Of a stretch of 64,000 nucleotides of DNA, positions 1-64,000 are shown in pieces. Below the pieces are notes generated by a model. The model was not told where the DNA came from. It saw only the letters and a program-made list of their open reading frames with translations, and ran no database searches. The stretch spans positions 1 through 64,000 of the forward strand of contig JAAHFP010000024.1 in assembly GCA_010672925.1 (NCBI GenBank), read 5' to 3'. Position numbers and translations under genes: made by a program. The first letter of the stretch is position 1. The number at the start of each line of letters is the position of its first letter. Source of the DNA: Symploca sp. SIO1C2. GTDB taxonomy: Bacteria > Cyanobacteriota > Cyanobacteriia > Cyanobacteriales > Coleofasciculaceae.

Positions 1-64
1 AATCCTGAAAAAGTTGCACTAAGAGAGCCTAGTCTTGACTCTCCACTATCGCTCCGAGCCAAGA

Positions 65-289
65 CTAAAACCAAAGAATTGGGGAGTATATATAAATAAA
101 GTTTATCAACATAGATCCGGGAGAGCCAGAATCCGGCTTCTTTTCCAATTTATCAACCGCGTCAATCAAATCACTTTCTGAACCAAATTTCTTCTTTAAA
201 GCTGATTTAAGACCATTGTAAGTATCCTTGATAACATCTTTGCTCAGATTAGCCAGAGCAGCGACAATAGCTGTTGTGATCACATCCAT
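65..289 (-). pseudogene. N-terminal fragment of a cyanobacterial helical hypothetical protein
   Basis: The 74-residue frame starts with an ATG at 289. Its first ~50 residues (MDVITTAIVAALANLSKDVI, then a Lys-rich helix with NGLKSALKKKFG) resemble the opening module of larger cyanobacterial proteins of unknown function, as I recall it. After the segment KLEKKPDSGS the frame runs into unrelated sequence and stops, so I read it as a 3'-truncated gene. No function can be assigned. It sits alone near the window edge, downstream of the polysaccharide locus. Confidence 0.4.
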
Positions 290-726
290 AGTTGACCCTC
301 AACCTTTTAGTAGTCGGTATCAATCCAATCTAGCATACCGACGGATATTGCTTGGAAGGAGAGTCGAAGTAGTTTCATTACCCAATTCTTTCAAAGACCA
401 AACTACTATAATTCTCATTTAATCCTTGAGCAGTTGGAACTTGCAAGCTTGCATTAGTCCCAAAAACATTAACCCCAAGGCTAGCACTATACTAATGTTC
501 GTGAGTGATGATAAAACCAGTAAAAGATCAGTTTTAGCATTAAATGTCAAGCGATCGCAAAAAGTACTTACTTGGGTTAGTGTTAATGCACCAGCACCAC
601 CGGAAATCTGACAGCTAAGGACTTATGCAGCAAACCTTCATTAGAATTTAAGAGGTGAAAAGCAAGCTTAATGCGTGTTTTTCACCTCTCAAGAAACAAG
701 TCAGGAGGCAAGAGGCAAAAAAAGAG
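290..726. other. Gene-poor stretch with a possible coding remnant
   Basis: No intact gene is seen. On the minus strand a start-less open frame (about 419 to 630) encodes QISGGAGALTLTQVS followed by a hydrophobic segment (SLTNISIVLALGLMFLGLM) and ends in a stop at 419-421. It could be the tail of a decayed membrane protein, but 60 residues without a start codon is weak evidence. A HIP1 site GCGATCGC lies near 551. Confidence 0.3.
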
Positions 727-1737
727 CTACTTGTTCGCACCTGCTGAGTTGAAACTCCCCTTAACGAACAAGCTGTTTTGCAGGAAATCACTCAATAATT
801 TGGGTGGATCAGTATCTGGCTTACGTTGAATTACCTGACGTACTTTCCATAAAGAATAGCCAAAAATCCATACACTATCCGCTAAAGCAGCATACAACCA
901 ACCATAATTTTTAGTAAAATATCGTCGCCGCGAATCAAACCAGTACTTGGGCCGACGCTTCGGTGTATTCTTAGTGTTATTTACTCCAGTGCTGGAGCCA
1001 GGAAAATGCACAATCCGGCTTTGAGGTACATACCAACAAGGCCATCCCGCTCTTTTAGCCTGTAAGCAAAAGTCAGTTTCTTCAAAATAGAGAAAATATT
1101 CCTCGTCCATCAAGCCTACTGACTCAAACACTCCACGACGGATCATCATACCAGCCCCTGGCACCCAATCTGTAAGACAGGGTTCTGAAGATTTAGGTGC
1201 AGCAGTTATCCATTTTGACAAAAGCTTGGACACAATACCAAGGCGCAAACCAGCATCTAGCTCACTGAATACTGTATGAAAACGAAAGGCTGCGGGTCTT
1301 TGTACACCCTCAAGGTTTTCCATGCCGCTGCCACCTATTCCCACATCTGGATGCTTCTCCATAAAGTCTACCAAGACCTTAATCGCTCCAGGGCGTACTA
1401 TAGTGTCTGGATTGAGCAGGTAAACGTAGCTAGGGGGATTAGGTGAGTTTAACGCTGGACGAATTCCCAAGTTATTGCCATAGGCGTAGCCACCATTGTG
1501 TTCTGATGGGATGAGTGATACCCAATTCTCCCAGCCTTCGTTAGCAATTGCAGCTCCAATTTGTTCTGCAGAACCATCACCTGAGGCATTATCGACAACA
1601 ACAACTTTCGTATTGGGTAGAGTTGGGACTTCACTTACTAAGGAACGCAAACACTCAATTGCCAAGCTAGATGTGCGGTAGTTAACAATAACTATGAGCA
1701 AAGACATTGGGTTATTTTGTAGAATAGCACTAGACAT
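727..1737 (-). CDS. Glycosyltransferase family 2 (rhamnosyltransferase-like)
   Basis: A 336-residue GT-A fold enzyme predicted to transfer a sugar from a nucleotide donor to a growing surface polysaccharide. Residues 12-30 carry the entry strand (SLLIVIVNYRTSSLA), about 46-60 VVVDNASGDGSAEQI, about 106-118 YLLNPDTIVRPGA in place of a DxD motif, and about 212-233 EEYFLYFEETDFCLQAKRAG with the acidic pair typical of dTDP-rhamnosyl/GT2 enzymes. There is no membrane segment at the N-terminus. It is the last gene of the minus-strand polysaccharide operon, 175 bp after the polymerase-like gene. Donor and acceptor cannot be told from sequence. Confidence 0.85.
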   Translation of the reverse strand: MSSAILQNNPMSLLIVIVNYRTSSLAIECLRSLVSEVPTLPNTKVVVVDNASGDGSAEQIGAAIANEGWENWVSLIPSEHNGGYAYGNNLGIRPALNSPNPPSYVYLLNPDTIVRPGAIKVLVDFMEKHPDVGIGGSGMENLEGVQRPAAFRFHTVFSELDAGLRLGIVSKLLSKWITAAPKSSEPCLTDWVPGAGMMIRRGVFESVGLMDEEYFLYFEETDFCLQAKRAGWPCWYVPQSRIVHFPGSSTGVNNTKNTPKRRPKYWFDSRRRYFTKNYGWLYAALADSVWIFGYSLWKVRQVIQRKPDTDPPKLLSDFLQNSLFVKGSFNSAGANK

Positions 1738-1912
1738 AAACGAGAGCCTCTCTTAAATAGTTTCCATATTTTTTTAGTTTTACTCCCTCTGCTCCCTTAC
1801 TTTCAACAGAGAGCATATATAGCATTTCTTGCATCCGTGAAGTACATCTCTTATTTCCTATTACCTATTCCCCAAAATTAATAGTGAATGTACCTCATTC
1901 TAAGGAGAAAAG

Positions 1913-3367
1913 CTATGTTTTTGATTGGGAAACCCTTGATCTTCGTTGAGCTGGTAAATATCCCGCTGTTGATGCAGGAACTCTCCTGGATTTTTTGGGT
2001 TTTCTTCTTAACTGCTGTTGTACCGGACCCTTCTGCACAAGCCCTGATATTCCTCCACAAACAAGTATATAAATCGGGTTAATCATCGCATTCAAAAGAC
2101 AGTCGAACAGGTACATAGTTAATCCAATTGCTAGTACTGCTATCGGTGCAACTTCTCGTTTAGACCAATAGCTTGCTGGATAAAGCGTAAACAAGCTCAA
2201 AACAGGAAGTGACATCGATGCCATCCAAGCGATTAAACCAAATGCGCCGTTTCTACCAAATGCAATTATCCATAAACTATCTTGAATTGCCAACTTACCA
2301 GTTGAAGGATCTTCAATACGGGAACGATTCCATCCACCCCAGCCGAAAACTGGCCTTTCTCGTGCGTGATCGGTCAACACCTCTTCATTATTAAATCTAA
2401 ACTCTAGAGATTGGATACGATCTGCATCAAATACTCCTGATAAAGAGGTGACTAGTTGATCAGTAAAATAAGTTTCAGTTGCTGCATTTACGTAGAGATA
2501 TGCACCCATGGTCACGATTAAGAGAAATACTGGAATAGCAGTGCGAAATATTTTGCCACAGAACATGATTCCAGCTCCTAATAGCAGTAAGACATAGGCT
2601 CCCGTTGATTTACATAGAATCAGGGTGACAAACAATGCTCCTACCAGCCACTTGATCTGAATATTCCACAATTTTTTGAGAGTCCCAGTTTGCCACAACC
2701 AAATACCTACCAGTGTGGCTACCATCATCCATGCGCCGACTGCCAAACCGTGCCTTAAAAATACTGTTGGTCGAAATCCGTCATAACGAATTGATTGACC
2801 AAAGTCACCGAAAGCATGAGCTCCGTAAATCCTATTGTGTAGCTGTGGACTCATGCGGATTTCAAACAAACACAAGGGAATATAGGCCAATCCACCAATG
2901 AAGATGCCAATCGCTAACTGGCGTAATGCAGGAAGGTTATTGAGATATAAGCGACCCAAAAAATAGGGCAATCCCCAAGTTACAACTTGTTCAATGGTGG
3001 CTGATACTCCATCGTACCAACCTAGACCATTACTAATTGATGTAGCATAAGGACATAGACACCACATCAATATCGGTAGATCAAGTACACTCGGTTTAAA
3101 TGTACTAAACCTTCCGACGTCGAAGATAATAGTGGCGAGGACAACACCATAGCAAGTTGCTGAAACTTTTGTGTAATCAGGCAGTCCTGACAATCCAATT
3201 GCAGCTTCCGGTAGGAATAGCCAAGCGGAGATAAAACTAATAACAATAGCTTTCTGGGCTGGAAACCGCATAAATATATAAAGGACAACTGGAATCCAGA
3301 GTAATAGTACTAGGATTGCCAAAGGTCCGGGGGCTCCGAATTGGTTACCTGGCAAATAAAACTGCAT
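1913..3367 (-). CDS. Wzy-like O-antigen/exopolysaccharide polymerase
   Basis: A highly hydrophobic protein of ~484 residues with roughly ten or more membrane spans and long periplasmic loops, the pattern of O-antigen ligase/polymerase (Wzy/WaaL) proteins that join repeat units on the outer face of the inner membrane. The start chosen is ATG 3367 (MQFYLPGNQFGAPGP) with GGGA a few bases upstream; the open frame continues to a TTG at 3391, which I consider less likely. The C-terminal ~40 residues are basic and unstructured (KKSRRVPASTAGYLPAQRR). Its place between a flippase and a glycosyltransferase supports the call; this family is too divergent for motif proof. Confidence 0.72.
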   Translation of the reverse strand: MQFYLPGNQFGAPGPLAILVLLLWIPVVLYIFMRFPAQKAIVISFISAWLFLPEAAIGLSGLPDYTKVSATCYGVVLATIIFDVGRFSTFKPSVLDLPILMWCLCPYATSISNGLGWYDGVSATIEQVVTWGLPYFLGRLYLNNLPALRQLAIGIFIGGLAYIPLCLFEIRMSPQLHNRIYGAHAFGDFGQSIRYDGFRPTVFLRHGLAVGAWMMVATLVGIWLWQTGTLKKLWNIQIKWLVGALFVTLILCKSTGAYVLLLLGAGIMFCGKIFRTAIPVFLLIVTMGAYLYVNAATETYFTDQLVTSLSGVFDADRIQSLEFRFNNEEVLTDHARERPVFGWGGWNRSRIEDPSTGKLAIQDSLWIIAFGRNGAFGLIAWMASMSLPVLSLFTLYPASYWSKREVAPIAVLAIGLTMYLFDCLLNAMINPIYILVCGGISGLVQKGPVQQQLRRKPKKSRRVPASTAGYLPAQRRSRVSQSKT

Positions 3368-3499
3368 AAAAGTTTCCCTGCGAACACTCAATAACTAGGT
3401 TAAAAATAGGCTTAAACTATTCACGGAACACCTTTCTATATTTAGAGAAATTTACCGAGACAGTTAAAATTAAGAAACATCAGCGTCTTTTTCATATAT

Positions 3500-4840
3500 T
3501 TACAAAATCATTTCAATAGGAAGACCAAAACCTAAAATATTTCGACCCATGACCATAATAGCGATAAAGGCCAAAAGTGTTAAAGTAGCTAAAATGTCCT
3601 GCACAAAGCTATTAAGTCCTTCACGCCAAAGGCCATAACTGATAACTGCATATAAGGGCAGATCATTCAAGGCAACTACTGTAATTGCACCTAACTCTTG
3701 CTGCCAACGGAATCCTAGTGGTACTCCAACAATAACAAATATAAATTTGAAAAAGAAGCTAAATGCTAAATATTTACTTTTTCCAACTGCTAGCAGAGCC
3801 CCATCAATGGTCTTAGTTAAGAGTATAGGCCAAATTCCTAGAGCCAGAATAGGCATCATCCAGGATGCTTCAGCATAACGCTCATCGTATAACGTAGAAA
3901 TTAAAATATCCCCAAAGCTAACCAGTATTGCTAAAGCAAAGGCTGTGGGGAAAAGAATAAGCTTGCGGTTTTTCAAGATCTTAGCGCGAAGCTCAGGACG
4001 AGGAAGAGCAGCAGCCTTGGCAAATGCTGGAAAAATAACCTTGCCACTAACAGCCCCAATAACAGCACGGGGCAGCTGGGCGAGGTTAAAAGCAATACTA
4101 TAGACCCCTAAGAGTTGATCAGAAAACAACTTACCAAGTGTAAGTCGGTCAGACTGATCCGCCAGAAAAGTTAGGGCTGTAGAAATAAATATCCACCGAC
4201 CGAAAGAAAAGAGTTCTTGAGCAACTTCTTTATCCCAAGCAAAGCGATTAGAGTATCCAGGAATTAACCAATGACTCCACAACGCTTTAATTAATCCAGA
4301 AACGATGTTACCGCCAACGAGAGCCCAGATAGTGGGACTAAACGAAGCCCAAACAATCATTACTGCTATGGCAAGTGCTTGGCTTCCAAGCTCAAAAATG
4401 GCTATTTCACGAAGAGCTAAGTTGCGGTTGAGTGTGAATCTAGAAGTAGACTCGAACCCTGTCATAATTGTAGTTAGTCCGGCTACTGGGACTAACCACA
4501 GAAACTGAGGCTTGTCGTAAAACTGGGCAACTGGCCAAGCAAGCAGCAGCGAAGCAAACCAGAGAACAAAACCACGAATAACCTGCAAAGTCCAGGCCGT
4601 GTTGAGAAAAATTGGCTCATTTCCCCGTTTATTTTGAATTATGCTAGGGCCAACACCTGTATCGGAGAAAAGTTGCAGCCCGATGATAAAAATATTGACC
4701 AGAGTCATCACACCAAACAACTCTGGGACCAGTAGACGAGTCAAAATCAGGTTGGAACCAAATCGCAGAACCTGACCTGCTCCGAAACCTGCAATTGTCC
4801 AGAGTGAAGCAATAATGGCTTTCTTTTTGATAGATGACAT
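3500..4840 (-). CDS. Wzx-like polysaccharide flippase (MOP superfamily)
   Basis: About 446 residues with some 12 hydrophobic spans. The N-terminal half (IIASLWTIAGFGAGQVLRFG, then LILTRLLVPELFGVMTLVN) matches the PST/lipopolysaccharide exporters that flip lipid-linked repeat units across the inner membrane. The start taken is ATG 4840 (MSSIKKK); an upstream TTG at 4855 is in frame. It lies 47 bp downstream of a GT4 gene and upstream of the polymerase-like gene, giving a Wzx/Wzy-type set. No outer-membrane Wza-like gene is present in the window. Confidence 0.85.
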   Translation of the reverse strand: MSSIKKKAIIASLWTIAGFGAGQVLRFGSNLILTRLLVPELFGVMTLVNIFIIGLQLFSDTGVGPSIIQNKRGNEPIFLNTAWTLQVIRGFVLWFASLLLAWPVAQFYDKPQFLWLVPVAGLTTIMTGFESTSRFTLNRNLALREIAIFELGSQALAIAVMIVWASFSPTIWALVGGNIVSGLIKALWSHWLIPGYSNRFAWDKEVAQELFSFGRWIFISTALTFLADQSDRLTLGKLFSDQLLGVYSIAFNLAQLPRAVIGAVSGKVIFPAFAKAAALPRPELRAKILKNRKLILFPTAFALAILVSFGDILISTLYDERYAEASWMMPILALGIWPILLTKTIDGALLAVGKSKYLAFSFFFKFIFVIVGVPLGFRWQQELGAITVVALNDLPLYAVISYGLWREGLNSFVQDILATLTLLAFIAIMVMGRNILGFGLPIEMIL

Positions 4841-4887
4841 AATTACATTGGTCAATAGGGAAAATAAATGGACAGAGTTGAATAGGC

Positions 4888-6138
4888 TTAGGCATCTATG
4901 AGAGCCTCACTGATTGTTGCTGGCTCCTGTAACTGCTGAGTTTCCGGTTGGAATAGCACTGCCAATTTGCGAGCTTCCCTAACTGCATCATGTTGCGCAG
5001 CCACTCGTTGAAATCCAGTTTTCCCCATCTGCTCTAGGTTTGCCACTGGCAACTGCAAGACATTACGCATAGCTGTGATTAAGGGTTCCACCGAACCAGC
5101 GGGCACTAACCAACCACAAATATCGGGCTCCACTAACTCTGGTATCCCAGCAATGTAAGTGCTGATTACGGGACGGTTCAACGCCAAGGCTTCCATAATG
5201 ACCACCGGCAAACCTTCGGCAAAGCTAGGTAGCACTAGAGCCCGTGAAGCTAAAATATGTTGTTGCACTGCTATGCTATCAGCCCAGCCGGTAATTTCAA
5301 TATGGTTTTGTAAATTGCGTTGGGCGATCAAGGCTTCAATTTCTTTTCGTAGAGGCCCATCGCCTACCAACACTAACTTAAATATTAAGCCTTCAGCTAC
5401 TAATTGACTCACGGCTTCCAGCAATAGCAGATGACCTTTCTGTTCAGAAAGCCGACCAACACAAACCAAGTTTGGCTGTTCCGGCACTGGGGTAGGGGAT
5501 TTGGTCAAAAATATCTGATCCACACCACAGTGAACTACATGAATTTTTGACCAATGCTCATACTCGCACCAGCGATAAAGCTGGCTTTTGCCGAAAGAAC
5601 TCACTGCTACCACAAAAGCCGCCCGCTTGATTTTCTCAGGCAAGGCAATCATTTGAGCTTTATCAAACTCTTCTGGACCATGAACGGTAAAGCTATAGGG
5701 AGGACCACCCAACACCTGGCACAACATCGCTACCGTGGTTGAATTGGTTCCAAAGTGAGCATGAACCTGGGTAATTTCTCGTTGGGAAAACCAACCCAAA
5801 AGAACACAGGCTTCAGCTAAATAGGCCAAATGATTGACAATTCCTCGCTCTGATTTTAAGCCAATTTTGAGGGTTAACCACAGAGCTCTCAAGAAGGGAA
5901 CGAGTCTAGTAAGGGCAACTCGGATTAAGCCTAAGAGCAAACCACCTATCCCGACATCTAAAACAACCCTAGTCTTCTCCAATTCTAGTTTGTCTGCCCC
6001 ATCCACCAACTCGGAGTCACAAGCGCGGATAGCAAACCGAGCAACTTTGATACCACAAGCTTCAAGCCCAGCAATCTCTCGCCGGATGAAGCTGTGGCTA
6101 ACCTTAGGATATTGATTAACTAAATAAGCAATTGTCAT
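4888..6138 (-). CDS. Glycosyltransferase family 4 (GT-B)
   Basis: A 416-residue GT-B enzyme. The N-terminal domain opens with MTIAYLVNQYPKVSHSFIRREI, the signature of the colanic-acid/exopolysaccharide GT4 subfamily; the C-terminal nucleotide-sugar domain shows VGRLSEQKGHLLLLEAV (about residues 227-243) and the E-x7-E region PSFAEGLPVVIMEALALNRP (about 306-325). The enzyme should be a cytoplasmic, membrane-associated retaining transferase acting on the lipid-linked unit. It belongs to the minus-strand polysaccharide operon, between the chain-length ATPase and the flippase. Confidence 0.88.
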   Translation of the reverse strand: MTIAYLVNQYPKVSHSFIRREIAGLEACGIKVARFAIRACDSELVDGADKLELEKTRVVLDVGIGGLLLGLIRVALTRLVPFLRALWLTLKIGLKSERGIVNHLAYLAEACVLLGWFSQREITQVHAHFGTNSTTVAMLCQVLGGPPYSFTVHGPEEFDKAQMIALPEKIKRAAFVVAVSSFGKSQLYRWCEYEHWSKIHVVHCGVDQIFLTKSPTPVPEQPNLVCVGRLSEQKGHLLLLEAVSQLVAEGLIFKLVLVGDGPLRKEIEALIAQRNLQNHIEITGWADSIAVQQHILASRALVLPSFAEGLPVVIMEALALNRPVISTYIAGIPELVEPDICGWLVPAGSVEPLITAMRNVLQLPVANLEQMGKTGFQRVAAQHDAVREARKLAVLFQPETQQLQEPATISEALIDA

Positions 6139-6253
6139 CTTAAACTTGAGTATAAACTGTAAATTATTCCATTAATTTGCACTCAGACAAATTTTGCCTG
6201 ACATTTGCCTAGCCGGACAAGTCAGGGCAAGCAAGACAATGTAGCCAGTAGCG

Positions 6254-8548
6254 CTAGCTTCGCTCCTGCATTACTTCGACCAATTCTTCGCTAACTTCTT
6301 CTTCTTCTTCCTCTCTCGCAGAAAACTCTGGCGGGGGGTGGGGTGGTTGAGTTAAGGACGACGATTTAACTCGATTAGCCACTACACCAAGGATGAGTAA
6401 GCCAAAAGTATTTAATTGATCTAAGGATTGTTGAACTAAGGATGGCTTAGTTTTGCGAACTGCTGCTACCATCAAGATTCCGTCAGTATTGGCAGCTAGA
6501 AAATTAGCATCTGTATAGTCAATAAGATTGGGAGTGTCATAGATAACCAGGTCGAATCTAGCCTGAAACTTATCCATGAGATGCTGCATCTGAGAAGAAG
6601 CAAGTCTTTTGGGAGAGTCTAGTAGAGGTTGACCAGCAGTCAAAACAGACAGATTCTCTTCGACAATCGACTGTTCTAGCAACTCATTAACAGTCAGTTT
6701 GTTATTTAGGAGTTCACTTAATCCCTCAGCATTAGGCAAGCCCAATTGGGTATGGAGTCCAAGCGGTGAACGTAAATTAGCATCTACCAAGAGGACTTGC
6801 TGTCCCATCGCTGCTGCTGTTTGGGCTAGGTTTAAGGCAATAGTAGATTTGCCATCTCCAGAGCCTGCTGAACAGATGACTAAGGAACGAACTGGTTGCT
6901 CAGAAAAGCGAAAACGGATGTTGGCGTAGAGGGATTCAAAAGCTTCTAGAAATAGAGAACTAGCGGGATAACTTTTACGAGTTGCATCAATAGACCTACC
7001 AACTTTAGCCGCTTTTCTTGCTTTTTTTAAGCTTTTTTCGAGAGGAATCTTACCCAACAGAGGTAGGTTCGTTGTGTCTTCTATATCTTCAGTAGTATAA
7101 AAAATATTGCGTAATTTCTCGTAGGCTATAGCTAGCAATAAACCGAACATTAAACCCCCTGCTACTCCTAGGAGTATCAGCTTGGAGTCACCAGGTTGTG
7201 GCTCAGGTTGACCGTCAAGTCCACGGTCTACTTGAGGTTCGACGATCAGTTCCCAAGGTACTGTGTTTTGAGCTGCCTCAACTCTCAAGGTTTCTCGCTG
7301 GGTCAAGAGTTGATCAAGAGTCTTGGTAGTAACATCTAACTGTCTTTGTATACCATTATATTGGCCTGCGACTGCTGGAAATTGGGCTGCTTGGCGCTCA
7401 ACATCATTTTTGTTTTTCGTTATCGCTTGATTGCGAGTCTCTAGCACCTGAATTTGATTAGTAGTCTCGACCAACTGTTTAATCAGTTCCAGACGAGTCG
7501 GATTTTGGAAAGCTAGAACTTGAGGGTTATTCACTGCTCCTGCTGTATTCTGCCCAAGAATCCGCAATATTTCTTGAGTGATTAAATTTTGGAAATTCTG
7601 CCTTTTTTCCTCAAGAGCTTGAATCTGGGGACTATCCGACTGAAAGCGGGCTGACTCTGTAGCAATTTCACTTTCTACTGTCTTAAGCTCTGTAAGTAAC
7701 TGTTGATAGCTAGGATCTTCACTCAATGCTGAAGCAGCAATAGCTTCATTAGGTGTTAGATTTAGTTGATTTTCTAAGTTTTGCTCAAGAGCTTTGAGTT
7801 CCTGCAACTCTCTTTCTGTAGCTAATTGCTCGGTTTCTATTTCACGAACTTTGGTAAATAATTCTCCACCCTGACTTGCCGGATCTATTAAATTGTACTG
7901 CTTTTGTAATTTTTGCAATTGTGCCTGAAGGGTATCTACTCGCCTCTGCAAGTCAGGGATTTGATCATCAATAAACTGAACACCTTGATCAATACGACTT
8001 TTTCGTTCCTCAAGGCTGTACTTTAAATATTTCTGTGCAGTTGTTTTTAAAACTGACTCGACTATTTCTCCGTCTTCATCCTGATAACTAATTTGGATGA
8101 TCTTGGTGTCTCCGTCAAACTTTTCTGATTCTAACCGCTCAACGGTTAATCCAGCTTTGAGTTGACCAGGATTGAAGTTGGAGTTAGGATGCTCAGTCTT
8201 AACTTGGTCTGCAATGTCGGAGAGTGTTCCTGCTCCAGTTAAAATTTCAAAAATAGTTGAGTAATCTAGTTGTGCACCTCTACCATCTTTAACATCACCA
8301 GTAATAATTGCATTAGGGTCAGTTCGTCTTTGCTCAGATGTTACTGGCTCGACTAACATCTGAAACCTACCTTGATAGATAGATGGAGATTTTGAGTTCA
8401 AAAAGACACCAGCAGCGGTGGATAAAGCAGTGATGCCAAGGATTAACAAGACTTTCCGCTGGACAGTCCTTAATATAGGACGAAAATTCAAGCCTTTCTG
8501 GGGTGAGGCATTGAATTCAACTTCTTCTTCTAATGGTATTTGCTGCAA
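6254..8548 (-). CDS. Wzc-like chain-length determinant fused to BY-kinase ATPase
   Basis: A 764-residue inner-membrane co-polymerase. Residues ~25-45 and ~455-475 are the two membrane spans of the Wzz domain, with a long periplasmic coiled-coil region between them. The cytoplasmic part carries Walker A CSAGSGDGKST (~557-567), Walker A' LLVDANLRSP (~585-594) and Walker B LVIYDTPNL (~668-676). The family normally ends in a tyrosine cluster that is autophosphorylated; here the tail after ~725 is Pro- and Glu-rich (SAREEEEEEVSEELVEVM) and has no tyrosine. It should control polymer length and export; autokinase activity is doubtful. Confidence 0.9.
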   Translation of the reverse strand: MQQIPLEEEVEFNASPQKGLNFRPILRTVQRKVLLILGITALSTAAGVFLNSKSPSIYQGRFQMLVEPVTSEQRRTDPNAIITGDVKDGRGAQLDYSTIFEILTGAGTLSDIADQVKTEHPNSNFNPGQLKAGLTVERLESEKFDGDTKIIQISYQDEDGEIVESVLKTTAQKYLKYSLEERKSRIDQGVQFIDDQIPDLQRRVDTLQAQLQKLQKQYNLIDPASQGGELFTKVREIETEQLATERELQELKALEQNLENQLNLTPNEAIAASALSEDPSYQQLLTELKTVESEIATESARFQSDSPQIQALEEKRQNFQNLITQEILRILGQNTAGAVNNPQVLAFQNPTRLELIKQLVETTNQIQVLETRNQAITKNKNDVERQAAQFPAVAGQYNGIQRQLDVTTKTLDQLLTQRETLRVEAAQNTVPWELIVEPQVDRGLDGQPEPQPGDSKLILLGVAGGLMFGLLLAIAYEKLRNIFYTTEDIEDTTNLPLLGKIPLEKSLKKARKAAKVGRSIDATRKSYPASSLFLEAFESLYANIRFRFSEQPVRSLVICSAGSGDGKSTIALNLAQTAAAMGQQVLLVDANLRSPLGLHTQLGLPNAEGLSELLNNKLTVNELLEQSIVEENLSVLTAGQPLLDSPKRLASSQMQHLMDKFQARFDLVIYDTPNLIDYTDANFLAANTDGILMVAAVRKTKPSLVQQSLDQLNTFGLLILGVVANRVKSSSLTQPPHPPPEFSAREEEEEEVSEELVEVMQERS

Positions 8549-8947
8549 CGTTCTGCTCTGTTTCCTAACTGATAAGATTTAATAGTTCTGTTCAGTATCC
8601 GGGGTCATCTTAGGCTGTGGTAAGAATATATTAGATACATACCAACTAGCATCACTCTTATCCGGATTGATTTACCAGATGTCAGTAAGGTGAAAACCTA
8701 CCTTTTGAGTGGTAGACCCCAGAGCGGCAATTACGCTTTTTGATCAGCCAAGTAATTATATACTTTCCCCTAGCATAACTAGACTAATTTCTCTAGCTAA
8801 CGAATAGAGCCTGCCTAAAATTCCCCTCATTGTTCAGTCCGATTATAACTTCTCTGATCATCTAGATGACAACCTTTGAGGGAAAAAACTTGAAGAAACA
8901 GTAGAATTAACACATTTTACCGAGCATCGACTACATCCTGGTCTGTT
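8549..8947. other. Intergenic region between two polysaccharide genes
   Basis: About 400 bp without a convincing frame on either strand. It is AT-rich and probably holds the promoter for the Wzc-like gene and those after it. I see no tRNA, riboswitch fold or insertion sequence in it. Confidence 0.4.
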
Positions 8948-10186
8948 CTAGTCCATTTTTTCTGATGTTGCACTAGAAAAGTTACTAGATAGAGGGGCAT
9001 CTTCCCGGTTGTCTGTTCTAACCCATTCTGTTTGACGTTGTACCAGGAAGGTTAGATAGAGGGGAATCTTCCACAGAATGTAAAAAGGTACAGACAACAG
9101 TGTCAGTGCCGAAACCTCAGTACGTCCGAACTTAGCCCAAGCTCCAACAACGGAAACCAGAATCATCAATCCAGTAATGGCTAACAAGATCACTGGCATC
9201 CCGATTGCCCCCCAGATTCCTGCTAGTAATGCTAAACCGGTAGCAGCTACCCAAATCGTGACTAATAGCGAAAGAGGTGGTATCGACAACTCTAGGGCAA
9301 GTGCCAACAAGTCAAAACGTAGTTGAACCAAAGAGGCTTTGATGAGGCGAGGTACTTGTTTTAACAAAGTTTGCAAATGACCATGCTCCCAGCGGATTCT
9401 TTGCCCTTTGGCTGCTGTCTCTTGATGGGGAAGAATGCCGATGACCTTGGTGTCCCGGCAAAATAAGGTGGGGTATCCAGCGATCGCTAAATCTAGCCCT
9501 AACTGCATATCTTCGACAATATTGCCACTAGCTAGAGGTGCTTGACGAATTACAGACCAGGGAAAGGCCATACCTGTACCGGTTAATAGCACGGGCAATC
9601 CTAGTCTTGCTAAACCAAGGGGACGTACCAAATTCTTGACCATAAAAGCTAAAGCCGAAATCGAGTCTTTGGGACTAGGATTGGCTGGTTGCTCCAAGAG
9701 GTAGGTTGCTTGAACCGGTTTTCCTTGAGTCGCAGCAATCGAGGCAATGCGCTCAATTGTCCCTTCCTCAACAAGACAGTCAGCATCAACCAAAACTACT
9801 ACCTCTGGTGGCTCTGTTTCGAGGAAGGTCAAGCCATAGTCTAGAGCATAACCCTTCCCTTTGTTCTCACTATCTTGGCGCTCAATCACCGTCGCACCTA
9901 CGCTACGAGCTATCTCTGCTGTTTTATCAGTGCAATTATCAGCAATAACCACCAGTCGGTCTTGAGTAGTTAATTGAGGTAATAAAGTCTTTAGAGTTGC
10001 ACTAATAACGGAGGCTTCATCGTGAGCAGGCATTAAAACGGCAATCCTAGGTCGAGTTACTTCAGTAGCGTCTTTCTCCGAGGAGCTAGGCAACAAGGCG
10101 ATACTGCATTCAATAAAAAGAACTGCACTCAGGATCAGCAGTCCTATTGAGATAACTAATAAGACGATATCAATAAATAAGAACAT
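8948..10186 (-). CDS. Membrane-bound processive-type glycosyltransferase family 2
   Basis: A 412-residue protein with an N-terminal membrane span (residues 2-28), a GT2 catalytic domain (IAVLMPAHDEASVISATLKT, then VVLVDADCLVEEG with a D-x-D) and a QxxRW-type motif (GQRIRWEHGH, ~265-274), followed by two to three C-terminal spans. QxxRW and the membrane topology are those of cellulose/hyaluronan/poly-GlcNAc synthase relatives. It is the first gene of the polysaccharide locus on this strand, 399 bp before the Wzc-like gene, so it may have its own promoter. Product unknown. Confidence 0.85.
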   Translation of the reverse strand: MFLFIDIVLLVISIGLLILSAVLFIECSIALLPSSSEKDATEVTRPRIAVLMPAHDEASVISATLKTLLPQLTTQDRLVVIADNCTDKTAEIARSVGATVIERQDSENKGKGYALDYGLTFLETEPPEVVVLVDADCLVEEGTIERIASIAATQGKPVQATYLLEQPANPSPKDSISALAFMVKNLVRPLGLARLGLPVLLTGTGMAFPWSVIRQAPLASGNIVEDMQLGLDLAIAGYPTLFCRDTKVIGILPHQETAAKGQRIRWEHGHLQTLLKQVPRLIKASLVQLRFDLLALALELSIPPLSLLVTIWVAATGLALLAGIWGAIGMPVILLAITGLMILVSVVGAWAKFGRTEVSALTLLSVPFYILWKIPLYLTFLVQRQTEWVRTDNREDAPLSSNFSSATSEKMD

Positions 10187-10410
10187 TCTTTAGCTAGAAA
10201 ATTGAAAATTGTATAATGAGAAAAAAGGTGATCAACAGGAAAAGAGCTTATCAGTATAGGTTAAGTGTTTGTACTGAACTCGTCCCTACCTAGCTAGAAG
10301 TTAACCTGCCAAACTAAAACTTAACACCGAATCATTAGTGATCGCAATTCCAGGTTTCTGATAAACGATGACAGACTGTGATTGTATAAATTTTGGTTCA
10401 TGATTTTATA

Positions 10411-11676
10411 CTATGCTCCTTTCCAAAAATGAGCGCTGATTGACAAATGTATTGGCAAGAAACTCAACGAGCTTTCTTGCTCAGTACATACAACTCGAAA
10501 ACCGAGAAAACTGATGTGCTTACTGTTAGGATCATTGAGGTTACGACATGCAGAACGACAGTTTCCCGGAATATTGCCCCAAGAACCACCCCGCAACATC
10601 CGAAAGTGAGAACCACTTTCATACTTGTCTTTCCACACACTGCCATCTATAGGTGCACCTTCATAACTGGAGTGCCAACTATCGGCACACCACTCCGATA
10701 CATTTCCGTGCATATCGTATAGTCCAAAGTTATTCGCTACGCCAAAACTACCAACAGAGGTTGTTTCTTCGTAACTGATGCCCTGTGCCCCTTCAGCATA
10801 GACTCCTTGAAGGTTATCTAGTTCACTACCTACTCCATAGTAATTAGCCAAATCTGTATTAATTGTCTCCCCAAAGTGAAATGGTGTAGTTGTACCTGCT
10901 CGACAAGCATACTCCCACTCTGCTTCACTAGGTAACCGATACTGCCATCCAGTTTTTTGAGAGAGGCGGTTACAGAATTCTACGGCGTCGTACCAAGAGA
11001 TTTGTTCAACGGGTAAATTAGCTCCTATAAACCTAGATGGATGAGGATTAAGATGGTGATTGATTTGCGGTAGGGCAGCTACAGCTTGCCACTGAGCCTG
11101 AGTGACTGGATATTTGCCCATGAAGAAGGATTTGACCGTTATTTGATGCTGCGGACTTTCACTTGTTCTATGCCCTTCTTCTGTTGGCAATGAACCCATA
11201 AGAAAAGTTCCCTCTGGAATAGCTACCATTTCCAAGATGACACCATTCGCCAAGTCTTCAATCAAACACTGAGCCTTCTTCGTCTGGTGACTTTTGACTA
11301 TCCCTTGAGCATCTACTGTCACTACCTCGAATTCATACCAAGGTCTTTTTTTGTTCAACTGCTGTTTAATCATTGGCTCCTGCTGCTGGATGAGCAATGA
11401 ATAAGCAGTAAACTGTACTTGGGGTGACTCATCATGCAATGAATCTAGCACTAATTCTAAACCAGTTTTGCCATAATCAAGGGCATCTTTAAGAGCAACC
11501 AGCCGTTGCTCAACGTCGTTACTTCCCAAGCGCTGCTTTACACCTTCAATTCCTCCCAATACAAGGCTGCCTACTGGTAGCGATGCTTCACCTCCCAGTA
11601 CAGCATCATCTGCTCGCGGTGAACTATCTGGAGCTTTACGATTACTTGGTTGATAAGATATTTTGCCTTGGCTCAT
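10411..11676 (-). CDS. HEAT-repeat plus FGE-sulfatase (SUMF1/C-lectin fold) protein
   Basis: A 421-residue soluble protein. Residues ~50-100 hold one or two HEAT-like helical repeats (QRLVALKDALDYGKTGLELV). From ~150 (MVAIPEGTFLMGS) to ~400 (LGFRVVC) it is an FGE-sulfatase domain with the hallmarks MGKYPVTQAQWQAV, RLPSEAEWEYACRAGT, NNFGLYDMHGNVSEWC and GGSWGNIPGNCRSACR. Only one of the two active-site cysteines of true formylglycine-generating enzymes can be aligned, so oxidase activity is uncertain. The last ~35 residues resemble the variable region of cyanobacterial diversity-generating retroelement targets. About 20 residues after GFRVVC are unique. Confidence 0.82.
   Translation of the reverse strand: MSQGKISYQPSNRKAPDSSPRADDAVLGGEASLPVGSLVLGGIEGVKQRLGSNDVEQRLVALKDALDYGKTGLELVLDSLHDESPQVQFTAYSLLIQQQEPMIKQQLNKKRPWYEFEVVTVDAQGIVKSHQTKKAQCLIEDLANGVILEMVAIPEGTFLMGSLPTEEGHRTSESPQHQITVKSFFMGKYPVTQAQWQAVAALPQINHHLNPHPSRFIGANLPVEQISWYDAVEFCNRLSQKTGWQYRLPSEAEWEYACRAGTTTPFHFGETINTDLANYYGVGSELDNLQGVYAEGAQGISYEETTSVGSFGVANNFGLYDMHGNVSEWCADSWHSSYEGAPIDGSVWKDKYESGSHFRMLRGGSWGNIPGNCRSACRNLNDPNSKHISFLGFRVVCTEQESSLSFLPIHLSISAHFWKGA
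10486..10595 (-). other. Candidate DGR variable region in the FGE/C-lectin gene
   Basis: The segment encodes GGSWGNIPGNCRSACRNLND and runs to GFRVVC. In cyanobacterial DGR targets this place is an Asn-rich, AAC/AAT-rich variable repeat copied from a template with adenine-specific mutation. Here many codons are one or two adenine changes from AAC or AAT (CTC, GAT, AGT, CAC, ATC). No reverse transcriptase or template repeat is in the window, so this is inference. Confidence 0.4.
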
Positions 11677-11878
11677 AGTTAATTAGCTCAGGCTCGTGTT
11701 TTAGTACATTCTTTTTCTTGGATTGATTGGTACAAAAAATAGGTGCACGTACTTTCTATATTATCTTACAATTATAGCAAAAAATATAAAATGAAAGCAT
11801 TTTCGCAATTTTATGTTAAGATCGATAGTAAAGTTGGCATCCCAACACACTAACCAACAAAACCATTGAGAAAATCTG

Positions 11879-13312
11879 ATGTATCCCCTAGCTGTAGCTG
11901 AAGCTAAGGAAATTTATCAATTTCAATCATTTTCAGGAAGTAAGCCACCTCCAGACTCTCCCAGAATACCTCCTTATATCCAACTAAGGCACTATCAGCA
12001 ACAAGCTGTAACTAATTGGTTTGCCAATCGAGGGCGTGGTACGCTGAAGATGGCAACTGGTAGTGGGAAGACAATTACAGCTTTAGCGATCGCTACTGAA
12101 CTCTATCACAAAATTGGATTACAAGTTTTGTTGGTAGTTTGTCCTTACCGTCATCTCGTTATCCAATGGGCACGAGAATGCCAGCAGTTTAATCTAGAGC
12201 CAATTCTAGCCTTTGAGAATGTCCGCAACTGGCAGAGTCAACTCTCCACCAGATTATATAATGTACAGGCTGGGAACCAAACATTTCTCACCATCATCAC
12301 CACAAATGCAACCCTAATTACAGAAGGGTTCCAGTCTCAACTCAAGTACTTTCCTGATAAAACCCTCATAGTGGGAGATGAAGCTCATAATCTTGGCTCT
12401 CCACGGCTAGAAGCAAGTTTACCCCGTCACTTGGGCTTACGTCTTGCTTTATCTGCTACCCCAGAACGATATTTTGATGATCAAGGAACAGATGTTTTAT
12501 TTAACTATTTTGGCCCAGTTTTACAGCCAGAACTTACCTTAGCAGATGCAATTGAGCAGGGGGCGCTAGTTCGCTACCTATACTATCCCATATTGGTAGA
12601 ACTAACAGCAGGGGAAGCAAAGGTCTATGCCAAATTAACGAAAAGAATTGGTTGGGCGTTGGCAGAAGAAGAAAATCTCCAGAAAAATGATGCCCTCACT
12701 TCTTTGTTAATGCAACGTGCCCGGTTAATCGGAGCAGCAGCTAACAAGTTAACTGCTTTGCGAAAATTAATGATTAATCGTCTGGATACTTGCCATACCT
12801 TGTTTTACTGTGGGGATGGTTCGGTAGAAAAAAGTTCGGGTAATTCCCTCAATAGTCAGTTGGCAGCAGTTACCCGCTTATTAGGCTCGGAATTAGGCTA
12901 TCGCATCAATACTTATACCGCCCAGACATCCATAGCAGAAAGAGAACAGTTACGTCATCAATTTGAAGTAGGTGAATTGCAAGGTTTGGTAGCAATTCGT
13001 TGTTTAGACGAAGGGGTAGATATCCCTGCAATTAAAACTGCGGTTATTCTCGCCAGTAGTGGTAATCCCCGCCAGTTTATTCAGCGACGAGGGAGAGTTT
13101 TGCGCCCGCACCCAGGGAAAGAACGGGCAACTGTATTTGATATGATTGTACTACCGCCTGACTTAGGGCGAGAAGCTTGGGAAGTGGAACGCAATTTGTT
13201 GAAAAAAGAGTTGAAGCGATTCCTGGAATTTGCTGACTTGGCAGATAATGCGGAGGAAGCGAGAAGTAAACTGTTGGAAGTGCAGACAAGATATGGATTG
13301 TTGGAAGCTTGA
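11879..13312 (+). CDS. Superfamily-2 DEAH helicase (type III restriction/XPB-like)
   Basis: A 477-residue helicase. Domain 1 has the Q-like RHYQQQAVTNWF (~38-49), Walker A MATGSGKT (~58-65), GDEAHNLG (~163-170) and LSATPERY (~189-196). Domain 2 has GLVAIRCLDEGVDIPA (~369-384) and the arginine-finger motif QFIQRRGRVLRPHPG (~400-414). It is predicted to be an ATP-driven DNA translocase. Very similar cyanobacterial proteins are sometimes named DNA phosphorothioation restriction enzymes, but no dnd genes are nearby, so that function is not supported here. Transcribed alone from the plus strand, with the minus-strand 85-aa gene downstream. Confidence 0.82.
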   Translation: MYPLAVAEAKEIYQFQSFSGSKPPPDSPRIPPYIQLRHYQQQAVTNWFANRGRGTLKMATGSGKTITALAIATELYHKIGLQVLLVVCPYRHLVIQWARECQQFNLEPILAFENVRNWQSQLSTRLYNVQAGNQTFLTIITTNATLITEGFQSQLKYFPDKTLIVGDEAHNLGSPRLEASLPRHLGLRLALSATPERYFDDQGTDVLFNYFGPVLQPELTLADAIEQGALVRYLYYPILVELTAGEAKVYAKLTKRIGWALAEEENLQKNDALTSLLMQRARLIGAAANKLTALRKLMINRLDTCHTLFYCGDGSVEKSSGNSLNSQLAAVTRLLGSELGYRINTYTAQTSIAEREQLRHQFEVGELQGLVAIRCLDEGVDIPAIKTAVILASSGNPRQFIQRRGRVLRPHPGKERATVFDMIVLPPDLGREAWEVERNLLKKELKRFLEFADLADNAEEARSKLLEVQTRYGLLEA

Positions 13313-13379
13313 TTTTGTAGGTGTATATGATTTACATTTTATACGCCTCCCATCGGTATAAAGAATGGGAGACATACTC

Positions 13380-13445
13380 ATCTGCCTTCTGCCTTCTGCC
13401 TTCTGCCTTCTGCCTTCTGCCTTCTGCCTTCTGCCTTCTGCCTTC
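13380..13445. repeat. Heptamer tandem repeat (TCTGCCT, ~9 copies)
   Basis: Nine near-perfect copies of the 7-mer TCTGCCT sit between the convergent ends of the helicase gene and the DUF6761-like gene. This is a short tandemly repeated repetitive (STRR) sequence of the kind known from filamentous cyanobacteria; the same heptamer recurs near 23.0 and 27.0 kb. Confidence 0.95.
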
Positions 13446-13451
13446 AGAGCA

Positions 13452-13709
13452 CTAGTAGTAGTCAGATTCAGGTTCTGGCATGACCATGAGCTCAAAGTTT
13501 GATGGATCCCGCATGTAGCGGACAGCTTCTTCTTCTAAACGGTGGAGTAAGTAGGATTCCAGAGAATTAGTATATCTGAGGGCGGCAAGATAACCATCTA
13601 TATAAATACGTAGGTCATCAAAACGATAGCCCCGGTTCCACAAATCAACTAAAGCATCGGTAAGCTTTTGGTAGTAGCGTATAGTTCGAGGATCTTGAAG
13701 CATAGTCAC
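13452..13709 (-). CDS. Small conserved cyanobacterial protein (DUF6761-like)
   Basis: An 85-residue acidic, mostly helical protein with no membrane segment (core [20 protein letters not shown], then [28 protein letters not shown]). I recall this as a conserved cyanobacterial family of unknown function, DUF6761. ATG at 3' end 13709 (MTMLQDP); the second Met (13703) is an equally good start. It is convergent with the helicase gene and separated from it by the heptamer repeat. No function can be given. Confidence 0.7.
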
Positions 13710-13952
13710 AAATAGTTCAGAATTGTTAGTTTAGTTTTTAAGGAAGATAGATGCTTTGATTCATTAACTATAGTTAAGTTTACAGCAATCATTGATCTAG
13801 TAACGGTTTCAACTGTATTATTACCAAGAGTACAAATCACAGAAGTTAGGATATGTCCCCTTCTCAATTTCCTGAGTAACAATTGTTACAAACTATTGAC
13901 ATGGATTTTGTTAGACTAACAACCACCAGCTACAGGGGAAGTAAAAGCTGCT

Positions 13953-14690
13953 GTGGAACCTATTTGTATTCAAATTATCCAAGGAAATCCTCACTTGCGA
14001 TCGCTATTGGGTTGGCATTTGCAGCAAGCAGGCTATGGAGTCTATCAATCAGATAGTCTTGGTCAAGCCAAGCAAGCTTTCTTCCATCGTCAACCAATTC
14101 TGGTGATTCTAGACTCAGACTTACCAGATGGTGATGGTGTTGAGTTTTGCCAATGGCTCCAGGAGCAAAGACAGTCATTGATTTTGATGCTATCAGCTCG
14201 CAATACAGAAAGTGATATTGTCAGAGGGCTCAAGGCTGGGGCTGACGATTACTTAGTCAAGCCCTTCGGTATGCAAGAATTTATGGCTCGAGTGGAGGCA
14301 CTAATTAGACGTGTACGTTTGAATACTGCCCCACTCTCTTTGAACTATGGTGACCTCAAAATTGATTTAGTACAGCGTCGTGTATGTCTTAAGGGATACT
14401 TTATTGAACTGACACCTCAGGAATTTAGTTTGCTTTACGTACTAGCACAATCTGAAGGATTGCCCCTAAGCCGTTCGGAATTACTGCGTCGCGCTTGGCC
14501 TGATGCCATCGACAATCCCCGTACTATTGACACCCATGTTCTTTCCCTGCGCAAAAAAATCGAGACTGATCCTCGGCAACCCAACTTGATTCAAACTATC
14601 CGCAATGTAGGCTACCGGTTTAATCCAGAAATTATCCAAGGAAATCATGTACCAACGGAAGAACTAGCACAAGGAGGTAGGAGACTGTAA
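13953..14690 (+). CDS. OmpR-type response regulator with atypical receiver
   Basis: A 245-residue two-domain regulator: receiver (1-~118) and winged-helix DNA-binding domain (~130-230, with LTPQEFSLLYVLAQ and TIDTHVLSLRKKIE). The likely phosphoacceptor is Asp54 (VILDSDLPDGDG), with Ser/Thr (LMLSARN) and Lys (DDYLVKPFG) conserved. The acidic pair that binds Mg2+ after the first strand is missing: the sequence there is IQIIQGNPHL. The start is GTG 13953, preceded by GGGGAAG about 12 bp upstream. No histidine kinase is adjacent. The gene is followed by a convergent CAAD gene. I cannot assign it to NblR, RpaA or another named regulator. Confidence 0.85.
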   Translation: MEPICIQIIQGNPHLRSLLGWHLQQAGYGVYQSDSLGQAKQAFFHRQPILVILDSDLPDGDGVEFCQWLQEQRQSLILMLSARNTESDIVRGLKAGADDYLVKPFGMQEFMARVEALIRRVRLNTAPLSLNYGDLKIDLVQRRVCLKGYFIELTPQEFSLLYVLAQSEGLPLSRSELLRRAWPDAIDNPRTIDTHVLSLRKKIETDPRQPNLIQTIRNVGYRFNPEIIQGNHVPTEELAQGGRRL

Positions 14691-14814
14691 CCATCTTAGA
14701 AAAGACAAGGAGGGTTTGAACTATGGCAATTATCGCCCCTGATGAGATAAATCCAACGATAACTGCCTATTCCCCATTCCAAAAGCTGATTAAGTAATTT
14801 GAAAAAAAGTATTA

Positions 14815-14867
14815 ATTTAAAAAGTACAAGTGAACTGAAAGTCCTGGTCAATTAGTTCACCTGTACT
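14815..14867 (-). terminator. Rho-independent terminator after the CAAD gene
   Basis: Inverted arms 14823-14836 and 14854-14867 match at 13 of 14 positions (AGTACAAGTGAACT against AGTTCACCTGTACT), and on the minus strand the stem is followed by a run of T. It lies 70 bp beyond the stop of the minus-strand CAAD gene and could also serve the convergent response regulator. Confidence 0.65.
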
Positions 14868-14939
14868 AAGGACTGCTCAATTTTGTTAAGAATTCCACTT
14901 TTGTCCTGCAAAAGACAGTAGACTTATGTCTCCAGGAGG

Positions 14940-15416
14940 TTAGCTATCAAGGGAATTTTTACCTAATATTTGCCCCTGAAGGGACTGAAACTCACTCACT
15001 AGTTCTTGGCGTGTTTCTCGTTTGATTAAATAGCGGAAAACAAACCAAGCAGTGTAGCCAATTCCCACCAATTCTAAAAAGGGTGCCAAGAGTGGAATAT
15101 CATTGATAGCATCCAGGATGGCTAGGGTTACCTTAACCGCAACAATGAGCAGGACGAACAGACCTAGGGTAATGAGGAACTGTTTATATCTGGTAAAGAA
15201 ATCACCCACCAGCTCAGGCAGTCTTGACGACAGGTCAGAAAGGAGTTGTACCCATTCCTGTACCTGTGCATTTCCTGATTGCTCAGAAGGATTTGGTGAA
15301 ATTATCTCACCTGGTGTTTCAAGCTTGACGTCTATTTTATTCTTGTAGGCTTCAGCCGCTGTCGATTCTAGGGGACTGCTCTCAGCTTTAGATTTTGGCA
15401 ATTCAGATCCTTCCAT
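14940..15416 (-). CDS. CAAD-domain (CURT1-like) thylakoid membrane protein
   Basis: A 158-residue protein: an acidic, disordered N-terminus (1-~60), then an amphipathic helix (LLSDLSSRLPELVGDFFTRY), two membrane helices (~83-102 FLITLGLFVLLIVAVKVTLA and ~108-132 with PLLAPFLELVGIGYTAWF) and a C-terminal helix. This is the CAAD domain found in cyanobacterial aminoacyl-tRNA synthetases and related to the plant thylakoid protein CURT1. Stand-alone copies are thought to shape or anchor to thylakoids. It is monocistronic, with a terminator downstream. Confidence 0.85.
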   Translation of the reverse strand: MEGSELPKSKAESSPLESTAAEAYKNKIDVKLETPGEIISPNPSEQSGNAQVQEWVQLLSDLSSRLPELVGDFFTRYKQFLITLGLFVLLIVAVKVTLAILDAINDIPLLAPFLELVGIGYTAWFVFRYLIKRETRQELVSEFQSLQGQILGKNSLDS

Positions 15417-15898
15417 ATTTTCTCTACCGTCTCCTTAAGTAGGACATTTTATCGCTAAGTCAGACAGCTGTATATAATTACAGCCTGACTAACTTTTGCC
15501 CATATTACCAAAAGTTTTAGAACAGCTCGGTAAACTACAGAAATTATCTATTAATAGAAGGATTATAAGTAGATTCTTCCCTTGGAGTCTCCTGCCCTCT
15601 AATCTGAAAATAGACGCACTGGACACACCAGAAATTAATTTTCATTACTTTGTTGTGCACATAGCGTGGGTGGGGTCTAATACCACATCCGGTGGAATCA
15701 CTATACTTTTTCAACTATTGTTAAGAAGGTGGGTAAATTCCACCACATTGCACTAGTACAAGAAGGCAGGAGGCTCCGAGGTCCGAGGGCAGAAAGCTTG
15801 TTTAATAGGCTTTTTAACCTTTTTTTGTGGGTAAATTCCACCACACTGCACTAGTTTGCACGCCAAATAAACCTTTATCTGTTCAGGAAACAGCCCCA
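15417..15898. other. Intergenic region with a duplicated hairpin repeat
   Basis: The 480 bp before the ABC permease contain no credible gene. Two copies of a ~29-bp sequence that begins GTGGGTAAATTCCACCAC and ends TGCACTAGT occur at 15730 and 15828; each forms a short hairpin. At 15596-15612 is the segment CTAATCTGAAAATAGAC that recurs near 45.5 kb and, inverted, near 48.45 kb. I saw no cobalamin riboswitch. Confidence 0.6.
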
Positions 15899-16879
15899 AT
15901 GGCTCAGTCCTCTCGTAGCATTATTGCCAGTCTTCTGCTTTGTGTTGGTTTAATGGTAACTCTGGTGGTGTCCCTAACTCAGGGAACTATCCCTTTGAGT
16001 TGGGCAGAACTTCAGCAGGCTTTGTGGCATCAGGGAAGTAGTATTAATCAAACCATTGTCTGGGATCTGCGTTTGCCTCGGATCATTGCAGCACTGATGG
16101 TAGGTTCAGCATTGGGTCTTTCTGGTGCATTACTCCAAGGGATGCTACGTAATGGGTTAGCCGACCCTTTTATTTTAGGCATCTCGGCAGGAGCAGGATT
16201 AGTAGCAGTAGCTTTTTTCACTTTAGGACTGTTACAAAGCTGGATACCCTTGGCAGCTTGGTTAGGCGCGCTCTCGACAACTGGGATAGTATATCTGTTG
16301 GCTCGTAGTCAATCTGGGATATCGGTAGAGCGATTGGTACTAGGAGGAGTAGCCATTAGTTCGCTGTTTGGGTCAGTACAATCGATGCTGTTACTGCTCT
16401 CAGATGATGGACGAATTCAGGCTGCCCTCAACTGGTTGGTTGGTAGCCTTAACGGAAGGGGGTGGAGTGAAATAGCAATTACAGGACCTTATTTGGCCAT
16501 TGCCCTACTGGTAGGTTGTACCCTGGCCAGAGTGATGAATTTGCTGCAACTGGGGGATGATCTAGCGGTGAGTTTGGGGGTATCATTGTGGCGATCGCGC
16601 ATGTTTATTGGAGCGATCGCAGCGCTGCTAGCCGCTAGCGCAGTAAGTATTGCCGGTTTGGTGGGCTTTGTGGGATTAATTGTGCCTCATGGAGTGCGTT
16701 TGTTAGTAGGCACAGACTACCGTTGGGTTTTGCCAGTATCAATTATTGGAGGAGCCTGGATTGTCTTGCTGGCAGATTGGCTATCCCGCTTGGGAGCGAT
16801 TGAATTGCCAGTGGGTATCGTGACAGCCTTGTTGGGCTCCCCGGTCTTTGTTTGGCTGCTCTATCGCCGGAGTAATTAG
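15899..16879 (+). CDS. FecCD/BtuC-type ABC transporter permease
   Basis: A 326-residue polytopic protein with about ten membrane helices and the FecCD signatures RLPRIIAALMVGSALGLSGA, DPFILGISAGAGL and GLVGFVGLIVPHGVRL. It forms the channel of an importer for cobalamin, heme or ferric siderophore. The start chosen is ATG 15899 (MAQSSRSIIAS); an in-frame GTG at 15827 lies inside a dispersed repeat and is rejected. The gene heads a cluster with an ATPase (16955) and a lipoprotein binding protein (17874). Confidence 0.9.
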   Translation: MAQSSRSIIASLLLCVGLMVTLVVSLTQGTIPLSWAELQQALWHQGSSINQTIVWDLRLPRIIAALMVGSALGLSGALLQGMLRNGLADPFILGISAGAGLVAVAFFTLGLLQSWIPLAAWLGALSTTGIVYLLARSQSGISVERLVLGGVAISSLFGSVQSMLLLLSDDGRIQAALNWLVGSLNGRGWSEIAITGPYLAIALLVGCTLARVMNLLQLGDDLAVSLGVSLWRSRMFIGAIAALLAASAVSIAGLVGFVGLIVPHGVRLLVGTDYRWVLPVSIIGGAWIVLLADWLSRLGAIELPVGIVTALLGSPVFVWLLYRRSN

Positions 16880-16922
16880 AATTTAGAATTTAGAATTTAG
16901 AATTTAGAATTGGGAATTGGGA
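16878..16922. repeat. Heptamer repeat (TTAGAAT / TTGGGAA)
   Basis: Five copies of TTAGAAT run straight into two copies of TTGGGAA between the permease and ATPase genes of the ABC cluster. A STRR sits in a place where operon genes would normally be closely spaced. Confidence 0.9.
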
Positions 16923-16954
16923 AGTTTGAACTGAGCATTGGGAATTAAAACTAA

Positions 16955-17749
16955 ATGGAAACAGCACTAGAAAGTCAGGCTGTAACGGGAGGCTATGGGG
17001 AAGAAAGTATTGTTCAAAACATTAGTTTTGCCCTGCAATCGGGAGAATGGTTGAGTATTTTGGGGGCAAATGGTTCCGGTAAGTCAACCCTGTTACGCTT
17101 GCTTAGTCGTATTCTTTCCCCACAACAAGGAACTGTATTACTGGATGGCAAATCGATTCATACGCAATCGCCCCAAGTAGTAGCACAAACTTTAGCACTA
17201 TTGCCCCAACAGCAGACTATCCCCTCTGGATTAACCGTGCGGCAACTGGTGAGTTTGGGTAGGGCTCCTCATCAAACTTGGTGGCAGTGGGAACTGAATG
17301 CAGAGGATCACCAAAAAGTGACCCTCGCACTGGAATCCACGGAATTAGTTACTTATAGTGATCGTCCTGTAGAGCAACTTTCTGGGGGTGAGCGCCAGCG
17401 GGCTTTTCTGGCTTTAGCATTGGCACAGGCTCCTCAGGTATTGTTGTTGGATGAACCAACGACTTATCTGGATTTACGTTACCAACTGGAATTGCTGGAA
17501 CTATTGAAGCATTTGAATCAGCAGCAGGATATTGCTATCATCACTGTACTGCACGATGTAAATTTAGCTGCTCGATATAGCGATCGCCTCGCCCTACTCA
17601 AAGCAGGACAACTGTATCATCTAGGTACACCTACAGATGTGCTCACCCCGGAAAATCTCGCTGCAATTTTTGGCATTGATGCCTCAATTTTACAAACACC
17701 TGTAGGTATTCAAATTTGTCCTCTAACTCCAATTACGCTAAAAAGTTAA
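16955..17749 (+). CDS. ABC transporter ATP-binding protein (BtuD/FecE type)
   Basis: A 264-residue ATPase that powers the FecCD-type importer. Walker A GANGSGKST (~38-46), signature LSGGERQRA (~142-150), Walker B VLLLDEPTTYLDL (~160-172) and the switch histidine in TVLHDVNLA (~197-205) are all intact, so it should be active. The substrate of the system (cobalamin, heme, siderophore) cannot be fixed from this subunit. Confidence 0.92.
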   Translation: METALESQAVTGGYGEESIVQNISFALQSGEWLSILGANGSGKSTLLRLLSRILSPQQGTVLLDGKSIHTQSPQVVAQTLALLPQQQTIPSGLTVRQLVSLGRAPHQTWWQWELNAEDHQKVTLALESTELVTYSDRPVEQLSGGERQRAFLALALAQAPQVLLLDEPTTYLDLRYQLELLELLKHLNQQQDIAIITVLHDVNLAARYSDRLALLKAGQLYHLGTPTDVLTPENLAAIFGIDASILQTPVGIQICPLTPITLKS

Positions 17750-17814
17750 ATAGGCAATAGGAAGCAGGGAACAGGAGGAGGGTCGGATAATACTTTTTAC
17801 ATACTTATTACTAC

Positions 17815-17871
17815 CACCTAATACCTAATACCTAATACCTAACACCTAATACCTAACACCTAATACCTAAC
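17815..17871. repeat. Heptamer repeat (ACCTAAT) abutting the next start codon
   Basis: About eight copies of ACCTAAT or ACCTAAC end two to three bases before the ATG of the substrate-binding protein gene. No Shine-Dalgarno-like sequence is left between the repeat and the start. Confidence 0.93.
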
Positions 17872-17873
17872 AT

Positions 17874-18755
17874 ATGAAACTGCTTCGTCTTGTTCTTATT
17901 TTGCTAATGTTGTTGCCTTTGGGCTGTAACCCATCCCCAACCACTGATGGAACAACTAATTCCGCTGATTCCGTTACTAGTTCTCCTCCAGTAGTAAACC
18001 GTGTGGTAGCACTGACACCCATTACAGCAGATATCATTTATCGCCTCGATTCAGCTAAGCTAGTGGGCATGACGAGCAGTCGGTTACTCGATAACAATCA
18101 AGCCCTCCAAGATATTCCTCGTGTTAGCAGGGGACGCACTCAACCTAACTTGGAACAAATCGTTGCCCTTAAACCTGATCTAGTGATTGGTGCAGTCGGA
18201 TTTCACGATCAAGTGCTGGACAAATTGCAATCTCTAGATATAGAGATGATCTCAACCAAATTAGACAGCTGGAGCTCGCTAGAGGAACTGACACAAACCC
18301 TGGCAACAACTATTGAAGCCGATCCAGAACCTTTGCTGGAGAGCTATCAACAATGCTTACCTACCCAAACCCCAAAACAAAATACTTCTACTTTGGTATT
18401 GGTCAGCCGTAAACCCATACTTTCCCCGAACAAAGATAGTTGGGCTGGGGATCTGCTGAGGCAATTTGGTGCAGCCAATTTGGTGGCTGATTTACAAGGA
18501 AAAGGCCCAATCAAAGGCTATGTTACCCTCTCCCCTGAAAAAGTGTTACAGTCCAATCCAGAGGTATTAATTTTGGTGAATGTAGAAGGGGAAAACTTGG
18601 ATGAATTTAAATCAGAACCCTTCTGGAAAGATTTGAGAGCCGTACAAAATGACCAGGTTTACGTGTTGGATTATTACGGCTTTGTCAATAGTGGATCTGT
18701 TGATGCGATCGCTCAAGCTTGCAAGCAACTGCAGGAAATTTATGAAACGAAGTAA
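17874..18755 (+). CDS. Periplasmic substrate-binding lipoprotein (BtuF-like)
   Basis: A 293-residue lipoprotein: signal peptide with lipobox LPLGC (Cys18), a Ser/Thr-rich linker, then a two-lobe TroA-type fold (VVALTPITADIIYRLDSAKL, ALKPDLVIGAVGFHDQ, LLRQFGAANLVADL). Length and pattern fit cobalamin- or iron-complex-binding proteins that deliver ligand to FecCD permeases. Cobalamin is favoured by BluB 3 kb away, but this is inference. The gene lacks a visible ribosome-binding site because the STRR abuts its start. Confidence 0.85.
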   Translation: MKLLRLVLILLMLLPLGCNPSPTTDGTTNSADSVTSSPPVVNRVVALTPITADIIYRLDSAKLVGMTSSRLLDNNQALQDIPRVSRGRTQPNLEQIVALKPDLVIGAVGFHDQVLDKLQSLDIEMISTKLDSWSSLEELTQTLATTIEADPEPLLESYQQCLPTQTPKQNTSTLVLVSRKPILSPNKDSWAGDLLRQFGAANLVADLQGKGPIKGYVTLSPEKVLQSNPEVLILVNVEGENLDEFKSEPFWKDLRAVQNDQVYVLDYYGFVNSGSVDAIAQACKQLQEIYETK

Positions 18756-18770
18756 AGGGCAAAAACCCTG

Positions 18771-18796
18771 TAGAGACGTTGCCGGCAACGTCTCTA
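18771..18796. repeat. Perfect 26-bp palindrome
   Basis: TAGAGACGTTGCC followed by its exact reverse complement. It lies 16 bp after the stop of the binding-protein gene and 40 bp before the LptF/G gene. It has no T-tract, so it looks like a dispersed cyanobacterial palindromic repeat that may still act as an RNA hairpin. Confidence 0.85.
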
Positions 18797-18836
18797 GGCT
18801 GATTTATACGGTAATTTCTCCCAACAGAAGACATTA

Positions 18837-20003
18837 ATGAAATTCGGTAAATTGCTGTCCTTGAGGCTATTTTTTCCTAGCTTGTCCGTGATGGATCGGT
18901 ACATTGCTGGGGAACTTATCCCACCGTTTCTCTTTGGTGTCGGAGCATTTTCTTCAGTTGGCGTCGCCATTGGCACGGTATTTGACTTGGTGCGAAAAGT
19001 CACCGAATTGGGACTACCGATATCCATTGCCCTGGAGGTGCTGCTGTTGAAGTTACCGGAGTTTGTTTCCTATGCCTTCCCCATGTCAATACTCCTAGCA
19101 ACTCTAATGACTTACTCTCGCCTGAGTAGCGACAGCGAGTTAATTGCTTTGCGCAGTTGTGGTGTGACTATCTATCGGTTAGTTATCCCAGCTTTGGTTT
19201 TAAGCTTAGTAGTCACAGGTATCACCTTTCTCTTTAACGAAATAGTTGTGCCAGCGGCTAACTACCAAGCAACAATGACTCTCAGGCAAGCCCTAGACGA
19301 TAATAAATCTGCCGTTAAGGGAAAAAATATTTTCTACCCAGAATATGAGGAAATTACTCAACCTGATGGGGAAAAAACTCAGGAACTTAAACGCTTATTC
19401 TACGCTAGTCGCTTCGATGGTGAGCGGATGAAAGGCTTAACGGTTCTAGATTGGTCTCAAGAACAACTCAACCAAATTGTTACCTCTGAATCAGCTACTT
19501 GGAACTCTAAGCAAAATACCTGGGATTTTGTTAATGGTACGATTTACCTAATTGCTCCCGATGCTTCCTACCGGGATATCTTACGCTTTGATAAGCAAAA
19601 GTTGCAACTTCCCAGAACTCCCCTGGATTTAGCTAGTGAGGAGCGAGACCCTTATGAGATGAATATTGCTCAAACCTCAGAACGTATAGAGCTCCTCAAG
19701 TTAACCGGTGATGAGAAAAAAATACTGATGCTCCAGGTACGTCTGCAACAAAAAATATCTTTCCCCTTTGTTTGTCTGGTTTTTGGTTTAGTAGGAGCAG
19801 TACTAGGTTCTTCTCCTAAAAGTATGGGGAAAGCGAGAAGTTTTGGTATCAGTGTGGTCGTAATTTTTAGTTATTATTTGTTGGGATTTATTATTGGTGG
19901 CTTCGGTTTAGTTGGTATTATCTCTCCTTTTATGGCAGCTTGGTTACCGAATTTCTTTGGTTTAGGGGCAGGAGGATTGTTGTTAGTCAAAGCGGCTCGT
20001 TAA
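18837..20003 (+). CDS. LptF/LptG family lipopolysaccharide export permease
   Basis: A 388-residue membrane protein with three spans at each end and a periplasmic jellyroll domain (~130-290). The opening MDRYIAGELIPPFLFGVGAF and the membrane segment MSILLATLMTYSRLSSDSEL with EL-x-ALRSCGV are YjgP/YjgQ hallmarks. It moves LPS or related lipids from the inner membrane to the Lpt bridge. ATG 18837 is taken; an internal Met (MDRYIAGE, 18891) is an alternative. The gene stands alone between the ABC cluster and Uma2. Confidence 0.9.
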   Translation: MKFGKLLSLRLFFPSLSVMDRYIAGELIPPFLFGVGAFSSVGVAIGTVFDLVRKVTELGLPISIALEVLLLKLPEFVSYAFPMSILLATLMTYSRLSSDSELIALRSCGVTIYRLVIPALVLSLVVTGITFLFNEIVVPAANYQATMTLRQALDDNKSAVKGKNIFYPEYEEITQPDGEKTQELKRLFYASRFDGERMKGLTVLDWSQEQLNQIVTSESATWNSKQNTWDFVNGTIYLIAPDASYRDILRFDKQKLQLPRTPLDLASEERDPYEMNIAQTSERIELLKLTGDEKKILMLQVRLQQKISFPFVCLVFGLVGAVLGSSPKSMGKARSFGISVVVIFSYYLLGFIIGGFGLVGIISPFMAAWLPNFFGLGAGGLLLVKAAR

Positions 20004-20110
20004 TTGTTGTTTGGGAATTGGGAATTGGGAATTGGGGCTCTCATGGATGAAAACTCACCCAAGCTGGGCTAAAGAATTACTTGTTGAATCTAAAAACAGG
20101 GAGAAAGTAA

Positions 20111-20677
20111 ATGACTCACACACCAGTAAAACTAACCTTAGCCAAATGGACACTAGACGACTATCACCGGATGATTGAAGTCGGAATTTTAGAGACTCGT
20201 TATGTTGAACTTTTAAACGGAGAAATAATTGAAATGCCTCCAGAGAGAGAGCCTCATGCCTATTATCGGACGGAAGCCACAGACTACTTAAAGGAACTGT
20301 TGGGAGCTCGCGTTAAAGTCCGAGAAGCGGCTCCGATTACGATAGTCAGCAGTACCTCAGAACCGGAACCAGATATTGCAGTCGTTCAACCTCTAGGGCG
20401 AGAGTACCTGCGACATCATCCCTACCCCGAAAATATTTTTTGGCTGATCGAATTCTCCAATACTAGCCTTGCGAAAGACTTGGATGTCAAGCGCAAAGCT
20501 TACGCTGTCGCAGGAATTATGGAGTATTGGGTAATAGATCTGAGGAGACAACAGCTTAAGGTGTTCCGTGAACCATTCAATGGTGATTACACTTCTTCTT
20601 CAACCCTAACAACGGGAGAAATTTGTCCCAAAGCTTTCCCTGATATCACGATTTCAGTGCAACGTTTGTTAGAGTGA
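20111..20677 (+). CDS. Uma2 family endonuclease-like protein
   Basis: A 188-residue protein of the PD-(D/E)XK-like Uma2 family that is greatly expanded in cyanobacteria. Visible are GEIIEMPPEREPHAYYR, EPDIAVV (acidic residue) and LIEFSNTSLAKDLDVKRKAYA with YWVIDL, the usual E...K arrangement. Role unknown; often near repeats or mobile DNA. A strong ribosome-binding site (GGGAGAAAG) precedes ATG 20111. Confidence 0.88.
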   Translation: MTHTPVKLTLAKWTLDDYHRMIEVGILETRYVELLNGEIIEMPPEREPHAYYRTEATDYLKELLGARVKVREAAPITIVSSTSEPEPDIAVVQPLGREYLRHHPYPENIFWLIEFSNTSLAKDLDVKRKAYAVAGIMEYWVIDLRRQQLKVFREPFNGDYTSSSTLTTGEICPKAFPDITISVQRLLE

Positions 20678-20695
20678 GCATTTATGTCAGAACTT

Positions 20696-21322
20696 TTAAT
20701 TTTTGGTATGAAATCTCAACAGTTCCAAATCCTCTGGAGTATTGCAATTAAAAAACATTTGTTGATCACTGACTGGCAACTCTTCTACTGGATGTTGTGC
20801 CAACCAGTGCTGAAATGATCGCCCCCCCTGATGGATAAACTCAGTTAGTAGAGGTAAGCACTGGCGTCGATAAAAACCGCATAGGGGCTCCCAACCTTTA
20901 GCCTGTCGCGGTAACAGAGCAATTGCTTCCTCCTGAACCTGAGCTAATCGAGTTATCCAACTTTGTAACACCTCTGCCTTTAAATTGGGTAAATCACAGG
21001 CAAGTAACAGTACCCAATCTGTCGAGTTTTGAGCCATCCCCTGAGCAAATCCTACCAGGGGTCCGTGGGGTTTAGTTTCTCCCGGTAAAGAGACTTCCTG
21101 AATGATCTGGCAAGCATCCGGTAAGATCTCCTGGTAGCGTTGTGGCCAAAAAGTTACAACATAGACTTCATCGGTACACTCCAGAGCAATCTCACACACC
21201 TGTTGCAGCAATGGTATCCCTTGGGGAGCAATCAAAGCTTTATCCTGACCCAAGCGAGAACTCTGTCCTCCTGCTAGTACAATTGCTGAAAGGGGTAATT
21301 GATTGGAGTGTTGATTATTCAT
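20696..21322 (-). CDS. mobA: Molybdenum cofactor guanylyltransferase
   Basis: A 208-residue nucleotidyltransferase with the GT-A motif LAGGQSSRLGQDKAL (~17-31) and LLLACDLPNL (~101-110). It links GMP to molybdopterin to make the guanine dinucleotide form of Moco in the cytoplasm. The gene is divergent from bluB with 71 bp between the starts. The activating loop G-G-x-S-x-R-x-G-x-D-K is complete, so it should be functional. Confidence 0.85.
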   Translation of the reverse strand: MNNQHSNQLPLSAIVLAGGQSSRLGQDKALIAPQGIPLLQQVCEIALECTDEVYVVTFWPQRYQEILPDACQIIQEVSLPGETKPHGPLVGFAQGMAQNSTDWVLLLACDLPNLKAEVLQSWITRLAQVQEEAIALLPRQAKGWEPLCGFYRRQCLPLLTEFIHQGGRSFQHWLAQHPVEELPVSDQQMFFNCNTPEDLELLRFHTKN

Positions 21323-21393
21323 TTAATTGAATATTTGCTATAGATGGTAGCAGGGAAGCTGGGGAAGATAGTACTCAAATAGAATCGCTATAT

Positions 21394-22050
21394 ATGAAAG
21401 GTAGATACTTTAAACAACAAGAGCGTCAAGTTTTAGAGGATATTATACAACATCGTCGTACCGAACTGGGGAAAAATTTTCTCAATCAAGAAATTCCTGA
21501 AACAGTGCTGAATCGATTAATTGGTGCAGCTTTGGCAGCACCTTCAGTTGGGTTTTCTCAGCCCTGGGAGTTTGTGATTATCCGTGACTTATCGATCAGG
21601 GAACAAATTAAAGACTGTTTTGAAGTAGAAAATGAAAAAGCAAAAAAAATCTTCAGGACTAAACCTTCCTATGATCAATTTAAGTTAGAAGGTATTACCA
21701 ATACTCCCGTTAACCTGGCCATTTTTTATAAACCCTCCTCCAATCCTATCTTAGGACAAACCAGTATGGATAAATCTGGACCTTACAGTGTTTGTCTTGC
21801 GGTTGAGAATCTCTGGTTAATGGCACGGGCTGAGAATATTGGAGTTTGTTGGGTGAGCATTTTAGATGAAGAGCAGGTTAAACAGATTCTCAATGCTCCT
21901 GTAGAGAATGAATTAGTCGCTTATTTATGTCTTGGTTACGTCAAAGAATTCACAGACCGTCCTCAGCTCGAACTTGCTAACTGGGAAAGGCGGAAATCTC
22001 AAGAATCTTTGATTTATTATGATAGTTATCAAGGCAATTCTTCTCAATGA
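21394..22050 (+). CDS. bluB: BluB-like 5,6-dimethylbenzimidazole synthase
   Basis: A 218-residue nitroreductase-fold flavoprotein. BluB-specific stretches are LAAPSVGFSQPWEFVIIRD (~47-65), FKLEGITNTPVNLAIF (~90-105), VENLWLMARAENIGVCWVSI (~133-152) and VAYLCLGYV. BluB consumes reduced FMN and oxygen to make the lower ligand of cobalamin. Most cyanobacteria are reported to make pseudocobalamin with adenine, so a BluB here is notable. Neighbours mobA and tsaC do not add pathway evidence; the BtuCDF-like transporter lies 3-5 kb away. Confidence 0.8.
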   Translation: MKGRYFKQQERQVLEDIIQHRRTELGKNFLNQEIPETVLNRLIGAALAAPSVGFSQPWEFVIIRDLSIREQIKDCFEVENEKAKKIFRTKPSYDQFKLEGITNTPVNLAIFYKPSSNPILGQTSMDKSGPYSVCLAVENLWLMARAENIGVCWVSILDEEQVKQILNAPVENELVAYLCLGYVKEFTDRPQLELANWERRKSQESLIYYDSYQGNSSQ

Positions 22051-22056
22051 GAAACG

Positions 22057-22650
22057 CTATAGCTCAAGTTGTACACTTCCTTGACGTAAGATATTCCAAC
22101 TGTTGCCAGTCCATTGGGCAACAGTCGAGGGAGTACCAGTAGTGATCGGTGCGACTTGTGCCACCTCAGTTGCTTGGAGGGTCAAAACATGAGGAAAGGC
22201 TTTTTCTACTTCTGCCATGGTTTGTAAAGAAGGCTCACCGGAATAGTTAGCGCTAGTAGTTGCCAAAGGACCAGTTTGAGACAGAATTGCGATCGCTATC
22301 TTAGAATTAGGCACTCGTATCCCAATGGTGGTGGGATCTGTTGGGTTCATTGCTACTGGAACACTCGCTGAGGCAGGTAGTACCAGTGTAAGTGCCCCTG
22401 GCCAGTACTGCTGGGCAACTTGTTGCCAAATCTCCAACTCCTGGGCAGTACCACTAACGAAGGGAAAAAGAGACTCGATAGATGCCCCCATCAAAATCAA
22501 TGGTTTCTTTAGTGAGCGCCGTTTGGCAGCAAAGATTAACTCTGACTGGTGAGGTTGTACGGCTAATGCTGGCACAGTATCTGTCGGAAAGCTCACTAGT
22601 TTACCTGAGCGTGCTCCAGCAATTAGGGTAGGCATGGAAACTTGACTCAT
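22057..22650 (-). CDS. tsaC: Threonylcarbamoyl-AMP synthase (YrdC/Sua5 domain)
   Basis: A 197-residue YrdC-domain protein that makes threonylcarbamoyl-AMP for the t6A37 tRNA modification. It shows the KR-x-x-x-KP patch (AAKRRSLKKPLILM), WPGALTLVLP, TIGIRVPNS and PLATTSANYSGEPS, all family hallmarks. It is convergent with bluB, with only 6 bp between the stops. A terminator-like hairpin lies 41 bp upstream of its start. Confidence 0.9.
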   Translation of the reverse strand: MSQVSMPTLIAGARSGKLVSFPTDTVPALAVQPHQSELIFAAKRRSLKKPLILMGASIESLFPFVSGTAQELEIWQQVAQQYWPGALTLVLPASASVPVAMNPTDPTTIGIRVPNSKIAIAILSQTGPLATTSANYSGEPSLQTMAEVEKAFPHVLTLQATEVAQVAPITTGTPSTVAQWTGNSWNILRQGSVQLEL

Positions 22651-22690
22651 AAAGCTGATGGGGTGACAACAAGGCTAAAAAAGTGGGAAT

Positions 22691-22727
22691 CAATCAAAAA
22701 GACCAGTTGTCAAGACATCTGGTCTTT
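22691..22727 (-). terminator. Rho-independent terminator between NFACT gene and tsaC
   Basis: Arms AAAGACCAG (22698-22706) and CTGGTCTTT (22719-22727) form a 9-bp stem; on the minus strand the stem is followed by five T. It should end transcription of the NFACT gene before tsaC. Confidence 0.7.
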
Positions 22728-23021
22728 GTTGTGTATTTATTATTGTGTCTTTTCACATCCGGGAGGTTTTAGCTGCGCGTTCCCAAATCGGCAGCTATTT
22801 AATCCCTACTAAACTTATCGTAACAAAGAATACCATTTTTTTGTAATCAAAATTTACATTTTTTTTGGAGTTCCCTTAAAAAAGATGAAAAAGCTTACTA
22901 CACAAGCTTTATTCCCTCGGAGTTTCCTGACTTGAAAGTAGGGAACAGGCAACAGACAACAGGCAACAGGCAAGAACCGATTTTCATCACCTGGTGGTGA
23001 AAAAATTTTTTCATCAGGACT

Positions 23022-23124
23022 CCTTCTGCCTTCTGCCTTCTGCCTTCTGCCTTCTGCCTTCTGCCTCCTGCCTTCTGCCTTCTGCCTTCTGCCTTCTGCC
23101 TTCTGCCTCCTGCCTCCTGCCTTC
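23022..23124. repeat. Heptamer tandem repeat (CTTCTGC, ~15 copies)
   Basis: About 15 copies of CTTCTGC with a few CTCCTGC variants. The array ends about 6 bp before the stop codon of the NFACT gene, the longest heptamer array of the window. Confidence 0.95.
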
Positions 23125-23130
23125 AAACCG

Positions 23131-24999
23131 CTAGTATTTCCCAGCTTGTTGAGGACGTCCCCAAATAATCCTTTCTCTTTTGTAGACTGCCATACCTGGT
23201 TTAGCGCCCTTTGGCTTGTAGACGTACTTTGGCTTAGTATAGACAACTGGAACTTGTTCACTCTGACTCCCTTGGGAGTAATAGGCAGCAAAATCAGCAG
23301 CAAGCTGCAAATCTGCTTGCTCCGGTATAGTTCCTGGTTGTAAGCGAAGTAGGACATGGCTACCGGGAATCTCTTGAGTGTGAAACCAGATGTCGTAATC
23401 TCCTGCTATACGGAAGGTTAAGTGATCATTTTGCCGATTGTTACGACCAATATACAGTTCAAACCCATTGGGAGTTCGATACTTATAGGGCTCAGAGATA
23501 TTGTTGGAAGCACGAATTGGCTGTTTTGGGGCATCTAGATAATTTTGCTCAATTAATTCTGCACGGATTTCCTGTAGCGTTTGCAAATCTTCTGGTGCGC
23601 TGTAGATATCTGATATCTTCAAAAATGCTTTTACCTGCTCTAGATAGAGCATTTCTTCTTGTACTGCTTCGAGTAATGGCTTAACAGCAGAGTAAGCCCG
23701 TTTGAGCTTTTGGTGCAGTTTGTAGAGGGATTGGGCATTTTGGATAGCATTCTGGGTAGGATTTAAAGGAATCTTGACTGGCTGGTTAGTCTCGAAATCA
23801 GGTAAATTAATAGTCTGCATTCCTGGTTGCCAATGGTGCAGGTATGCCATCAATAAGTCAGCTTGTTGTCGGTGCTGGTCTGCTTGAGTCGATTGTTGCA
23901 AACGAGTTTCAAAAGTAGAAGCTTTTTGAGCTAATTTCTTGAGAAGATTGCTTAGCTTCTGACTTAGTTGGTGGTGCAAGCGAGCGAATTCTTGTTGATT
24001 TAGCTCACCAGTGTAATAGTCATTGAGTAAATTTTGGAGATTCTGAGCTGGCTTAACCATGTCCCAGGCCATAACAGTATATCCCTGGTCTGTCCAACCT
24101 GGTTGAAAGTTTTGGTTGTTGGTTGTTTGTTGTTGGTTGTTTGTTATTTGTCCTTGGTCATTTGTTGTTTGCCCCTTGTCACCCTTGTCCCCCTTGTCCC
24201 CCTTGTCACCCTTGTCCCCCTTGTCCCCCTTGTCCCCCCACACTCCCCCCATCTCCCCATCTCCTTCCAGGGTTTGCAGCCATTGTTGCCAACACAGAAA
24301 TAAATCTTGCCAGTCAGAGGTTGTAAGGTCTTCAGTGGATTGGTTAGGATCGAGGCTAGCAGCTTGCACCATGGAACGTACTAAGGCTGGACTCAAGCCT
24401 CGGTAACTTTTGATTAGCTGACGCTGTAGGGGTCCTGGAACTAAACTGACTCTTTCTTGCCAGCGCTGTTGAGATTCGTTTAATTTGGGTAATGTACCAG
24501 TAAGAGAAGGGGGTGGTTCATAAGGTTGGCCAGTTTGAATAGAACGGATGCTAGATTGTTGAGAACCAACTTGATGGGCAGCAGTAACAATCAGATTGTC
24601 GGCACTGGTAAGGATAACATTACTGTATTTGCCCATAATTTCTACATATAGATGCCAGATGGCAGCTTCTCCGGGGCGTTGAGCAAACTGCAAGTCTAAT
24701 ACCCGCTCCCAAGGTGCGATGATTTCCATCCCGACTAAGGCAAAGCCACCTAATTGATGCCGCAATTGATCACTGAAGGTAAAGGTGTCGGGTAAGCGGG
24801 GAGGGGCATCGCCAATACAAATTCTCGCGGCTTGGGGATGCCAAGAAATCGTGAGCCAGCCCCGACTTTTCAGGGTTCGTAAGTTGAGGGCAATTGTGTA
24901 GCGATCGCGTTGATAAACTGTGGTAGTACGTGCTGGTATCCAATCCTTACGTAGCTCACAGCAAGCAGCCATTAAGGTAGTAAAGTCAACTGTTTGCAT
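23131..24999 (-). CDS. NFACT/RqcH-like protein (fibronectin-binding A family)
   Basis: A 622-residue protein with NFACT-N (1-~210), a long coiled coil (~320-450) and NFACT-R (~490-600; [35 protein letters not shown]). RqcH proteins bind stalled 50S subunits and tag nascent chains with alanine. The usual Asp-Arg pair of NFACT-N seems to be Glu-Arg here ([15 protein letters not shown]). Residues ~256-276 are a Gly-Asp-Lys repeat coded by a STRR, followed by an Asn/Gln/Thr tract ([19 protein letters not shown]), both likely surface loops. Confidence 0.85.
24116..24240. repeat. In-frame tandem repeats inside the NFACT gene
   Basis: Nine-base units (CCCTTGTCC and CCCTTGTCA) at about 24177-24236 code for Gly-Asp-Lys, and TTGTTTG-type repeats at 24116-24175 code for Thr-Asn-Asn/Gln. 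The reading frame is kept through both. Confidence 0.9.
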
Positions 25000-25155
25000 A
25001 ATACCTCTGTCTCCCTTATCCTCCTCATCCTCATTGTCCCCAAATCAGGTTTTTCTCAGAAATTTAGCCTTGTAAGCCTAAATTATTGTCGATAACATAA
25101 GGATAAATCTGAATTTCTCAAATCCCTCTTAATTCGGCTATTGCCGCCAGTTTTT

Positions 25156-25419
25156 ATGGATATTCAGCTAATCAATATCGGTTTTGGTAACATTGTTTCG
25201 GCTAACCGGGTCATTGCCATTGTTTCTCCAGAGTCGGCTCCTATCAAGCGTATCATCACTGAGGCTCGCGATCGCGGGCAGTTAATTGACGCTACCTATG
25301 GACGTCGTACTAGAGCAGTGATTATTACTGATTCAAGCCATGTTATTCTCTCTGCCATTCAGCCAGAAACTGTTGCTCATCGTTTCGTAATCAGTAAAGA
25401 TGGTCACAGCAACAATTAA
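25156..25419 (+). CDS. remA: RemA/DUF370 family regulator
   Basis: An 87-residue protein ([20 protein letters not shown]) of the RemA family, a small DNA-binding ring-forming regulator of matrix genes in Bacillus; the cyanobacterial role is not established here. Start ATG 25156 is preferred over the upstream TTG 25141. The gene is immediately followed by gmk (25 bp), a conserved remA-gmk order across bacteria. Confidence 0.88.
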
Positions 25420-25444
25420 TGGAGCTTTACTTTATACTTATCAT

Positions 25445-25999
25445 ATGCAAACAGGCAGACTAATTGTATTAACCGGACCAAGTGGCGTGGGTAAGGGGAC
25501 TTTACTGCGACTGCTCCTCAAGAAGCACCCAGAACTTTATATTTCTGTCTCCGCGACTACACGTCAACCCCGTCCTGGGGAAGTTGACGGTAAGGATTAT
25601 TACTTTGTCAGTCGTGACAAGTTTGAACAACTAGTAGCGGCAGAGGAACTGCTAGAGTGGGCAGAGTTTGCTGGTAATTACTATGGGACTCCCAGCTTAC
25701 CAGTTAAAGAGAAAATTGCCTGTGGTCAATCAGTAATTTTGGAAATTGAGGTGCTTGGGGCAAGGCAAATCCACAAAACCTTCCCCAATGCTCTGCGGAT
25801 TTTCATTGAACCCCCAAGTTTGGCCGAATTAGAGCGGCGGATTCGCAGTCGTGGCAAAGATCAGGAGGAGGCAATTTCCCAACGTCTACAGACTGCGAAA
25901 GTAGAACTTGAGGCAGCAGATGAGTTCGATGTGACCATTGTTAACGATGACTTAGAAGAAGCACTGCTGGGTATTGAAAACACTATTTTTTGTCTTTAA
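25445..25999 (+). CDS. gmk: Guanylate kinase
   Basis: A 184-residue kinase that converts GMP to GDP. P-loop GPSGVGKGTL (~10-19), SATTRQPRPGEVDGKDYYFV and the GMP-binding region (EFAGNYYGTP, ILEIEVLGARQ) are complete. The start taken is ATG 25445 (MQTGRLIVLTG); the frame extends upstream over remA to 25400, which I reject. Co-transcription with remA is likely. Confidence 0.93.
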   Translation: MQTGRLIVLTGPSGVGKGTLLRLLLKKHPELYISVSATTRQPRPGEVDGKDYYFVSRDKFEQLVAAEELLEWAEFAGNYYGTPSLPVKEKIACGQSVILEIEVLGARQIHKTFPNALRIFIEPPSLAELERRIRSRGKDQEEAISQRLQTAKVELEAADEFDVTIVNDDLEEALLGIENTIFCL

Positions 26000-26112
26000 A
26001 TAGTCGTCCCAATACTGCTTTTTCTTAAGGAATATCTACATGAGTTTTGGTTGTTTGCTACAATAGAAAATTATGCAAAAAATATCATAATTTACATCTT
26101 CTTAAAAGTAGA

Positions 26113-26790
26113 ATGGCTTTATTTGAAATACCTAAGCGCTATTATCCAACTCTCAGAGATTTAATTGCTCTCAATGAGCAACAAGCTTCTAAGTTAATCG
26201 AAGCACTACAGGAACTACCACTTTCCCTCAATTCTAAAAAATCTCTAGCGACTGTATTAGCAAAATTAAAGAGAATTCAATTATCACATGGAGAGGAAAT
26301 AATCTCTTTTTTGTCGTTTTTACACTATTCTCTGGAAAAAGAAGATGACAAAATTATACCTCAAGAATTAGCTTTTGATGTTGCTGAAGCTATAAATAAT
26401 GAAAAAAGCTTACCATCTTTGAACCAAGTAGATAAGCAAAATTTTTCCAATCGTTTAGTCGCTTTTCTTCAAGCTAGTAGTTCCCTTGGCATAATTGCCA
26501 AAGGAGAAAAATTATTTTGGGATAATGAACGGGTATATTTAGAGTCTCGTATCCTAACAGATATCAGAACTGTTTTTCAGGAATTTAACGAGGAACCAGT
26601 TGGAGCTGTTATAGTTCACAATTTGAGAATTACCTATCGTCAAAATGATCAAGAACAAGAATTATTTATGGCTTTAGATGAGTCTAGTTTAGTGAATTTA
26701 AGTCAACAAATAGCCAGAGCAAGAGCTAAAGTAAAAGCAATTAAAAATGTTATTGAAAAAGCAGAAATTACTCATTTGTCAGTAGATTAA
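26113..26790 (+). CDS. Uncharacterised helical protein
   Basis: A 225-residue soluble protein starting MALFEIPKRYYPTLRDLIAL; I do not recognise the family. It is rich in Lys, Glu, Asn and Leu, predicted mostly helical, with a possible beta region (GAVIVHNLRITYRQNDQEQE) near 175-195. ATG 26113 is preferred over the TTG 26047. The sequence is visibly more AT-rich than gmk next to it, which may mean later acquisition. Downstream comes a repeat-rich gap, so it stands alone. Confidence 0.6.
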   Translation: MALFEIPKRYYPTLRDLIALNEQQASKLIEALQELPLSLNSKKSLATVLAKLKRIQLSHGEEIISFLSFLHYSLEKEDDKIIPQELAFDVAEAINNEKSLPSLNQVDKQNFSNRLVAFLQASSSLGIIAKGEKLFWDNERVYLESRILTDIRTVFQEFNEEPVGAVIVHNLRITYRQNDQEQELFMALDESSLVNLSQQIARARAKVKAIKNVIEKAEITHLSVD

Positions 26791-26974
26791 AAAGACAATA
26801 AGGTTATCATACGAACTATAGCGCTTCTCTTCTTGGTTTTCGGGAATGGGGAATGGGGAATAGGAGATGTAGCTTACGGATGGGAGGACTGCTGTATTTC
26901 AAGCGATCGCAACTTATATCCAGGAAAGGATAATCACTTATAATTCCCTCCTCCCTTGCAACCTTCTTTCTTCC

Positions 26975-27017
26975 CTTCTGCCTTCTGCCTTCTGCCTTCT
27001 GCCTTCTGCACTCTGCC
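26975..27017. repeat. Heptamer tandem repeat (CTTCTGC, ~5-6 copies)
   Basis: Same heptamer as at 13.4 and 23.0 kb, sitting just past the end of the minus-strand PD-(D/E)XK-like gene. Confidence 0.9.
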
Positions 27018-27029
27018 TTTTACTATCCC

Positions 27030-27632
27030 TCAACCAAGTAATTCAATGAGAATGCCCATGAGTAGCTCCAACTCTTCGGGAACGCGGTACAATTTGATGT
27101 CTTGGATAATTTGCCGTTGCTGTCGATGAAATTCACCAAAGCGCCAATCATTGCCAGTAGTGACAGCTCCATAGAGAATGAGGTTATCGGAATTTATCCA
27201 TTGATCTAAAGCAATCAGTTCAACGGCGAGTTGAGTAAAACCATTATCCAGATTATCTCGCTTGGCTTCAATCACTAGCAAATCTTGAAAGTAATAATCT
27301 AATGTGCCTTTGAGCCAGTTGTTAACGGTGACGGGATATTCAACACGAACTCGCTTGTGAGTTTGACGGCAGATTTGTCTAATGATAGGTGCAATTAGAA
27401 ATTCCCTTCTTGCTTGTTCACTGGTAATACTGACGTATTGAATGCCATCTAAAATTTGTTGATGAACCTCGTTCAGATTTAAAACTGCTTGATTAGTTGT
27501 GGGCAGTGTTAATAATGCTCGCTCAAACCCACAGTCGAAATCTGCCAAAATATCTTCTATGTCGTAGGCAAGCTCAAAGTATTTGGCAAAAGTATAACTC
27601 TCTTCTGGATGGAGAATTTTTGGGCGGTTCAT
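27030..27632 (-). CDS. PD-(D/E)XK-like putative nuclease of unknown role
   Basis: A 200-residue protein. The stretch LKGTLDYYFQDLLVIEAKRD (~110-129) has the Asp...Glu-x-Lys layout of PD-(D/E)XK nucleases and of the N-terminal parts of some type I restriction subunits, followed by a helix with a conserved Gln (TQLAVELIALDQW). Start ATG 27632 (MNRPKIL) is preferred to TTG 27647. There is no partner methylase. Cyanobacteria have many such solitary proteins; enzyme activity is inference. Confidence 0.55.
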   Translation of the reverse strand: MNRPKILHPEESYTFAKYFELAYDIEDILADFDCGFERALLTLPTTNQAVLNLNEVHQQILDGIQYVSITSEQARREFLIAPIIRQICRQTHKRVRVEYPVTVNNWLKGTLDYYFQDLLVIEAKRDNLDNGFTQLAVELIALDQWINSDNLILYGAVTTGNDWRFGEFHRQQRQIIQDIKLYRVPEELELLMGILIELLG

Positions 27633-27709
27633 GGATATTTGGGACAATCAGTTTTCCTTTGTTCCCCACTCCCCCATCTCCCCACACTCCCCACACTCCT
27701 TATCTCCCA

Positions 27710-28285
27710 CTAGTCGGGGAATGCCAATCCTGTTCGAGGATCACGGATAAATAAACCCAGAACTAAGGATTCCATAACAGTGTCCCATACTGGAGTCAAT
27801 CTCTCTGCATCATCCACCCAATAATCAAAAGTAATTAGACATTGGACTCCAGAACCTAAGCCAATGCAAGTACGGGAGTAGGCTTCGCGGTTTTCTTGAG
27901 AGTCAATAAACTTGATTTGAGTCCAGACGATACGTGCTGTCTGGCGTTTGAGTTTGATAACTTCCCCTTTCTCAATAATATTCCGTTTATCTTCTTTAAC
28001 TGTCCGCTTTAAAAGAGAAACCAGGGGAAACTCTCCCCAGTTGCCGGGGGGAAGTAAATTAAAGGAAGCTTCTAAGCGACAATCATCATTCGGTGGCTTG
28101 TTGTCGAGAAACCGGAAAGAGTTCGTATCTGGCTCAAAATGCCAATCACTAGGGACATCGAAACGTAGTGCTCCTCTTCCGGCGACAAAGATCTTCGTTC
28201 CTGGTGTTGATTTCCAGTTATGGTCTTCTTTGAGATCTAGGGTTTCCTTGATCCATTGGAGATTGTGCTTTTTGCGCTTAGACAT
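27710..28285 (-). CDS. Conserved hypothetical protein
   Basis: A 191-residue soluble protein (MSKRKKHNLQWIKETLDLKE). The middle (ALRFDVPSDWHFEPDTNSFR and CLITFDYWVDDAERLTPVWD) suggests a PsbP/Mog1-like alpha-beta fold, as in lipoproteins that read PDWxF and end with a pair of strands and a long helix, but no signal peptide is present. No function assigned. It precedes the nuclease-like gene on the same strand, 77 bp apart, so the two may be co-transcribed. Confidence 0.6.
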   Translation of the reverse strand: MSKRKKHNLQWIKETLDLKEDHNWKSTPGTKIFVAGRGALRFDVPSDWHFEPDTNSFRFLDNKPPNDDCRLEASFNLLPPGNWGEFPLVSLLKRTVKEDKRNIIEKGEVIKLKRQTARIVWTQIKFIDSQENREAYSRTCIGLGSGVQCLITFDYWVDDAERLTPVWDTVMESLVLGLFIRDPRTGLAFPD

Positions 28286-28562
28286 AGCTACTCCATCTAG
28301 TATAAAAAGGCAGAAGGCAGGAGGCAGAAAGGAAGAAAGTTTGTAAAGTCAACTTTTTAACCTTTTTTTACTGGTGGGTTATTTCCATGCCCACTGCACT
28401 ATTGACCTGCTTCTTATTTTGCCGTAGGTTGGATTTCCTGGGCAACATTATCTGCGAGAGCGATCAACGGCTGGCAAAATGAAGACAAAATCTGGATTAG
28501 ACACCCTCATTTTGATCAAGCTGGGGAAGCTGAGGAAGAAAAAATAGCTCAGGACTAGTGAT
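28286..28562. repeat. Repeat relics upstream of the IS607-type gene
   Basis: Around 28348-28402 a segment (CTTTTTAACCTTTTTTT, then GCCCACTGCACTA) resembles the hairpin repeat near 15.80-15.86 kb. The rest shows no gene. Confidence 0.5.
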
Positions 28563-29156
28563 ATGGAAAACAAACCAACGGAAACGACAATAGGTATAGG
28601 AGACGCAGCTAAACAGTTAGGCGTCTCAGTTATCACCTTAAGAAGGTGGGCTGATGCAGGAAAGATTCGTTACCAGCGCTCACCTTCAGGACAGAGAAGG
28701 TTTTACCTAACAGACATCAAGCCCATTACGCCACGAAGTCCTCATCAGCTTGATGAGGGTATCACGATTAACTATGCCCGTGTTGGCTCCCATGAGCAAA
28801 AAGAAGACTTGAAGCACCAAGCACAAGTTTTAGAAGCATTTAGTACGGCTAACGGTTGGCAATATGAAACGATTCAAGACTTGGGTAGTTTACATCATCA
28901 GCAAAAAGGTCTAGAAAAACTCCTCAAGCGCATTATGCAAGGTGATGTGAATCGCTTGGTTGTAACTCACACAGACCGACTTTCCCGCTTTGGTGCTGAA
29001 TTGGTCTTTGCTGTGTGTGAAAAATTTGAGGCTGAAGTGGTCATTATCAATAAAACATCAGAAGCAATGCCTTTGGAACAAGAGTCAGTAGAAGCCATAG
29101 CTGAACTCATTAGCCTGTTTTCGGCGCGTCTTGCTAACTCACATGCTAAGGCTTAG
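28563..29156 (+). mobile_element. IS607-type resolvase/transposase with substituted catalytic serine
   Basis: A 197-residue protein: MerR-type helix-turn-helix (10-~50; GDAAKQLGVSVITLRRWADA, GQRRFY) followed by a serine-resolvase domain (68-~195; NYARVGSHEQKEDLKHQ, VTHTDRLSRFGAELV, ISLFSARL). In IS607 TnpA and other serine recombinases the nucleophile follows YARV; here residue 75 is Gly (GGC at 28785-28787). Other arginines appear conserved. No tnpB is adjacent and no ends are obvious. It is either a dead relic or a non-catalytic DNA-binding protein. Confidence 0.85.
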
Positions 29157-29440
29157 ATGATTTCCATGAAAAAAATATACCTATCGTAGGATGTCTATAT
29201 CTAACGGGGATGAACACCTTAGGGCAGCGTAACGCACTATGTCACGGGTACAATCGATTTTCCACAGTGGCCTTAACACCTATTTGGCTCATGCATAATT
29301 TGAATGAAGTTTATCTAAAGACAACCATCATTAGGTAGAGTTTGTATTCGAGTATACTAAATCGAGGTTTGAACCTCAATACTCTGAGATTAATCTAATA
29401 AAGTTGAATGTTATCCAGTACAAAGCAACGTTAACTTCAG
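29157..29440. other. Leader region of cobA
   Basis: A 284-bp gap. It contains an inverted repeat GAGGTTTGAACCTC near 29363-29376 and otherwise nothing I recognise; no tnpB remnant and no cobalamin riboswitch were seen. Confidence 0.4.
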
Positions 29441-30226
29441 ATGAATCAGTTAAAATGTTTGGGAAAAGTTTATTTAGTTGGTGCTGGACCTGGAGATCCT
29501 GGCTTACTCACCCTTAAAGGTAAAGTATTGCTAGAGTGTGCGGATGTGGTAGTTTACGACGCTCTAGTTAGTCCGCAAATTCTGGCAATGATTAGTCCCC
29601 ATGCGGAAAAAATCCACGCTGGGAAACGTCGGGGTCGTCATTCTCTATTACAAGAACAAACAACTCAACTGCTAATTCAACAAGCTCATGCCCATGCGGT
29701 AGTGGTGCGACTGAAAGGGGGTGACCCCTTTGTTTTTGGTCGCGGTGGCGAAGAAATGGAAGATTTAGTAAAGGCTGGAGTACCTGTGGAAGTGGTTCCT
29801 GGGGTAACCTCTGGAATTGCAGCTCCAGCTTACGCAGGCATTCCCCTAACTCATAGAGAGTACAGTTCTTCAGTAACTTTTGTTACAGGTCATGAGATGG
29901 TAGGTAAGTATCGACCCACAATCAATTGGGAAGCGATCGCTCAAGGCTCAGAGACCATTGTAATCTACATGGGAGTTCACAATTTGCCTAATATTGTTCA
30001 GCAATTGACGGTAGCAGGAAGGAGCCCTCAAACACCGGTAGCCCTGATTCGTTGGGGGACGCGGCCAGAACAAGAGCAATTAATTGGTACTCTAGCAACA
30101 ATTATTGAACAAGTCGAGGAGACTGGGTTTGAAGCCCCCGCAATCGCAGTTATTGGTGCGGTAGTTAATCAACATGATAAGTTGAATTACCATCAAGAAG
30201 TCAAAACAATTCAAAATTCAAAATGA
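29441..30226 (+). CDS. cobA: Uroporphyrinogen-III C-methyltransferase (SUMT)
   Basis: A 261-residue SAM-dependent enzyme that methylates uroporphyrinogen III at C2 and C7 to precorrin-2, the branch to siroheme and cobalamin. Signatures [18 protein letters not shown] (~8-25), [18 protein letters not shown] (~87-104) and [22 protein letters not shown] are all present. It is a stand-alone CobA, not a CysG or HemD fusion. Siroheme supply connects it to the sulfite reductase at 58.7 kb, and precorrin-2 to the B12 genes in the window. Confidence 0.93.
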
Positions 30227-30299
30227 TCAATTCAAAATTAAAGACAATTAATGGGGGCTTGTACCCAAAATTAATCAATTCAACATTATCTTTTCCTAC

Positions 30300-30430
30300 A
30301 TTTTGAATTTTGGAAAGCGTAGCATGGTGAGCAAAGCGTAGACGCTAACGCTACACTGCGCTTACGCGCCGCTTCGCTAACGTGAGAGCGCAGCGGGACG
30401 GAGTCCGGCAAATTTTGAATTTTGAATTCA
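30300..30430. repeat. Complex palindromic repeat
   Basis: GC-rich inverted elements (GCGTAGACGCTAACGCTACA, GCGCTTACGCGCCGCTTCGC) framed by ATTTTGAATTTTG tracts. A related element with CGCTACGC and CTTCGCAAA motifs occurs at 34668-34760. It lies between cobA and the convergent SDR gene. Confidence 0.7.
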
Positions 30431-30466
30431 AAAAATGGTCATCAGTTATCAGTCTCTTATGGGTAG

Positions 30467-31291
30467 CTAACTCAACATTCTTCCCATAAGCCAATCAAAA
30501 AAGCGATCCCCAAACCATTGCCGCACAAACATCATCGGTTTAGCTAACTTTCCAGCTATATACCGTGTTTGGGGACGCCTAGCCTTAATTGCCTGGGAAA
30601 TCGTATTAGCGATTACTGAAGGAGGTGAGCTACCGTTAGGCTTTGCATGTAAATCATGGGAGAATTTTGCTATTGTGTTGGCTATAGTACTATATGCTCC
30701 CTTATGAGAGCGTTGGAGCATGGGTCCGGCATAAACATCATCAAATTCTGTACTTATAACTCCCGGCTCAATAATGATTACATCAATATTGAAGGGCTTT
30801 GTTTCTAAGCGCAAACAATCACTCCAACCTTCGAGGGCATGTTTGGTGGCGATATACCAAGCACCTAGGGGTGTGTAAATTTTACCTCCAGCCGAGGAAA
30901 TGTTAACAATTTTACCTGCTTGCTTTTCACGCATATAGGGTAGTACCAGTTGGGTAAGACGAGCCAATCCGAATAAATTAACCTCAAATTGGTAACGGGC
31001 GTCATCTATAGTGGTATCTTCGACAGCACCATAGGTTGCAAACCCTGCATTATTAATCAAGATATCAACACCACCGTGGTTTTTTTTGATACGCTCGACT
31101 ACTGCAACCAAGTCCTCGTCTTTTGTAATATCCATCTTGAGGGGAATACCACCCAACTGTTTGAGATCCTCCATCTTTTCGATACGCCTAGCGGCAGTGT
31201 AAACGATGTAACCTTGATCAATCAACGTTTTGGCAGTTTCTTTGCCAATCCCTGAGGAAGCTCCAGTTATGAAGACTGTTTTCTGACTCAT
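30467..31291 (-). CDS. Short-chain dehydrogenase/reductase (classical SDR)
   Basis: A 274-residue NAD(P)-dependent oxidoreductase with TGASSGIGKE (~9-18), NNAGFATYG (~84-92), the Ser (NISSAGG) and YIATK (~149-153) of the catalytic tetrad. AARR after strand 2 favours NADP. The substrate is unknown. It is the last gene of a minus-strand TetR-controlled cluster (34629 to 30467) containing two more SDR genes and a hydrolase; 215 bp separate it from the hydrolase. Confidence 0.88.
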   Translation of the reverse strand: MSQKTVFITGASSGIGKETAKTLIDQGYIVYTAARRIEKMEDLKQLGGIPLKMDITKDEDLVAVVERIKKNHGGVDILINNAGFATYGAVEDTTIDDARYQFEVNLFGLARLTQLVLPYMREKQAGKIVNISSAGGKIYTPLGAWYIATKHALEGWSDCLRLETKPFNIDVIIIEPGVISTEFDDVYAGPMLQRSHKGAYSTIANTIAKFSHDLHAKPNGSSPPSVIANTISQAIKARRPQTRYIAGKLAKPMMFVRQWFGDRFFDWLMGRMLS

Positions 31292-31506
31292 TGTTACCTT
31301 TCTTCTTTCCGTTGGCTTATTGGAAAAGTTAGCTGCTCGATAAATTGAGCAAAAAACCTTCTTTATAAAGCTTTCAGCAATTTGAGAGGGGTAACAGGGA
31401 AAAATTTACCTTGATTTAAAAGTCATGACATACATAAAAACCATGAAACCCATTCTATTAAGTTGAATTACTATCAAGAAACTATCAGTACCTGGTAAAG
31501 CATTCC

Positions 31507-32385
31507 TTAATCAAGATATTTACCGAAAAAATCCAATATTTTCTCAGGAGATTTTCCGATGTAATCGTATGCAGCTGCTCGTTGCTTGGCAAGGTCGAGC
31601 CAAAGCATTTCTTTCTCTACTGTTAATGCGTTGTAGTACTGCTTAACAAAATCAAGATTAGTCCATGGATCATTTGTATTCTGTATAACCATCGTTGGGA
31701 CAGTAATACTGTTCACGTTGGGCAAAAAAGAAGTTGTATTTAAGTTAAAACCAGTTCTGTTGGTGTTGAGATTGTTAACCCTTTTGGCAAGAAAACCCGG
31801 TACACCCATAGCTTGAACAAAGTCTGGGTAAAGTAACGGCTGTACAGCAATTAAAGCTTTGATGTTCTTGTAGTTTTGTAAACCATTTTCGATGCCGTAG
31901 GCGTAAGTTGTAGAGCCAGCTCCCATGCAAATGCTGAGTAATCCGACTTTGCTATCTTTTAAGTCTGGATGAGTAGTAATAAACTCCACTGCCGCAATGA
32001 CATCTTTGCTCTCTTCAGAACCCCATGATATCCACGGACAAGTTCCTGTTTCGCTCTTGCCATGGTTTCTAAAATCGTACATCAGTACGGAGTAACCGGC
32101 ATTAACCAGATACTTTGCTTGATTAAGAAATGATATATCGGTTTGCCACAGTGTAATCAAACCTTTATCTTTAGGAGTATATCCAGCTCTGCTGCATTGA
32201 ACACCAAAATGGGATTGAATAATTACTTTATCTGTCCCTCCCTTAATTAACCAACCAGAAAGAGTCACTCTGTCACTGGCACTGAAGGTTACATCTTCAT
32301 AGTCTAGTCCGTAATCTTGGGGATGATTAAACACTGGGGATTTACCAGGTTTGACCATCATATCGGCTAAATAATTCACGAGCAT
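31507..32385 (-). CDS. Alpha/beta hydrolase with likely cysteine nucleophile
   Basis: A 292-residue alpha/beta-hydrolase (VIIQSHFGVQ oxyanion strand, YSVLMYDFRNHGKSE). The nucleophile elbow reads LLSICMGAGS (~150-159), placing Cys where Ser usually stands, as in dienelactone hydrolases; Asp (NTNDPWTN) and a C-terminal acid/base are harder to place and no His is obvious near the end. It starts one base after the stop of the upstream SDR gene, so the two are tightly coupled. Activity uncertain. Confidence 0.75.
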   Translation of the reverse strand: MLVNYLADMMVKPGKSPVFNHPQDYGLDYEDVTFSASDRVTLSGWLIKGGTDKVIIQSHFGVQCSRAGYTPKDKGLITLWQTDISFLNQAKYLVNAGYSVLMYDFRNHGKSETGTCPWISWGSEESKDVIAAVEFITTHPDLKDSKVGLLSICMGAGSTTYAYGIENGLQNYKNIKALIAVQPLLYPDFVQAMGVPGFLAKRVNNLNTNRTGFNLNTTSFLPNVNSITVPTMVIQNTNDPWTNLDFVKQYYNALTVEKEMLWLDLAKQRAAAYDYIGKSPEKILDFFGKYLD

Positions 32386-32386
32386 T

Positions 32387-33232
32387 TTAGTTAGCCTCCT
32401 GTGGTGTCAGCATTACCCCCATTTGGTTAATAAAGTCCTGACGGGACATAGAATTGATCATTCCCATAAGTATTTCTGCATCAGCGCCAACAACATTGTG
32501 CACTGGTGTTTCTGTAGTCGCACATTCGTAAATTTTATCGGCAACTTCCTGGGGGTCTGCATCTTTTCCGCCCTGTTTTTGCATTTGTTCTGCAAGAGCA
32601 GCAAAGTGAGCGGCTATTTTTTGAGCATAAGGTTTTAATTCATCATCACCATTTTCCAGGTTATTGTCGTTAGCAGCAGTAAAGTTTGTGCCAAAAGCTC
32701 CAGGGGCAACTGCTTTTACTTTAATATTGAATGGTTTGTATTCCAGAGCCATTCCTTCAGTTAAACCTTCAACGGCAAATTTGGAAGCGGAGTAGGTGCT
32801 TCCCAGGGAAAGTCCAATATAACCTGCCATCGATGTCACGTTAATGATCGTACCGCCTTTTTGTTGGCGCATATGAGGAAGAACTGCTCGACAGACACGC
32901 ATTACACCAAAGACATTGGTTTCAAACATGGCATAGATTTGTTCTTCGGTAAATTGTTCTAAATAAGCATGACCGCCATAACCAGCATTATTAACTAAAA
33001 CATCAATTGCCCCAAATTTTTCAATGCCTTGGTTTACGGCTTCTGCAACAGTTTCTTTATCGGTAACATCCAATCTTGTGACCAGTACATCATCTAATTG
33101 GGTGAGTTCCGTCTCCTTGTCTGGGGAACGCATCGTTGCTACGACATTCCACCCTTCTTGTTGAAATTTTTTGGCGGCAAGTTTGCCAAAACCTGAACTG
33201 CATCCTGTGATCAGTACTGTTTTTTTACTCAT
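32387..33232 (-). CDS. Short-chain dehydrogenase/reductase (classical SDR)
   Basis: A 281-residue SDR with TGCSSGFGKLAAK (~9-21), NNAGYGGHAY (~84-93), the Ser of INVTSMAG and YSASK (~148-152). It is translationally adjacent to the alpha/beta hydrolase gene (one-base gap), which suggests both act on the same small molecule. Substrate unknown; the sequence looks complete. Confidence 0.9.
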   Translation of the reverse strand: MSKKTVLITGCSSGFGKLAAKKFQQEGWNVVATMRSPDKETELTQLDDVLVTRLDVTDKETVAEAVNQGIEKFGAIDVLVNNAGYGGHAYLEQFTEEQIYAMFETNVFGVMRVCRAVLPHMRQQKGGTIINVTSMAGYIGLSLGSTYSASKFAVEGLTEGMALEYKPFNIKVKAVAPGAFGTNFTAANDNNLENGDDELKPYAQKIAAHFAALAEQMQKQGGKDADPQEVADKIYECATTETPVHNVVGADAEILMGMINSMSRQDFINQMGVMLTPQEAN

Positions 33233-33450
33233 TTTATATCTCCTTTCTTCAATAAGGTTTGATTTGTAGTTTGAGGTCGTTATATCAAGTTCTGATAATC
33301 ACTTATAATTCTCTTCTCTCTTGCAACTTTCTTTCTTCCCTTGGAGCCTTCTGACTCCGGTTCCCCTCCTGGGAGGGGTTAGGGGTTGGTTCTGCCTTCT
33401 TGCAACCGAAGTGTAAGTATTCAACCGAACTTGATATTAGATAATGATGA

Positions 33451-33990
33451 CTATTTACTTTTCTCCATAGCCTGTTGCGAGATTTTCAAGGCAGCTTTTC
33501 TTGGCAGAAATGGTACTACCCAATTCACCAAAACATCCAAAGATGGCTCATTAATTTTGACCAACTCACCTTTCATCATGGCGTCATAGCCACATTTGGC
33601 AACAGACTCTGGCGAGGCAGCGTTATCCCAAGCGGATGTACCTTCAAGATTGCCCGCTGCCACAAAACCAGTGGCAACAGCACCAGGACAAAGAACCGTT
33701 GAGGTGACATTGGTGTCAGAAAGTTCCTGGGCAATAGCTTGAGAAAAGGAGACAACAAAGGCTTTAGTTGCGTAATAAACTGCCTGCAACGGCCCTGGTA
33801 GAAAGCCTGCGACAGAGGCTACATGCAAAATTTTCCCAGAATTGCGATTAACCATCCCTTGCAAATATTGATTCAGAGCAGCTTCACGACGAGCAACTAA
33901 TACTAGGTTACCCCCTTTGGCAGCGTGTAATCGGGCGAGTTCAGCGCCAATGCCGCTAGATGCACCTGTTACTAATGCAGTATGTCCCAT
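33451..33990 (-). pseudogene. SDR with internal in-frame deletion
   Basis: A 179-residue frame, far shorter than the ~260 of the family. The first 40 residues (MGHTALVTGASSGIGAELAR and on) form the Rossmann start; at ~residue 41-42 (near 33867) the sequence jumps to YLQGMVNRNSGKILHVASVA, the strand before the catalytic site. About 80 residues including the NNAG motif are missing, while YYATK is kept. The Rossmann fold should not close, so I call it a pseudogene despite the open frame. It sits directly after the tetR gene. Confidence 0.75.
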
Positions 33991-34053
33991 TATGACCTCT
34001 TTATGTTTTCTCTCATCTACTTAATGAACATTCACTCGAACTAGCCCGAAAGA

Positions 34054-34629
34054 TTATCCTATTTTCAGTCCATCCCAACAGACTTGAGCCGCAGCCTCTC
34101 GGTGTTCATCGGTAATCTCCAGTAAACCGGACAGCTGTAGTTTGGCTGTGCTGACTATAGTTCCGTGTATCAAGTGAAGGATTAGTTGAATATCCATTTT
34201 CTTGAGATAACTGGATTCGATCCCCTCGGCAATAAATCCGAACAAAGGAGCGAGGTATCGAGCACTAGTTTCTTTCGCCTCTTGGGATATGAGAGGAGAA
34301 ATGGAACACTGCTCAATGAAGGATAGCTGCATCGGTTTTGAGATCAGGTGCTTCAGGGAATTTTGCCAAATCAAGCAAAACCTCTCGTGATAAGGAACTT
34401 GGATGTCATAATCTCGAAAAGCTGCATCGGCTATCTCTTTCTTGAGATCGAGATACAGATGATTGATGAGGGCTTCTTTGTTGGGGAAATAATGATAAAT
34501 AGTCCCAGCCGACACCTTTGATCGCTTGCTAATCTGGGACATTGGCGTGGCATGAAGACCATTTTCGGCAATCAGCTCCATTGTCGCCTCCAGAATTCGC
34601 TGCTTTTTGTCTATTGATTGAACATTCAT
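34054..34629 (-). CDS. TetR/AcrR family transcriptional regulator
   Basis: A 191-residue regulator with the N-terminal helix-turn-helix (ILEATMELIAENGLHATPMS, then VSAGTIYHYFPNKEALINHL) and a variable ligand-binding domain (~60-190). It is the first gene of the minus-strand cluster and lies 63 bp before the broken SDR gene, so it probably controls the SDR/hydrolase genes, as is common for TetR repressors of detoxification operons. The ligand is unknown. Confidence 0.88.
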   Translation of the reverse strand: MNVQSIDKKQRILEATMELIAENGLHATPMSQISKRSKVSAGTIYHYFPNKEALINHLYLDLKKEIADAAFRDYDIQVPYHERFCLIWQNSLKHLISKPMQLSFIEQCSISPLISQEAKETSARYLAPLFGFIAEGIESSYLKKMDIQLILHLIHGTIVSTAKLQLSGLLEITDEHREAAAQVCWDGLKIG

Positions 34630-35063
34630 TCTACTATAGAACTCAATTTTTGAGATTTTGTCAATATAGCGCTACGCGCAATTCAAAATTTGCCTCGCTT
34701 TGCTGCTACGCACCATGCTGCGCAAATGCTCACCATGCTTCGCAAACAAAATTCAAAATTAGGCCATGACTAGGTTTCAGGCTTTATTAATGTCCTAACC
34801 ATAGCGCGTAGAGCTATACCAACATACAAAAGCGGGTATCGTACCCTCAATTTCCCCAAGACTGTAGAAATGTTGCATATTTTAGAAACGCGCCTGCCGA
34901 AGGATACCCGTAGGGCTCTGTTTGCGCCTCTCTACAGGGTTTTCATCAGTAAATTAACACTTGAGTGATGAGTATCACCTAGGCATTTGTGTCAAGTCAC
35001 AACTAGTCATTGTAATAATTCGTTACATTGTATGTAACAAAACGTTACACAAGGCTATTGACT
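34630..35063. other. Intergenic region with palindromic repeat and psb34 promoter
   Basis: 34668-34760 carries the palindromic repeat related to 30.3-30.4 kb. Farther right, 34840-34940 shows CCGAAGGATACCCGTAGGG-type inverted bits. The last 50 bp hold the probable psb34 control site. No gene seen. Confidence 0.6.
35022..35051 (+). promoter_or_regulatory. HLR1-like repeats upstream of psb34
   Basis: GTTACATT at 35022 and GTTACACA at 35044 flank an inverted copy GTAAC at 35034. GTTACA half-sites resemble the HLR1 box bound by RpaB at high-light genes, though the spacing is larger than the usual pair. The ATG of psb34 is 13-40 bp downstream. Confidence 0.4.
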
Positions 35064-35231
35064 ATGTACACATCTAATGAAGCAGGTGTTCTCAACAACT
35101 ACGCCACTGAACCTGAAATGTACTATGCTGTCTATCCTTCTCCTGAACAGCAGCGTAATTATGCCTTACTAGGAGCGATCGCTACTTTGCTTGTTACTTC
35201 CTTAATGTTAACCGCCCTGGCTGTGAGCTAG
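35064..35231 (+). CDS. psb34: Photosystem II assembly protein Psb34 (Ssl1498 family)
   Basis: A 55-residue protein MYTSNEAGVLNNYATEPEMY... with one C-terminal membrane helix (LLGAIATLLVTSLMLTALAV). The N-terminal pattern (NNYATEP, YAVYPSPEQQ) matches the Ssl1498 family of light-harvesting-like proteins identified as Psb34, which binds CP47-containing assembly intermediates and tunes binding of high-light-inducible proteins. Start ATG 35064 is preferred over TTG 35028, which lies inside the promoter repeats. Psb35 follows 46 bp later. Confidence 0.78.
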   Translation: MYTSNEAGVLNNYATEPEMYYAVYPSPEQQRNYALLGAIATLLVTSLMLTALAVS

Positions 35232-35277
35232 TTCTCATCGTTGCTCAATTTACTTAAATTACCTTGGAGAAAAGATT

Positions 35278-35511
35278 ATGACCATTATTGTTATTTCACT
35301 ACTTGTTGTTGGCTGGCTTGCTGCTTCTGTAATTGGTACTCAAGCCTACTTTCGCGGTGAGCAGTCCAAGCCTATCCATGAGCGTAACTGGCGTTCAAGC
35401 TCTTTTGAGAAACTGGCAGAATCTATTACCGGTACTGAGATGGACTACACCACTCGTACCCCTGGTTATTCAATCGACAGCTACTTCAGCCGCTTGTTGC
35501 CTAACGAATAA
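35278..35511 (+). CDS. psb35: Photosystem II assembly protein Psb35
   Basis: A 77-residue protein with a single N-terminal membrane helix (IIVISLLVVGWLAASVIGTQ) followed by a conserved stromal part (YFRGEQSKPIHERNW and FEKLAESITGTE). This is the pattern I know for Psb35, which stabilises the CP47 assembly module with high-light-inducible proteins. A GGAGAA ribosome-binding site precedes the ATG. Placement directly after psb34 fits a shared role. Confidence 0.75.
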   Translation: MTIIVISLLVVGWLAASVIGTQAYFRGEQSKPIHERNWRSSSFEKLAESITGTEMDYTTRTPGYSIDSYFSRLLPNE

Positions 35512-35595
35512 ATCTCTCTATCAAGGCTCATATTATGTCCGGTTGATTACTTACACTTTGGTGTCAACAAGGCTGAGCAAGACTATTGGCCAGTT

Positions 35596-35621
35596 GAGGG
35601 CGCACGTCGGTGCGCCCCTAC
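35596..35621. repeat. Stem-loop repeat (GGGCGCAC / GTGCGCCC)
   Basis: GGGCGCAC, loop GTCG, GTGCGCCC forms an 8-bp perfect GC-rich stem, between psb35 and the PEP-CTERM remnant. It could terminate both convergent transcripts, but lacks a T-tract. Confidence 0.7.
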
Positions 35622-35626
35622 AGAAG

Positions 35627-35896
35627 TTAACTTTTACGTTTACGCATTGAACCAAAACCTAATAGACCGAAAGTTAATAGGCCTAATGTAGAAGATGGTT
35701 CGGGAACAGAAGCACCATTAGAGTCAAAATTCAAGTCATCAATATAGTAATCATCACCTGCCCCATTAGCAAATACGACTCTATGAATACCAGCATTGGG
35801 ATCGTGAAAGCCAATAAAGCCAAAGGTGGGAGCGCCTCCTCCAAATGTTCCCAGTAATTGGTCTTCAAGGTTATAGAAATAAGCAACAGTATCATT
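35627..35896 (-). pseudogene. PEP-CTERM protein remnant (5'-truncated)
   Basis: Reading the minus strand from 35896 gives NDTVAYFYNLEDQLLGTFGG..., continuing through FGFIGFHDPNAGIHRVVF and DDYYIDDLNFD to the sorting signal VPEPSSTLGLLTFGLLGFGS with a basic end RKRKS and stop at 35627-35629. That tail (Pro-Glu-Pro, hydrophobic helix, basic cap) is a PEP-CTERM exosortase signal. There is no start codon; in-frame stops precede it and the N-terminal part and signal peptide are gone. A surface protein gene remnant. Confidence 0.75.
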
Positions 35897-35960
35897 TTAC
35901 TAATGGTGCTCCTACAGAAGATTATAACTACAAGCAATAACGATAAATAATACGCTTTAC

Positions 35961-36509
35961 TTATTCGCTGATGTAGCCTAACAAGCGTTTTTCTTCTGGC
36001 ATCGCTCCAGCCTCTAACCAGGCAATTGGTTGCTCTTCTTCAACACGGTTAGGATTAACCCAAACAATAGTCTTGAGTATAGAAGATTCCTGAGCAGCTT
36101 TTCTAAAAAATCTTCGAGCTGTTTTCTCATCTAGAGAAATAATCGTTTTATCCGAAGCTAATGCTGCTTCAAGAAGGTGAACATCTTTGATAATTTGCCC
36201 TCTTTGTTCGTCAGTTTCAGCAATTCTTTCCAGGCAATCCCAAAGACTACTATCGGTAGGCAGGTTTTTCAATGGTAAGAGTTTCTTCTTGGCTACCATT
36301 GTAGCTAGCCATTGACGAGCAAAGCGTGACTGATGTTGATCCCATTCTTTACGAATTTCTGGTGTCATGACAATCTTGTGACAAATTTTCAAGACACTCT
36401 CCAGAAAAATTCGGCAGTTAGATGATGTTGGATGACTTGTATGTGGTGGTCCTGCTGCTCTCGCGACAGAAGCATCAATGACCAAACATTTGGAAATACT
36501 TTTAGACAT
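35961..36509 (-). CDS. PIN-like putative ribonuclease partner of the ATPase
   Basis: A 182-residue protein. LVIDASVARAAG (Asp12), the helix EIRKEWDQH (Glu51/55), and DVHLLEAALASDKTIISLDE (Asp109, Glu114, Asp120, Asp127) follow the acidic layout of PIN-domain nucleases, where the last strand holds the final Asp before a helix. The family is not one I can name. Its ATG overlaps nothing but abuts the stop of the ATPase gene (TAA directly followed by ATG), so the two are translationally coupled. Nuclease activity is inference. Confidence 0.6.
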   Translation of the reverse strand: MSKSISKCLVIDASVARAAGPPHTSHPTSSNCRIFLESVLKICHKIVMTPEIRKEWDQHQSRFARQWLATMVAKKKLLPLKNLPTDSSLWDCLERIAETDEQRGQIIKDVHLLEAALASDKTIISLDEKTARRFFRKAAQESSILKTIVWVNPNRVEEEQPIAWLEAGAMPEEKRLLGYISE

Positions 36510-37823
36510 TTAATCATTCCATAGTTTAGTCTCAGCAGCAGTCAAGTAACGATTCTGAGTAGACAAAGCAATTTCACTAAAATCTTCTGGCCAATCTGCA
36601 AAAGCTCCAGTTTCGTCAAGCTCTCCACTAGATATTTTTGTACCTCCATCTTCTTGTCGAGTAAACCAGTGAAGCTTTACTTTATCTGATGATAGTTGCT
36701 CTTCAGCCACAAGAGACTGAACACCCAGTAAAAATAGCTCACTATGAGTTTCAACCACAACACGTACACCCCTATTCGCTGCTTCAGCAAAAACCTCAGC
36801 TAGGGCAACTTGTGCACGGGGGTGCAAGTGGAGCTCTGGCTGTTCGATGTAAACTAACTGTCCTGGACTAGCAGCAAGTAAAGCAACTAAAACCGGTAGT
36901 ACTTGAGAAACACCAAAGCCAACATCCACCATACTTACCATGTCTTTTTTAGTAGTCTTCGAGTTGCTACTACACGGTAAGCGTCCGACTTTGAGTTCTA
37001 CTTGAGTGTCATTAATTTGCTCAGACTTTATTATTGATGTTAATCCAAGATTTTGCAAGGCTTGTGTTAACTTGTCAAGATTTTTGTCCTTCTTTATTTG
37101 CCAGTGGTTGATAACGCTAGCAACGTAATTTTCAAAAGTGCCTGGAAATAGATTGCTGACAGCTGTAGTTTTATAGGTTCTCTCCGGATTACCTCTTAAT
37201 CCAGGAACATGTATGATTTTTTGAATATAACCTTTAACTCGCGAAGGTACATCAATAATATACAAGCCAATTAAACTGATTTCAAAAAAACATCTATTTC
37301 TAATTACTTCTGGACTTTTTGATTCTGGCTCTTTTTTTTGCAAAAAAGATCTGACTGCAACTTGATTAATATCTTGTATAGATGATGGTGGTAACATAGC
37401 AAACAATGTTTCATACTTCATTTCAGGACTGATTTGAAACTGTGTTCCTTCTCCCTCATACTCCATCGATACTAGATCAATTGGTTGTTGCGGTTGCTTC
37501 CCAAAAGAACAGGTAATGGTTTCATTGCCATCAACTTCTATGCCTACCTTAAATTCTTTAGCCTTTTCTGTTGAATTTATTGCCAATAGCTGTTCTGCTG
37601 AGGTGAATTTTAAGTTTGGGCCATTAATCAATAGAGCACCGGGATCGTAATTAGCTTCTAAAGTCTGTTTCATTAGCAACACAGGCTGCATAATACTAGA
37701 CTTGCCAGAACTGTTAGCACCTGCCAAGATCGTTAACGAAGAGATATCAATTACTGACTCATCGTACAGTGATTTATAGCCCGCAATTTTGATAGCGGTA
37801 ATGCCTGGTTGATTTTGCTTCAT
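36510..37823 (-). CDS. AAA ATPase of the OLD/RecF-like (DUF3696) type
   Basis: A 437-residue SMC-like ATPase. N-terminal GYKSLYDESVIDISSLTILAG leads to Walker A GANSSGKSS (35-43). A large central insertion (~80-290) precedes the signature-like VDVGFGVSQVLPVLVA, Walker B LVYIEQPELHLHPRAQ (~320-335) and the H-loop VVETHSELFL (~351-360). The C-terminal segment FADWPEDFSEIALS fits DUF3696. There is no TOPRIM domain, unlike true OLD nucleases. The partner PIN-like gene follows without a gap. A defence or toxin role is inferred from such pairs in general. Confidence 0.8.
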   Translation of the reverse strand: MKQNQPGITAIKIAGYKSLYDESVIDISSLTILAGANSSGKSSIMQPVLLMKQTLEANYDPGALLINGPNLKFTSAEQLLAINSTEKAKEFKVGIEVDGNETITCSFGKQPQQPIDLVSMEYEGEGTQFQISPEMKYETLFAMLPPSSIQDINQVAVRSFLQKKEPESKSPEVIRNRCFFEISLIGLYIIDVPSRVKGYIQKIIHVPGLRGNPERTYKTTAVSNLFPGTFENYVASVINHWQIKKDKNLDKLTQALQNLGLTSIIKSEQINDTQVELKVGRLPCSSNSKTTKKDMVSMVDVGFGVSQVLPVLVALLAASPGQLVYIEQPELHLHPRAQVALAEVFAEAANRGVRVVVETHSELFLLGVQSLVAEEQLSSDKVKLHWFTRQEDGGTKISSGELDETGAFADWPEDFSEIALSTQNRYLTAAETKLWND

Positions 37824-37844
37824 TTTTTGGTTTTGAAATTTTGA

Positions 37845-39062
37845 TTAACCATTCACCAACACCTGCTCGTACAATTGACCTGCTTGTTCCCAAGTGTATT
37901 CCTGTTCGACTAAATCCCGTCCATTATGGGATAATTGCGATCGCATTTGTGCATCTTCAAATAGCTTACTAATAGCTTCAAGATACTCTTCAGCTTGATT
38001 GGCTCGTAATGCTCGCAGGGGGGTAGCAACACCATCAACCGTTAGTCCTTCCAAACCGCGATCGCTTCCTACTACTGGTACTCCTGCTGCCATAGCTTCC
38101 AGGGTTTTGTTTTTTATCCCTAATCCTGTTCGTAGAGGTACTACACACACTTTTGCTTGATGTAAGTATTCTACTATTGAAGGAACGCGACCGGTAACGA
38201 TGACGCCGGGATAGTTGCCGAAGTTTAAGACTTCTGGGGTCGGTTTAGCACCAGCAATGGTAAAAGTTGTATCGGGATAACGCTGTTGTAATTTTGGCAA
38301 TACTTCTAGAGTAAAGAAACGAGCCGCTTCAATATTATGCTCAGCACTCATATCTCCTACAAAGATTAACCCATAACCCGCTGCCTCAGTTTGGCGATAG
38401 GGAAACAGTGACAAGTCTACCCCATTGGGAATTACTTTAATTGAGCTATCTGAGCGTAGTTTCAGTAATTGCTGCCGGTCATCTTCCGTCGTGACCACAA
38501 TTTGGGAGAATTTACTACAGTAGCGCTTTTCGTACCGAGCTAATAATAGAGCTAAATAAAGGCGATCGCGTAGGGGATTTTGGGAAGCTCCCATAACTAA
38601 ATGATTGCTTACCCAGCCATAGATAGAACTGTGGACATTGACTACAGTTCGTACTGAATGCTTAAACTCCGGTCGTACATAGATTTCATTGACACTATGT
38701 TCACAAGCGATCGCGTCACATTTACCTGCTTGAACATAGGCATCCACCCAAGCCTGAATTTCTGGTGAATAACGATAGAGTACATTAGGTGGGGTTGCTT
38801 TGGCTACGGACTCGGTAAAACGTTTTACTTTACCCAAAATACCACCTGGGGAGGGTTCTGCCGGTAAAGGAAAAACCACTAGGTTACTTACCCAATTCTT
38901 TAATTCTTCTACTTCTGTATCTGAAACTCTCTCGTGGCGCTGAGTAACTAGGGTTACTTGATGACGCTGTTGCAAGTATTTGAGCAAGTTAAAAGTTCTA
39001 ATTTCAGTCCCTCCGCGACTGGGGGGGTAGGGAAATGTGGAGGAGAGCATCAGTATGTTCAT
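37845..39062 (-). CDS. Glycosyltransferase family 4
   Basis: A 405-residue GT-B enzyme (MNILMLSSTFPYPPSRGGTE; N-terminal acceptor domain to ~180), with nucleotide-sugar site motifs KVIPNGVDLSLFP (~207-219), IFVGDMSAEHNIEA and KNKTLEAMAAGVPVVGS (~318-334). It resembles transferases of the sugar-transfer-associated PEP-CTERM/EpsH type. It is on its own, 21 bp after the ATPase start on the same strand, far from the main polysaccharide locus. The acceptor is unknown. Confidence 0.85.
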   Translation of the reverse strand: MNILMLSSTFPYPPSRGGTEIRTFNLLKYLQQRHQVTLVTQRHERVSDTEVEELKNWVSNLVVFPLPAEPSPGGILGKVKRFTESVAKATPPNVLYRYSPEIQAWVDAYVQAGKCDAIACEHSVNEIYVRPEFKHSVRTVVNVHSSIYGWVSNHLVMGASQNPLRDRLYLALLLARYEKRYCSKFSQIVVTTEDDRQQLLKLRSDSSIKVIPNGVDLSLFPYRQTEAAGYGLIFVGDMSAEHNIEAARFFTLEVLPKLQQRYPDTTFTIAGAKPTPEVLNFGNYPGVIVTGRVPSIVEYLHQAKVCVVPLRTGLGIKNKTLEAMAAGVPVVGSDRGLEGLTVDGVATPLRALRANQAEEYLEAISKLFEDAQMRSQLSHNGRDLVEQEYTWEQAGQLYEQVLVNG

Positions 39063-39202
39063 ATTTGTTGTTTGTTATTTGTCGTTCTTGAAAGTAGGTA
39101 ACAGGCCACAGTCTGTAAAATGAGGAGATATTTACAAAAGTACATAGAGAACCTACCATTATTACCTTAGTAGTACCACTTGTCTTACTTTAAAGAGGAT
39201 TT

Positions 39203-39643
39203 ATGAAATATATCATTGGACTGAGCAGTGTTTTATTTGCCCTGTGGTGGGGTTTATTTACCATCACGCCTGCTTGGGCTGTAACTCAATCCCATGCCCC
39301 CGCCGATGCCTATGCTTACATCATTGAGCCAACTGACGGTGAGACAGTTCCTCAAACGTTTGATGTCAAATTTGGTGTATCTGGGATGGGAATTGCCCCA
39401 GCTGGGGTTAATCGTCAGAACACGGGGCATTATCATCTGCTGATTGATGTAGATGAATTGCCAGATCTGACTCAACCTCTGCCAAGCAATAACCACGTCA
39501 AGCACTTTGGTAAGGGACAAATAGAAGCAACTCCAACCCTGTCTTCTGGAGTCCATACATTGCGCCTATTATTGGGTGACTATGCCCATGTACCTCATGA
39601 CAATCCTGTTATTTCTGCACTTGTTCATATTAACGTTGAATAG
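39203..39643 (+). CDS. DUF4399 periplasmic protein
   Basis: A 146-residue secreted protein: signal peptide (1-~26, LFALWWGLFTITPAWAVTQ), then a single DUF4399 domain with HAPADAYAYIIEPTDGETVP, NTGHYHLLIDVDELPD and GVHTLRLLLGDYAHVPHD. The conserved His residues could bind metal, but function is unknown. It starts at ATG 39203 after a GAGG-like site and is divergent from the GT4 gene. Confidence 0.85.
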   Translation: MKYIIGLSSVLFALWWGLFTITPAWAVTQSHAPADAYAYIIEPTDGETVPQTFDVKFGVSGMGIAPAGVNRQNTGHYHLLIDVDELPDLTQPLPSNNHVKHFGKGQIEATPTLSSGVHTLRLLLGDYAHVPHDNPVISALVHINVE

Positions 39644-39711
39644 TTGTAATTCGCGAATATTGTGCTACTTAATGTCTCATGCTTCAGTAGCACAACTATA
39701 TTCACCAAGCC

Positions 39712-40926
39712 CTAGTTAACAGATTTTTGTAGAGGACTTTGCATCAGGCTACGCATCTGCTGAATATCAGCTAAAACTGCATTTAGCCTACTCTGCCGTA
39801 ACTCTAGGGATAGGTTGGGTTCTTTAACTAGGTTCACCAGAGATATTTGGATGGTGGATAGGAGAGTAGAAAGTTGTTGGTGTGTCGTATCAGTCCATTG
39901 ATTATAGTTACCACTAATAACTTCCAGCTTTGGTGGAGAATTTACACATTGAGGCTCTAGGGGTTTTGATGGAACATTGCCGTTTTGTAGGCGTTCCACT
40001 TCCAGTTGCTGGACTGTTTGTTGTAGAGTTTCTACTATGCCATACATCTCCATCGGGTCAAATACTCGTAGTAGGCTAGTCTGAGTAACGATACCTAGCC
40101 TTTGTCCCCAATTCCAAGACACAACTAAGCGTCGTACATGCCGCTGTTGCATTTCTTGATGAGCAGTCCATAAGGAATCTTCGGGACTCAGAATAAATAG
40201 AGGTGTACTCATAACTACCTGAGCTTCCGTTGTGAACAGATTTAGCTGTAAAGACTGAAATTGTACGATATCTCGCTCAGTGACAATCCCTACCGGCAGC
40301 AATCGCTCCTTTTCATCTTCCTCGGTGATTACGACACAACTAACTCGTTGTTGGGTCATCAACTGCGCTAAACTTAACACGGAAGCAGTCAATGGAGCAT
40401 GGACTACTTCGCGACTCATAACCTCTGACACCCGCCGCAACTTGAGGAGGTTTGCCGGACGTAATACCCGACGTATACTTTCTGGGGAGACTATACCAAC
40501 TAATTTACCGTAATCGTCCACAATCGGTAGGTGACGAATCCGATAGCGACGAAACAGAAATAGAGCAGCGAAGATATCCTGAGCAGCAGCTTGAGGTAAG
40601 GTAACTATTGGGTGTATCATGACTTCCCTCACCTTCACCCCAGAAAAATTCGTACCATTAGCTGTAAGCTTGACAATATCCCGCTCTGTAAAGATACCCA
40701 ACAATCGTTCATCTTGCATTACTAAGACACAACTAGAGCGAGTACTAGTAATTGGTGCGGCATCTGATAGGGAGTCCAAATTAGGCAGTGAGCAACTGCT
40801 GCCTCGTGCCTGACTGATTAAAGCGATTACTTCTACTAGCAGCGTTTCCGGTGCAACAATAAGGGGATGAAAATCAATTGCGTCTTCTAAGGCTGGAGCA
40901 TGGATGAGGGGATTGTCATTTGTCAT
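39712..40926 (-). CDS. Four-CBS-domain protein
   Basis: About 404 residues made of two Bateman modules: CBS1 (IDFHPLIVAPETLLVEVIAL to IFTERDIV), CBS2 (VREVMIHPIVTLPQAAAQDI), CBS3 (VSEVMSREVVHAPLTASVLS, VGIVTERDIVQ) and CBS4 (AQVVMSTPLFILSPEDSLWT), with a long helical tail. Similar modules head many cyanobacterial sensor kinases; here no kinase follows. ATG 40926 (MTNDNPLI) is preferred; the GTG at 41031 would translate a STRR. It should bind adenine nucleotides. Confidence 0.82.
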   Translation of the reverse strand: MTNDNPLIHAPALEDAIDFHPLIVAPETLLVEVIALISQARGSSCSLPNLDSLSDAAPITSTRSSCVLVMQDERLLGIFTERDIVKLTANGTNFSGVKVREVMIHPIVTLPQAAAQDIFAALFLFRRYRIRHLPIVDDYGKLVGIVSPESIRRVLRPANLLKLRRVSEVMSREVVHAPLTASVLSLAQLMTQQRVSCVVITEEDEKERLLPVGIVTERDIVQFQSLQLNLFTTEAQVVMSTPLFILSPEDSLWTAHQEMQQRHVRRLVVSWNWGQRLGIVTQTSLLRVFDPMEMYGIVETLQQTVQQLEVERLQNGNVPSKPLEPQCVNSPPKLEVISGNYNQWTDTTHQQLSTLLSTIQISLVNLVKEPNLSLELRQSRLNAVLADIQQMRSLMQSPLQKSVN

Positions 40927-41451
40927 TTGTTGTTTGTTGTTGGTTGTTTGTTGTTGGGAATTGGGCATTGGGAATTGGGAATTGGGAATTGGGAATATTC
41001 TTTTATTTCTCCATCCTCTCTGTCTCCCCACACTCCTCTATCTTCCTTGTCCCCACATCCCTTACACAATCTCCGCTTCATTGCTCAAAAGACGGATGTT
41101 ACACTGAAGCAAGCTCAAAGTTTTGAAAAATATTTACATTAAACCTGCATAGGTATATTATAAGGAAAAGTTACATTTACAGGTAATGTAAAGATTACAT
41201 TGCAATTATTGTAGCGAAAAAGAAGTTATGGCAAGCTACTTGCCTAGTTGTGCTTGACCACACATGGGTAAGTCTTTGTGGCTACCAGCGTAGATTGGGA
41301 CAAAATTAAAGACTACGATTAGCTCCGGTCATTAGAGGTTATGATGCTTGCTTTTTAGAAAGAGCCCACTTTAATTTGGTAGCCTTATTTTTCTATATAG
41401 GAAATTACAAGCAAATAAATTGTCTAAGTTGTTGTATTCAAGTTGTATGTT
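40927..41451. other. Intergenic region with STRR and TTACATT repeats
   Basis: 40934-41000 is a STRR (TGTTGTT and GGGAATT units). At 41171-41201 TTACATT occurs twice with an inverted copy between (AATGTAA at 41185), similar to HLR1-type half-sites. No gene is seen to 41451. Confidence 0.5.
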
Positions 41452-41832
41452 TTACTTCCCCTGCTCCGAAGCTCCCTGGATAGGAGTTTTTATCACGCCA
41501 GAGACTCCGGAGACTCTAGGGGTTTTTCCATAAAGTCTGTCGAGAACCCGTTTAACTGAAATTCTTTTCCACTGGTAACCACGTTTGGTTTTGTGTCCCT
41601 GTTGATTGAGCCAATCAGCTATCTGCTGTAGTGATTTACCAGATTTGTGGTGACGGCGAATTAACTCAATCACCTGCTGCTCTAATTGGTTGTCTACTAA
41701 TTCACCATCTAGGGATTGTTGACCAAAAGCTGGGGAACCGTAACCGGCATAACCACCCTGAGCAGCTTTCGCTCTGCGACCTTTTTCTAGTCTTTCAGTA
41801 ACTGTGTACCAGTTTAACTCTTCAGCAGCCAT
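41452..41832 (-). pseudogene. Serine recombinase C-terminal (recombinase domain) fragment
   Basis: A 126-residue protein with the recombinase-domain pattern GRRAKAAQGGYAGYGSPAFG, QVIELIRRHHKSGKSLQQIA and WLNQQGHKTKRGYQWKRISV, ending in KRVLDRLYG. Large serine recombinases carry this after an N-terminal catalytic domain; here that domain, with its Ser and Arg residues, is absent. It is either a truncated integrase or a free-standing DNA-binding domain, as seen in other cyanobacteria. It is divergent from the adenylate-kinase-like gene, 57 bp apart. Confidence 0.65.
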
Positions 41833-41889
41833 AACTATTTTAGTTCAACAACTTTATTTGGTAGTTTATCAATTCTTAAATCATAAGTA

Positions 41890-42459
41890 ATGCGATTAAT
41901 CTTTCTCGGACCTTTTGGAGCAGGTAAGGAAACCCAAGCCGCTATTTTAGCTGAGTACTGGCAGATTCCCTATTTGGCTATTGGTGATATTTTACGTCAG
42001 GCGATCGCCCAAGAAACATTTTTGGGTTTGAAAGCTCAAAGTTTCATGAAGCAAGGAAAGTTAGTCCCAGATCCTCTATTCATTGAACTCCTTCGCCAGC
42101 GTTTGAACCAACCCGATGCTAGAAGAGGTTGGGTACTAGACGGATTTCCCCGAAATTTATCCCAGGCTCAGGCTTTAGAACAGCTGTTACAAGAAATTGG
42201 TCAACGCTATGATTGGGTAATCAATTTTGAAGTTTCTCTCAATACCTTAGTCAAGAGAATGTTAGGACAAGGTGACCAAAATTATCCTCAAGCCAAACTA
42301 GGTCAGAGTCTAGAAGCTTATCCTAAACAGACTGCTCCCATCAACTTAATTGAATTTTACCAGAGCCGCCATTGCCTGAAGACGATTGATGGTAATCTCT
42401 CAGGAACTTCTGTAACTCTTAGCTTACAGGAACTGCTGGACCTTCAAGTCGCAGTTTGA
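41890..42459 (+). CDS. Degenerate adenylate kinase paralogue
   Basis: A 189-residue protein clearly related to the adk at 43042 (IFLGP-GAGK, VLDGFPRNLSQAQALEQLLQ). Its P-loop is GPFGAGKETQ rather than GPPGAGKGTQ, and the lid/AMP region reads MLGQGDQNYPQAKLGQSLEA, losing the arginines found in the neighbour (EAIIRRRLEVY). The C-terminal SRHCLKTIDGNLSG is kept. It may have lost catalysis and serve as a binding protein, or be decaying. 582 bp separate it from the second copy, with a small gene between. Confidence 0.75.
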   Translation: MRLIFLGPFGAGKETQAAILAEYWQIPYLAIGDILRQAIAQETFLGLKAQSFMKQGKLVPDPLFIELLRQRLNQPDARRGWVLDGFPRNLSQAQALEQLLQEIGQRYDWVINFEVSLNTLVKRMLGQGDQNYPQAKLGQSLEAYPKQTAPINLIEFYQSRHCLKTIDGNLSGTSVTLSLQELLDLQVAV

Positions 42460-42521
42460 AGCACTCTTCAAAGTTTCTTTTTTATCTGCACCACAGCAGT
42501 AGTGGCGTGACACATCTAAAA

Positions 42522-42602
42522 ATGTAGGTTGGGGGTCACGCTAGTGAAACCCAACAAAGCCTTGCTGGTGTTGGGTCTCGTTGCCTCGACCCAACCTATC
42601 CA
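42522..42602. repeat. Hairpin repeat (TAGGTTGGG / CCCAACCTA)
   Basis: Outer arms TAGGTTGGG and CCCAACCTA enclose an inner GTTGGGT/ACCCAAC pair. Such elements occur dispersed in cyanobacterial genomes; here one sits in the 293-bp gap after the degenerate kinase. Confidence 0.7.
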
Positions 42603-42752
42603 ATAGAGGGATGTTACACCTAAAGAGGTTAAAATGCTTAATTAGTATAGACAAGAGACTCTTAAAGGTGTACACTGAGGAATGTTACAAGAAAGGGAGG
42701 CGAAACTCTCTTCAGATAAGATTTTAAATTGTTTTAGGGTGTGCATCAAATT

Positions 42753-42983
42753 ATGGATTACAAAAAAATGGCAGGATTAGCCAGTGAAGTTGAACCCAAC
42801 TTGATGGCAATCATCGCTGAATTTAACAGCACCCTCAAAAAGCATGGTGTATCGAATGCCAGAGTGGTTGAGTTTACTCTCAGTGATAACGAATCTCCAG
42901 AAATGGAAGGACTGGTTTGTAATTTTGCCTGCTGGATTGATCGAGGAGATCTTTCCTGCGGTGTCAGATGTCAATTTGAGTAA
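42753..42983 (+). CDS. Small hypothetical protein
   Basis: A 76-residue acidic protein (MDYKKMAGLASEVEPNLMAI...). I do not recognise it. The N-terminus is helical and the C-terminus (GLVCNFACWIDRGDLSCGVR) has three cysteines. GTG 42741 is an alternative start. It lies 58 bp before adk on the same strand. Confidence 0.5.
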   Translation: MDYKKMAGLASEVEPNLMAIIAEFNSTLKKHGVSNARVVEFTLSDNESPEMEGLVCNFACWIDRGDLSCGVRCQFE

Positions 42984-43041
42984 CACCAGCGTAATCTCTG
43001 GTTAATTGAGCAACAGTCCCATTAAAACCAATTTAACGATA

Positions 43042-43605
43042 ATGCGATTAATTTTTCTCGGACCTCCCGGTGCTGGAAAAGGAACCCAGGCAGCAATTTT
43101 AGCCAACCTGTGGCAAATTCCTCATATTTCTACTGGTGATATTTTAAGACAAGCAATCGCAGGAAAAACCTCCTTAGGTATACAAGCCAAAGCTCATGTC
43201 GATGCAGGAGAACTAGTTCCTAATATCCTCATAATGGCCATGATACGAGAGCGTTTTGGTCAACGAGATACGGAAAAAGGCTGGATTTTGGATGGATTTC
43301 CCCGAAATATATCTCAGGCAGATGCCCTAGATCAACTACTACAAATCATGAGACAGCCTTATGGTTTTGCAGTCAACTTTACAGTTCCCACTGATATTTT
43401 AGTGGAGAGAATGTTAGGTCGAGGTCGTCAGGATGATAATGAAGCAATTATTCGTCGGCGTTTAGAAGTTTATCACGAGCAAACAGCTCCTTTAATTGAG
43501 TTTTACCAGCGTCGCCAATGCCTCAAAACTATTGATGCTAATCTTCCTGTTGAGCAGGTGACTAATATGTTGCAGGAGTCCCTACGGCAGCCTGTAGAGG
43601 TTTAA
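43042..43605 (+). CDS. adk: Adenylate kinase (short lid)
   Basis: A 187-residue kinase that equilibrates ATP + AMP with two ADP. P-loop GPPGAGKGTQ (~7-16), STGDILRQAI (AMP site, ~30-39), WILDGFPRNISQADALDQLL (~78-97) and the arginines RMLGRGRQDDNEAIIRRRLE (~119-138) are complete. The lid is short, as in cyanobacteria. Start ATG 43042 is preferred over TTG 43006. It sits 100-130 bp before the ferredoxin gene. Confidence 0.9.
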   Translation: MRLIFLGPPGAGKGTQAAILANLWQIPHISTGDILRQAIAGKTSLGIQAKAHVDAGELVPNILIMAMIRERFGQRDTEKGWILDGFPRNISQADALDQLLQIMRQPYGFAVNFTVPTDILVERMLGRGRQDDNEAIIRRRLEVYHEQTAPLIEFYQRRQCLKTIDANLPVEQVTNMLQESLRQPVEV

Positions 43606-43734
43606 ACAACTGTAAAAGCTTTCCTTTACTCGGTCTTGGTGTTAGCCAAAGCTATATTTTTTGGACCATACAAGAGCAGATAGCTTATCTGCTTATCTAT
43701 CAAATTGTCTTAATCATACAAGGAGTATTTTTCC

Positions 43735-44031
43735 ATGGCAACTTACAAAGTTAGACTAGTCAACGAAGCGGTCGGACTCGACAAAACTATTGAAGTTCCT
43801 GATGACCAATATATAGTCGATGCTGCTGAAGAACAGGAAATTGACTTGCCTGTATCCTGTCGTTCAGGTTCTTGTTCTACCTGTGTTGGCAAGATTACTG
43901 CCGGGAAAGTGGATCAATCAGATCAAGTTTTCTTAGATGATGACCAAATTGCTGCTGGTTTTGTTCTAACCTGTGTAGCTTACCCTGCTTCTGACTGCAC
44001 TATTCAAACTGATCAAGAAGACCAGCTTTAG
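43735..44031 (+). CDS. Plant-type [2Fe-2S] ferredoxin
   Basis: A 98-residue ferredoxin. The cluster cysteines are Cys42, Cys47, Cys50 ([13 protein letters not shown]) and Cys80 (VLTCVAYP). The binding loop [10 protein letters not shown] resembles the FdxH/fdx2 type more than PetF (which I recall as AGACSTCAGK), so it may serve a special partner. The stop TAG lies in the first unit of a heptamer repeat. The neighbouring thioredoxin suggests a redox unit, though no ferredoxin-thioredoxin reductase is here. Confidence 0.9.
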
Positions 44032-44062
44032 GTATTAGGTATTAGGTATTAGGTGTTAGGTT
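44029..44062. repeat. Heptamer repeat (TTAGGTA) at the ferredoxin stop
   Basis: Four copies of TTAGGTA or TTAGGTG; the stop codon TAG of the ferredoxin gene is part of the first copy. Confidence 0.9.
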
Positions 44063-44172
44063 TTTATACCTGTGGTATACCTACTCATAGCCTCTTTGTC
44101 TTGCACGATAGTTGATAACTGAATCAATAGCAAACTACACTTAATTTCACATTCAAGAGAAAAGTAATAATC

Positions 44173-44499
44173 ATGACTACAGCACCTCAAATCCAAGAAA
44201 GTGAATTTAACGAACTTTTGACCTACGGAGGACCAGTTGTCGTTGACTGTACGGCAACTTGGTGTGGCCCTTGCCGTAAAGTTAGTCCTTTAATCGATCA
44301 ACTAGCAGAGAAGTATCAAGGTCGTGCAAAAGTAGTCAAGCTCGACATTGAAAAAAACCAAGAAACTCCTAAAAAATATGGTGTTCGTAGCATTCCTGCT
44401 GTTCTAATTTTTAAGAGTGGTGAGTTGGTAGAACATCTAGTGGGTGCTAAGCCTTACGAAGAGTTCAGTAGTGCAGTTGATAAGTACCTTGAAACTTGA
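44173..44499 (+). CDS. trxA: Thioredoxin (WCGPC)
   Basis: A 108-residue thioredoxin with the active site TATWCGPCRKVSP (~30-42), VKLDIEKNQETPKKYGVRSI and the cis-Pro loop SIPAVLIFKSGE. It reduces disulfides of target enzymes; CP12 proteins are classic targets and two CBS-CP12 genes lie 0.5-2 kb downstream. A GAGAAAAG ribosome-binding site lies 10 bp upstream. Family member (m, x, A type) cannot be fixed. Confidence 0.9.
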   Translation: MTTAPQIQESEFNELLTYGGPVVVDCTATWCGPCRKVSPLIDQLAEKYQGRAKVVKLDIEKNQETPKKYGVRSIPAVLIFKSGELVEHLVGAKPYEEFSSAVDKYLET

Positions 44500-44538
44500 T
44501 GAATACCGATGTTAATTGAATTGTAAGATTCTACTATC

Positions 44539-44850
44539 ATGCAGACAAATCAAGTAGTCCGATGTCCCAATTGTGGTAGTTTTGCTGAGCGTCGCTACTT
44601 TAGCAGTACTGAAGCAAAATATAGTTCCTGTCCTGGAAATCAAATTACTCAAACTGAGTGTGCCGCATGTGATTATTTTATGGTTATGTGCTCTTTAAGC
44701 GGCAGTGTTTTAGAGGCATATGCGCCAGGGATGAGCGCTCCAATTAGTGCGAGGAAATTAAACCATCTGCACTGTAACCACAATCCAACTCTATTCCCCA
44801 AGAAGTTGACCACTATATATCCAAATGTAAGCAGCAGTGTTAGCGCCTGA
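44539..44850 (+). CDS. Small zinc-ribbon protein
   Basis: A 103-residue protein with two CxxC pairs (RCPNCGSFAER at ~8-18 and TECAACDYFMVMC at ~39-51), a minimal zinc ribbon. Similar small cyanobacterial proteins are sometimes mislabelled PriA. The last 35 residues, with HLHC and Asn/Ser, look atypical. It follows thioredoxin by 39 bp on the same strand. Function unknown. Confidence 0.65.
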   Translation: MQTNQVVRCPNCGSFAERRYFSSTEAKYSSCPGNQITQTECAACDYFMVMCSLSGSVLEAYAPGMSAPISARKLNHLHCNHNPTLFPKKLTTIYPNVSSSVSA

Positions 44851-44925
44851 GTGTGAAGTTATAGCAGTAGTTTAAACGAAAGATAACTGAAGTTTGAGCC
44901 AGGGTATTCAAAGGAGACAATAGCC

Positions 44926-45381
44926 ATGATGAAAGCTGAAGAAATAATGACTCAGGGGGTAGTAACTATTAGTGGTTCAGCAACAGTTGCTGAGGCAGTT
45001 GCACGGATGAAAGAGAAAAATTTACGTGCCTTAATTGTCGAGCGCCGCACTGATAGTGACCCCTATGGTATGGTTACCGAAACCGATATTATCTACAAAG
45101 TCGCTGCTTATGGATATGACCCCAAACAAATGCGAGTGTATGAGATAATGACCAAGCCCTGCATTGTGGTCAATCCTGATTTGGGAGTAGAATATGTCGC
45201 GAGGTTGTTTGCTAATACTCGTATCCGTAGGGCTCCAGTAGTCCAAGGCAATTTGCTAGGGGTAGTCTCGATTAGTGATATTCTCAAAAAGAGTGATTTT
45301 GTCGAGAAGCCAAAAAACAATTTTGAGCTTTACTGTGATGAGAACCCCAGTGCACTTGAGGCGCGGATGTATGAAGATTAA
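44926..45381 (+). CDS. CBS-domain protein with degraded CP12 tail
   Basis: A 151-residue protein: two CBS motifs (1-~128), nearly identical to the next gene, followed by a 21-residue tail NNFELYCDENPSALEARMYE. In the neighbour the matching tail is MKQYCDDNPDAPECRIYED, preceded by a full CP12 core. Here ~55 residues of CP12 are missing and the last Cys is Ala, so the C-terminal CP12 disulfide cannot form. Start ATG 44926 has GGAGACA upstream. Probably an AMP-binding sensor without CP12 function. Confidence 0.85.
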   Translation: MMKAEEIMTQGVVTISGSATVAEAVARMKEKNLRALIVERRTDSDPYGMVTETDIIYKVAAYGYDPKQMRVYEIMTKPCIVVNPDLGVEYVARLFANTRIRRAPVVQGNLLGVVSISDILKKSDFVEKPKNNFELYCDENPSALEARMYED

Positions 45382-45793
45382 TCTTGGCTCAAGAGCTGAG
45401 TAAATTTTCCAGAAAATTGATAGAACTATTGGTGAGGTGGTGCAATTCTACCTCACTTACCGTTAAATGACCTATCAATCTTTGCCCTTCTAATCTGAAA
45501 ATAGGAGTCACCGAGTCAGGAGTCACCGAGCCAGGAGAGAAAGATTTTCATCCATTGTTGTGAGCTTATGCTCATGGGAGTCTGATTTTAAAGTAGAAGC
45601 GGAGACGGGTCGAGAGGGATTTTCAGGCATGGTGGTGAAAATTTTTTTTTCATCGCGACTGCCTTAGAGCCTTTTGCTATAAGTAGCATAATCAAAATTA
45701 GTGATCGCGCCTTTCCAGTTATCATTTATTGATGATTAGTACAAACAACAAACAACAAATTACAAACAACAAATTACAAAGGAGGTTGTCACT
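45382..45793. other. Intergenic repeats between CBS and CBS-CP12 genes
   Basis: The 412-bp gap holds the CTAATCTGAAAATAG segment (45493), a hairpin-bearing segment TTTTCAGGCATGGTGGTGAAA (45623) related to 22.98 and 48.39 kb, and AACAACAAATTACAA repeats before a GGAGG ribosome-binding site at 45781. No gene. Confidence 0.6.
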
Positions 45794-46411
45794 ATGATGA
45801 AAGCTAAAGATATTATGACCAAGGATGTAGTCACCATCCGTGGTTCAGCAACGGTTGCTGAAGCAGTAGCACTAATGAAAGATAAGAATCTACGTGCTTT
45901 GATTGTCGAGCGCCGCAGTAATAATGACCCCTATGGTATTATTTCCGAAACTGACATTGTCTACAAGGTAGCTGCTTATGGACATGACCCGAAGCAGATG
46001 CGAGTCTATGAAATTATGACCAAGCCTTGTATTGTCGTGAATCCGGACTTAGGTGTGGAGTATGTAGCACGCTTATTTGCTAATACTCGTATTCGTCGGG
46101 CTCCTGTGATTGAAGGCAAGTTGCTAGGTGTCATCTCAGTTAGTGATATCCTCAAGAAGAGCGACTTCGTAGAAAAACCGAAAAGAATTTACCTTGAGGA
46201 TGAAGTAGAAGCGGCTCGTGAAGAGGCCAGAACTATTTGTGAATCGAAAGGTGCAACTTCTCCAGAATGTGCTGCGGCTTGGGATACAGTGGAAGAACTT
46301 CAAGCAGAAGCTGCTCATCAGCGCTCAGCAAAACAGGATCAATCTTCTTCCATGAAACAATACTGCGATGATAATCCAGATGCACCAGAGTGTCGCATTT
46401 ACGAAGATTAG
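45794..46411 (+). CDS. CBS-CP12 fusion protein
   Basis: A 205-residue fusion: a CBS pair (1-~128) and a full CP12 domain (~133-205) with the N-terminal cysteine pair ICESKGATSPEC, the conserved core AAWDTVEELQAEA and the C-terminal pair YCDDNPDAPECRIYED. CP12 binds GAPDH and phosphoribulokinase when oxidised and shuts down the Calvin cycle; the CBS part senses adenine nucleotides in related proteins. Thioredoxin is encoded 1.3 kb upstream. Strong Shine-Dalgarno GGAGG. This is the intact member of a tandem pair. Confidence 0.93.
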   Translation: MMKAKDIMTKDVVTIRGSATVAEAVALMKDKNLRALIVERRSNNDPYGIISETDIVYKVAAYGHDPKQMRVYEIMTKPCIVVNPDLGVEYVARLFANTRIRRAPVIEGKLLGVISVSDILKKSDFVEKPKRIYLEDEVEAAREEARTICESKGATSPECAAAWDTVEELQAEAAHQRSAKQDQSSSMKQYCDDNPDAPECRIYED

Positions 46412-46869
46412 AAAGCTTTACTGGGTGTGGGGTGTAGTGGCGTGTCACACCAAATCCGGTTTGCAGAGTGTCCCTATCGTAAAGCAGAAGTCAATCCAAA
46501 AGCTGATTTAACGGATTCTGGAAAGGCTACTGTATAAATCGGATTTGGTATCACACCTAAAAATGTGTAATAGATTTTAAATTTTAGATTTTAGTGAATG
46601 CCCCCTAAATCCCCCAATTCTGGGGGACTTTGACTCTGGGCTCCCCCAGAATTGGGGGCTGGGGGGCTTCGATAACTTTCCTATCGTAGCCAATGTTTCC
46701 AATTTTTAATTTCGCCACCAGCATCGCGCAGCGTAATGCACCAAATTCTGGGTACAATCATTTTAAAAAATCGCCTCAAATCCCCGACTTCTTGGTTGAA
46801 GAAAGCGATTAACAAAGACAGACCGGGAGAATAACGGGGATCTAACGAAAATCATCAATATTTTAGAAG
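46412..46869. other. Intergenic region with inverted-repeat element
   Basis: No gene over 458 bp. 46611-46626 (CCCCCAATTCTGGGGG) and 46643-46658 are exact reverse complements, with further outer complementary bases to about 46600 and 46667, a MITE-like folded element. TAGATTTTAAA tracts lie before it. Confidence 0.7.
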
Positions 46870-47700
46870 ATGTCCCAACCCAATAATCTGAACGAATACA
46901 AACAGCAAATCAGGTCATTCTACGATGCTAGAACTAGCTATGACAATGATTTTACCTTTCGTCGTGCCCTTCCTTTGGTAGAATTGGTAGAGCTGAAACC
47001 TGGACAGCAGATTTTAGATATTGCTACAGGAACTGGGATAATCGCGATCGCGGCTGCTGAAATAGTCGGTACTCAGGGTAAAGTTATCGGTGTAGATATT
47101 GCTCCAGGAATGCTGGCACAAGCACGGAGTAAGATTGCTGCTGCTGGGATACAAAACCTGGAACTGATAGAAGCGGATGCGGAAAAAATTACTTTCGAGG
47201 ATGAGAGTTTTGATGTAATTTTCTGTGCTACTGCTATTGTGTTGCTAGGTAATATTCCCGCAGCATTCCACAATTGGTATCGCTGGCTCAAACCCGATGG
47301 CATCATTGCTTTTTCCTGCTGGTCGATGACCTCCTTCTTTACTCCTATTATCCTTAAAGTCTGCGCCAAATATGGCTTTGAGCTACCTAATCTCCACGAA
47401 CCTTTGGGAAGTAAAGAAAAATGTTATACCTTACTTCAAGAGGTAGGATTTCGATATCTCGAAATCCAAACTGAGCAATTTGGCAAATATCTCAGTCTAG
47501 AAGATGCTCAAAATTTTTGGCAAGGCACATGGTTAAATGCCAATGGTCATCCCTTGTTGCACCTATCAGCTGAGGAAATTGAGCCATTGAAGGCTGACTT
47601 CAAAGCAGAAATTGCTACTCTAGCTACAGATAAAGGAGTATGGCAGGAAATGACTACGTTTTTTGTCACTGGAAGTAAACCAAGAGGAGTAAATCAATGA
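46870..47700 (+). CDS. SAM-dependent methyltransferase (class I)
   Basis: A 276-residue Rossmann methyltransferase. Motif [17 protein letters not shown] (~43-58), [17 protein letters not shown] (~68-84), [12 protein letters not shown] (~113-124). It resembles UbiE-type small-molecule methyltransferases but the substrate is not fixed. Its stop overlaps the leuD start by four bases (ATGA), so the two are translated together; the functional link is not obvious. Confidence 0.85.
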
Positions 47701-48311
47701 GTCAGATAATCCAGGTTTCAGGAAGAGGAATTCCCTTAGTAGGTAATGATATTGATACAGACCGAATTATACCTGCTCGGTTCTTACGCCATATCACCTT
47801 TGAGACTTTAGGAGAGCAGGTTTTTGTCGATGATCGTACCCAAGCTGGAGGAGAGCATCCCTTTGATCAACCCCAATACCAAGGAGCTAATATTTTAGTA
47901 GTAAACGGCAACTTTGGCTGTGGCTCCTCACGAGAACATGCGCCACAATCCCTGGGCAGATGGGGTATCCAAGCCATAGTAGGAGAGAGTTTTGCCGAAA
48001 TCTTCTTTGGTAATTGTGTTGCAATTGGCATCCCCTGTGTAACGGCTGAGCCTGATATAGTCAAACAATTGCAAGCAATATTACAGGAAAATCCTCAAGC
48101 TTCCATGAGCGTCGATTTAGAAGCAATGGAAGTCCAGTGCGGAGACTTCCAAACCTCGGTTTCTATGGGTGAAGGACCAAGGAAAATGTTGAGTGGAGGT
48201 ACTTGGGATAGTTGTGGACAACTTGTCAGCCAAGTTGAGCAAATTCGGGCAACTGCTGCTAAGTTACCTTACATAGAATGGGGAAATCGAGCAATGACAA
48301 CGGCTGGTTGA
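47697..48311 (+). CDS. leuD: 3-isopropylmalate dehydratase, small subunit
   Basis: A 204-residue subunit of isopropylmalate isomerase in leucine synthesis, with [15 protein letters not shown] (~17-31) and [15 protein letters not shown] (~74-88), the aconitase swivel-domain motifs. It needs the LeuC large subunit for the 4Fe-4S cluster; leuC is not in the window. The gene overlaps the upstream methyltransferase by ATGA. A GGCAGAAGGCAGGAGGC heptamer array follows its stop. Confidence 0.93.
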
Positions 48312-48315
48312 TAAG

Positions 48316-48370
48316 TAAGGCAGGAGGCAGAAGGCAGGAGGCAGGAGGCAGAAGGCAGGAGGCAGAAGGT
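48316..48370. repeat. Heptamer repeat (AGGCAGA/AGGCAGG)
   Basis: About seven heptamer units, reverse complement of the CTTCTGC-type unit seen elsewhere, between leuD and the L,D-transpeptidase gene. Confidence 0.9.
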
Positions 48371-48456
48371 AGTCCCAATGAAAAAAATTTTCACCACCAT
48401 GCATGAAAATTCCTCTCGACCCGTCTCCGTGTCCCCGCGTCTATTTTCAGATTAGA

Positions 48457-49095
48457 ATGCCTATGGATGTAAGAAACAATGCCAATCCTATTTCCTTCCA
48501 CTTTCTGCTTCCTACCTTCTGCCTTTTTGCACTGGTATGGGGTCAGTCACAGGCTGTTGCTAGTCCCAACCCGAATGAGGGGATTAGTAACCAAACAACA
48601 CTTCAGAAAAAACCGAGTGAATCTTTACCCTGGCAACAGTTACCACCTCTAGGAGAGCCTTGGCAATATCTACCGGAACTCGAACTAATTCCTGAATCCA
48701 CCTTACAGGATACTCGTTTGGTACTAAAGTTGAGCGAGCGTCGCGTCTATTTTTACCAAGACAATCAAGTTCAAGCAAGTTATCCAGTTGCCATCGGCAG
48801 AAGTGGCTGGGAAACCCCTACAGGTAATTTTGAAGTTATACAAATGGTGTCTTATCCCACTTGGGAACATCCTTTTACAGGAGAACTTGTTCCTCCAGGT
48901 CCTGATAATCCTTTAGGTGTAAGATGGATCGGTTTTGCAGTAAAAGGAGAAAATTATATTGGTTTTCATGGCACTCCTAATGAAGAACTAATTGGGCAAG
49001 CAGTTTCCCACGGCTGCGTTAGGATGCTCAATGAGGATGTGGTGAATTTATTTGAGCAAGTGGAGATAGGAACAGCTGTAATGGTAGAACCTTAG
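48457..49095 (+). CDS. L,D-transpeptidase (YkuD domain)
   Basis: About 212 residues: a signal peptide or anchor (LLPTFCLFALVWGQSQAVAS), a Pro-rich linker, and a YkuD catalytic domain with LVLKLSERRVYFYQ, the catalytic motif SHGCVRMLNED (His and Cys present) and FHGTPNEELIG. It crosslinks peptidoglycan or attaches proteins in the periplasm. An ATG at 48403 exists, but that stretch is a dispersed repeat shared with 22.98 and 45.6 kb, so I start at 48457 (MPMDVRNN). Confidence 0.85.
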   Translation: MPMDVRNNANPISFHFLLPTFCLFALVWGQSQAVASPNPNEGISNQTTLQKKPSESLPWQQLPPLGEPWQYLPELELIPESTLQDTRLVLKLSERRVYFYQDNQVQASYPVAIGRSGWETPTGNFEVIQMVSYPTWEHPFTGELVPPGPDNPLGVRWIGFAVKGENYIGFHGTPNEELIGQAVSHGCVRMLNEDVVNLFEQVEIGTAVMVEP

Positions 49096-49218
49096 GTGTT
49101 AGGTGGTAGGTGGTAGGTGGTAGGGATAATACCTGACATTGATTTCAAGTCTTAATTCTTAATTCTTAATTCTTAATTCTCCATTCTCCATTCTCCATTC
49201 TCCATTCTCCATTCCCCA
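49096..49218. repeat. STRRs between convergent transpeptidase and rph genes
   Basis: GGTGGTA units (49096-49122), four TTAATTC units (49153-49180) and CCATTCT units to 49215. The last array enters the rph reading frame and codes for its C-terminus. Confidence 0.9.
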
Positions 49219-49927
49219 GAGCCAAACGCTGTGCCTCGAACAACTCCTTAATACCTTGTTGAGCTACGTCCAATATCTGATTAAGCTGGTTAACACTAAA
49301 GCTTCCTTCCTCAGCTGTTCCTTGAATTTCAATGATCTCCATCTTGTCATTCATAACAATATTGCAGTCCACCTGAGCCGCCACATCTTCGATGTAGTCT
49401 AAATCTAAATAGGGCTCCCCTTCTAATAATCCCACAGAAACAGCAGCAATTTGGTGACTTAGAGGCGATCGCGTCAATTTACCAGTTTTTACTAATTTAT
49501 CCAAAGCATCGGCAAGAGCAACATATCCTCCCGTAATTGAGGTGGTACGAGTTCCTGCATCCGCCTGTAAAACATCGGCATCGACGGTCAACGTCAGTTC
49601 TCCCAAAGCCTTAAGATCTAAAGCTGCTCTTAAACTGCGTCCAATCAGCCGTTGAATTTCCTGAGTACGTCCCGAAAGCTTGAGAAATTCTCGTTTTTGC
49701 CGTTCCGGTGTAGCTCCTGGTAACATTCTATACTCCGCAGTTAACCAGCCGCTGCCTGTGTCTTGGAGAAACTTGGGTACTCCTTCTTGTACCGTAACAG
49801 TACAAAGCACCTCAGTGTTACCACACTTAGCTAAAACTGAACCAGGAGCAAAGCGAGTAAATTCCCGCTTAAAGCTGATAGGACGTAATTGATCAGGTTT
49901 TCGGTTATCCGGACGTTGCCAAGGCAT
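49166..49927 (-). CDS. rph: Ribonuclease PH
   Basis: A 253-residue 3'-to-5' phosphorolytic RNase that trims tRNA precursors. It has [20 protein letters not shown]-type motifs ([20 protein letters not shown], ~122-141) and SRA-like [21 protein letters not shown]. The natural end is near [11 protein letters not shown]; the last ~13 residues ([15 protein letters not shown]) are coded by a tandem CCATTCT repeat and are not part of the family. Probably functional. Confidence 0.9.
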
Positions 49928-49929
49928 AA

Positions 49930-49975
49930 GTTTGTTGTTTGTTGTTTGTTATTGGTTGTTTGTTATTGGTTGTTA
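49930..49975. repeat. STRR (TTGTTTG-type) between rph and adk-like gene
   Basis: Six or so units of TGTTGTTTG/TTATTGG separate the rph start from the adk-like stop, with no other sequence in between. Confidence 0.85.
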
Positions 49976-50581
49976 ATTCTTAATTCGACCTTCTCCATTC
50001 CCAATTTTCTCTAAAATCTCTTGATTTACTTCTTCTGGCGACTGGTTGCCATTGATAGTTAGTAGCCGGTAGCGATATCCATAGTACTCCAGGATAGGAA
50101 CGGTACGCTCATGGAACAAATCAATACGGCGCTGTACAATTTCCGGGTGATTGTCAGGTCGAGAATCAGCCTGAGAGACTTTACTGCCTAGATTACTCAA
50201 TTTCCCAATACAGCGATCGCTCATTACTGATTCTGATACCTCCAGGTAAATTGCCCAATCGAGTTTTTGCTGCAACTTCTCTAGTAAAAAATCTAACTCC
50301 TCTGCCTGGAAAGCAGTACGAGGATAGCCTTCTAGCAACCAACCCCTAGCAGTATCAGATTGTAAAAGACGCTCCCGCATAAATTCGATAAGTAGTGTAT
50401 CCGGCACTAACTCTCCCTTTTCCACATAGGGCTGTACCTGAAGTCCTAAATCAGATTGGGAAGCGATCGCTTCTCGCAATATATCACCAGTGGAAACTAA
50501 AGGGATACTCTGCTGTTGGCACAATTTTTGTGATTGTGTACCTTTCCCCGCACCCGGACCTCCTAGAATCACCAGTCTCAC
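49973..50581 (-). CDS. adk: Third adenylate kinase paralogue
   Basis: A 202-residue member: P-loop GGPGAGKGTQ (~7-16), STGDILREAI, but the usual DGFPRT is EGYPRT (LLEGYPRTAFQAEELDFLL) and the lid is short (IGKLSNLGSKVSQADSRPDN). It keeps the arginine in IVQRRIDLFHERT. The final residues (GNGEGRIKN) come from repeat DNA. It is divergent from the other two copies (41.9 and 43.0 kb) and could act on another nucleoside monophosphate. It is 46 bp downstream of the rph gene. Confidence 0.85.
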   Translation of the reverse strand: MRLVILGGPGAGKGTQSQKLCQQQSIPLVSTGDILREAIASQSDLGLQVQPYVEKGELVPDTLLIEFMRERLLQSDTARGWLLEGYPRTAFQAEELDFLLEKLQQKLDWAIYLEVSESVMSDRCIGKLSNLGSKVSQADSRPDNHPEIVQRRIDLFHERTVPILEYYGYRYRLLTINGNQSPEEVNQEILEKIGNGEGRIKN

Positions 50582-50948
50582 GATTACCCAACTCCTACTT
50601 CCGTTTGCTCAATCTATTAGACATGCCGCACCCTAGCTGGCACATTCGGTATTGTGATGATTTTCAACAGCAATAAAGTAACTTTTGCTACAAAACTTAT
50701 CAAGTTTAACAGATCGTTAATTTAATCAATCTCTATACTTTGACTAAAATTGGCAGCATCCCAATTAAAGCAAATGTCAACAACAGCTGGGATAGAGAGG
50801 AGTTTGGTACAGATAAAGTACGACATATGAGTTAGATGTAGCGTTTAATGAAGTAGGCAACTCAAAAAATACGCTATATATATATAGGTCAGAGCATTGA
50901 CTCTGTAACCAATTTCTCCTGAGCTATACCAAGCTCATTGCGTGTTAT
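50582..50948. other. Intergenic region
   Basis: 367 bp without a gene; AT-rich with a TATATATATA run near 50877-50886. It likely holds the promoters for the divergent adk-like and CobO-like genes. No fold of known RNA was recognised. Confidence 0.35.
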
Positions 50949-51494
50949 TTGTTGATTATGGTTTCTCAGTTAGAAGCTCCCAGCCTTGATTCTCCCCGTC
51001 AGTTAACTTATCGCGTTGAAGGACTAGTACAAGTATTCACCAGCTCCCACCGGAGCTTTTTTACCAGCGTTATTGCTCAAGCCCTCAGAATTGCCGGACA
51101 AGGCACAAGTGTGCTAGTAGTGCAATTCCTCAAAGGAGGAATAGAACAAGGTCATAACCATCCTATTCGTTTAGGACAGCACCTCGATTGGATTCGCTGT
51201 AACCTACCCCGTTACATTGACACGCCCGAGTTAGATGAAGCAGAATCCGAAGCTTTAATGCAGTTGTGGCAATATACTCAAAATGTAGTTTACCAGGGGA
51301 AATACTCCTTGGTAGTTTTGGACGAACTCAGCTTAGCGATCAACTTTGGCTTAATCCCCCAAGAGGAAGTATTGGCTTTTCTGGAAAAACGCCCTAGTCA
51401 TGTTGATATCATTCTGACAGGACCCAAGATGTCTCAAGCCATCCTTGATGTCGCTGACCAAATTACAGAAATTCGTCGCAGCCATCAACCCTAG
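50949..51494 (+). CDS. CobO/BtuR-like protein without a P-loop
   Basis: A 181-residue homologue of cob(I)alamin adenosyltransferase (CobO). It keeps VLVVQFLKGGIEQG, LDWIRCNLPRYI, YSLVVLDELSLAINFGLI and IILTGPKMSQAI, but the Walker A, normally GDGKGKTTAA, is SSHRSFFTSV here, so ATP binding in the usual mode is doubtful. Similar P-loop-less forms exist in other cyanobacteria as I recall. Residue ~20 onward matches the family; M1 (ATG 50949) or the later MVSQ start (50958) fit. B12 genes are elsewhere in the window. Confidence 0.75.
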   Translation: MLIMVSQLEAPSLDSPRQLTYRVEGLVQVFTSSHRSFFTSVIAQALRIAGQGTSVLVVQFLKGGIEQGHNHPIRLGQHLDWIRCNLPRYIDTPELDEAESEALMQLWQYTQNVVYQGKYSLVVLDELSLAINFGLIPQEEVLAFLEKRPSHVDIILTGPKMSQAILDVADQITEIRRSHQP

Positions 51495-51861
51495 TTAGGT
51501 GGTAGGTAGTAGGTATTAGGTGTTAGGCAATGGTGACAAGTTAAAAGGTCGTGCTTTTTGTCAAGTACCATATATAGTGTTTGATAACTCAAAAAACCTT
51601 ATATATGGAAAAGCTAAAGGGGCAAAAAAGTCTATATTTTCCATTCTCCATTCTCCATTCTCCATTCTCCATTCCCTTGACAACGGCATTTTTGCCTTAA
51701 CTTGTCACCAATGGGTGTTAGGTGGTAGGTGGTAGGTGTTATAAAACATTAAAAGTCTTGACATACATTCTTCCTTATCTCACCTCCTGCCTCATGCCTC
51801 CTGCCTCTTGTCTGAAGACTATGACGCTACTTTATATTTTTGGTGTTAGGTATTAAGTTAC
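51495..51861. other. Intergenic region with MITE-like element and STRRs
   Basis: GGTAGGT units frame a folded element (51531-51710); STRRs of CCATTCT type lie inside. The stretch before dcd (GGTAGGTGTTAT, then CTCATGCCTCCTGCC) is also repeat-like. No gene. Confidence 0.6.
51531..51710. mobile_element. MITE-like inverted-repeat element
   Basis: Terminal inverted repeats TGGTGACAAGTTAA (51531-51544) and TTAACTTGTCACCA (51697-51710), with further partial pairing inward to TTGTCAAG/CTTGACAA and a nested CCATATATA/TATATATGG pair. About 180 bp without a coding frame. It is flanked by GTGTTAGG units on both sides. Target-site duplication is not clear. Confidence 0.6.
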
Positions 51862-52443
51862 ATGCTCAAGAATGATATCTGGATTAAGGAAATGGCACAT
51901 CAGGGAATGATTTCTCCCTTTGAACCTAGGCTAGTTCGTCACTTAGAAGGACTGCCGGTTATTTCCTATGGTCTGAGCAGCTACGGCTATGATGTTAGAC
52001 TATCACCTCTAGAGTTTCGGGTCTTTCGGCATATCCCTGGTACTGTCGTTGACCCGAAAAACTTCAATCCGGACAATCTAGAACCAGTCCAGCTACATAC
52101 GGATATTAATGGTAGTTACTTTATTTTACCAGCCCATTCTTATGGACTGGGAGTGGCTTTAGAAAGGTTGGAAGTGCCTGAAGATATCTCGGTTTTGTGC
52201 ATCGGTAAAAGCACCTATGCTCGTGTTGGTTTAATTGCCAATCTCACTCCAGCTGAAGCCGGATGGCGTGGACATTTAACTTTAGAATTTTCTAACTCTT
52301 CGAGTGCCGACTGTCGTATTTATGCTAATGAAGGAGTAGTGCAATTGCTGTTTCTTTCTGGAAACCCTTGCTCTGTAAGTTATGAAAAAAGGCAAGGTAA
52401 ATACCAAGACCAGCCAGAAACAGTAGTGTTTTCTAAAGTTTGA
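51862..52443 (+). CDS. dcd: dCTP deaminase
   Basis: A 193-residue trimeric deaminase converting dCTP to dUTP. Visible are LSSYGYDVRLS (~38-48), SYGLGVALERLEVP, IGKSTYARVGLIA (~114-126) and TPAEAGWRGHLTLEFSN (~129-145), which form the active site. It is the first of a dcd-thyX pair: dUTP leads to dUMP, the substrate of ThyX, 20 bp downstream. Confidence 0.93.
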   Translation: MLKNDIWIKEMAHQGMISPFEPRLVRHLEGLPVISYGLSSYGYDVRLSPLEFRVFRHIPGTVVDPKNFNPDNLEPVQLHTDINGSYFILPAHSYGLGVALERLEVPEDISVLCIGKSTYARVGLIANLTPAEAGWRGHLTLEFSNSSSADCRIYANEGVVQLLFLSGNPCSVSYEKRQGKYQDQPETVVFSKV

Positions 52444-52463
52444 AGCAGATGGGTTAAAATAAG

Positions 52464-53186
52464 ATGGAACGATTTTGTGTTGAATTGATTGCCGCTACAG
52501 AAAAACCACAACAAGTTGTTTGGGCAGCAATGCACCAAGATTATTCTGAGAATTTTGTTTGGGATAGTCGAGATAAATGGCCGGATGAACAACGAGCTGG
52601 GGAATTAGTTGTCAAGCATTTATTATTAGGTGATCGCGGACATTATGGCCCTCTAGAACATCCCCAGATTACCTTCAATGTTGGTTACTTTCCCCACTCG
52701 ATGATGCAACAAGTACGTACCCATCGGGTTGGGATAAGTTTTGATGTGCAATCATTTCGCTATACGGGTCAAAGAATCATTAACGTGGCAGAAGGAAAGC
52801 AAGATGTAGAGGAAGTTTTCTACCTCCGTCCCGTCGGTAAATATACTAACCGCCAAGGCAAGCGTTATTTGTATTCAGAAGAGCAGCGGGCTGAAGACTT
52901 AAATTTATGTTGGGAGGCTTGCCAACATTACCAAAAACGTATTGCCGAGGGTTTATCAGAAGAACATGCTAGAGGGTTGATTCCGTTTGATGCTAGGCAG
53001 CATTTTGTCTTCAGCTGCAACATGCGATCGCTTATGCATTTGTTGGACTTAAGATGGAAAAAGGATGCTCAACTAGAAGCACAGAAGTTATGCGACCTGC
53101 TCTATGCTCACTTTGAACAATGGTCTCCTGCTGTGGCTTTATGGTATCAGGAAAACCGGGCGAAAAAGGCTAAGTTATCCCCGTAA
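52464..53186 (+). CDS. thyX: FAD-dependent thymidylate synthase
   Basis: A 240-residue ThyX, making dTMP from dUMP with methylenetetrahydrofolate and NADPH. Family features FNVGYFPHSMMQQVRTHR and the signature region RTHRVGISFDVQSFRYTG are present. The usual RHRxxSxNExSxR reads RTHRVGISFDVQSFR here, with one extra residue and Asp-Val in place of Asn-Glu. Later regions ARGLIPFDARQHF and NMRSLMHLLDLR agree. It is paired with dcd (20 bp gap). Confidence 0.88.
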   Translation: MERFCVELIAATEKPQQVVWAAMHQDYSENFVWDSRDKWPDEQRAGELVVKHLLLGDRGHYGPLEHPQITFNVGYFPHSMMQQVRTHRVGISFDVQSFRYTGQRIINVAEGKQDVEEVFYLRPVGKYTNRQGKRYLYSEEQRAEDLNLCWEACQHYQKRIAEGLSEEHARGLIPFDARQHFVFSCNMRSLMHLLDLRWKKDAQLEAQKLCDLLYAHFEQWSPAVALWYQENRAKKAKLSP

Positions 53187-53293
53187 ATAGAGCTTGTTCA
53201 CTTGAATTAAATTCCAGGTAAGGCAATCCAGGCAATTTTGTTAATCTTGCCAATCCTGGCCTAGTTTACAACTAATCCGATTTCACCTAGTCG

Positions 53294-53411
53294 TTAGGGA
53301 GGGCGGGTTTTGAGCGGAATATTCGGGTCAAATGTTCTAAATTTTCCCTAAATTAGGGAGGGCGGGTTTTGAGCGGAATATTCAGGTCAAATGTCCTAAA
53401 TTTTCCCTAAA
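53294..53411. repeat. 59-bp tandem duplication
   Basis: Two adjacent 59-bp copies (starting TTAGGGAGGGCGGG; 53294-53352 and 53353-53411) differ at two positions. The unit has GGGCGGGTTTTGAGCGGAAT and the sequence after the second copy (AAACCCGCCCCTAC) can pair with GGGCGGGTTT. Between thyX and purF (convergent). Confidence 0.9.
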
Positions 53412-53476
53412 CCCGCCCCTACAGTAGGTACATTTTTCCCGATAGAATCACCTAACACCTAATACCCAATACCTCA

Positions 53477-54970
53477 TCAAACTTTAACCTCTTCCAGCAT
53501 CAGCTTGGAGCGTTTGAGGGTTTCGGATAATGGAATGGGGTAATCGCCAGTAAAACAAGCAGAGCAGAAACTATTAGAATCTGTACCAGTAGCTTTCATC
53601 ATGCCTTCCCAGCTGAGATAAGCCAAGGAATCTACACCAATCTGTTGGGCAATTTCTGAGACTGATTTAGTAGCAGCAATTAGCTGGTTTTGACTGTCAG
53701 TATCAATACCATAGAAACAGGGGTGAGTTACCGGTGGTGAAGACACTCGCATATGTACTTCGGTAGCACCAGCATTCCGTAAGGCTGTAATAATTTTCTT
53801 GCTAGTAGTACCTCGGACAATGGAGTCATCTACGAGTACAACTCGTTTACCACCTAAGACATCTTTCAAAGTATTAAGCTTCATCCGGATACCGGACTCT
53901 CGCATATTTTGGGTAGGTTGGATAAAGGTACGACCAACGTAGCGATTTTTAATTAGTCCTTCACCGTAGGGAATTCCAGAAGCTCGGGAGAAACCAATAG
54001 CAGCAGGTACTCCGGAATCAGGCACTGCAATGACAATATCTGCCTCAACTAGGGATTCTTCAGCCAGCTGACGCCCTAACCGCAACCGATAACTATACAA
54101 AGTTTCATTATGCATCAAGCTATCAGGTCTAGAGAAGTAAATCATCTCAAAAATGCAAAGTTTGCGCTCTGGCTTTTTGCTCCAATCGAAGGAAGCCATA
54201 CCTGCATTGTTAATCCAAACTAACTCTCCTGGTTCTACATCCCGCAAATATTCAGCACCGATAATATCTAAGGCACAGGTCTCAGAAGCCAAGACGTAGC
54301 GCTGAGGATTACCAGCAACAGTACCAATAACTAGGGGTCTAATACCATTAGGATCACGAACACCCATTATACCTTCAGGTGTGCCAATCACCAAGCTAAA
54401 AGCCCCTTTACAGCGATGAAAGGAGCTGATTGCTGCTTCTAACCATTCCTTGCCTCTGTTAACTTCTTCACCAATTGCCAGAGCAATCAATTCTGAGTCA
54501 GTTGTTGTGAGAAAGTTACAATTGCGCCGCAGCAGATCCTCCCGCAGTTCAGGGGTATTAACTAGGTTACCGTTGTGAGCTAAAGCTAGAGGGCCAAGGC
54601 GAGTTTCCACCACCGCTGGTTGGGTATTGGCGATGTGGCTAGAGCCGGTGGTAGAGTAACGAGTATGACCAACTGCCATCCTCCCTGGCATCTGGCTCAA
54701 ACTATCTTCTTTAAAAACCTGGGATACTAAACCCATGTCTTTATGTAAGTGGACTTTATCTCCTTCAAAGGTGGCAATACCTGCTGATTCTTGACCCCGG
54801 TGCTGTAGGGCAAATAAACCGAAATAAGCTAACTTGGCGACATTCTCCCCTGGTGCGTAGATGCCAAAGACTCCGCAGGCTTCCTCTGGTTTATCTGGTT
54901 GCTGTGAAAACGCTTCATTATGGGATGGAGTGGGGTGATCGTCAGAGGGAAAGGACTGGTAAGGAATCAT
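53477..54970 (-). CDS. purF: Amidophosphoribosyltransferase
   Basis: A 497-residue enzyme, first committed step of purine synthesis (PRPP + Gln to phosphoribosylamine). After the propeptide the Cys nucleophile is in EEACGVFGIYAPG (~32-44); the PRPP-binding loop is VVLVDDSIVRGTTSKKI (~380-396). Start ATG 54970 (MIPYQSFPS) is preferred; an upstream Met at 55021 gives a longer form. It is followed on its strand by the 59-bp repeat. Confidence 0.93.
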   Translation of the reverse strand: MIPYQSFPSDDHPTPSHNEAFSQQPDKPEEACGVFGIYAPGENVAKLAYFGLFALQHRGQESAGIATFEGDKVHLHKDMGLVSQVFKEDSLSQMPGRMAVGHTRYSTTGSSHIANTQPAVVETRLGPLALAHNGNLVNTPELREDLLRRNCNFLTTTDSELIALAIGEEVNRGKEWLEAAISSFHRCKGAFSLVIGTPEGIMGVRDPNGIRPLVIGTVAGNPQRYVLASETCALDIIGAEYLRDVEPGELVWINNAGMASFDWSKKPERKLCIFEMIYFSRPDSLMHNETLYSYRLRLGRQLAEESLVEADIVIAVPDSGVPAAIGFSRASGIPYGEGLIKNRYVGRTFIQPTQNMRESGIRMKLNTLKDVLGGKRVVLVDDSIVRGTTSKKIITALRNAGATEVHMRVSSPPVTHPCFYGIDTDSQNQLIAATKSVSEIAQQIGVDSLAYLSWEGMMKATGTDSNSFCSACFTGDYPIPLSETLKRSKLMLEEVKV

Positions 54971-55366
54971 AGCTGATGCTTGCTCCTGATAATGGCAGTG
55001 AGTCAGTGAAATTAGTATCAAAGCTGATAAACTTTGAATTATTCAACAAAATTAACAAATTCTTAACATTACTATAATAACTGCAATAATGTCATAATGC
55101 TCATTGAGCATAGTAATTGGTTTGATAGAAGCTGTCAGCTGGGAAGTTGGGGGGAAGAAGTGGAGCTAGAATAAGATTTATCCTGACGCTACTTTCTTCT
55201 TTGATTTTCAATATACCGCTTAGTCGGGTAAGGGTAATTCGTAATATTTCTTTTTTATGCAAAAATGGTTTGTCGGCACAAATAGATTTAATGTTTGGAG
55301 GCAAAATAACCGGGAGCATCCTATTTGGGAAAAAGCATTACCAAAAGTAACAACATGGCAAGGGTT
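54971..55366. other. Intergenic region between purF and AbiEii genes
   Basis: About 396 bp upstream of purF with AT-rich promoter-like sequence. Short open frames here lack homology and I treat them as chance. Confidence 0.35.
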
Positions 55367-56257
55367 TCAGCCCCAGACAAAGGTGGCAGGGTCCCAACTA
55401 AGGCCCCCTACTGCTTTTAAAAGTGCGGGATCTGCGAACTTGTAGATGTCTCTAAGCACGTTCTCAAAAGACTCCGGTAACTTCTCTTCAAGCTTTTGCT
55501 TCCGACGCCAGATAGACCATTCTCGCTGAACTTTGCTCGCATAACCCTGAAGCACATCTTCCAGACTCTCAGTCTCAACTTTTCTATACTCTGCAATATT
55601 TGAGATCGATTCTTGAAGCTGATCTCCTTGTACTGGAAGGCTCCGTGATAAAATGTAAATATCAGCAAAATCTCGCCATCTTGTATTTACGGTTCCTCGT
55701 GATACCGCTGTGACAATCTTCTCTCCAAGCACCATCGCAAGAGGATAACCGAGGAGAGAAATCTCTCCTCCAAGAATTTGTGGATAGCACACCTCGGATG
55801 CTGGTGGTACTACTGGGTCACCAATGTTGATGTCGATGTGGAAGTGAAGACGAGCTGATGCAAGAGATGCTTTCAAGGAGACACGGACGCCTGGATACTC
55901 GTCTTGCTCACGTATATAGGTTGCAGTCGCAGCGCTACAATCAAAGACTAGCCCGTCATCGAATTCAATCTCTGCAATACTACATACTATATCCTTAATC
56001 TTTTCCTCTTCTCCTGGGAGAGCAATACCTTGGAAGTCGATATCTCGGGTTGGACGCCTCACCCCGAATACGGCAAGTAGTACACCTCCTTTTAGCACAA
56101 GCTGTTTTGAGTGCTTCGATTTACTCAAACGATTCAGGAAACCTTCTAAGGCATACAGCTGTAACAACTCATCGGTTGGACGCTGCTCTTGACGTGCTAG
56201 TTTTTGTAAATCAAGATAAACACGACCAGAGGTTGTTGCCCTTATTGGTTTCTTCAT
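55367..56257 (-). CDS. AbiEii/AbiGii-type nucleotidyltransferase toxin
   Basis: A 296-residue DUF1814 nucleotidyltransferase: LVLKGGVLLAVFGVRRPTRD (~50-69) then DIDFQGIALPG, the G-G...R-x-T-x-D-I-D motif; Asp/Lys later (LVLGEKIVTAVSRGTVNTRW). AbiEii toxins transfer nucleotides to tRNA ends and cause growth arrest, limiting phages. It overlaps the antitoxin stop by one base (TAATG), so both are translated from one mRNA. It appears complete, ending WDPATFVWG. Confidence 0.9.
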   Translation of the reverse strand: MKKPIRATTSGRVYLDLQKLARQEQRPTDELLQLYALEGFLNRLSKSKHSKQLVLKGGVLLAVFGVRRPTRDIDFQGIALPGEEEKIKDIVCSIAEIEFDDGLVFDCSAATATYIREQDEYPGVRVSLKASLASARLHFHIDINIGDPVVPPASEVCYPQILGGEISLLGYPLAMVLGEKIVTAVSRGTVNTRWRDFADIYILSRSLPVQGDQLQESISNIAEYRKVETESLEDVLQGYASKVQREWSIWRRKQKLEEKLPESFENVLRDIYKFADPALLKAVGGLSWDPATFVWG

Positions 56258-56856
56258 TAGAGTACCTCCAGCGCTTCACGTAGAGCTTTTTCAGCACCAT
56301 GTATCTTCTCTGCAAGGCGAATGAGTTTTGCCGGACTAGACCCTCTCTCCTTTAACCATCTTCGCAGAGCATCCCATGCCAACTCTTTCCCATGATCATG
56401 ACGAAGACGAACAGCATCAACGATTGATCGCTCAGGTGTATACAAACCGATCTTCTTTCCATCTCCTATCGAGATAGTGGTTCTGCCCAAGTCAAAGGTC
56501 TTCTGATCAAAGTAATGAAGTTGAACTGGAGACTGGAACCGAATGCGACTACTTTCACGCGGCACAGCTATATCAATGTGAGAAGGGATTTGGTCAGTAA
56601 GATTGTGCCTTGCAAGAGCAGTTTCCAAACACAGGGTAGCTTGAGGACACCGCTGTGCAATTTCAACCAGATTGAGGTCTATTGGTTCTGCGTCAGACCA
56701 ACGATATACCCCAACTCCAAGAGGGATAATGAATCCTTCATCACGTAGTCGATAGAGCCTGTACTTTGTCATTCCTGCGGAAAGCGCCTGGGAACGAGTG
56801 AAGGTCTCCCCTGTTTGTTTTCTTATCTTGGCTATATTTAGAGCTGTTTTTCCCAT
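56257..56856 (-). CDS. AbiEi-type antitoxin/regulator
   Basis: About 199 residues with an N-terminal winged helix (MGKTALNIAKIRKQTGETFT, RSQALSAGMTKYRLYRLRDE) and a C-terminal AbiEi domain (LGRTTISIGDGKKIGLYTPE, then RSIVDAVRLRHDHGKELAWD). AbiEi is a negative regulator that represses its own promoter by binding inverted repeats. Start ATG 56856 is preferred; an earlier ATG at 56883 lies in the promoter spacer. It is the first gene of the two-gene type IV module. Confidence 0.88.
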   Translation of the reverse strand: MGKTALNIAKIRKQTGETFTRSQALSAGMTKYRLYRLRDEGFIIPLGVGVYRWSDAEPIDLNLVEIAQRCPQATLCLETALARHNLTDQIPSHIDIAVPRESSRIRFQSPVQLHYFDQKTFDLGRTTISIGDGKKIGLYTPERSIVDAVRLRHDHGKELAWDALRRWLKERGSSPAKLIRLAEKIHGAEKALREALEVL

Positions 56857-56904
56857 AGGACAAATTATACACACCCAAAACATATCTGTGAATAATTTGT
56901 CCTA
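56856..56904 (-). promoter_or_regulatory. Operator/promoter of the AbiE module
   Basis: A 13-bp perfect inverted repeat (TAGGACAAATTAT at 56856-56868, ATAATTTGTCCTA at 56892-56904) spans the start. On the minus strand TTCACA and TATAAT are spaced by 17 bp and the -10 box overlaps the arm nearest the gene, with the ATG only about 7 bp after it. Confidence 0.75.
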
Positions 56905-56941
56905 TAATACTTAAGGCTGACTCCTGTAAAGACTAGATTTT

Positions 56942-58429
56942 TTAAAGCGTGGAGAACTCAAACTCAGAAGTCCAATTGCCATGTAAACCATAGGGAATAT
57001 GGTGCTTTAGGTGTAATCGAGCCACAGGTGGAGCGTCAAAATTTTTGCCGTCTAAAATAACGAGATCAGAACGAAGATGGCGCGAATCGAAGACTAAGAC
57101 TAAAATCCAACCATCATCCTCTTCGTTACTCCCTGGACGAGGAACAAAAATTGGTTCACCCACATAGCCTTCTGGAGCAAAGCAATGTAACCAGCGCTTC
57201 CCACTCTCTAAATCAAGCTTTAAAATTCCCTGTAAAGGCGCATTTTCGCTTTCTTGAGCTGCGGCACCAAGGAATAGGTAACGGTAGGGACGTCCGACAT
57301 AATCGGGATGGGTAATCGGAAATTCACAACAACGGGGTTCAATCATTTCCGATGTTGCAGTTTCTTCAGTCAAGTTCAAGGTAAATCGCCACAGTTGTCC
57401 AGGATCAAGAGCAGCAAAATTTGGTTCTTTGTAGTTGGCACCTGGTTCAAGTTCCGGTAGGGATGGGTAACAGACGGAGTCCAGGTAAATTTTGTCTCCC
57501 TGCTCAAAAGCATTGGCATGGTGGAAGACAAAACCCGCTTTGGTTTCAATAACTTTCACCGATTCTTGGGATTGGCTATCCCTAGGAATAATGACAATAC
57601 GAGTGGATTGTTGAAGCTGAAGTTTTAGACATTGCCCTGCTCCTTGCAAGCCGAAGATAAAGGGTAAAGGATTATAGCTAACAGGATTTTGGAGAAAGAT
57701 GCAGTAGTGTTCAGTAATCGCAAAATCGTGAATAAAGGCAAACCCTGGAATAACTTGACTGTGATGTCGCAGTAGTTTGCCTGTTGGTGCAAATTCGTAG
57801 ATGATAATTTTAGAAGAAAGACCCGGTTTGATGGAAAAATTGACTAAACAAGGCTCGCCATTATCTAAAGCACTACTCGGATCAATCCAAGGATGGGCAG
57901 CAAAAGAGTCTCCTGGGGATAAAAGTCCATCAAGATAATCAATTCCTAGAGTTTCTAAGGTATCTGGAGTTAAGCGATAGGGTTCTGCTGCTTCCCAAAG
58001 GGCTAGCAATTTGCCTCCCCAATAAATGACATTAGTATTAGCAATATTTTTCAGTCTTAAATCAAAAATATTGTTCAGCCATCCCCCTGGTTTCTGAGTC
58101 CCAAAAACCCCACGGTATAGCATTTTACCGGCTTGCTGCTCTTTCACGAAGGCTTCTGTGCGCACAAAGCGATTGCGGAAGTGAGCAGAACCCTCATTGA
58201 AGGTAATCGCACTAATCATGCCATCCCCATCAAAGGGATGACGAATTTCCGTGCCATCAATTTCAAATAAACCCGGTCCATTGCGAAATAAAGTACCCTG
58301 AAGTTGAGGAGGAATTTCTCCTTCAATTTCATCAATCCAATAGTCGTACTCATTATTCAGAGACCGGTAGCCTTTCTGCCAATCTTTTTCATTATAGGGT
58401 TTGGTTGTTTGTCCGTTGTTGTTTGCCAT
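56942..58429 (-). CDS. Carotenoid oxygenase (apocarotenoid 15,15'-type)
   Basis: A ~495-residue RPE65-family dioxygenase. It carries PPQLQGTLFRNGPGLFEIDG near the N-terminus and the four iron-binding His-type positions (e.g. SFAAHPWIDP, FIHDFAITEHYCIFL, FVFHHANAFEQGD, HIPYGLHGNW). These enzymes cleave carotenoids or apocarotenals to retinal-like products. ATG 58429 (MANNNGQTTK) is chosen; a longer start at 58480 translates a TTGTTTG repeat. The Asn/Thr-rich first residues are repeat-coded anyway. Confidence 0.9.
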   Translation of the reverse strand: MANNNGQTTKPYNEKDWQKGYRSLNNEYDYWIDEIEGEIPPQLQGTLFRNGPGLFEIDGTEIRHPFDGDGMISAITFNEGSAHFRNRFVRTEAFVKEQQAGKMLYRGVFGTQKPGGWLNNIFDLRLKNIANTNVIYWGGKLLALWEAAEPYRLTPDTLETLGIDYLDGLLSPGDSFAAHPWIDPSSALDNGEPCLVNFSIKPGLSSKIIIYEFAPTGKLLRHHSQVIPGFAFIHDFAITEHYCIFLQNPVSYNPLPFIFGLQGAGQCLKLQLQQSTRIVIIPRDSQSQESVKVIETKAGFVFHHANAFEQGDKIYLDSVCYPSLPELEPGANYKEPNFAALDPGQLWRFTLNLTEETATSEMIEPRCCEFPITHPDYVGRPYRYLFLGAAAQESENAPLQGILKLDLESGKRWLHCFAPEGYVGEPIFVPRPGSNEEDDGWILVLVFDSRHLRSDLVILDGKNFDAPPVARLHLKHHIPYGLHGNWTSEFEFSTL

Positions 58430-58470
58430 TTGTCCTTTGTTGTTTGTTGTTTGTTGCTTGTTGTTTGTCG
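58405..58470. repeat. STRR (TTGTTTG/TTGTTGTTTG) at the oxygenase start
   Basis: Repeat units of the TTGTTTG type cover the start region of the carotenoid oxygenase gene and code for QTTNNK-like residues. Confidence 0.85.
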
Positions 58471-58701
58471 TAAGAACCAATGACTAATGACCAATGACCA
58501 ATGACTAACTAATCTTATTTCTAAATTTTTGTAAACAAAGTCTGCAATTTTTACCATACCATGTTTTATATACAATTTTTAGGATCTTTAAAGCTTTTGC
58601 GGAAAATATTAACGGTAGGATGTAAAATTAGGCACATAATATTTATCTAAATCCCGACTAATTTAGCGGGAATAGTTTTGCATTCAGAACTTTGAGATTC
58701 T

Positions 58702-60660
58702 ATGGTTACATCTCCAACTCCCTCAGTACGCAAACTTTCTAAACTAGAAGGCATCAAAGAGCAAAGCAATTTCCTGCGTGAGCCTCTGGCGACTGAGCTA
58801 CAGCAAGATACAACTCACTTCACAGAAGATGCTATTCAAATTCTGAAGTTTCACGGGTCTTACCAACAAGATAACCGGGACAATCGGGTGAAGGGACAAG
58901 AGAAAGATTACCAGCTAATGCTACGTACCCGAAATCCCGGTGGGTTCATTCCTCCAGAACTGTATTTGACTCTGGATCGCCTTTCTGAGGAGTATGGTAA
59001 CCATACACTACGAGTTACTACTCGTCAGGGATTTCAGCTTCATGGCGTTCTGAAGAAGAACTTAAAGGCAACCATCGCCTCCATCATTAATAGTATGGGG
59101 TCAACCTTGGGAGCTTGTGGAGACCTTAACCGCAATGTCATGGCTCCCCCAGCACCTTACAAAAATAAACCAGAGTACCAGTATGCTCAGGAATATGCAG
59201 TGAAAGTTGCCGACTTGCTAACACCCCAAACAGGTGCTTACTACGAGATTTGGTTAGATGGGGAAAAAGCCATTAGCGCAGAAGAAGCTCCGGAAGTCAA
59301 GGCAGCGCGACAACGTAATGGCAATGGTACGATCTTTTCGGACAAAGAGGAACCGATCTACGGGACACATTATATGCCCCGGAAGTTTAAATGCTCTGTG
59401 ACAGTGCCGGGAGATAACTCCATAGATCTCTACACTCAAGATGTAACCTTGGTGGTAATTACCAATAACCAAGGAGAATTGACAGGGTTTAATGTCTTCG
59501 TCGGCGGTGGCATGGGACGTACCCATAATAAGGAAGAAACTTTTGCTCGGTTGGCGGATCCCCTGGGCTATGTTGAGAAAGACGATGTTTATGACTTACT
59601 CAAAGCAATTGTAGCGACTCAGAGAGATTATGGTGATCGCATCAATCGCCGTCATGCCAGAATGAAGTACTTACTCCAGGATTGGGGTGTTGATAAGTTC
59701 CGGGCAACTGTTGAAGGTTACTTTGGTAAAGAAATCGCCCCTAGTAAACCCCTACCACCCTTCAAGTACCAGGACTACCTGGGGTGGAACGAACAAGGAG
59801 ACGGTAAGCTATTTCTGGGCATTTCCATTGAAAATGGTAGAGTCAAAGATGAGGGCAATTTCCAGCTAAAAACGGCTCTGCGGGACATCACTAAGCAGTT
59901 TGCTCTACCAATGCTGCTGAGTGCCAACCACAACATCGTTCTCTACGAAATTGAACCTTCCCAAAAACAAGAGATTGAGCAGATTCTGGAGCAACGTGGT
60001 ATCCAAATTACCCCAGAAGGGATTGAACCATTGGTGCGTTATTCAATGGCTTGCCCAGCACTACCTACTTGTGGTTTGGCAATTGCGGAATCAGAAAGAG
60101 CCCTTCCGGGAATGGTAGAGAGAATTCGGGTTCTGCTGAATAAACTGGGTTTAGAGCAAGAGCACTTTGTTATTCGGATGACTGGCTGCCCCAATGGTTG
60201 TGCCCGACCTTATATGGCAGAGTTAGGATTTGTCGGTAGCTTACCAGGAAAATATCAAGTCTGGCTAGGTGGCTCACCAGATCAAACCCGGTTAGCACAA
60301 CCTTATGTAGAGAGAATGCCTGCTGAAGAGTTGGAAACCTTTCTTGAACCAATTTTGGTCTACTTCAAGCAAGAACGTCAAACCGCCGAAGAAAGTTTTG
60401 GAGACTTTTGCGATCGCGTTGGCTTTGATGCCATCCGCAAATATACTGTTACCTATCAATCTGGTGCTAGTTTAGGCAATGAAGAAGAAATTGATAAACC
60501 AGCCAAGAAAAAGGATGTCGGCAAAAATCGTCGTCATCGGGTAAGATTGCGGGATGACCTCCACGCTCGTCTCAAAGCAGCAGCTGATGAGCAAGGCAGA
60601 ACAATGACAGATATTGCATCAGAAGCATTGGAAGCTTATTTAGCAAAAGTTTCCTCTTAG
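58702..60660 (+). CDS. sir: Ferredoxin-dependent sulfite reductase with RHH-like C-terminus
   Basis: A 652-residue siroheme/4Fe-4S enzyme reducing sulfite to sulfide with ferredoxin. Half-domain motifs [18 protein letters not shown] and [14 protein letters not shown], and the cluster cysteines [11 protein letters not shown] and [16 protein letters not shown] are present. The final ~45 residues ([36 protein letters not shown]) match a ribbon-helix-helix DNA-binding pattern and come after a Lys-rich linker. Siroheme is made from CobA product (29.4 kb). Confidence 0.92.
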
Positions 60661-60773
60661 GGGCAGAAGTCAGGAGGCAGTCCCTAGGAAAAATTAGTCA
60701 TCACCAGGTTATGCAGGTAGGCTGTTGCCTACTCAGGTATAATCTCCTTATTAATTAAGTCCTCCTCTTTTAT

Positions 60774-61100
60774 ATGGCTCGCTTAAAGATTATTAACAAG
60801 TTTGACAGCAGTTTTGTTCTAGATGCAACAGCTCGAAGCACGCTATTTAGTCTGTTAACTAGTGAAAACTTTCTCAACCAAGTAACTGAACAAATCAAAT
60901 GGCAAAAAGCTGAGTTTACCGAATTACTTTTTCAGCCAGTTCCTTATACTACAGCTGCTCCAAAGGGTATGCCACCGGAGTTAGAAAAGTATCACGAGTC
61001 TGAAGATTACGTCATTATTAACGTACCACCTAATTTTATGTTCAAGGCCAAAATCTTCAACCCTAGCCGCCTTTGTGCTATCTATCGCAAAATTGCCTAA
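60774..61100 (+). CDS. Conserved hypothetical protein
   Basis: A 108-residue protein (MARLKIINKFDSSFVLDATA...) of unknown family, with an alpha-beta pattern and no membrane segment. It precedes the GIY-YIG gene, which starts 17 bp after its stop; the two are probably co-transcribed. No function assigned. Confidence 0.6.
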   Translation: MARLKIINKFDSSFVLDATARSTLFSLLTSENFLNQVTEQIKWQKAEFTELLFQPVPYTTAAPKGMPPELEKYHESEDYVIINVPPNFMFKAKIFNPSRLCAIYRKIA

Positions 61101-61116
61101 AAGTTTTGAGACACTA

Positions 61117-61656
61117 ATGACCACTGACAGCCCAACACCTTCTCTGAATGAGTTAGATTATCTACCATATCTAGACGATACGGGTCATTTGCCTGAAGTA
61201 TTGCAAAAAAAAATTGGTATCTATGCGATTTTTGATCAAGATCAAACCCTGCAATGTGTCGGCTATTCCCGCGATATTTATCTTAGCTTGAAGCAGCATT
61301 TAGTAAGAAAAATCCCAGCTTGTTACTGGATCAAAGTACAAACTATTGATAAACCGAATCGTACCCAATTAGAAAGTACGAAGCAGGCTTGGATTGAGGA
61401 AAATGGTACTACTCCTCCAGGAAATGGTTTAGAGGAAGCGGCTTGGAATCAACCGATTGATGCTAAACCAACGATGACAGAGGAAGAGCAGGTTAATTAC
61501 GACAACAGTGATGAATCACTGAAACCAAAGCTGTTGAAACAAATTGCACGGCGAGTTGAAGCACAAATTTTAGAAGAGTTACAATCCCGTGGTGTGCAAA
61601 CAGAAATTCGTTTTAACCCCAAGCTTAAAGAAAAAGGTTTACTAGATCTAAAGTGA
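61117..61656 (+). CDS. GIY-YIG nuclease family protein
   Basis: A 179-residue protein: an N-terminal extension, then a GIY-YIG-like core KIGIYAIFDQDQTLQCVGYS (~34-53) with a later Arg (SRDI) and Trp-Ile-Glu (AWIEENGT). The second motif reads CVGYS rather than YVG, so activity is uncertain. The C-terminus is helical. ATG 61117 is preferred; the frame is open to TTG 61075. It follows the 108-aa gene by 17 bp. Confidence 0.75.
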   Translation: MTTDSPTPSLNELDYLPYLDDTGHLPEVLQKKIGIYAIFDQDQTLQCVGYSRDIYLSLKQHLVRKIPACYWIKVQTIDKPNRTQLESTKQAWIEENGTTPPGNGLEEAAWNQPIDAKPTMTEEEQVNYDNSDESLKPKLLKQIARRVEAQILEELQSRGVQTEIRFNPKLKEKGLLDLK

Positions 61657-61869
61657 TTGTTCGATACTTGATAATGAACAATGGATAATGGATAATTAGC
61701 TCTCCTTCAGAAAGAAGAGGATTGAACTTAAGGAAATCTACTAGCACTTTTTTCTCCTTTCAAGGAGATGCTTTAAACCGGATTGATTAATTGTCCTCCG
61801 AGCAAATGCTAACTGCTGCGGCTTGCAAACAGTGAAGCTCCAGCTTACAAACAACTACAGATAGAAATT

Positions 61870-61905
61870 AATACAAAGGACAAACAACAAACAACAAACA
61901 ACAAT
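61870..61905. repeat. STRR (AACAACA) before the SLH gene stop
   Basis: Four or so units of AAACAAC end directly at the stop codon of the minus-strand SLH-domain gene. Confidence 0.8.
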
Positions 61906-63263
61906 TAATCAGTAGGAGAAATAATATATTCAGAAGAATACTCTTCTGCTCTTCCAGAAATAACCAAGGCTTGATAAATCATGGCAGCTACTTCTGCACG
62001 AGTGGCAGGTTGATTAGGATTAAGGGATTCTGGGTTGGGATGGTTGACCACAAGACCTGATTGAGTAGCAGTTGCTATTTTCTCTATTGCCCATTGAGGT
62101 ATTTGTTCTTTATCCTGATAGACACCTATAGCTTCTTCTGGTGTAGATGGTGGAGTAGCTTCTAGTCCACTAACCAGGGCAACTAGAACTTGCACACGAG
62201 GAACCTGTTCATCAGGACGAAAGACTTCTCCTGGATACCCTTTCATAAATCCAGTTTTAACTGCTTCATCAATCGCGGGACTTGCCCAATAATCAGCCGG
62301 TAGATCCTGAAAATTGATCGAATTTTCGGTATTGACTTTATCAAATACATTTTGGATGATGGCAGCCAACTCTCCTCGTGTCACCGGTTGATTCGGCTTA
62401 AAACTCTGATCGGGAAAACCACGGATAATTTGCTGCTCAGACAGAACAATGATAAAGTAATTTGCCCAGTGATCTTCAGGAACATCAGAGAATTCAATCG
62501 CTTCTGCTGGTGGAGTTGGGCTGGCAGTAGGAGATGCTGTAGGAGAAGTTGTAGGAGCGATCGCAGCAGGAGATTCTACAGTAGATCCAGTATCATCACC
62601 TTCAGGTGTAGACCCTGGTGAAGTTTCATCCGAATTTGCTCCCGGCGATGGTTCATCCTCACTATCTGATGACTCACTGCCATCATCGAGATTAGCAGTT
62701 GCTTCCGACGATGGTTCATCCTCACTATCTGATGACTCACTGTCATCATCATCGAGGCTAGCAGTTGCTTCCGACGATGGTTCATCCTCACTATCTGATA
62801 GCTCACTGTCATCATCATCAAGGCTAGTAGTTGTGTCCCGTGATGGTTCATCCTCACTATCTGATGGTTCACTATCACCACCAAGATTAGCTGTTATTTC
62901 CGGTAGCGCTAGAAGCTCACTATCACTATCCAAACCAGGAATAGGTATAGATGATATTGTTTCTTCTCCAGGAGTTGTGGGTAAAGAAGCTTGCTTTGGC
63001 AACTTTGGGGTAAACAGGGAATCTTTAAAACTAAATTCCCCATCTCTTCTACCCAATACCCAGGAAAAGATAAAGATCATTGTCGCAAAAGCAACAATAA
63101 TCGCAATCCACTCATCCCAGTTCAGGATTTTTCTGCGAGGTGATGATGGTGGTTCCGGAGGAGGTGATGGTAGTGTTTCCGGAGGAGGTGATGGTGGTTC
63201 CGGAGGAGATAATGGTGGCTCAGGAGGAAATGATGATGGTTCCGGAGGTGATGAGTTTGACAT
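61905..63263 (-). CDS. SLH-domain surface protein with acidic repeats
   Basis: A 452-residue protein: Pro-rich N-terminus (PPEPSS, PPEPPS repeats), a membrane anchor (WDEWIAIIVAFATMIFIFSW, ~47-66), a low-complexity acidic repeat region (~130-240; units such as SDSEDEPSSEATASLDDD), and three SLH domains (~255-440; FSDVPEDHWANYFIIVL, GFMKGYPGEVFRPDEQVPRV). SLH domains bind peptidoglycan-linked polymers, so it should tie the envelope to the cell. The acidic repeats could bind Ca2+. One of the repeats varies in length. Confidence 0.9.
   Translation of the reverse strand: MSNSSPPEPSSFPPEPPLSPPEPPSPPPETLPSPPPEPPSSPRRKILNWDEWIAIIVAFATMIFIFSWVLGRRDGEFSFKDSLFTPKLPKQASLPTTPGEETISSIPIPGLDSDSELLALPEITANLGGDSEPSDSEDEPSRDTTTSLDDDDSELSDSEDEPSSEATASLDDDDSESSDSEDEPSSEATANLDDGSESSDSEDEPSPGANSDETSPGSTPEGDDTGSTVESPAAIAPTTSPTASPTASPTPPAEAIEFSDVPEDHWANYFIIVLSEQQIIRGFPDQSFKPNQPVTRGELAAIIQNVFDKVNTENSINFQDLPADYWASPAIDEAVKTGFMKGYPGEVFRPDEQVPRVQVLVALVSGLEATPPSTPEEAIGVYQDKEQIPQWAIEKIATATQSGLVVNHPNPESLNPNQPATRAEVAAMIYQALVISGRAEEYSSEYIISPTD
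62640..62880. repeat. Tandem 66-72-bp repeats inside the SLH gene
   Basis: Three to four copies of a unit coding SDSEDEPSSEATASLDDD-like peptides (GGTTCATCCTCACTATCTGA recurs at about 62650, 62716, 62783 and 62842). Confidence 0.85.
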
Positions 63264-63630
63264 AACAGATTATAGCTGGCCAGCATCCAAATTAAACCAT
63301 AGGAAAGGTGATTTAGGGTGATTTTTGAGGATTGTTTAAATTGCAGGTGATAAGATTCTGACAACTTAGGCAGCAGCTCATCGGACAACAGTACCTATCG
63401 TTGGGTGTGTTAGCGTTTGCACAGCATTCCGAAGGAAAGCGTAAAGCACTGCATAAGGTCTTGAGTCTCTAATGTCGGTTAAGCATTTATTCAGCGGTAC
63501 TGTTTACAATAAGCTCTATTAATAGTTCATCTGAAGAAATATCAAGATTAGATAAAAATGTTAACTTTTTCGTTACCTAAATTAATATTTTCGCTACTAT
63601 ATATAAAGTACAAGTTTTATTCTGCTAAAA
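63264..63630. other. Intergenic region
   Basis: 367 bp without a gene. It contains a short repeat-like GGAAAGCGTAAAGCACTGCA segment near 63432 and AT-rich promoter sequence near 63590. Nothing else recognised. Confidence 0.4.
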
Positions 63631-63846
63631 GTGAATCATTTAATTAGAGTGGTTGGATCAACCCTCAAGCAACTAACCTCTGTTTTACTAATGTGGATCT
63701 TTACAGCGATTGCTTTCGTATTTTTGGCAATTTCGACTGTCTTGGTGAGTATGATGTCATTAGTTACAGGGTTATTTGCATATTTGAAAGAGTATCCCGA
63801 GTTAAACGAATCAAAAACGGTCAAGCAAACTAGTGTGCAAGAGTAA
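63631..63846 (+). CDS. Small membrane protein
   Basis: A 71-residue hydrophobic protein (GTG start 63631): two adjacent membrane helices (LTSVLLMWIFTAIAFVFLAI and STVLVSMMSLVTGLF) with a charged tail (LKEYPELNESKTVK). I do not recognise it. Such two-helix proteins are common in cyanobacterial membranes. Low confidence because only the length and hydrophobicity support it. Confidence 0.45.
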   Translation: MNHLIRVVGSTLKQLTSVLLMWIFTAIAFVFLAISTVLVSMMSLVTGLFAYLKEYPELNESKTVKQTSVQE

Positions 63847-64000
63847 TATAGCCTACTCACATCGGTTAGCTAAATTCAAAATTTAAAATTAAAAATGCTT
63901 ATATAGTAAGGATTATACCAATGGAAAACTGGTAGATTACTTTCGCTTTCCTGCACTAGTTCGTGTTTATAGCAGTCGCCAGGGCGGTTAAAACATTCTC

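What the first reader, a model, noticed from the sequence alone, without database searches (positions are those of the whole stretch)
41890..46411. Adenylate/redox island: kinases, ferredoxin, thioredoxin, CBS-CP12
Within 4.6 kb lie two adenylate-kinase genes, ferredoxin, thioredoxin, a zinc ribbon, and two CBS-CP12 genes, all on the plus strand. Adenylate kinase sets AMP, CBS domains bind AMP/ATP, and CP12 is switched by thioredoxin to shut the Calvin cycle. This grouping might be an energy-plus-redox sensing unit for carbon fixation. The idea is inference.
Basis: inference. Interest (0 to 1): 0.6.

Follow-up and report, generated by a model that had tools for sequence, protein, structure and literature searches.

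The report
Split CP12 in a redox/AMP cluster
A group of neighbouring cyanobacterial genes that probably tunes carbon fixation to the cell's energy and redox state is real and widely conserved, and in many species its regulator CP12 has been cut into two halves carried by two sister proteins.

Summary
The island is real and belongs to a conserved cluster: divergent CBS4–Rec, then (adenylate kinase)–(ferredoxin)–thioredoxin–(zinc ribbon)–CBS-CP12/CBSt. Two corrections: the first "CBS-CP12" (CBSt) carries only the last 24 residues of CP12, with one cysteine; and the first adenylate kinase has lost P-loop and LID residues expected to be needed for catalysis.

The full-length neighbour is homologous over its whole length to Microcystis CBS-CP12 (PDB 5NMU), reported to bind AMP and restrain thioredoxin activation of phosphoribulokinase. 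That CBS-CP12 clusters with trxA is, as I recall, published (paper not held).

Not found in the held library: in 23 of 46 classified two-gene loci the CBS-CP12 partner ends near CP12 profile position 46 of 70, while CBSt in most lineages supplies 47–70. CP12 is thus split over two tandem CBS proteins, probably several times. The cluster thioredoxin forms its own clade; cluster adenylate kinases lost key residues in two lineages; the divergent promoter gap carries a recurrent AGTYTATCAA motif. Function is inferred from sequence and papers; nothing was measured.

The parts
39712..41031 (-). CBS4: protein with four CBS domains; start codon uncertain
   Evidence: Pfam CBS, 4 stretches; CBS4 within 6.5 kb of Rec in 52 of 64 Rec loci
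41452..41832 (-). Rec: stand-alone DNA-binding domain of the serine-recombinase kind, no catalytic domain; candidate regulator
   Evidence: Pfam Recombinase 3-50/102; model with mean pLDDT 70 whose best Foldseek hits are large serine recombinases, best E 8e-3
41863..41872 (+). AGTTTATCAA, candidate operator in the 57-bp Rec/AK1 gap
   Evidence: motif AGTYTATCAA exact in 9 of 43 such gaps, shuffles mean 0.07, max 1
41890..42459 (+). AK1: adenylate-kinase homolog, probably catalytically dead
   Evidence: below NCBIfam adk cut-off; lost P-loop Gly, pre-LID Arg, LID Arg/Asp; dN/dS 0.225 against G001
42741..42983 (+). orf80: open frame without family match; possibly not a gene
   Evidence: no Pfam or NCBIfam hit
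43042..43605 (+). AK2: adenylate kinase with the tabulated catalytic residues intact
   Evidence: (271.7 bits, cut-off 262)
43735..44031 (+). plant-type [2Fe-2S] ferredoxin
   Evidence: TIGR02008; outside the clade of the two highest-scoring genomic ferredoxins L296/L299, support weak
44173..44499 (+). thioredoxin, WCGPC, of a cluster-specific clade
   Evidence: TIGR01068; tree 99/98
44539..44850 (+). zinc-ribbon-like protein of an undescribed cyanobacterial family
44926..45381 (+). CBSt: CBS pair plus only the C-terminal 24 residues of CP12 (one Cys)
   Evidence: Pfam CP12 47-70/70; at least 31 near-full-length matches in 30 of 388 genomes, capped list; dN/dS 0.067 against G001
45794..46411 (+). 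CBS-CP12, full length, both Cys pairs and AWD core
   Evidence: Pfam CP12 1-70/70; 5NMU E 2.7e-100

Best explanation
This is a conserved redox- and adenylate-sensing module of the CBS-CP12 type, most likely acting on phosphoribulokinase and so on carbon fixation. CBS-CP12 senses AMP through its CBS pair and redox state through the cysteine pairs of CP12. The neighbouring thioredoxin is its likely reducing partner, perhaps fed by the cluster ferredoxin. CBSt is a second subunit type on the same CBS scaffold that keeps only CP12's C-terminal hook; it probably co-assembles or competes with CBS-CP12. In half of the two-gene loci classified the partner has dropped its own C-terminal part, so the halves of CP12 are divided between two proteins. 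Rec, divergent across a short gap with a recurrent motif, is the likely transcriptional regulator. Adenylate kinase is an optional accessory that has lost catalytic residues in two lineages. Shown by sequence: gene content, order, residue losses, split, clades, motif. Taken from papers: AMP binding, hexamer and PRK effect of the Microcystis protein. Inferred: heteromers, electron path, Rec as regulator, effect on carbon fixation in this organism.
For: Gene order recurs in many families. Of 64 Rec loci, 52 have CBS4, 52 Trx, 36 zinc ribbon, 35 CBS-CP12, 28 CBSt, 27 Fdx, 20 AK within 6.5 kb. A Microcystis cluster CBS-CP12 aligns with 5NMU over all 205 residues with 2 differences, one at the start residue. 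Tail-bearing CBS-CP12 genes carry the C-terminal Cys pair in 34 of 38 cluster cases against 3 of 35 outside. CBSt: dN/dS 0.067; tail positions F133, Y136, P141, A143, E145, Y149 invariant in 14 sequences, and the CBS motif residues G48, T53, D54, G112, S115, D118 too (that these bind nucleotide is recalled). Split: N-half genes end at CP12 position 45-47 in 4 of 4 scanned, CBSt starts at 47. Trx clade 99/98. Motif.
Against: No expression or binding data. Intergenic gaps inside the island run from 39 to 582 bp and a terminator-like site lies just after CBSt (such sites are no more frequent than in shuffles), so one transcript is not shown. Trx was not detected in six loci that have Rec and CBSt (L157, L158, L161, L162, L165, L192). 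5 of 78 distinct cluster Trx sequences show no CxxC in the scanned stretch. Rec also occurs without CBS-CP12 or CBSt in many genomes. CBSt lacks the second C-terminal Cys, so GAPDH binding of the canonical kind is doubtful. A review states that modelling argues against GAPDH binding by CBS-CP12 fusions (PMC3906501). A Synechococcus 7002 CBS-CP12 could not replace CP12 in Synechocystis (PMC9514657).
Confidence: 0.6

Rival explanations
1. CBSt and the N-half CBS-CP12 are independent regulators. CBSt lost the PRK-binding half and became a plain AMP-binding CBS protein whose tail has another partner or none; the two do not form heteromers.
For: CBSt lacks the second Cys, and in one Leptolyngbya/Adonisia group its tail is degraded beyond Pfam recognition. 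Five cluster loci have an N-half gene and no CBSt.
Against: The tail is highly conserved in most lineages. N-half genes are commoner beside CBSt (23 of 46) than elsewhere (6 of 56). The CBS regions of the two genes often group by lineage, as expected if they must stay compatible, although repeated duplication gives the same tree.
Confidence: 0.4
2. CBSt competes with or dilutes CBS-CP12: it joins or titrates the CBS assembly without a PRK-binding half and so attenuates the AMP-dependent brake on PRK.
For: Same CBS scaffold with intact nucleotide-site residues, no CP12 N-half; gene pair side by side in most CBSt clusters.
Against: It does not explain why a conserved C-terminal hook is kept, nor why partners lose theirs.
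Confidence: 0.25
3. The target is not the Calvin cycle: the cluster regulates another pathway (for example glycolysis, fermentation or oxidative stress) and CP12 parts were co-opted.
For: No Calvin-cycle enzyme gene was labelled near the clusters, but only window genes were used as labels. Canonical CP12 is present elsewhere in the own genome. CBS-CP12 cannot replace CP12 in Synechocystis.
Against: The crystallised ortholog acts on PRK activation (PMC9406205).
Confidence: 0.25
4. The adenylate kinases are passengers in decay after duplication and have no role in the module.
For: Nostocales cluster kinases show raised dN/dS (0.30-0.71 in 5 of 5 pairs compared, some with few changes); a kinase is absent from 44 of 64 Rec loci.
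Against: AK1 has dN/dS 0.225 and no stops; intact kinases stay at the head of clusters in several families; the Rec/AK gap is short, 42-60 bp in the window and six families or genera.
Confidence: 0.35

Closest known systems
CBS-CP12 fusion family (Hackenberg et al. 2018; PDB 5NMU, 5NPL, 5NVD) and its gene cluster with trxA
   Same: The full-length window protein matches 5NMU over its whole length; a thioredoxin gene is in the cluster; a Microcystis cluster gene is nearly identical to the crystallised protein.
   Different: The window adds CBSt, a degenerate and an intact adenylate kinase, ferredoxin and zinc ribbon. Whether the 2018 paper shows these neighbours could not be checked: it is not held, its abstract is recalled.
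Eight CP12 classes of Stanley et al. 2013
   Same: Full-length cluster proteins fit the N/C-CBS class; non-cluster ones mostly the N-CBS class, as the classes are described in PMC3906501.
   Different: CBSt has neither core nor N-pair and is truncated; N-half proteins end after the core. Whether the class '0-CBS' covers CBSt could not be checked.
Adenylate kinase 3 of Chlamydomonas with a CP12-like tail (PMC9406205)
   Same: Links adenylate kinase to a CP12-type C-terminal hook.
   Different: There one fused protein; here separate neighbouring genes, the hook sits on a CBS protein and lacks the second Cys.
Plant CBSX proteins
   Same: CBS pair proposed to act on thioredoxins (PMC3906501).
   Different: No CP12 part; PMC7921703 (passages) found no effect of CBSX with AMP on Trx f/m-dependent reduction of three enzymes in vitro.

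Membership tests
CBS-CP12 (gene 45794-46411) | two CBS domains followed by a complete CP12 domain | tested here: met
   Pfam CBS x2 and CP12 1-70/70; 5NMU match over 2-205
CBS-CP12 (gene 45794-46411) | AMP binding, hexamer, effect on PRK | not testable with these tools
   known only for the Microcystis protein, from a review
CBS-CP12 (gene 44926-45381, CBSt) | complete CP12 domain with core and Cys pairs | tested here: not met
   CP12 47-70/70 only, one C-terminal Cys, no core
Adenylate kinase (AK1) | P-loop GxPGxGKGT, GFPR, pre-LID and LID arginines | tested here: not met
   GFPR kept; P-loop GKET; pre-LID and LID Arg lost
Adenylate kinase (AK2) | same residues | tested here: met
   activity not tested
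Thioredoxin | thioredoxin family with WCGPC | tested here: met
   TIGR01068 above cut-off
Large serine recombinase (Rec) | catalytic resolvase domain besides the DNA-binding recombinase domain | tested here: not met
   126 aa; only the Recombinase domain and HTH models match

The most novel reading that the evidence does not exclude
CP12 has been split. CBSt and CBS-CP12 co-assemble through their CBS domains, so that a heteromer gated by AMP and the cluster thioredoxin rebuilds CP12 in trans: the PRK-associated half comes from one subunit and the GAPDH-type hook from the other. Such complementary splitting arose several times in cyanobacteria; the window shows the intermediate state in which one partner is still whole.
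Probability: 0.25. Interest if true: 0.78.

Novelty: new variant of a known kind. Interest (0 to 1): 0.58.

Why it matters
CP12 is the textbook redox switch of carbon fixation. A natural division of it between two AMP-sensing CBS proteins, beside a thioredoxin of their own clade, would show how cyanobacteria tie energy charge to the Calvin cycle and offers a ready separation of CP12's two functional halves for experiment. It also says what the 'second CBS-CP12' of such genomes is.

Tried and rejected
Rejected: that AK and ferredoxin are special to this genus. The first synteny look suggested it; the wider sets show them in other families. Rejected: that the missing C-half of the partner is a frameshift or assembly artefact. 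0 of 28 N-half genes have a recognisable remnant in the 240 bp downstream, while L033, with an in-frame stop, does; no classified gene was flagged as running off a contig end.

Limits. The first CBS tree had badly trimmed rows; I repeated it with a fixed trim and cite that one, whose bootstrap had not settled and which has few columns for its rows. An earlier automatic count of N-half genes wrongly included L042, L125 and L173, which keep a tail; one search is the count used. Counts are of distinct proteins (identical ones counted once) and the loci are related by descent, so the Fisher p of 1.7e-05 is not a true probability. The motif was found and tested on overlapping sets of sequences. dN/dS is a simple pairwise count. 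The 80 named loci were chosen by similarity to CBSt and over-represent the cluster; match lists were capped. The ferredoxin tree does not settle whether cluster ferredoxins are one clade. The Rec model is of modest quality and no Foldseek hit is below E 0.001. Hackenberg 2018 and Stanley 2013 are not held; the trxA gene cluster is recalled from the 2018 abstract.
Full report
WHAT IS THERE. The unit is larger: upstream and divergent lie Rec, a stand-alone DNA-binding domain of the serine-recombinase kind, and CBS4, a protein with four CBS domains. The gap between Rec and AK1 is 57 bp.

CONSERVATION. In G001 the order is CBS4, Rec, AK1, Fdx, Trx, CBSt, CBS-CP12, without AK2 and the zinc ribbon. 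In two genomes of the same family it is CBS4, Rec, Trx, zinc ribbon, CBSt; in a genome of another family CBS4, Rec, Trx, CBSt, CBS-CP12. A search with CBSt over 388 genomes of the order lists 31 near-full-length matches in 30 genomes (capped list, so at least). Their surroundings show the same cluster in most cases, with AK, Fdx and zinc ribbon coming and going and some rearrangement. Named carriers include Xenococcus PCC 7305 (rearranged), Hyella, Calothrix parasitica NIES-267, Anabaenopsis, Sphaerospermopsis, Cuspidothrix, Dolichospermum, Leptolyngbya PCC 7375 (no Trx found), Acaryochloris MAGs, Prochloron didemni and Microcystis (the last two without CBSt). Anchored on Rec instead, 64 Rec loci were tabulated, out of 79 matches of at least 111 bits that I count; the 15 left out are 10 Microcystis genomes not fetched and 5 others not fetched, not detected or not entered. 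Within 6.5 kb: CBS4 52, Trx 52, zinc ribbon 36, CBS-CP12 35, CBSt 28, Fdx 27, AK 20 of 64. The loci are not independent by descent. Rec with CBS4 and Trx also occurs without CBS-CP12, and some Rec loci have none of the labelled genes, so the nucleus of the cluster may be Rec-CBS4-Trx.

THE SPLIT. CBSt has a CBS pair and only CP12 profile positions 47-70. In most lineages its tail reads F-x-x-Y-C-x-x-x-P-x-A-x-E-A-R-x-Y, and between the window and G001 the gene is under strong purifying selection (dN/dS 0.067). Among distinct CBS-CP12 genes classified, the 46 with CBSt in the same locus split evenly: 23 keep the C-terminal part and 23 end 11-21 residues after the AWD core; complete genes have 33 or more, with nothing between. 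Four of the short ones scanned cover CP12 positions 1-45, 1-47, 1-46 and 1-46. Without CBSt in the locus, 5 of 20 cluster genes and 1 of 36 non-cluster genes are short. The last is L033, with an in-frame stop and a remnant behind it. Of the five, L169 has an ISL3-type transposase-like ORF between Trx and CBS-CP12, where CBSt lies in relatives; the other four are Nostocales whose relatives keep CBSt. On the CBS-region tree the short form needs 8 label changes, at least 7 forced by well-supported branches; CBSt needs 17, at least 8 forced. So either both forms arose repeatedly, or gene conversion keeps the CBS parts of the two genes alike. In a Leptolyngbya/Adonisia group the CBSt tail is degraded and no longer matches Pfam CP12, so complementation is not exact there. 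The window shows the intermediate state: CBSt beside a complete CBS-CP12.

CYSTEINES AND THIOREDOXIN. CBS-CP12 genes that keep the tail carry the C-terminal Cys pair in 34 of 38 cluster cases and in 3 of 35 cases outside. Cluster thioredoxins (25 of 78 distinct sequences were put in the tree) form one clade (99/98) apart from 14 paralogs of three genomes. The redox-complete form thus travels with a thioredoxin of its own clade. Against this, Trx was not found in six loci that have Rec and CBSt; in five of them, the Leptolyngbya/Adonisia ones, the CBSt tail has also lost its last cysteine.

ADENYLATE KINASES. The genome has four homologs: a best-scoring copy on contig C112, AK1, AK2, and a third type at 50078-50569 on the minus strand of the window. 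AK1 lost the P-loop Gly, the pre-LID Arg, the LID Arg and LID Asp residues, and in this genome also the last LID Arg; its G001 ortholog shares the P-loop, pre-LID and LID Arg losses. Yet dN/dS between them is 0.225. In Nostocales cluster kinases the GFPR arginine is Gly or Ser in 13 of 13 examined (10, 3 more); it is intact in 17 of 17 housekeeping copies and in the other cluster kinases tabulated, AK1 included. AK1, its ortholog and seven intact cluster kinases form one group (94/86); L087, L093 and the Nostocales ones lie elsewhere. That these residues are needed for catalysis is recalled, not measured here. 'Kinase sets AMP' may hold for AK2, hardly for AK1.

REGULATION. In 43 non-redundant Rec/operon gaps AGTYTATCAA occurs exactly in 9 (shuffles mean 0.07, max 1) and with at most one mismatch in 17 (mean 1.2, max 4), counted on one strand; on both strands the counts are the same against means of 0.1 and 1.85. 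Many carriers are related, and 26 of 43 gaps lack it. The model of Rec (mean pLDDT 70) has large serine recombinases as its best Foldseek matches, best E 8e-3. That Rec binds the motif is inference.

WHAT IS KNOWN. PMC9406205 (passages) reports Microcystis CBS-CP12 as light-induced, hexameric, AMP-binding and inhibiting PRK activation by thioredoxins, and mentions adenylate kinase 3 of Chlamydomonas with a CP12-like tail. PMC3906501 (passages) describes eight CP12 classes, three with CBS, and modelling that argues against GAPDH binding by the fusions. PMC9514657 (passages) reports that a CBS-CP12 cannot replace CP12. PMC3060824 (passages) lists two Microcystis CBS/CP12 proteins that change with light and microcystin status. 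PMC7921703 (passages) found no effect of plant CBSX with AMP on thioredoxin-dependent reduction in vitro. PMC9025218, PMC10070481, PMC9199185, PMC7281370 and PMC9623430 mention CBS-CP12 only in a reference in the passages shown, and PMC11257934 does not mention CBS. The original papers of 2013 and 2018 are not held; I recall that the 2018 abstract describes gene clusters with trxA. Searches for the split form or the adenylate-kinase link gave listings in which no title or abstract start names either; most subscription papers are outside the library.

VERDICT. The new element is the complementary splitting of CP12 over two tandem CBS proteins, plus erosion of cluster kinases and a divergent candidate regulator with a candidate operator.

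Noticed in passing
window 50078-50569 (-): A further adenylate-kinase homolog of a distant third type with a longer LID stretch, also in G001; about 4 kb downstream of the island.
   Followed up: partly
window 100-109, 14039-14048, 24910-24919 (-): AGTYTATCAA occurs four times in the window against 0.39 expected; these three sites outside the Rec/AK1 gap were not examined and might mark a regulon or a mobile element.
   Followed up: no
L033 (G003) 3531-4100: A lone CBS-CP12 gene has an in-frame stop before its C-terminal part, whose remnant is still readable downstream.
   Followed up: partly
L169 7307-7753: An ORF with ISL3-transposase zinc-finger and HTH matches sits between Trx and the N-half CBS-CP12, where CBSt lies in relatives.
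   Followed up: partly
L091 7079-7414: A cluster thioredoxin whose active site reads LCGC instead of WCGPC.
   Followed up: no
window 44539-44850 and loci: The zinc-ribbon protein has mostly shorter paralogs elsewhere; 252 of 388 genomes of the order have a match.
   Followed up: no
L032 (G002) 4960-5128: In the third genome of the genus a CBS-CP12 gene appears to lack its middle (matches to residues 1-39 and 187-205 next to each other), at a small contig; deletion or assembly fault.
   Followed up: no
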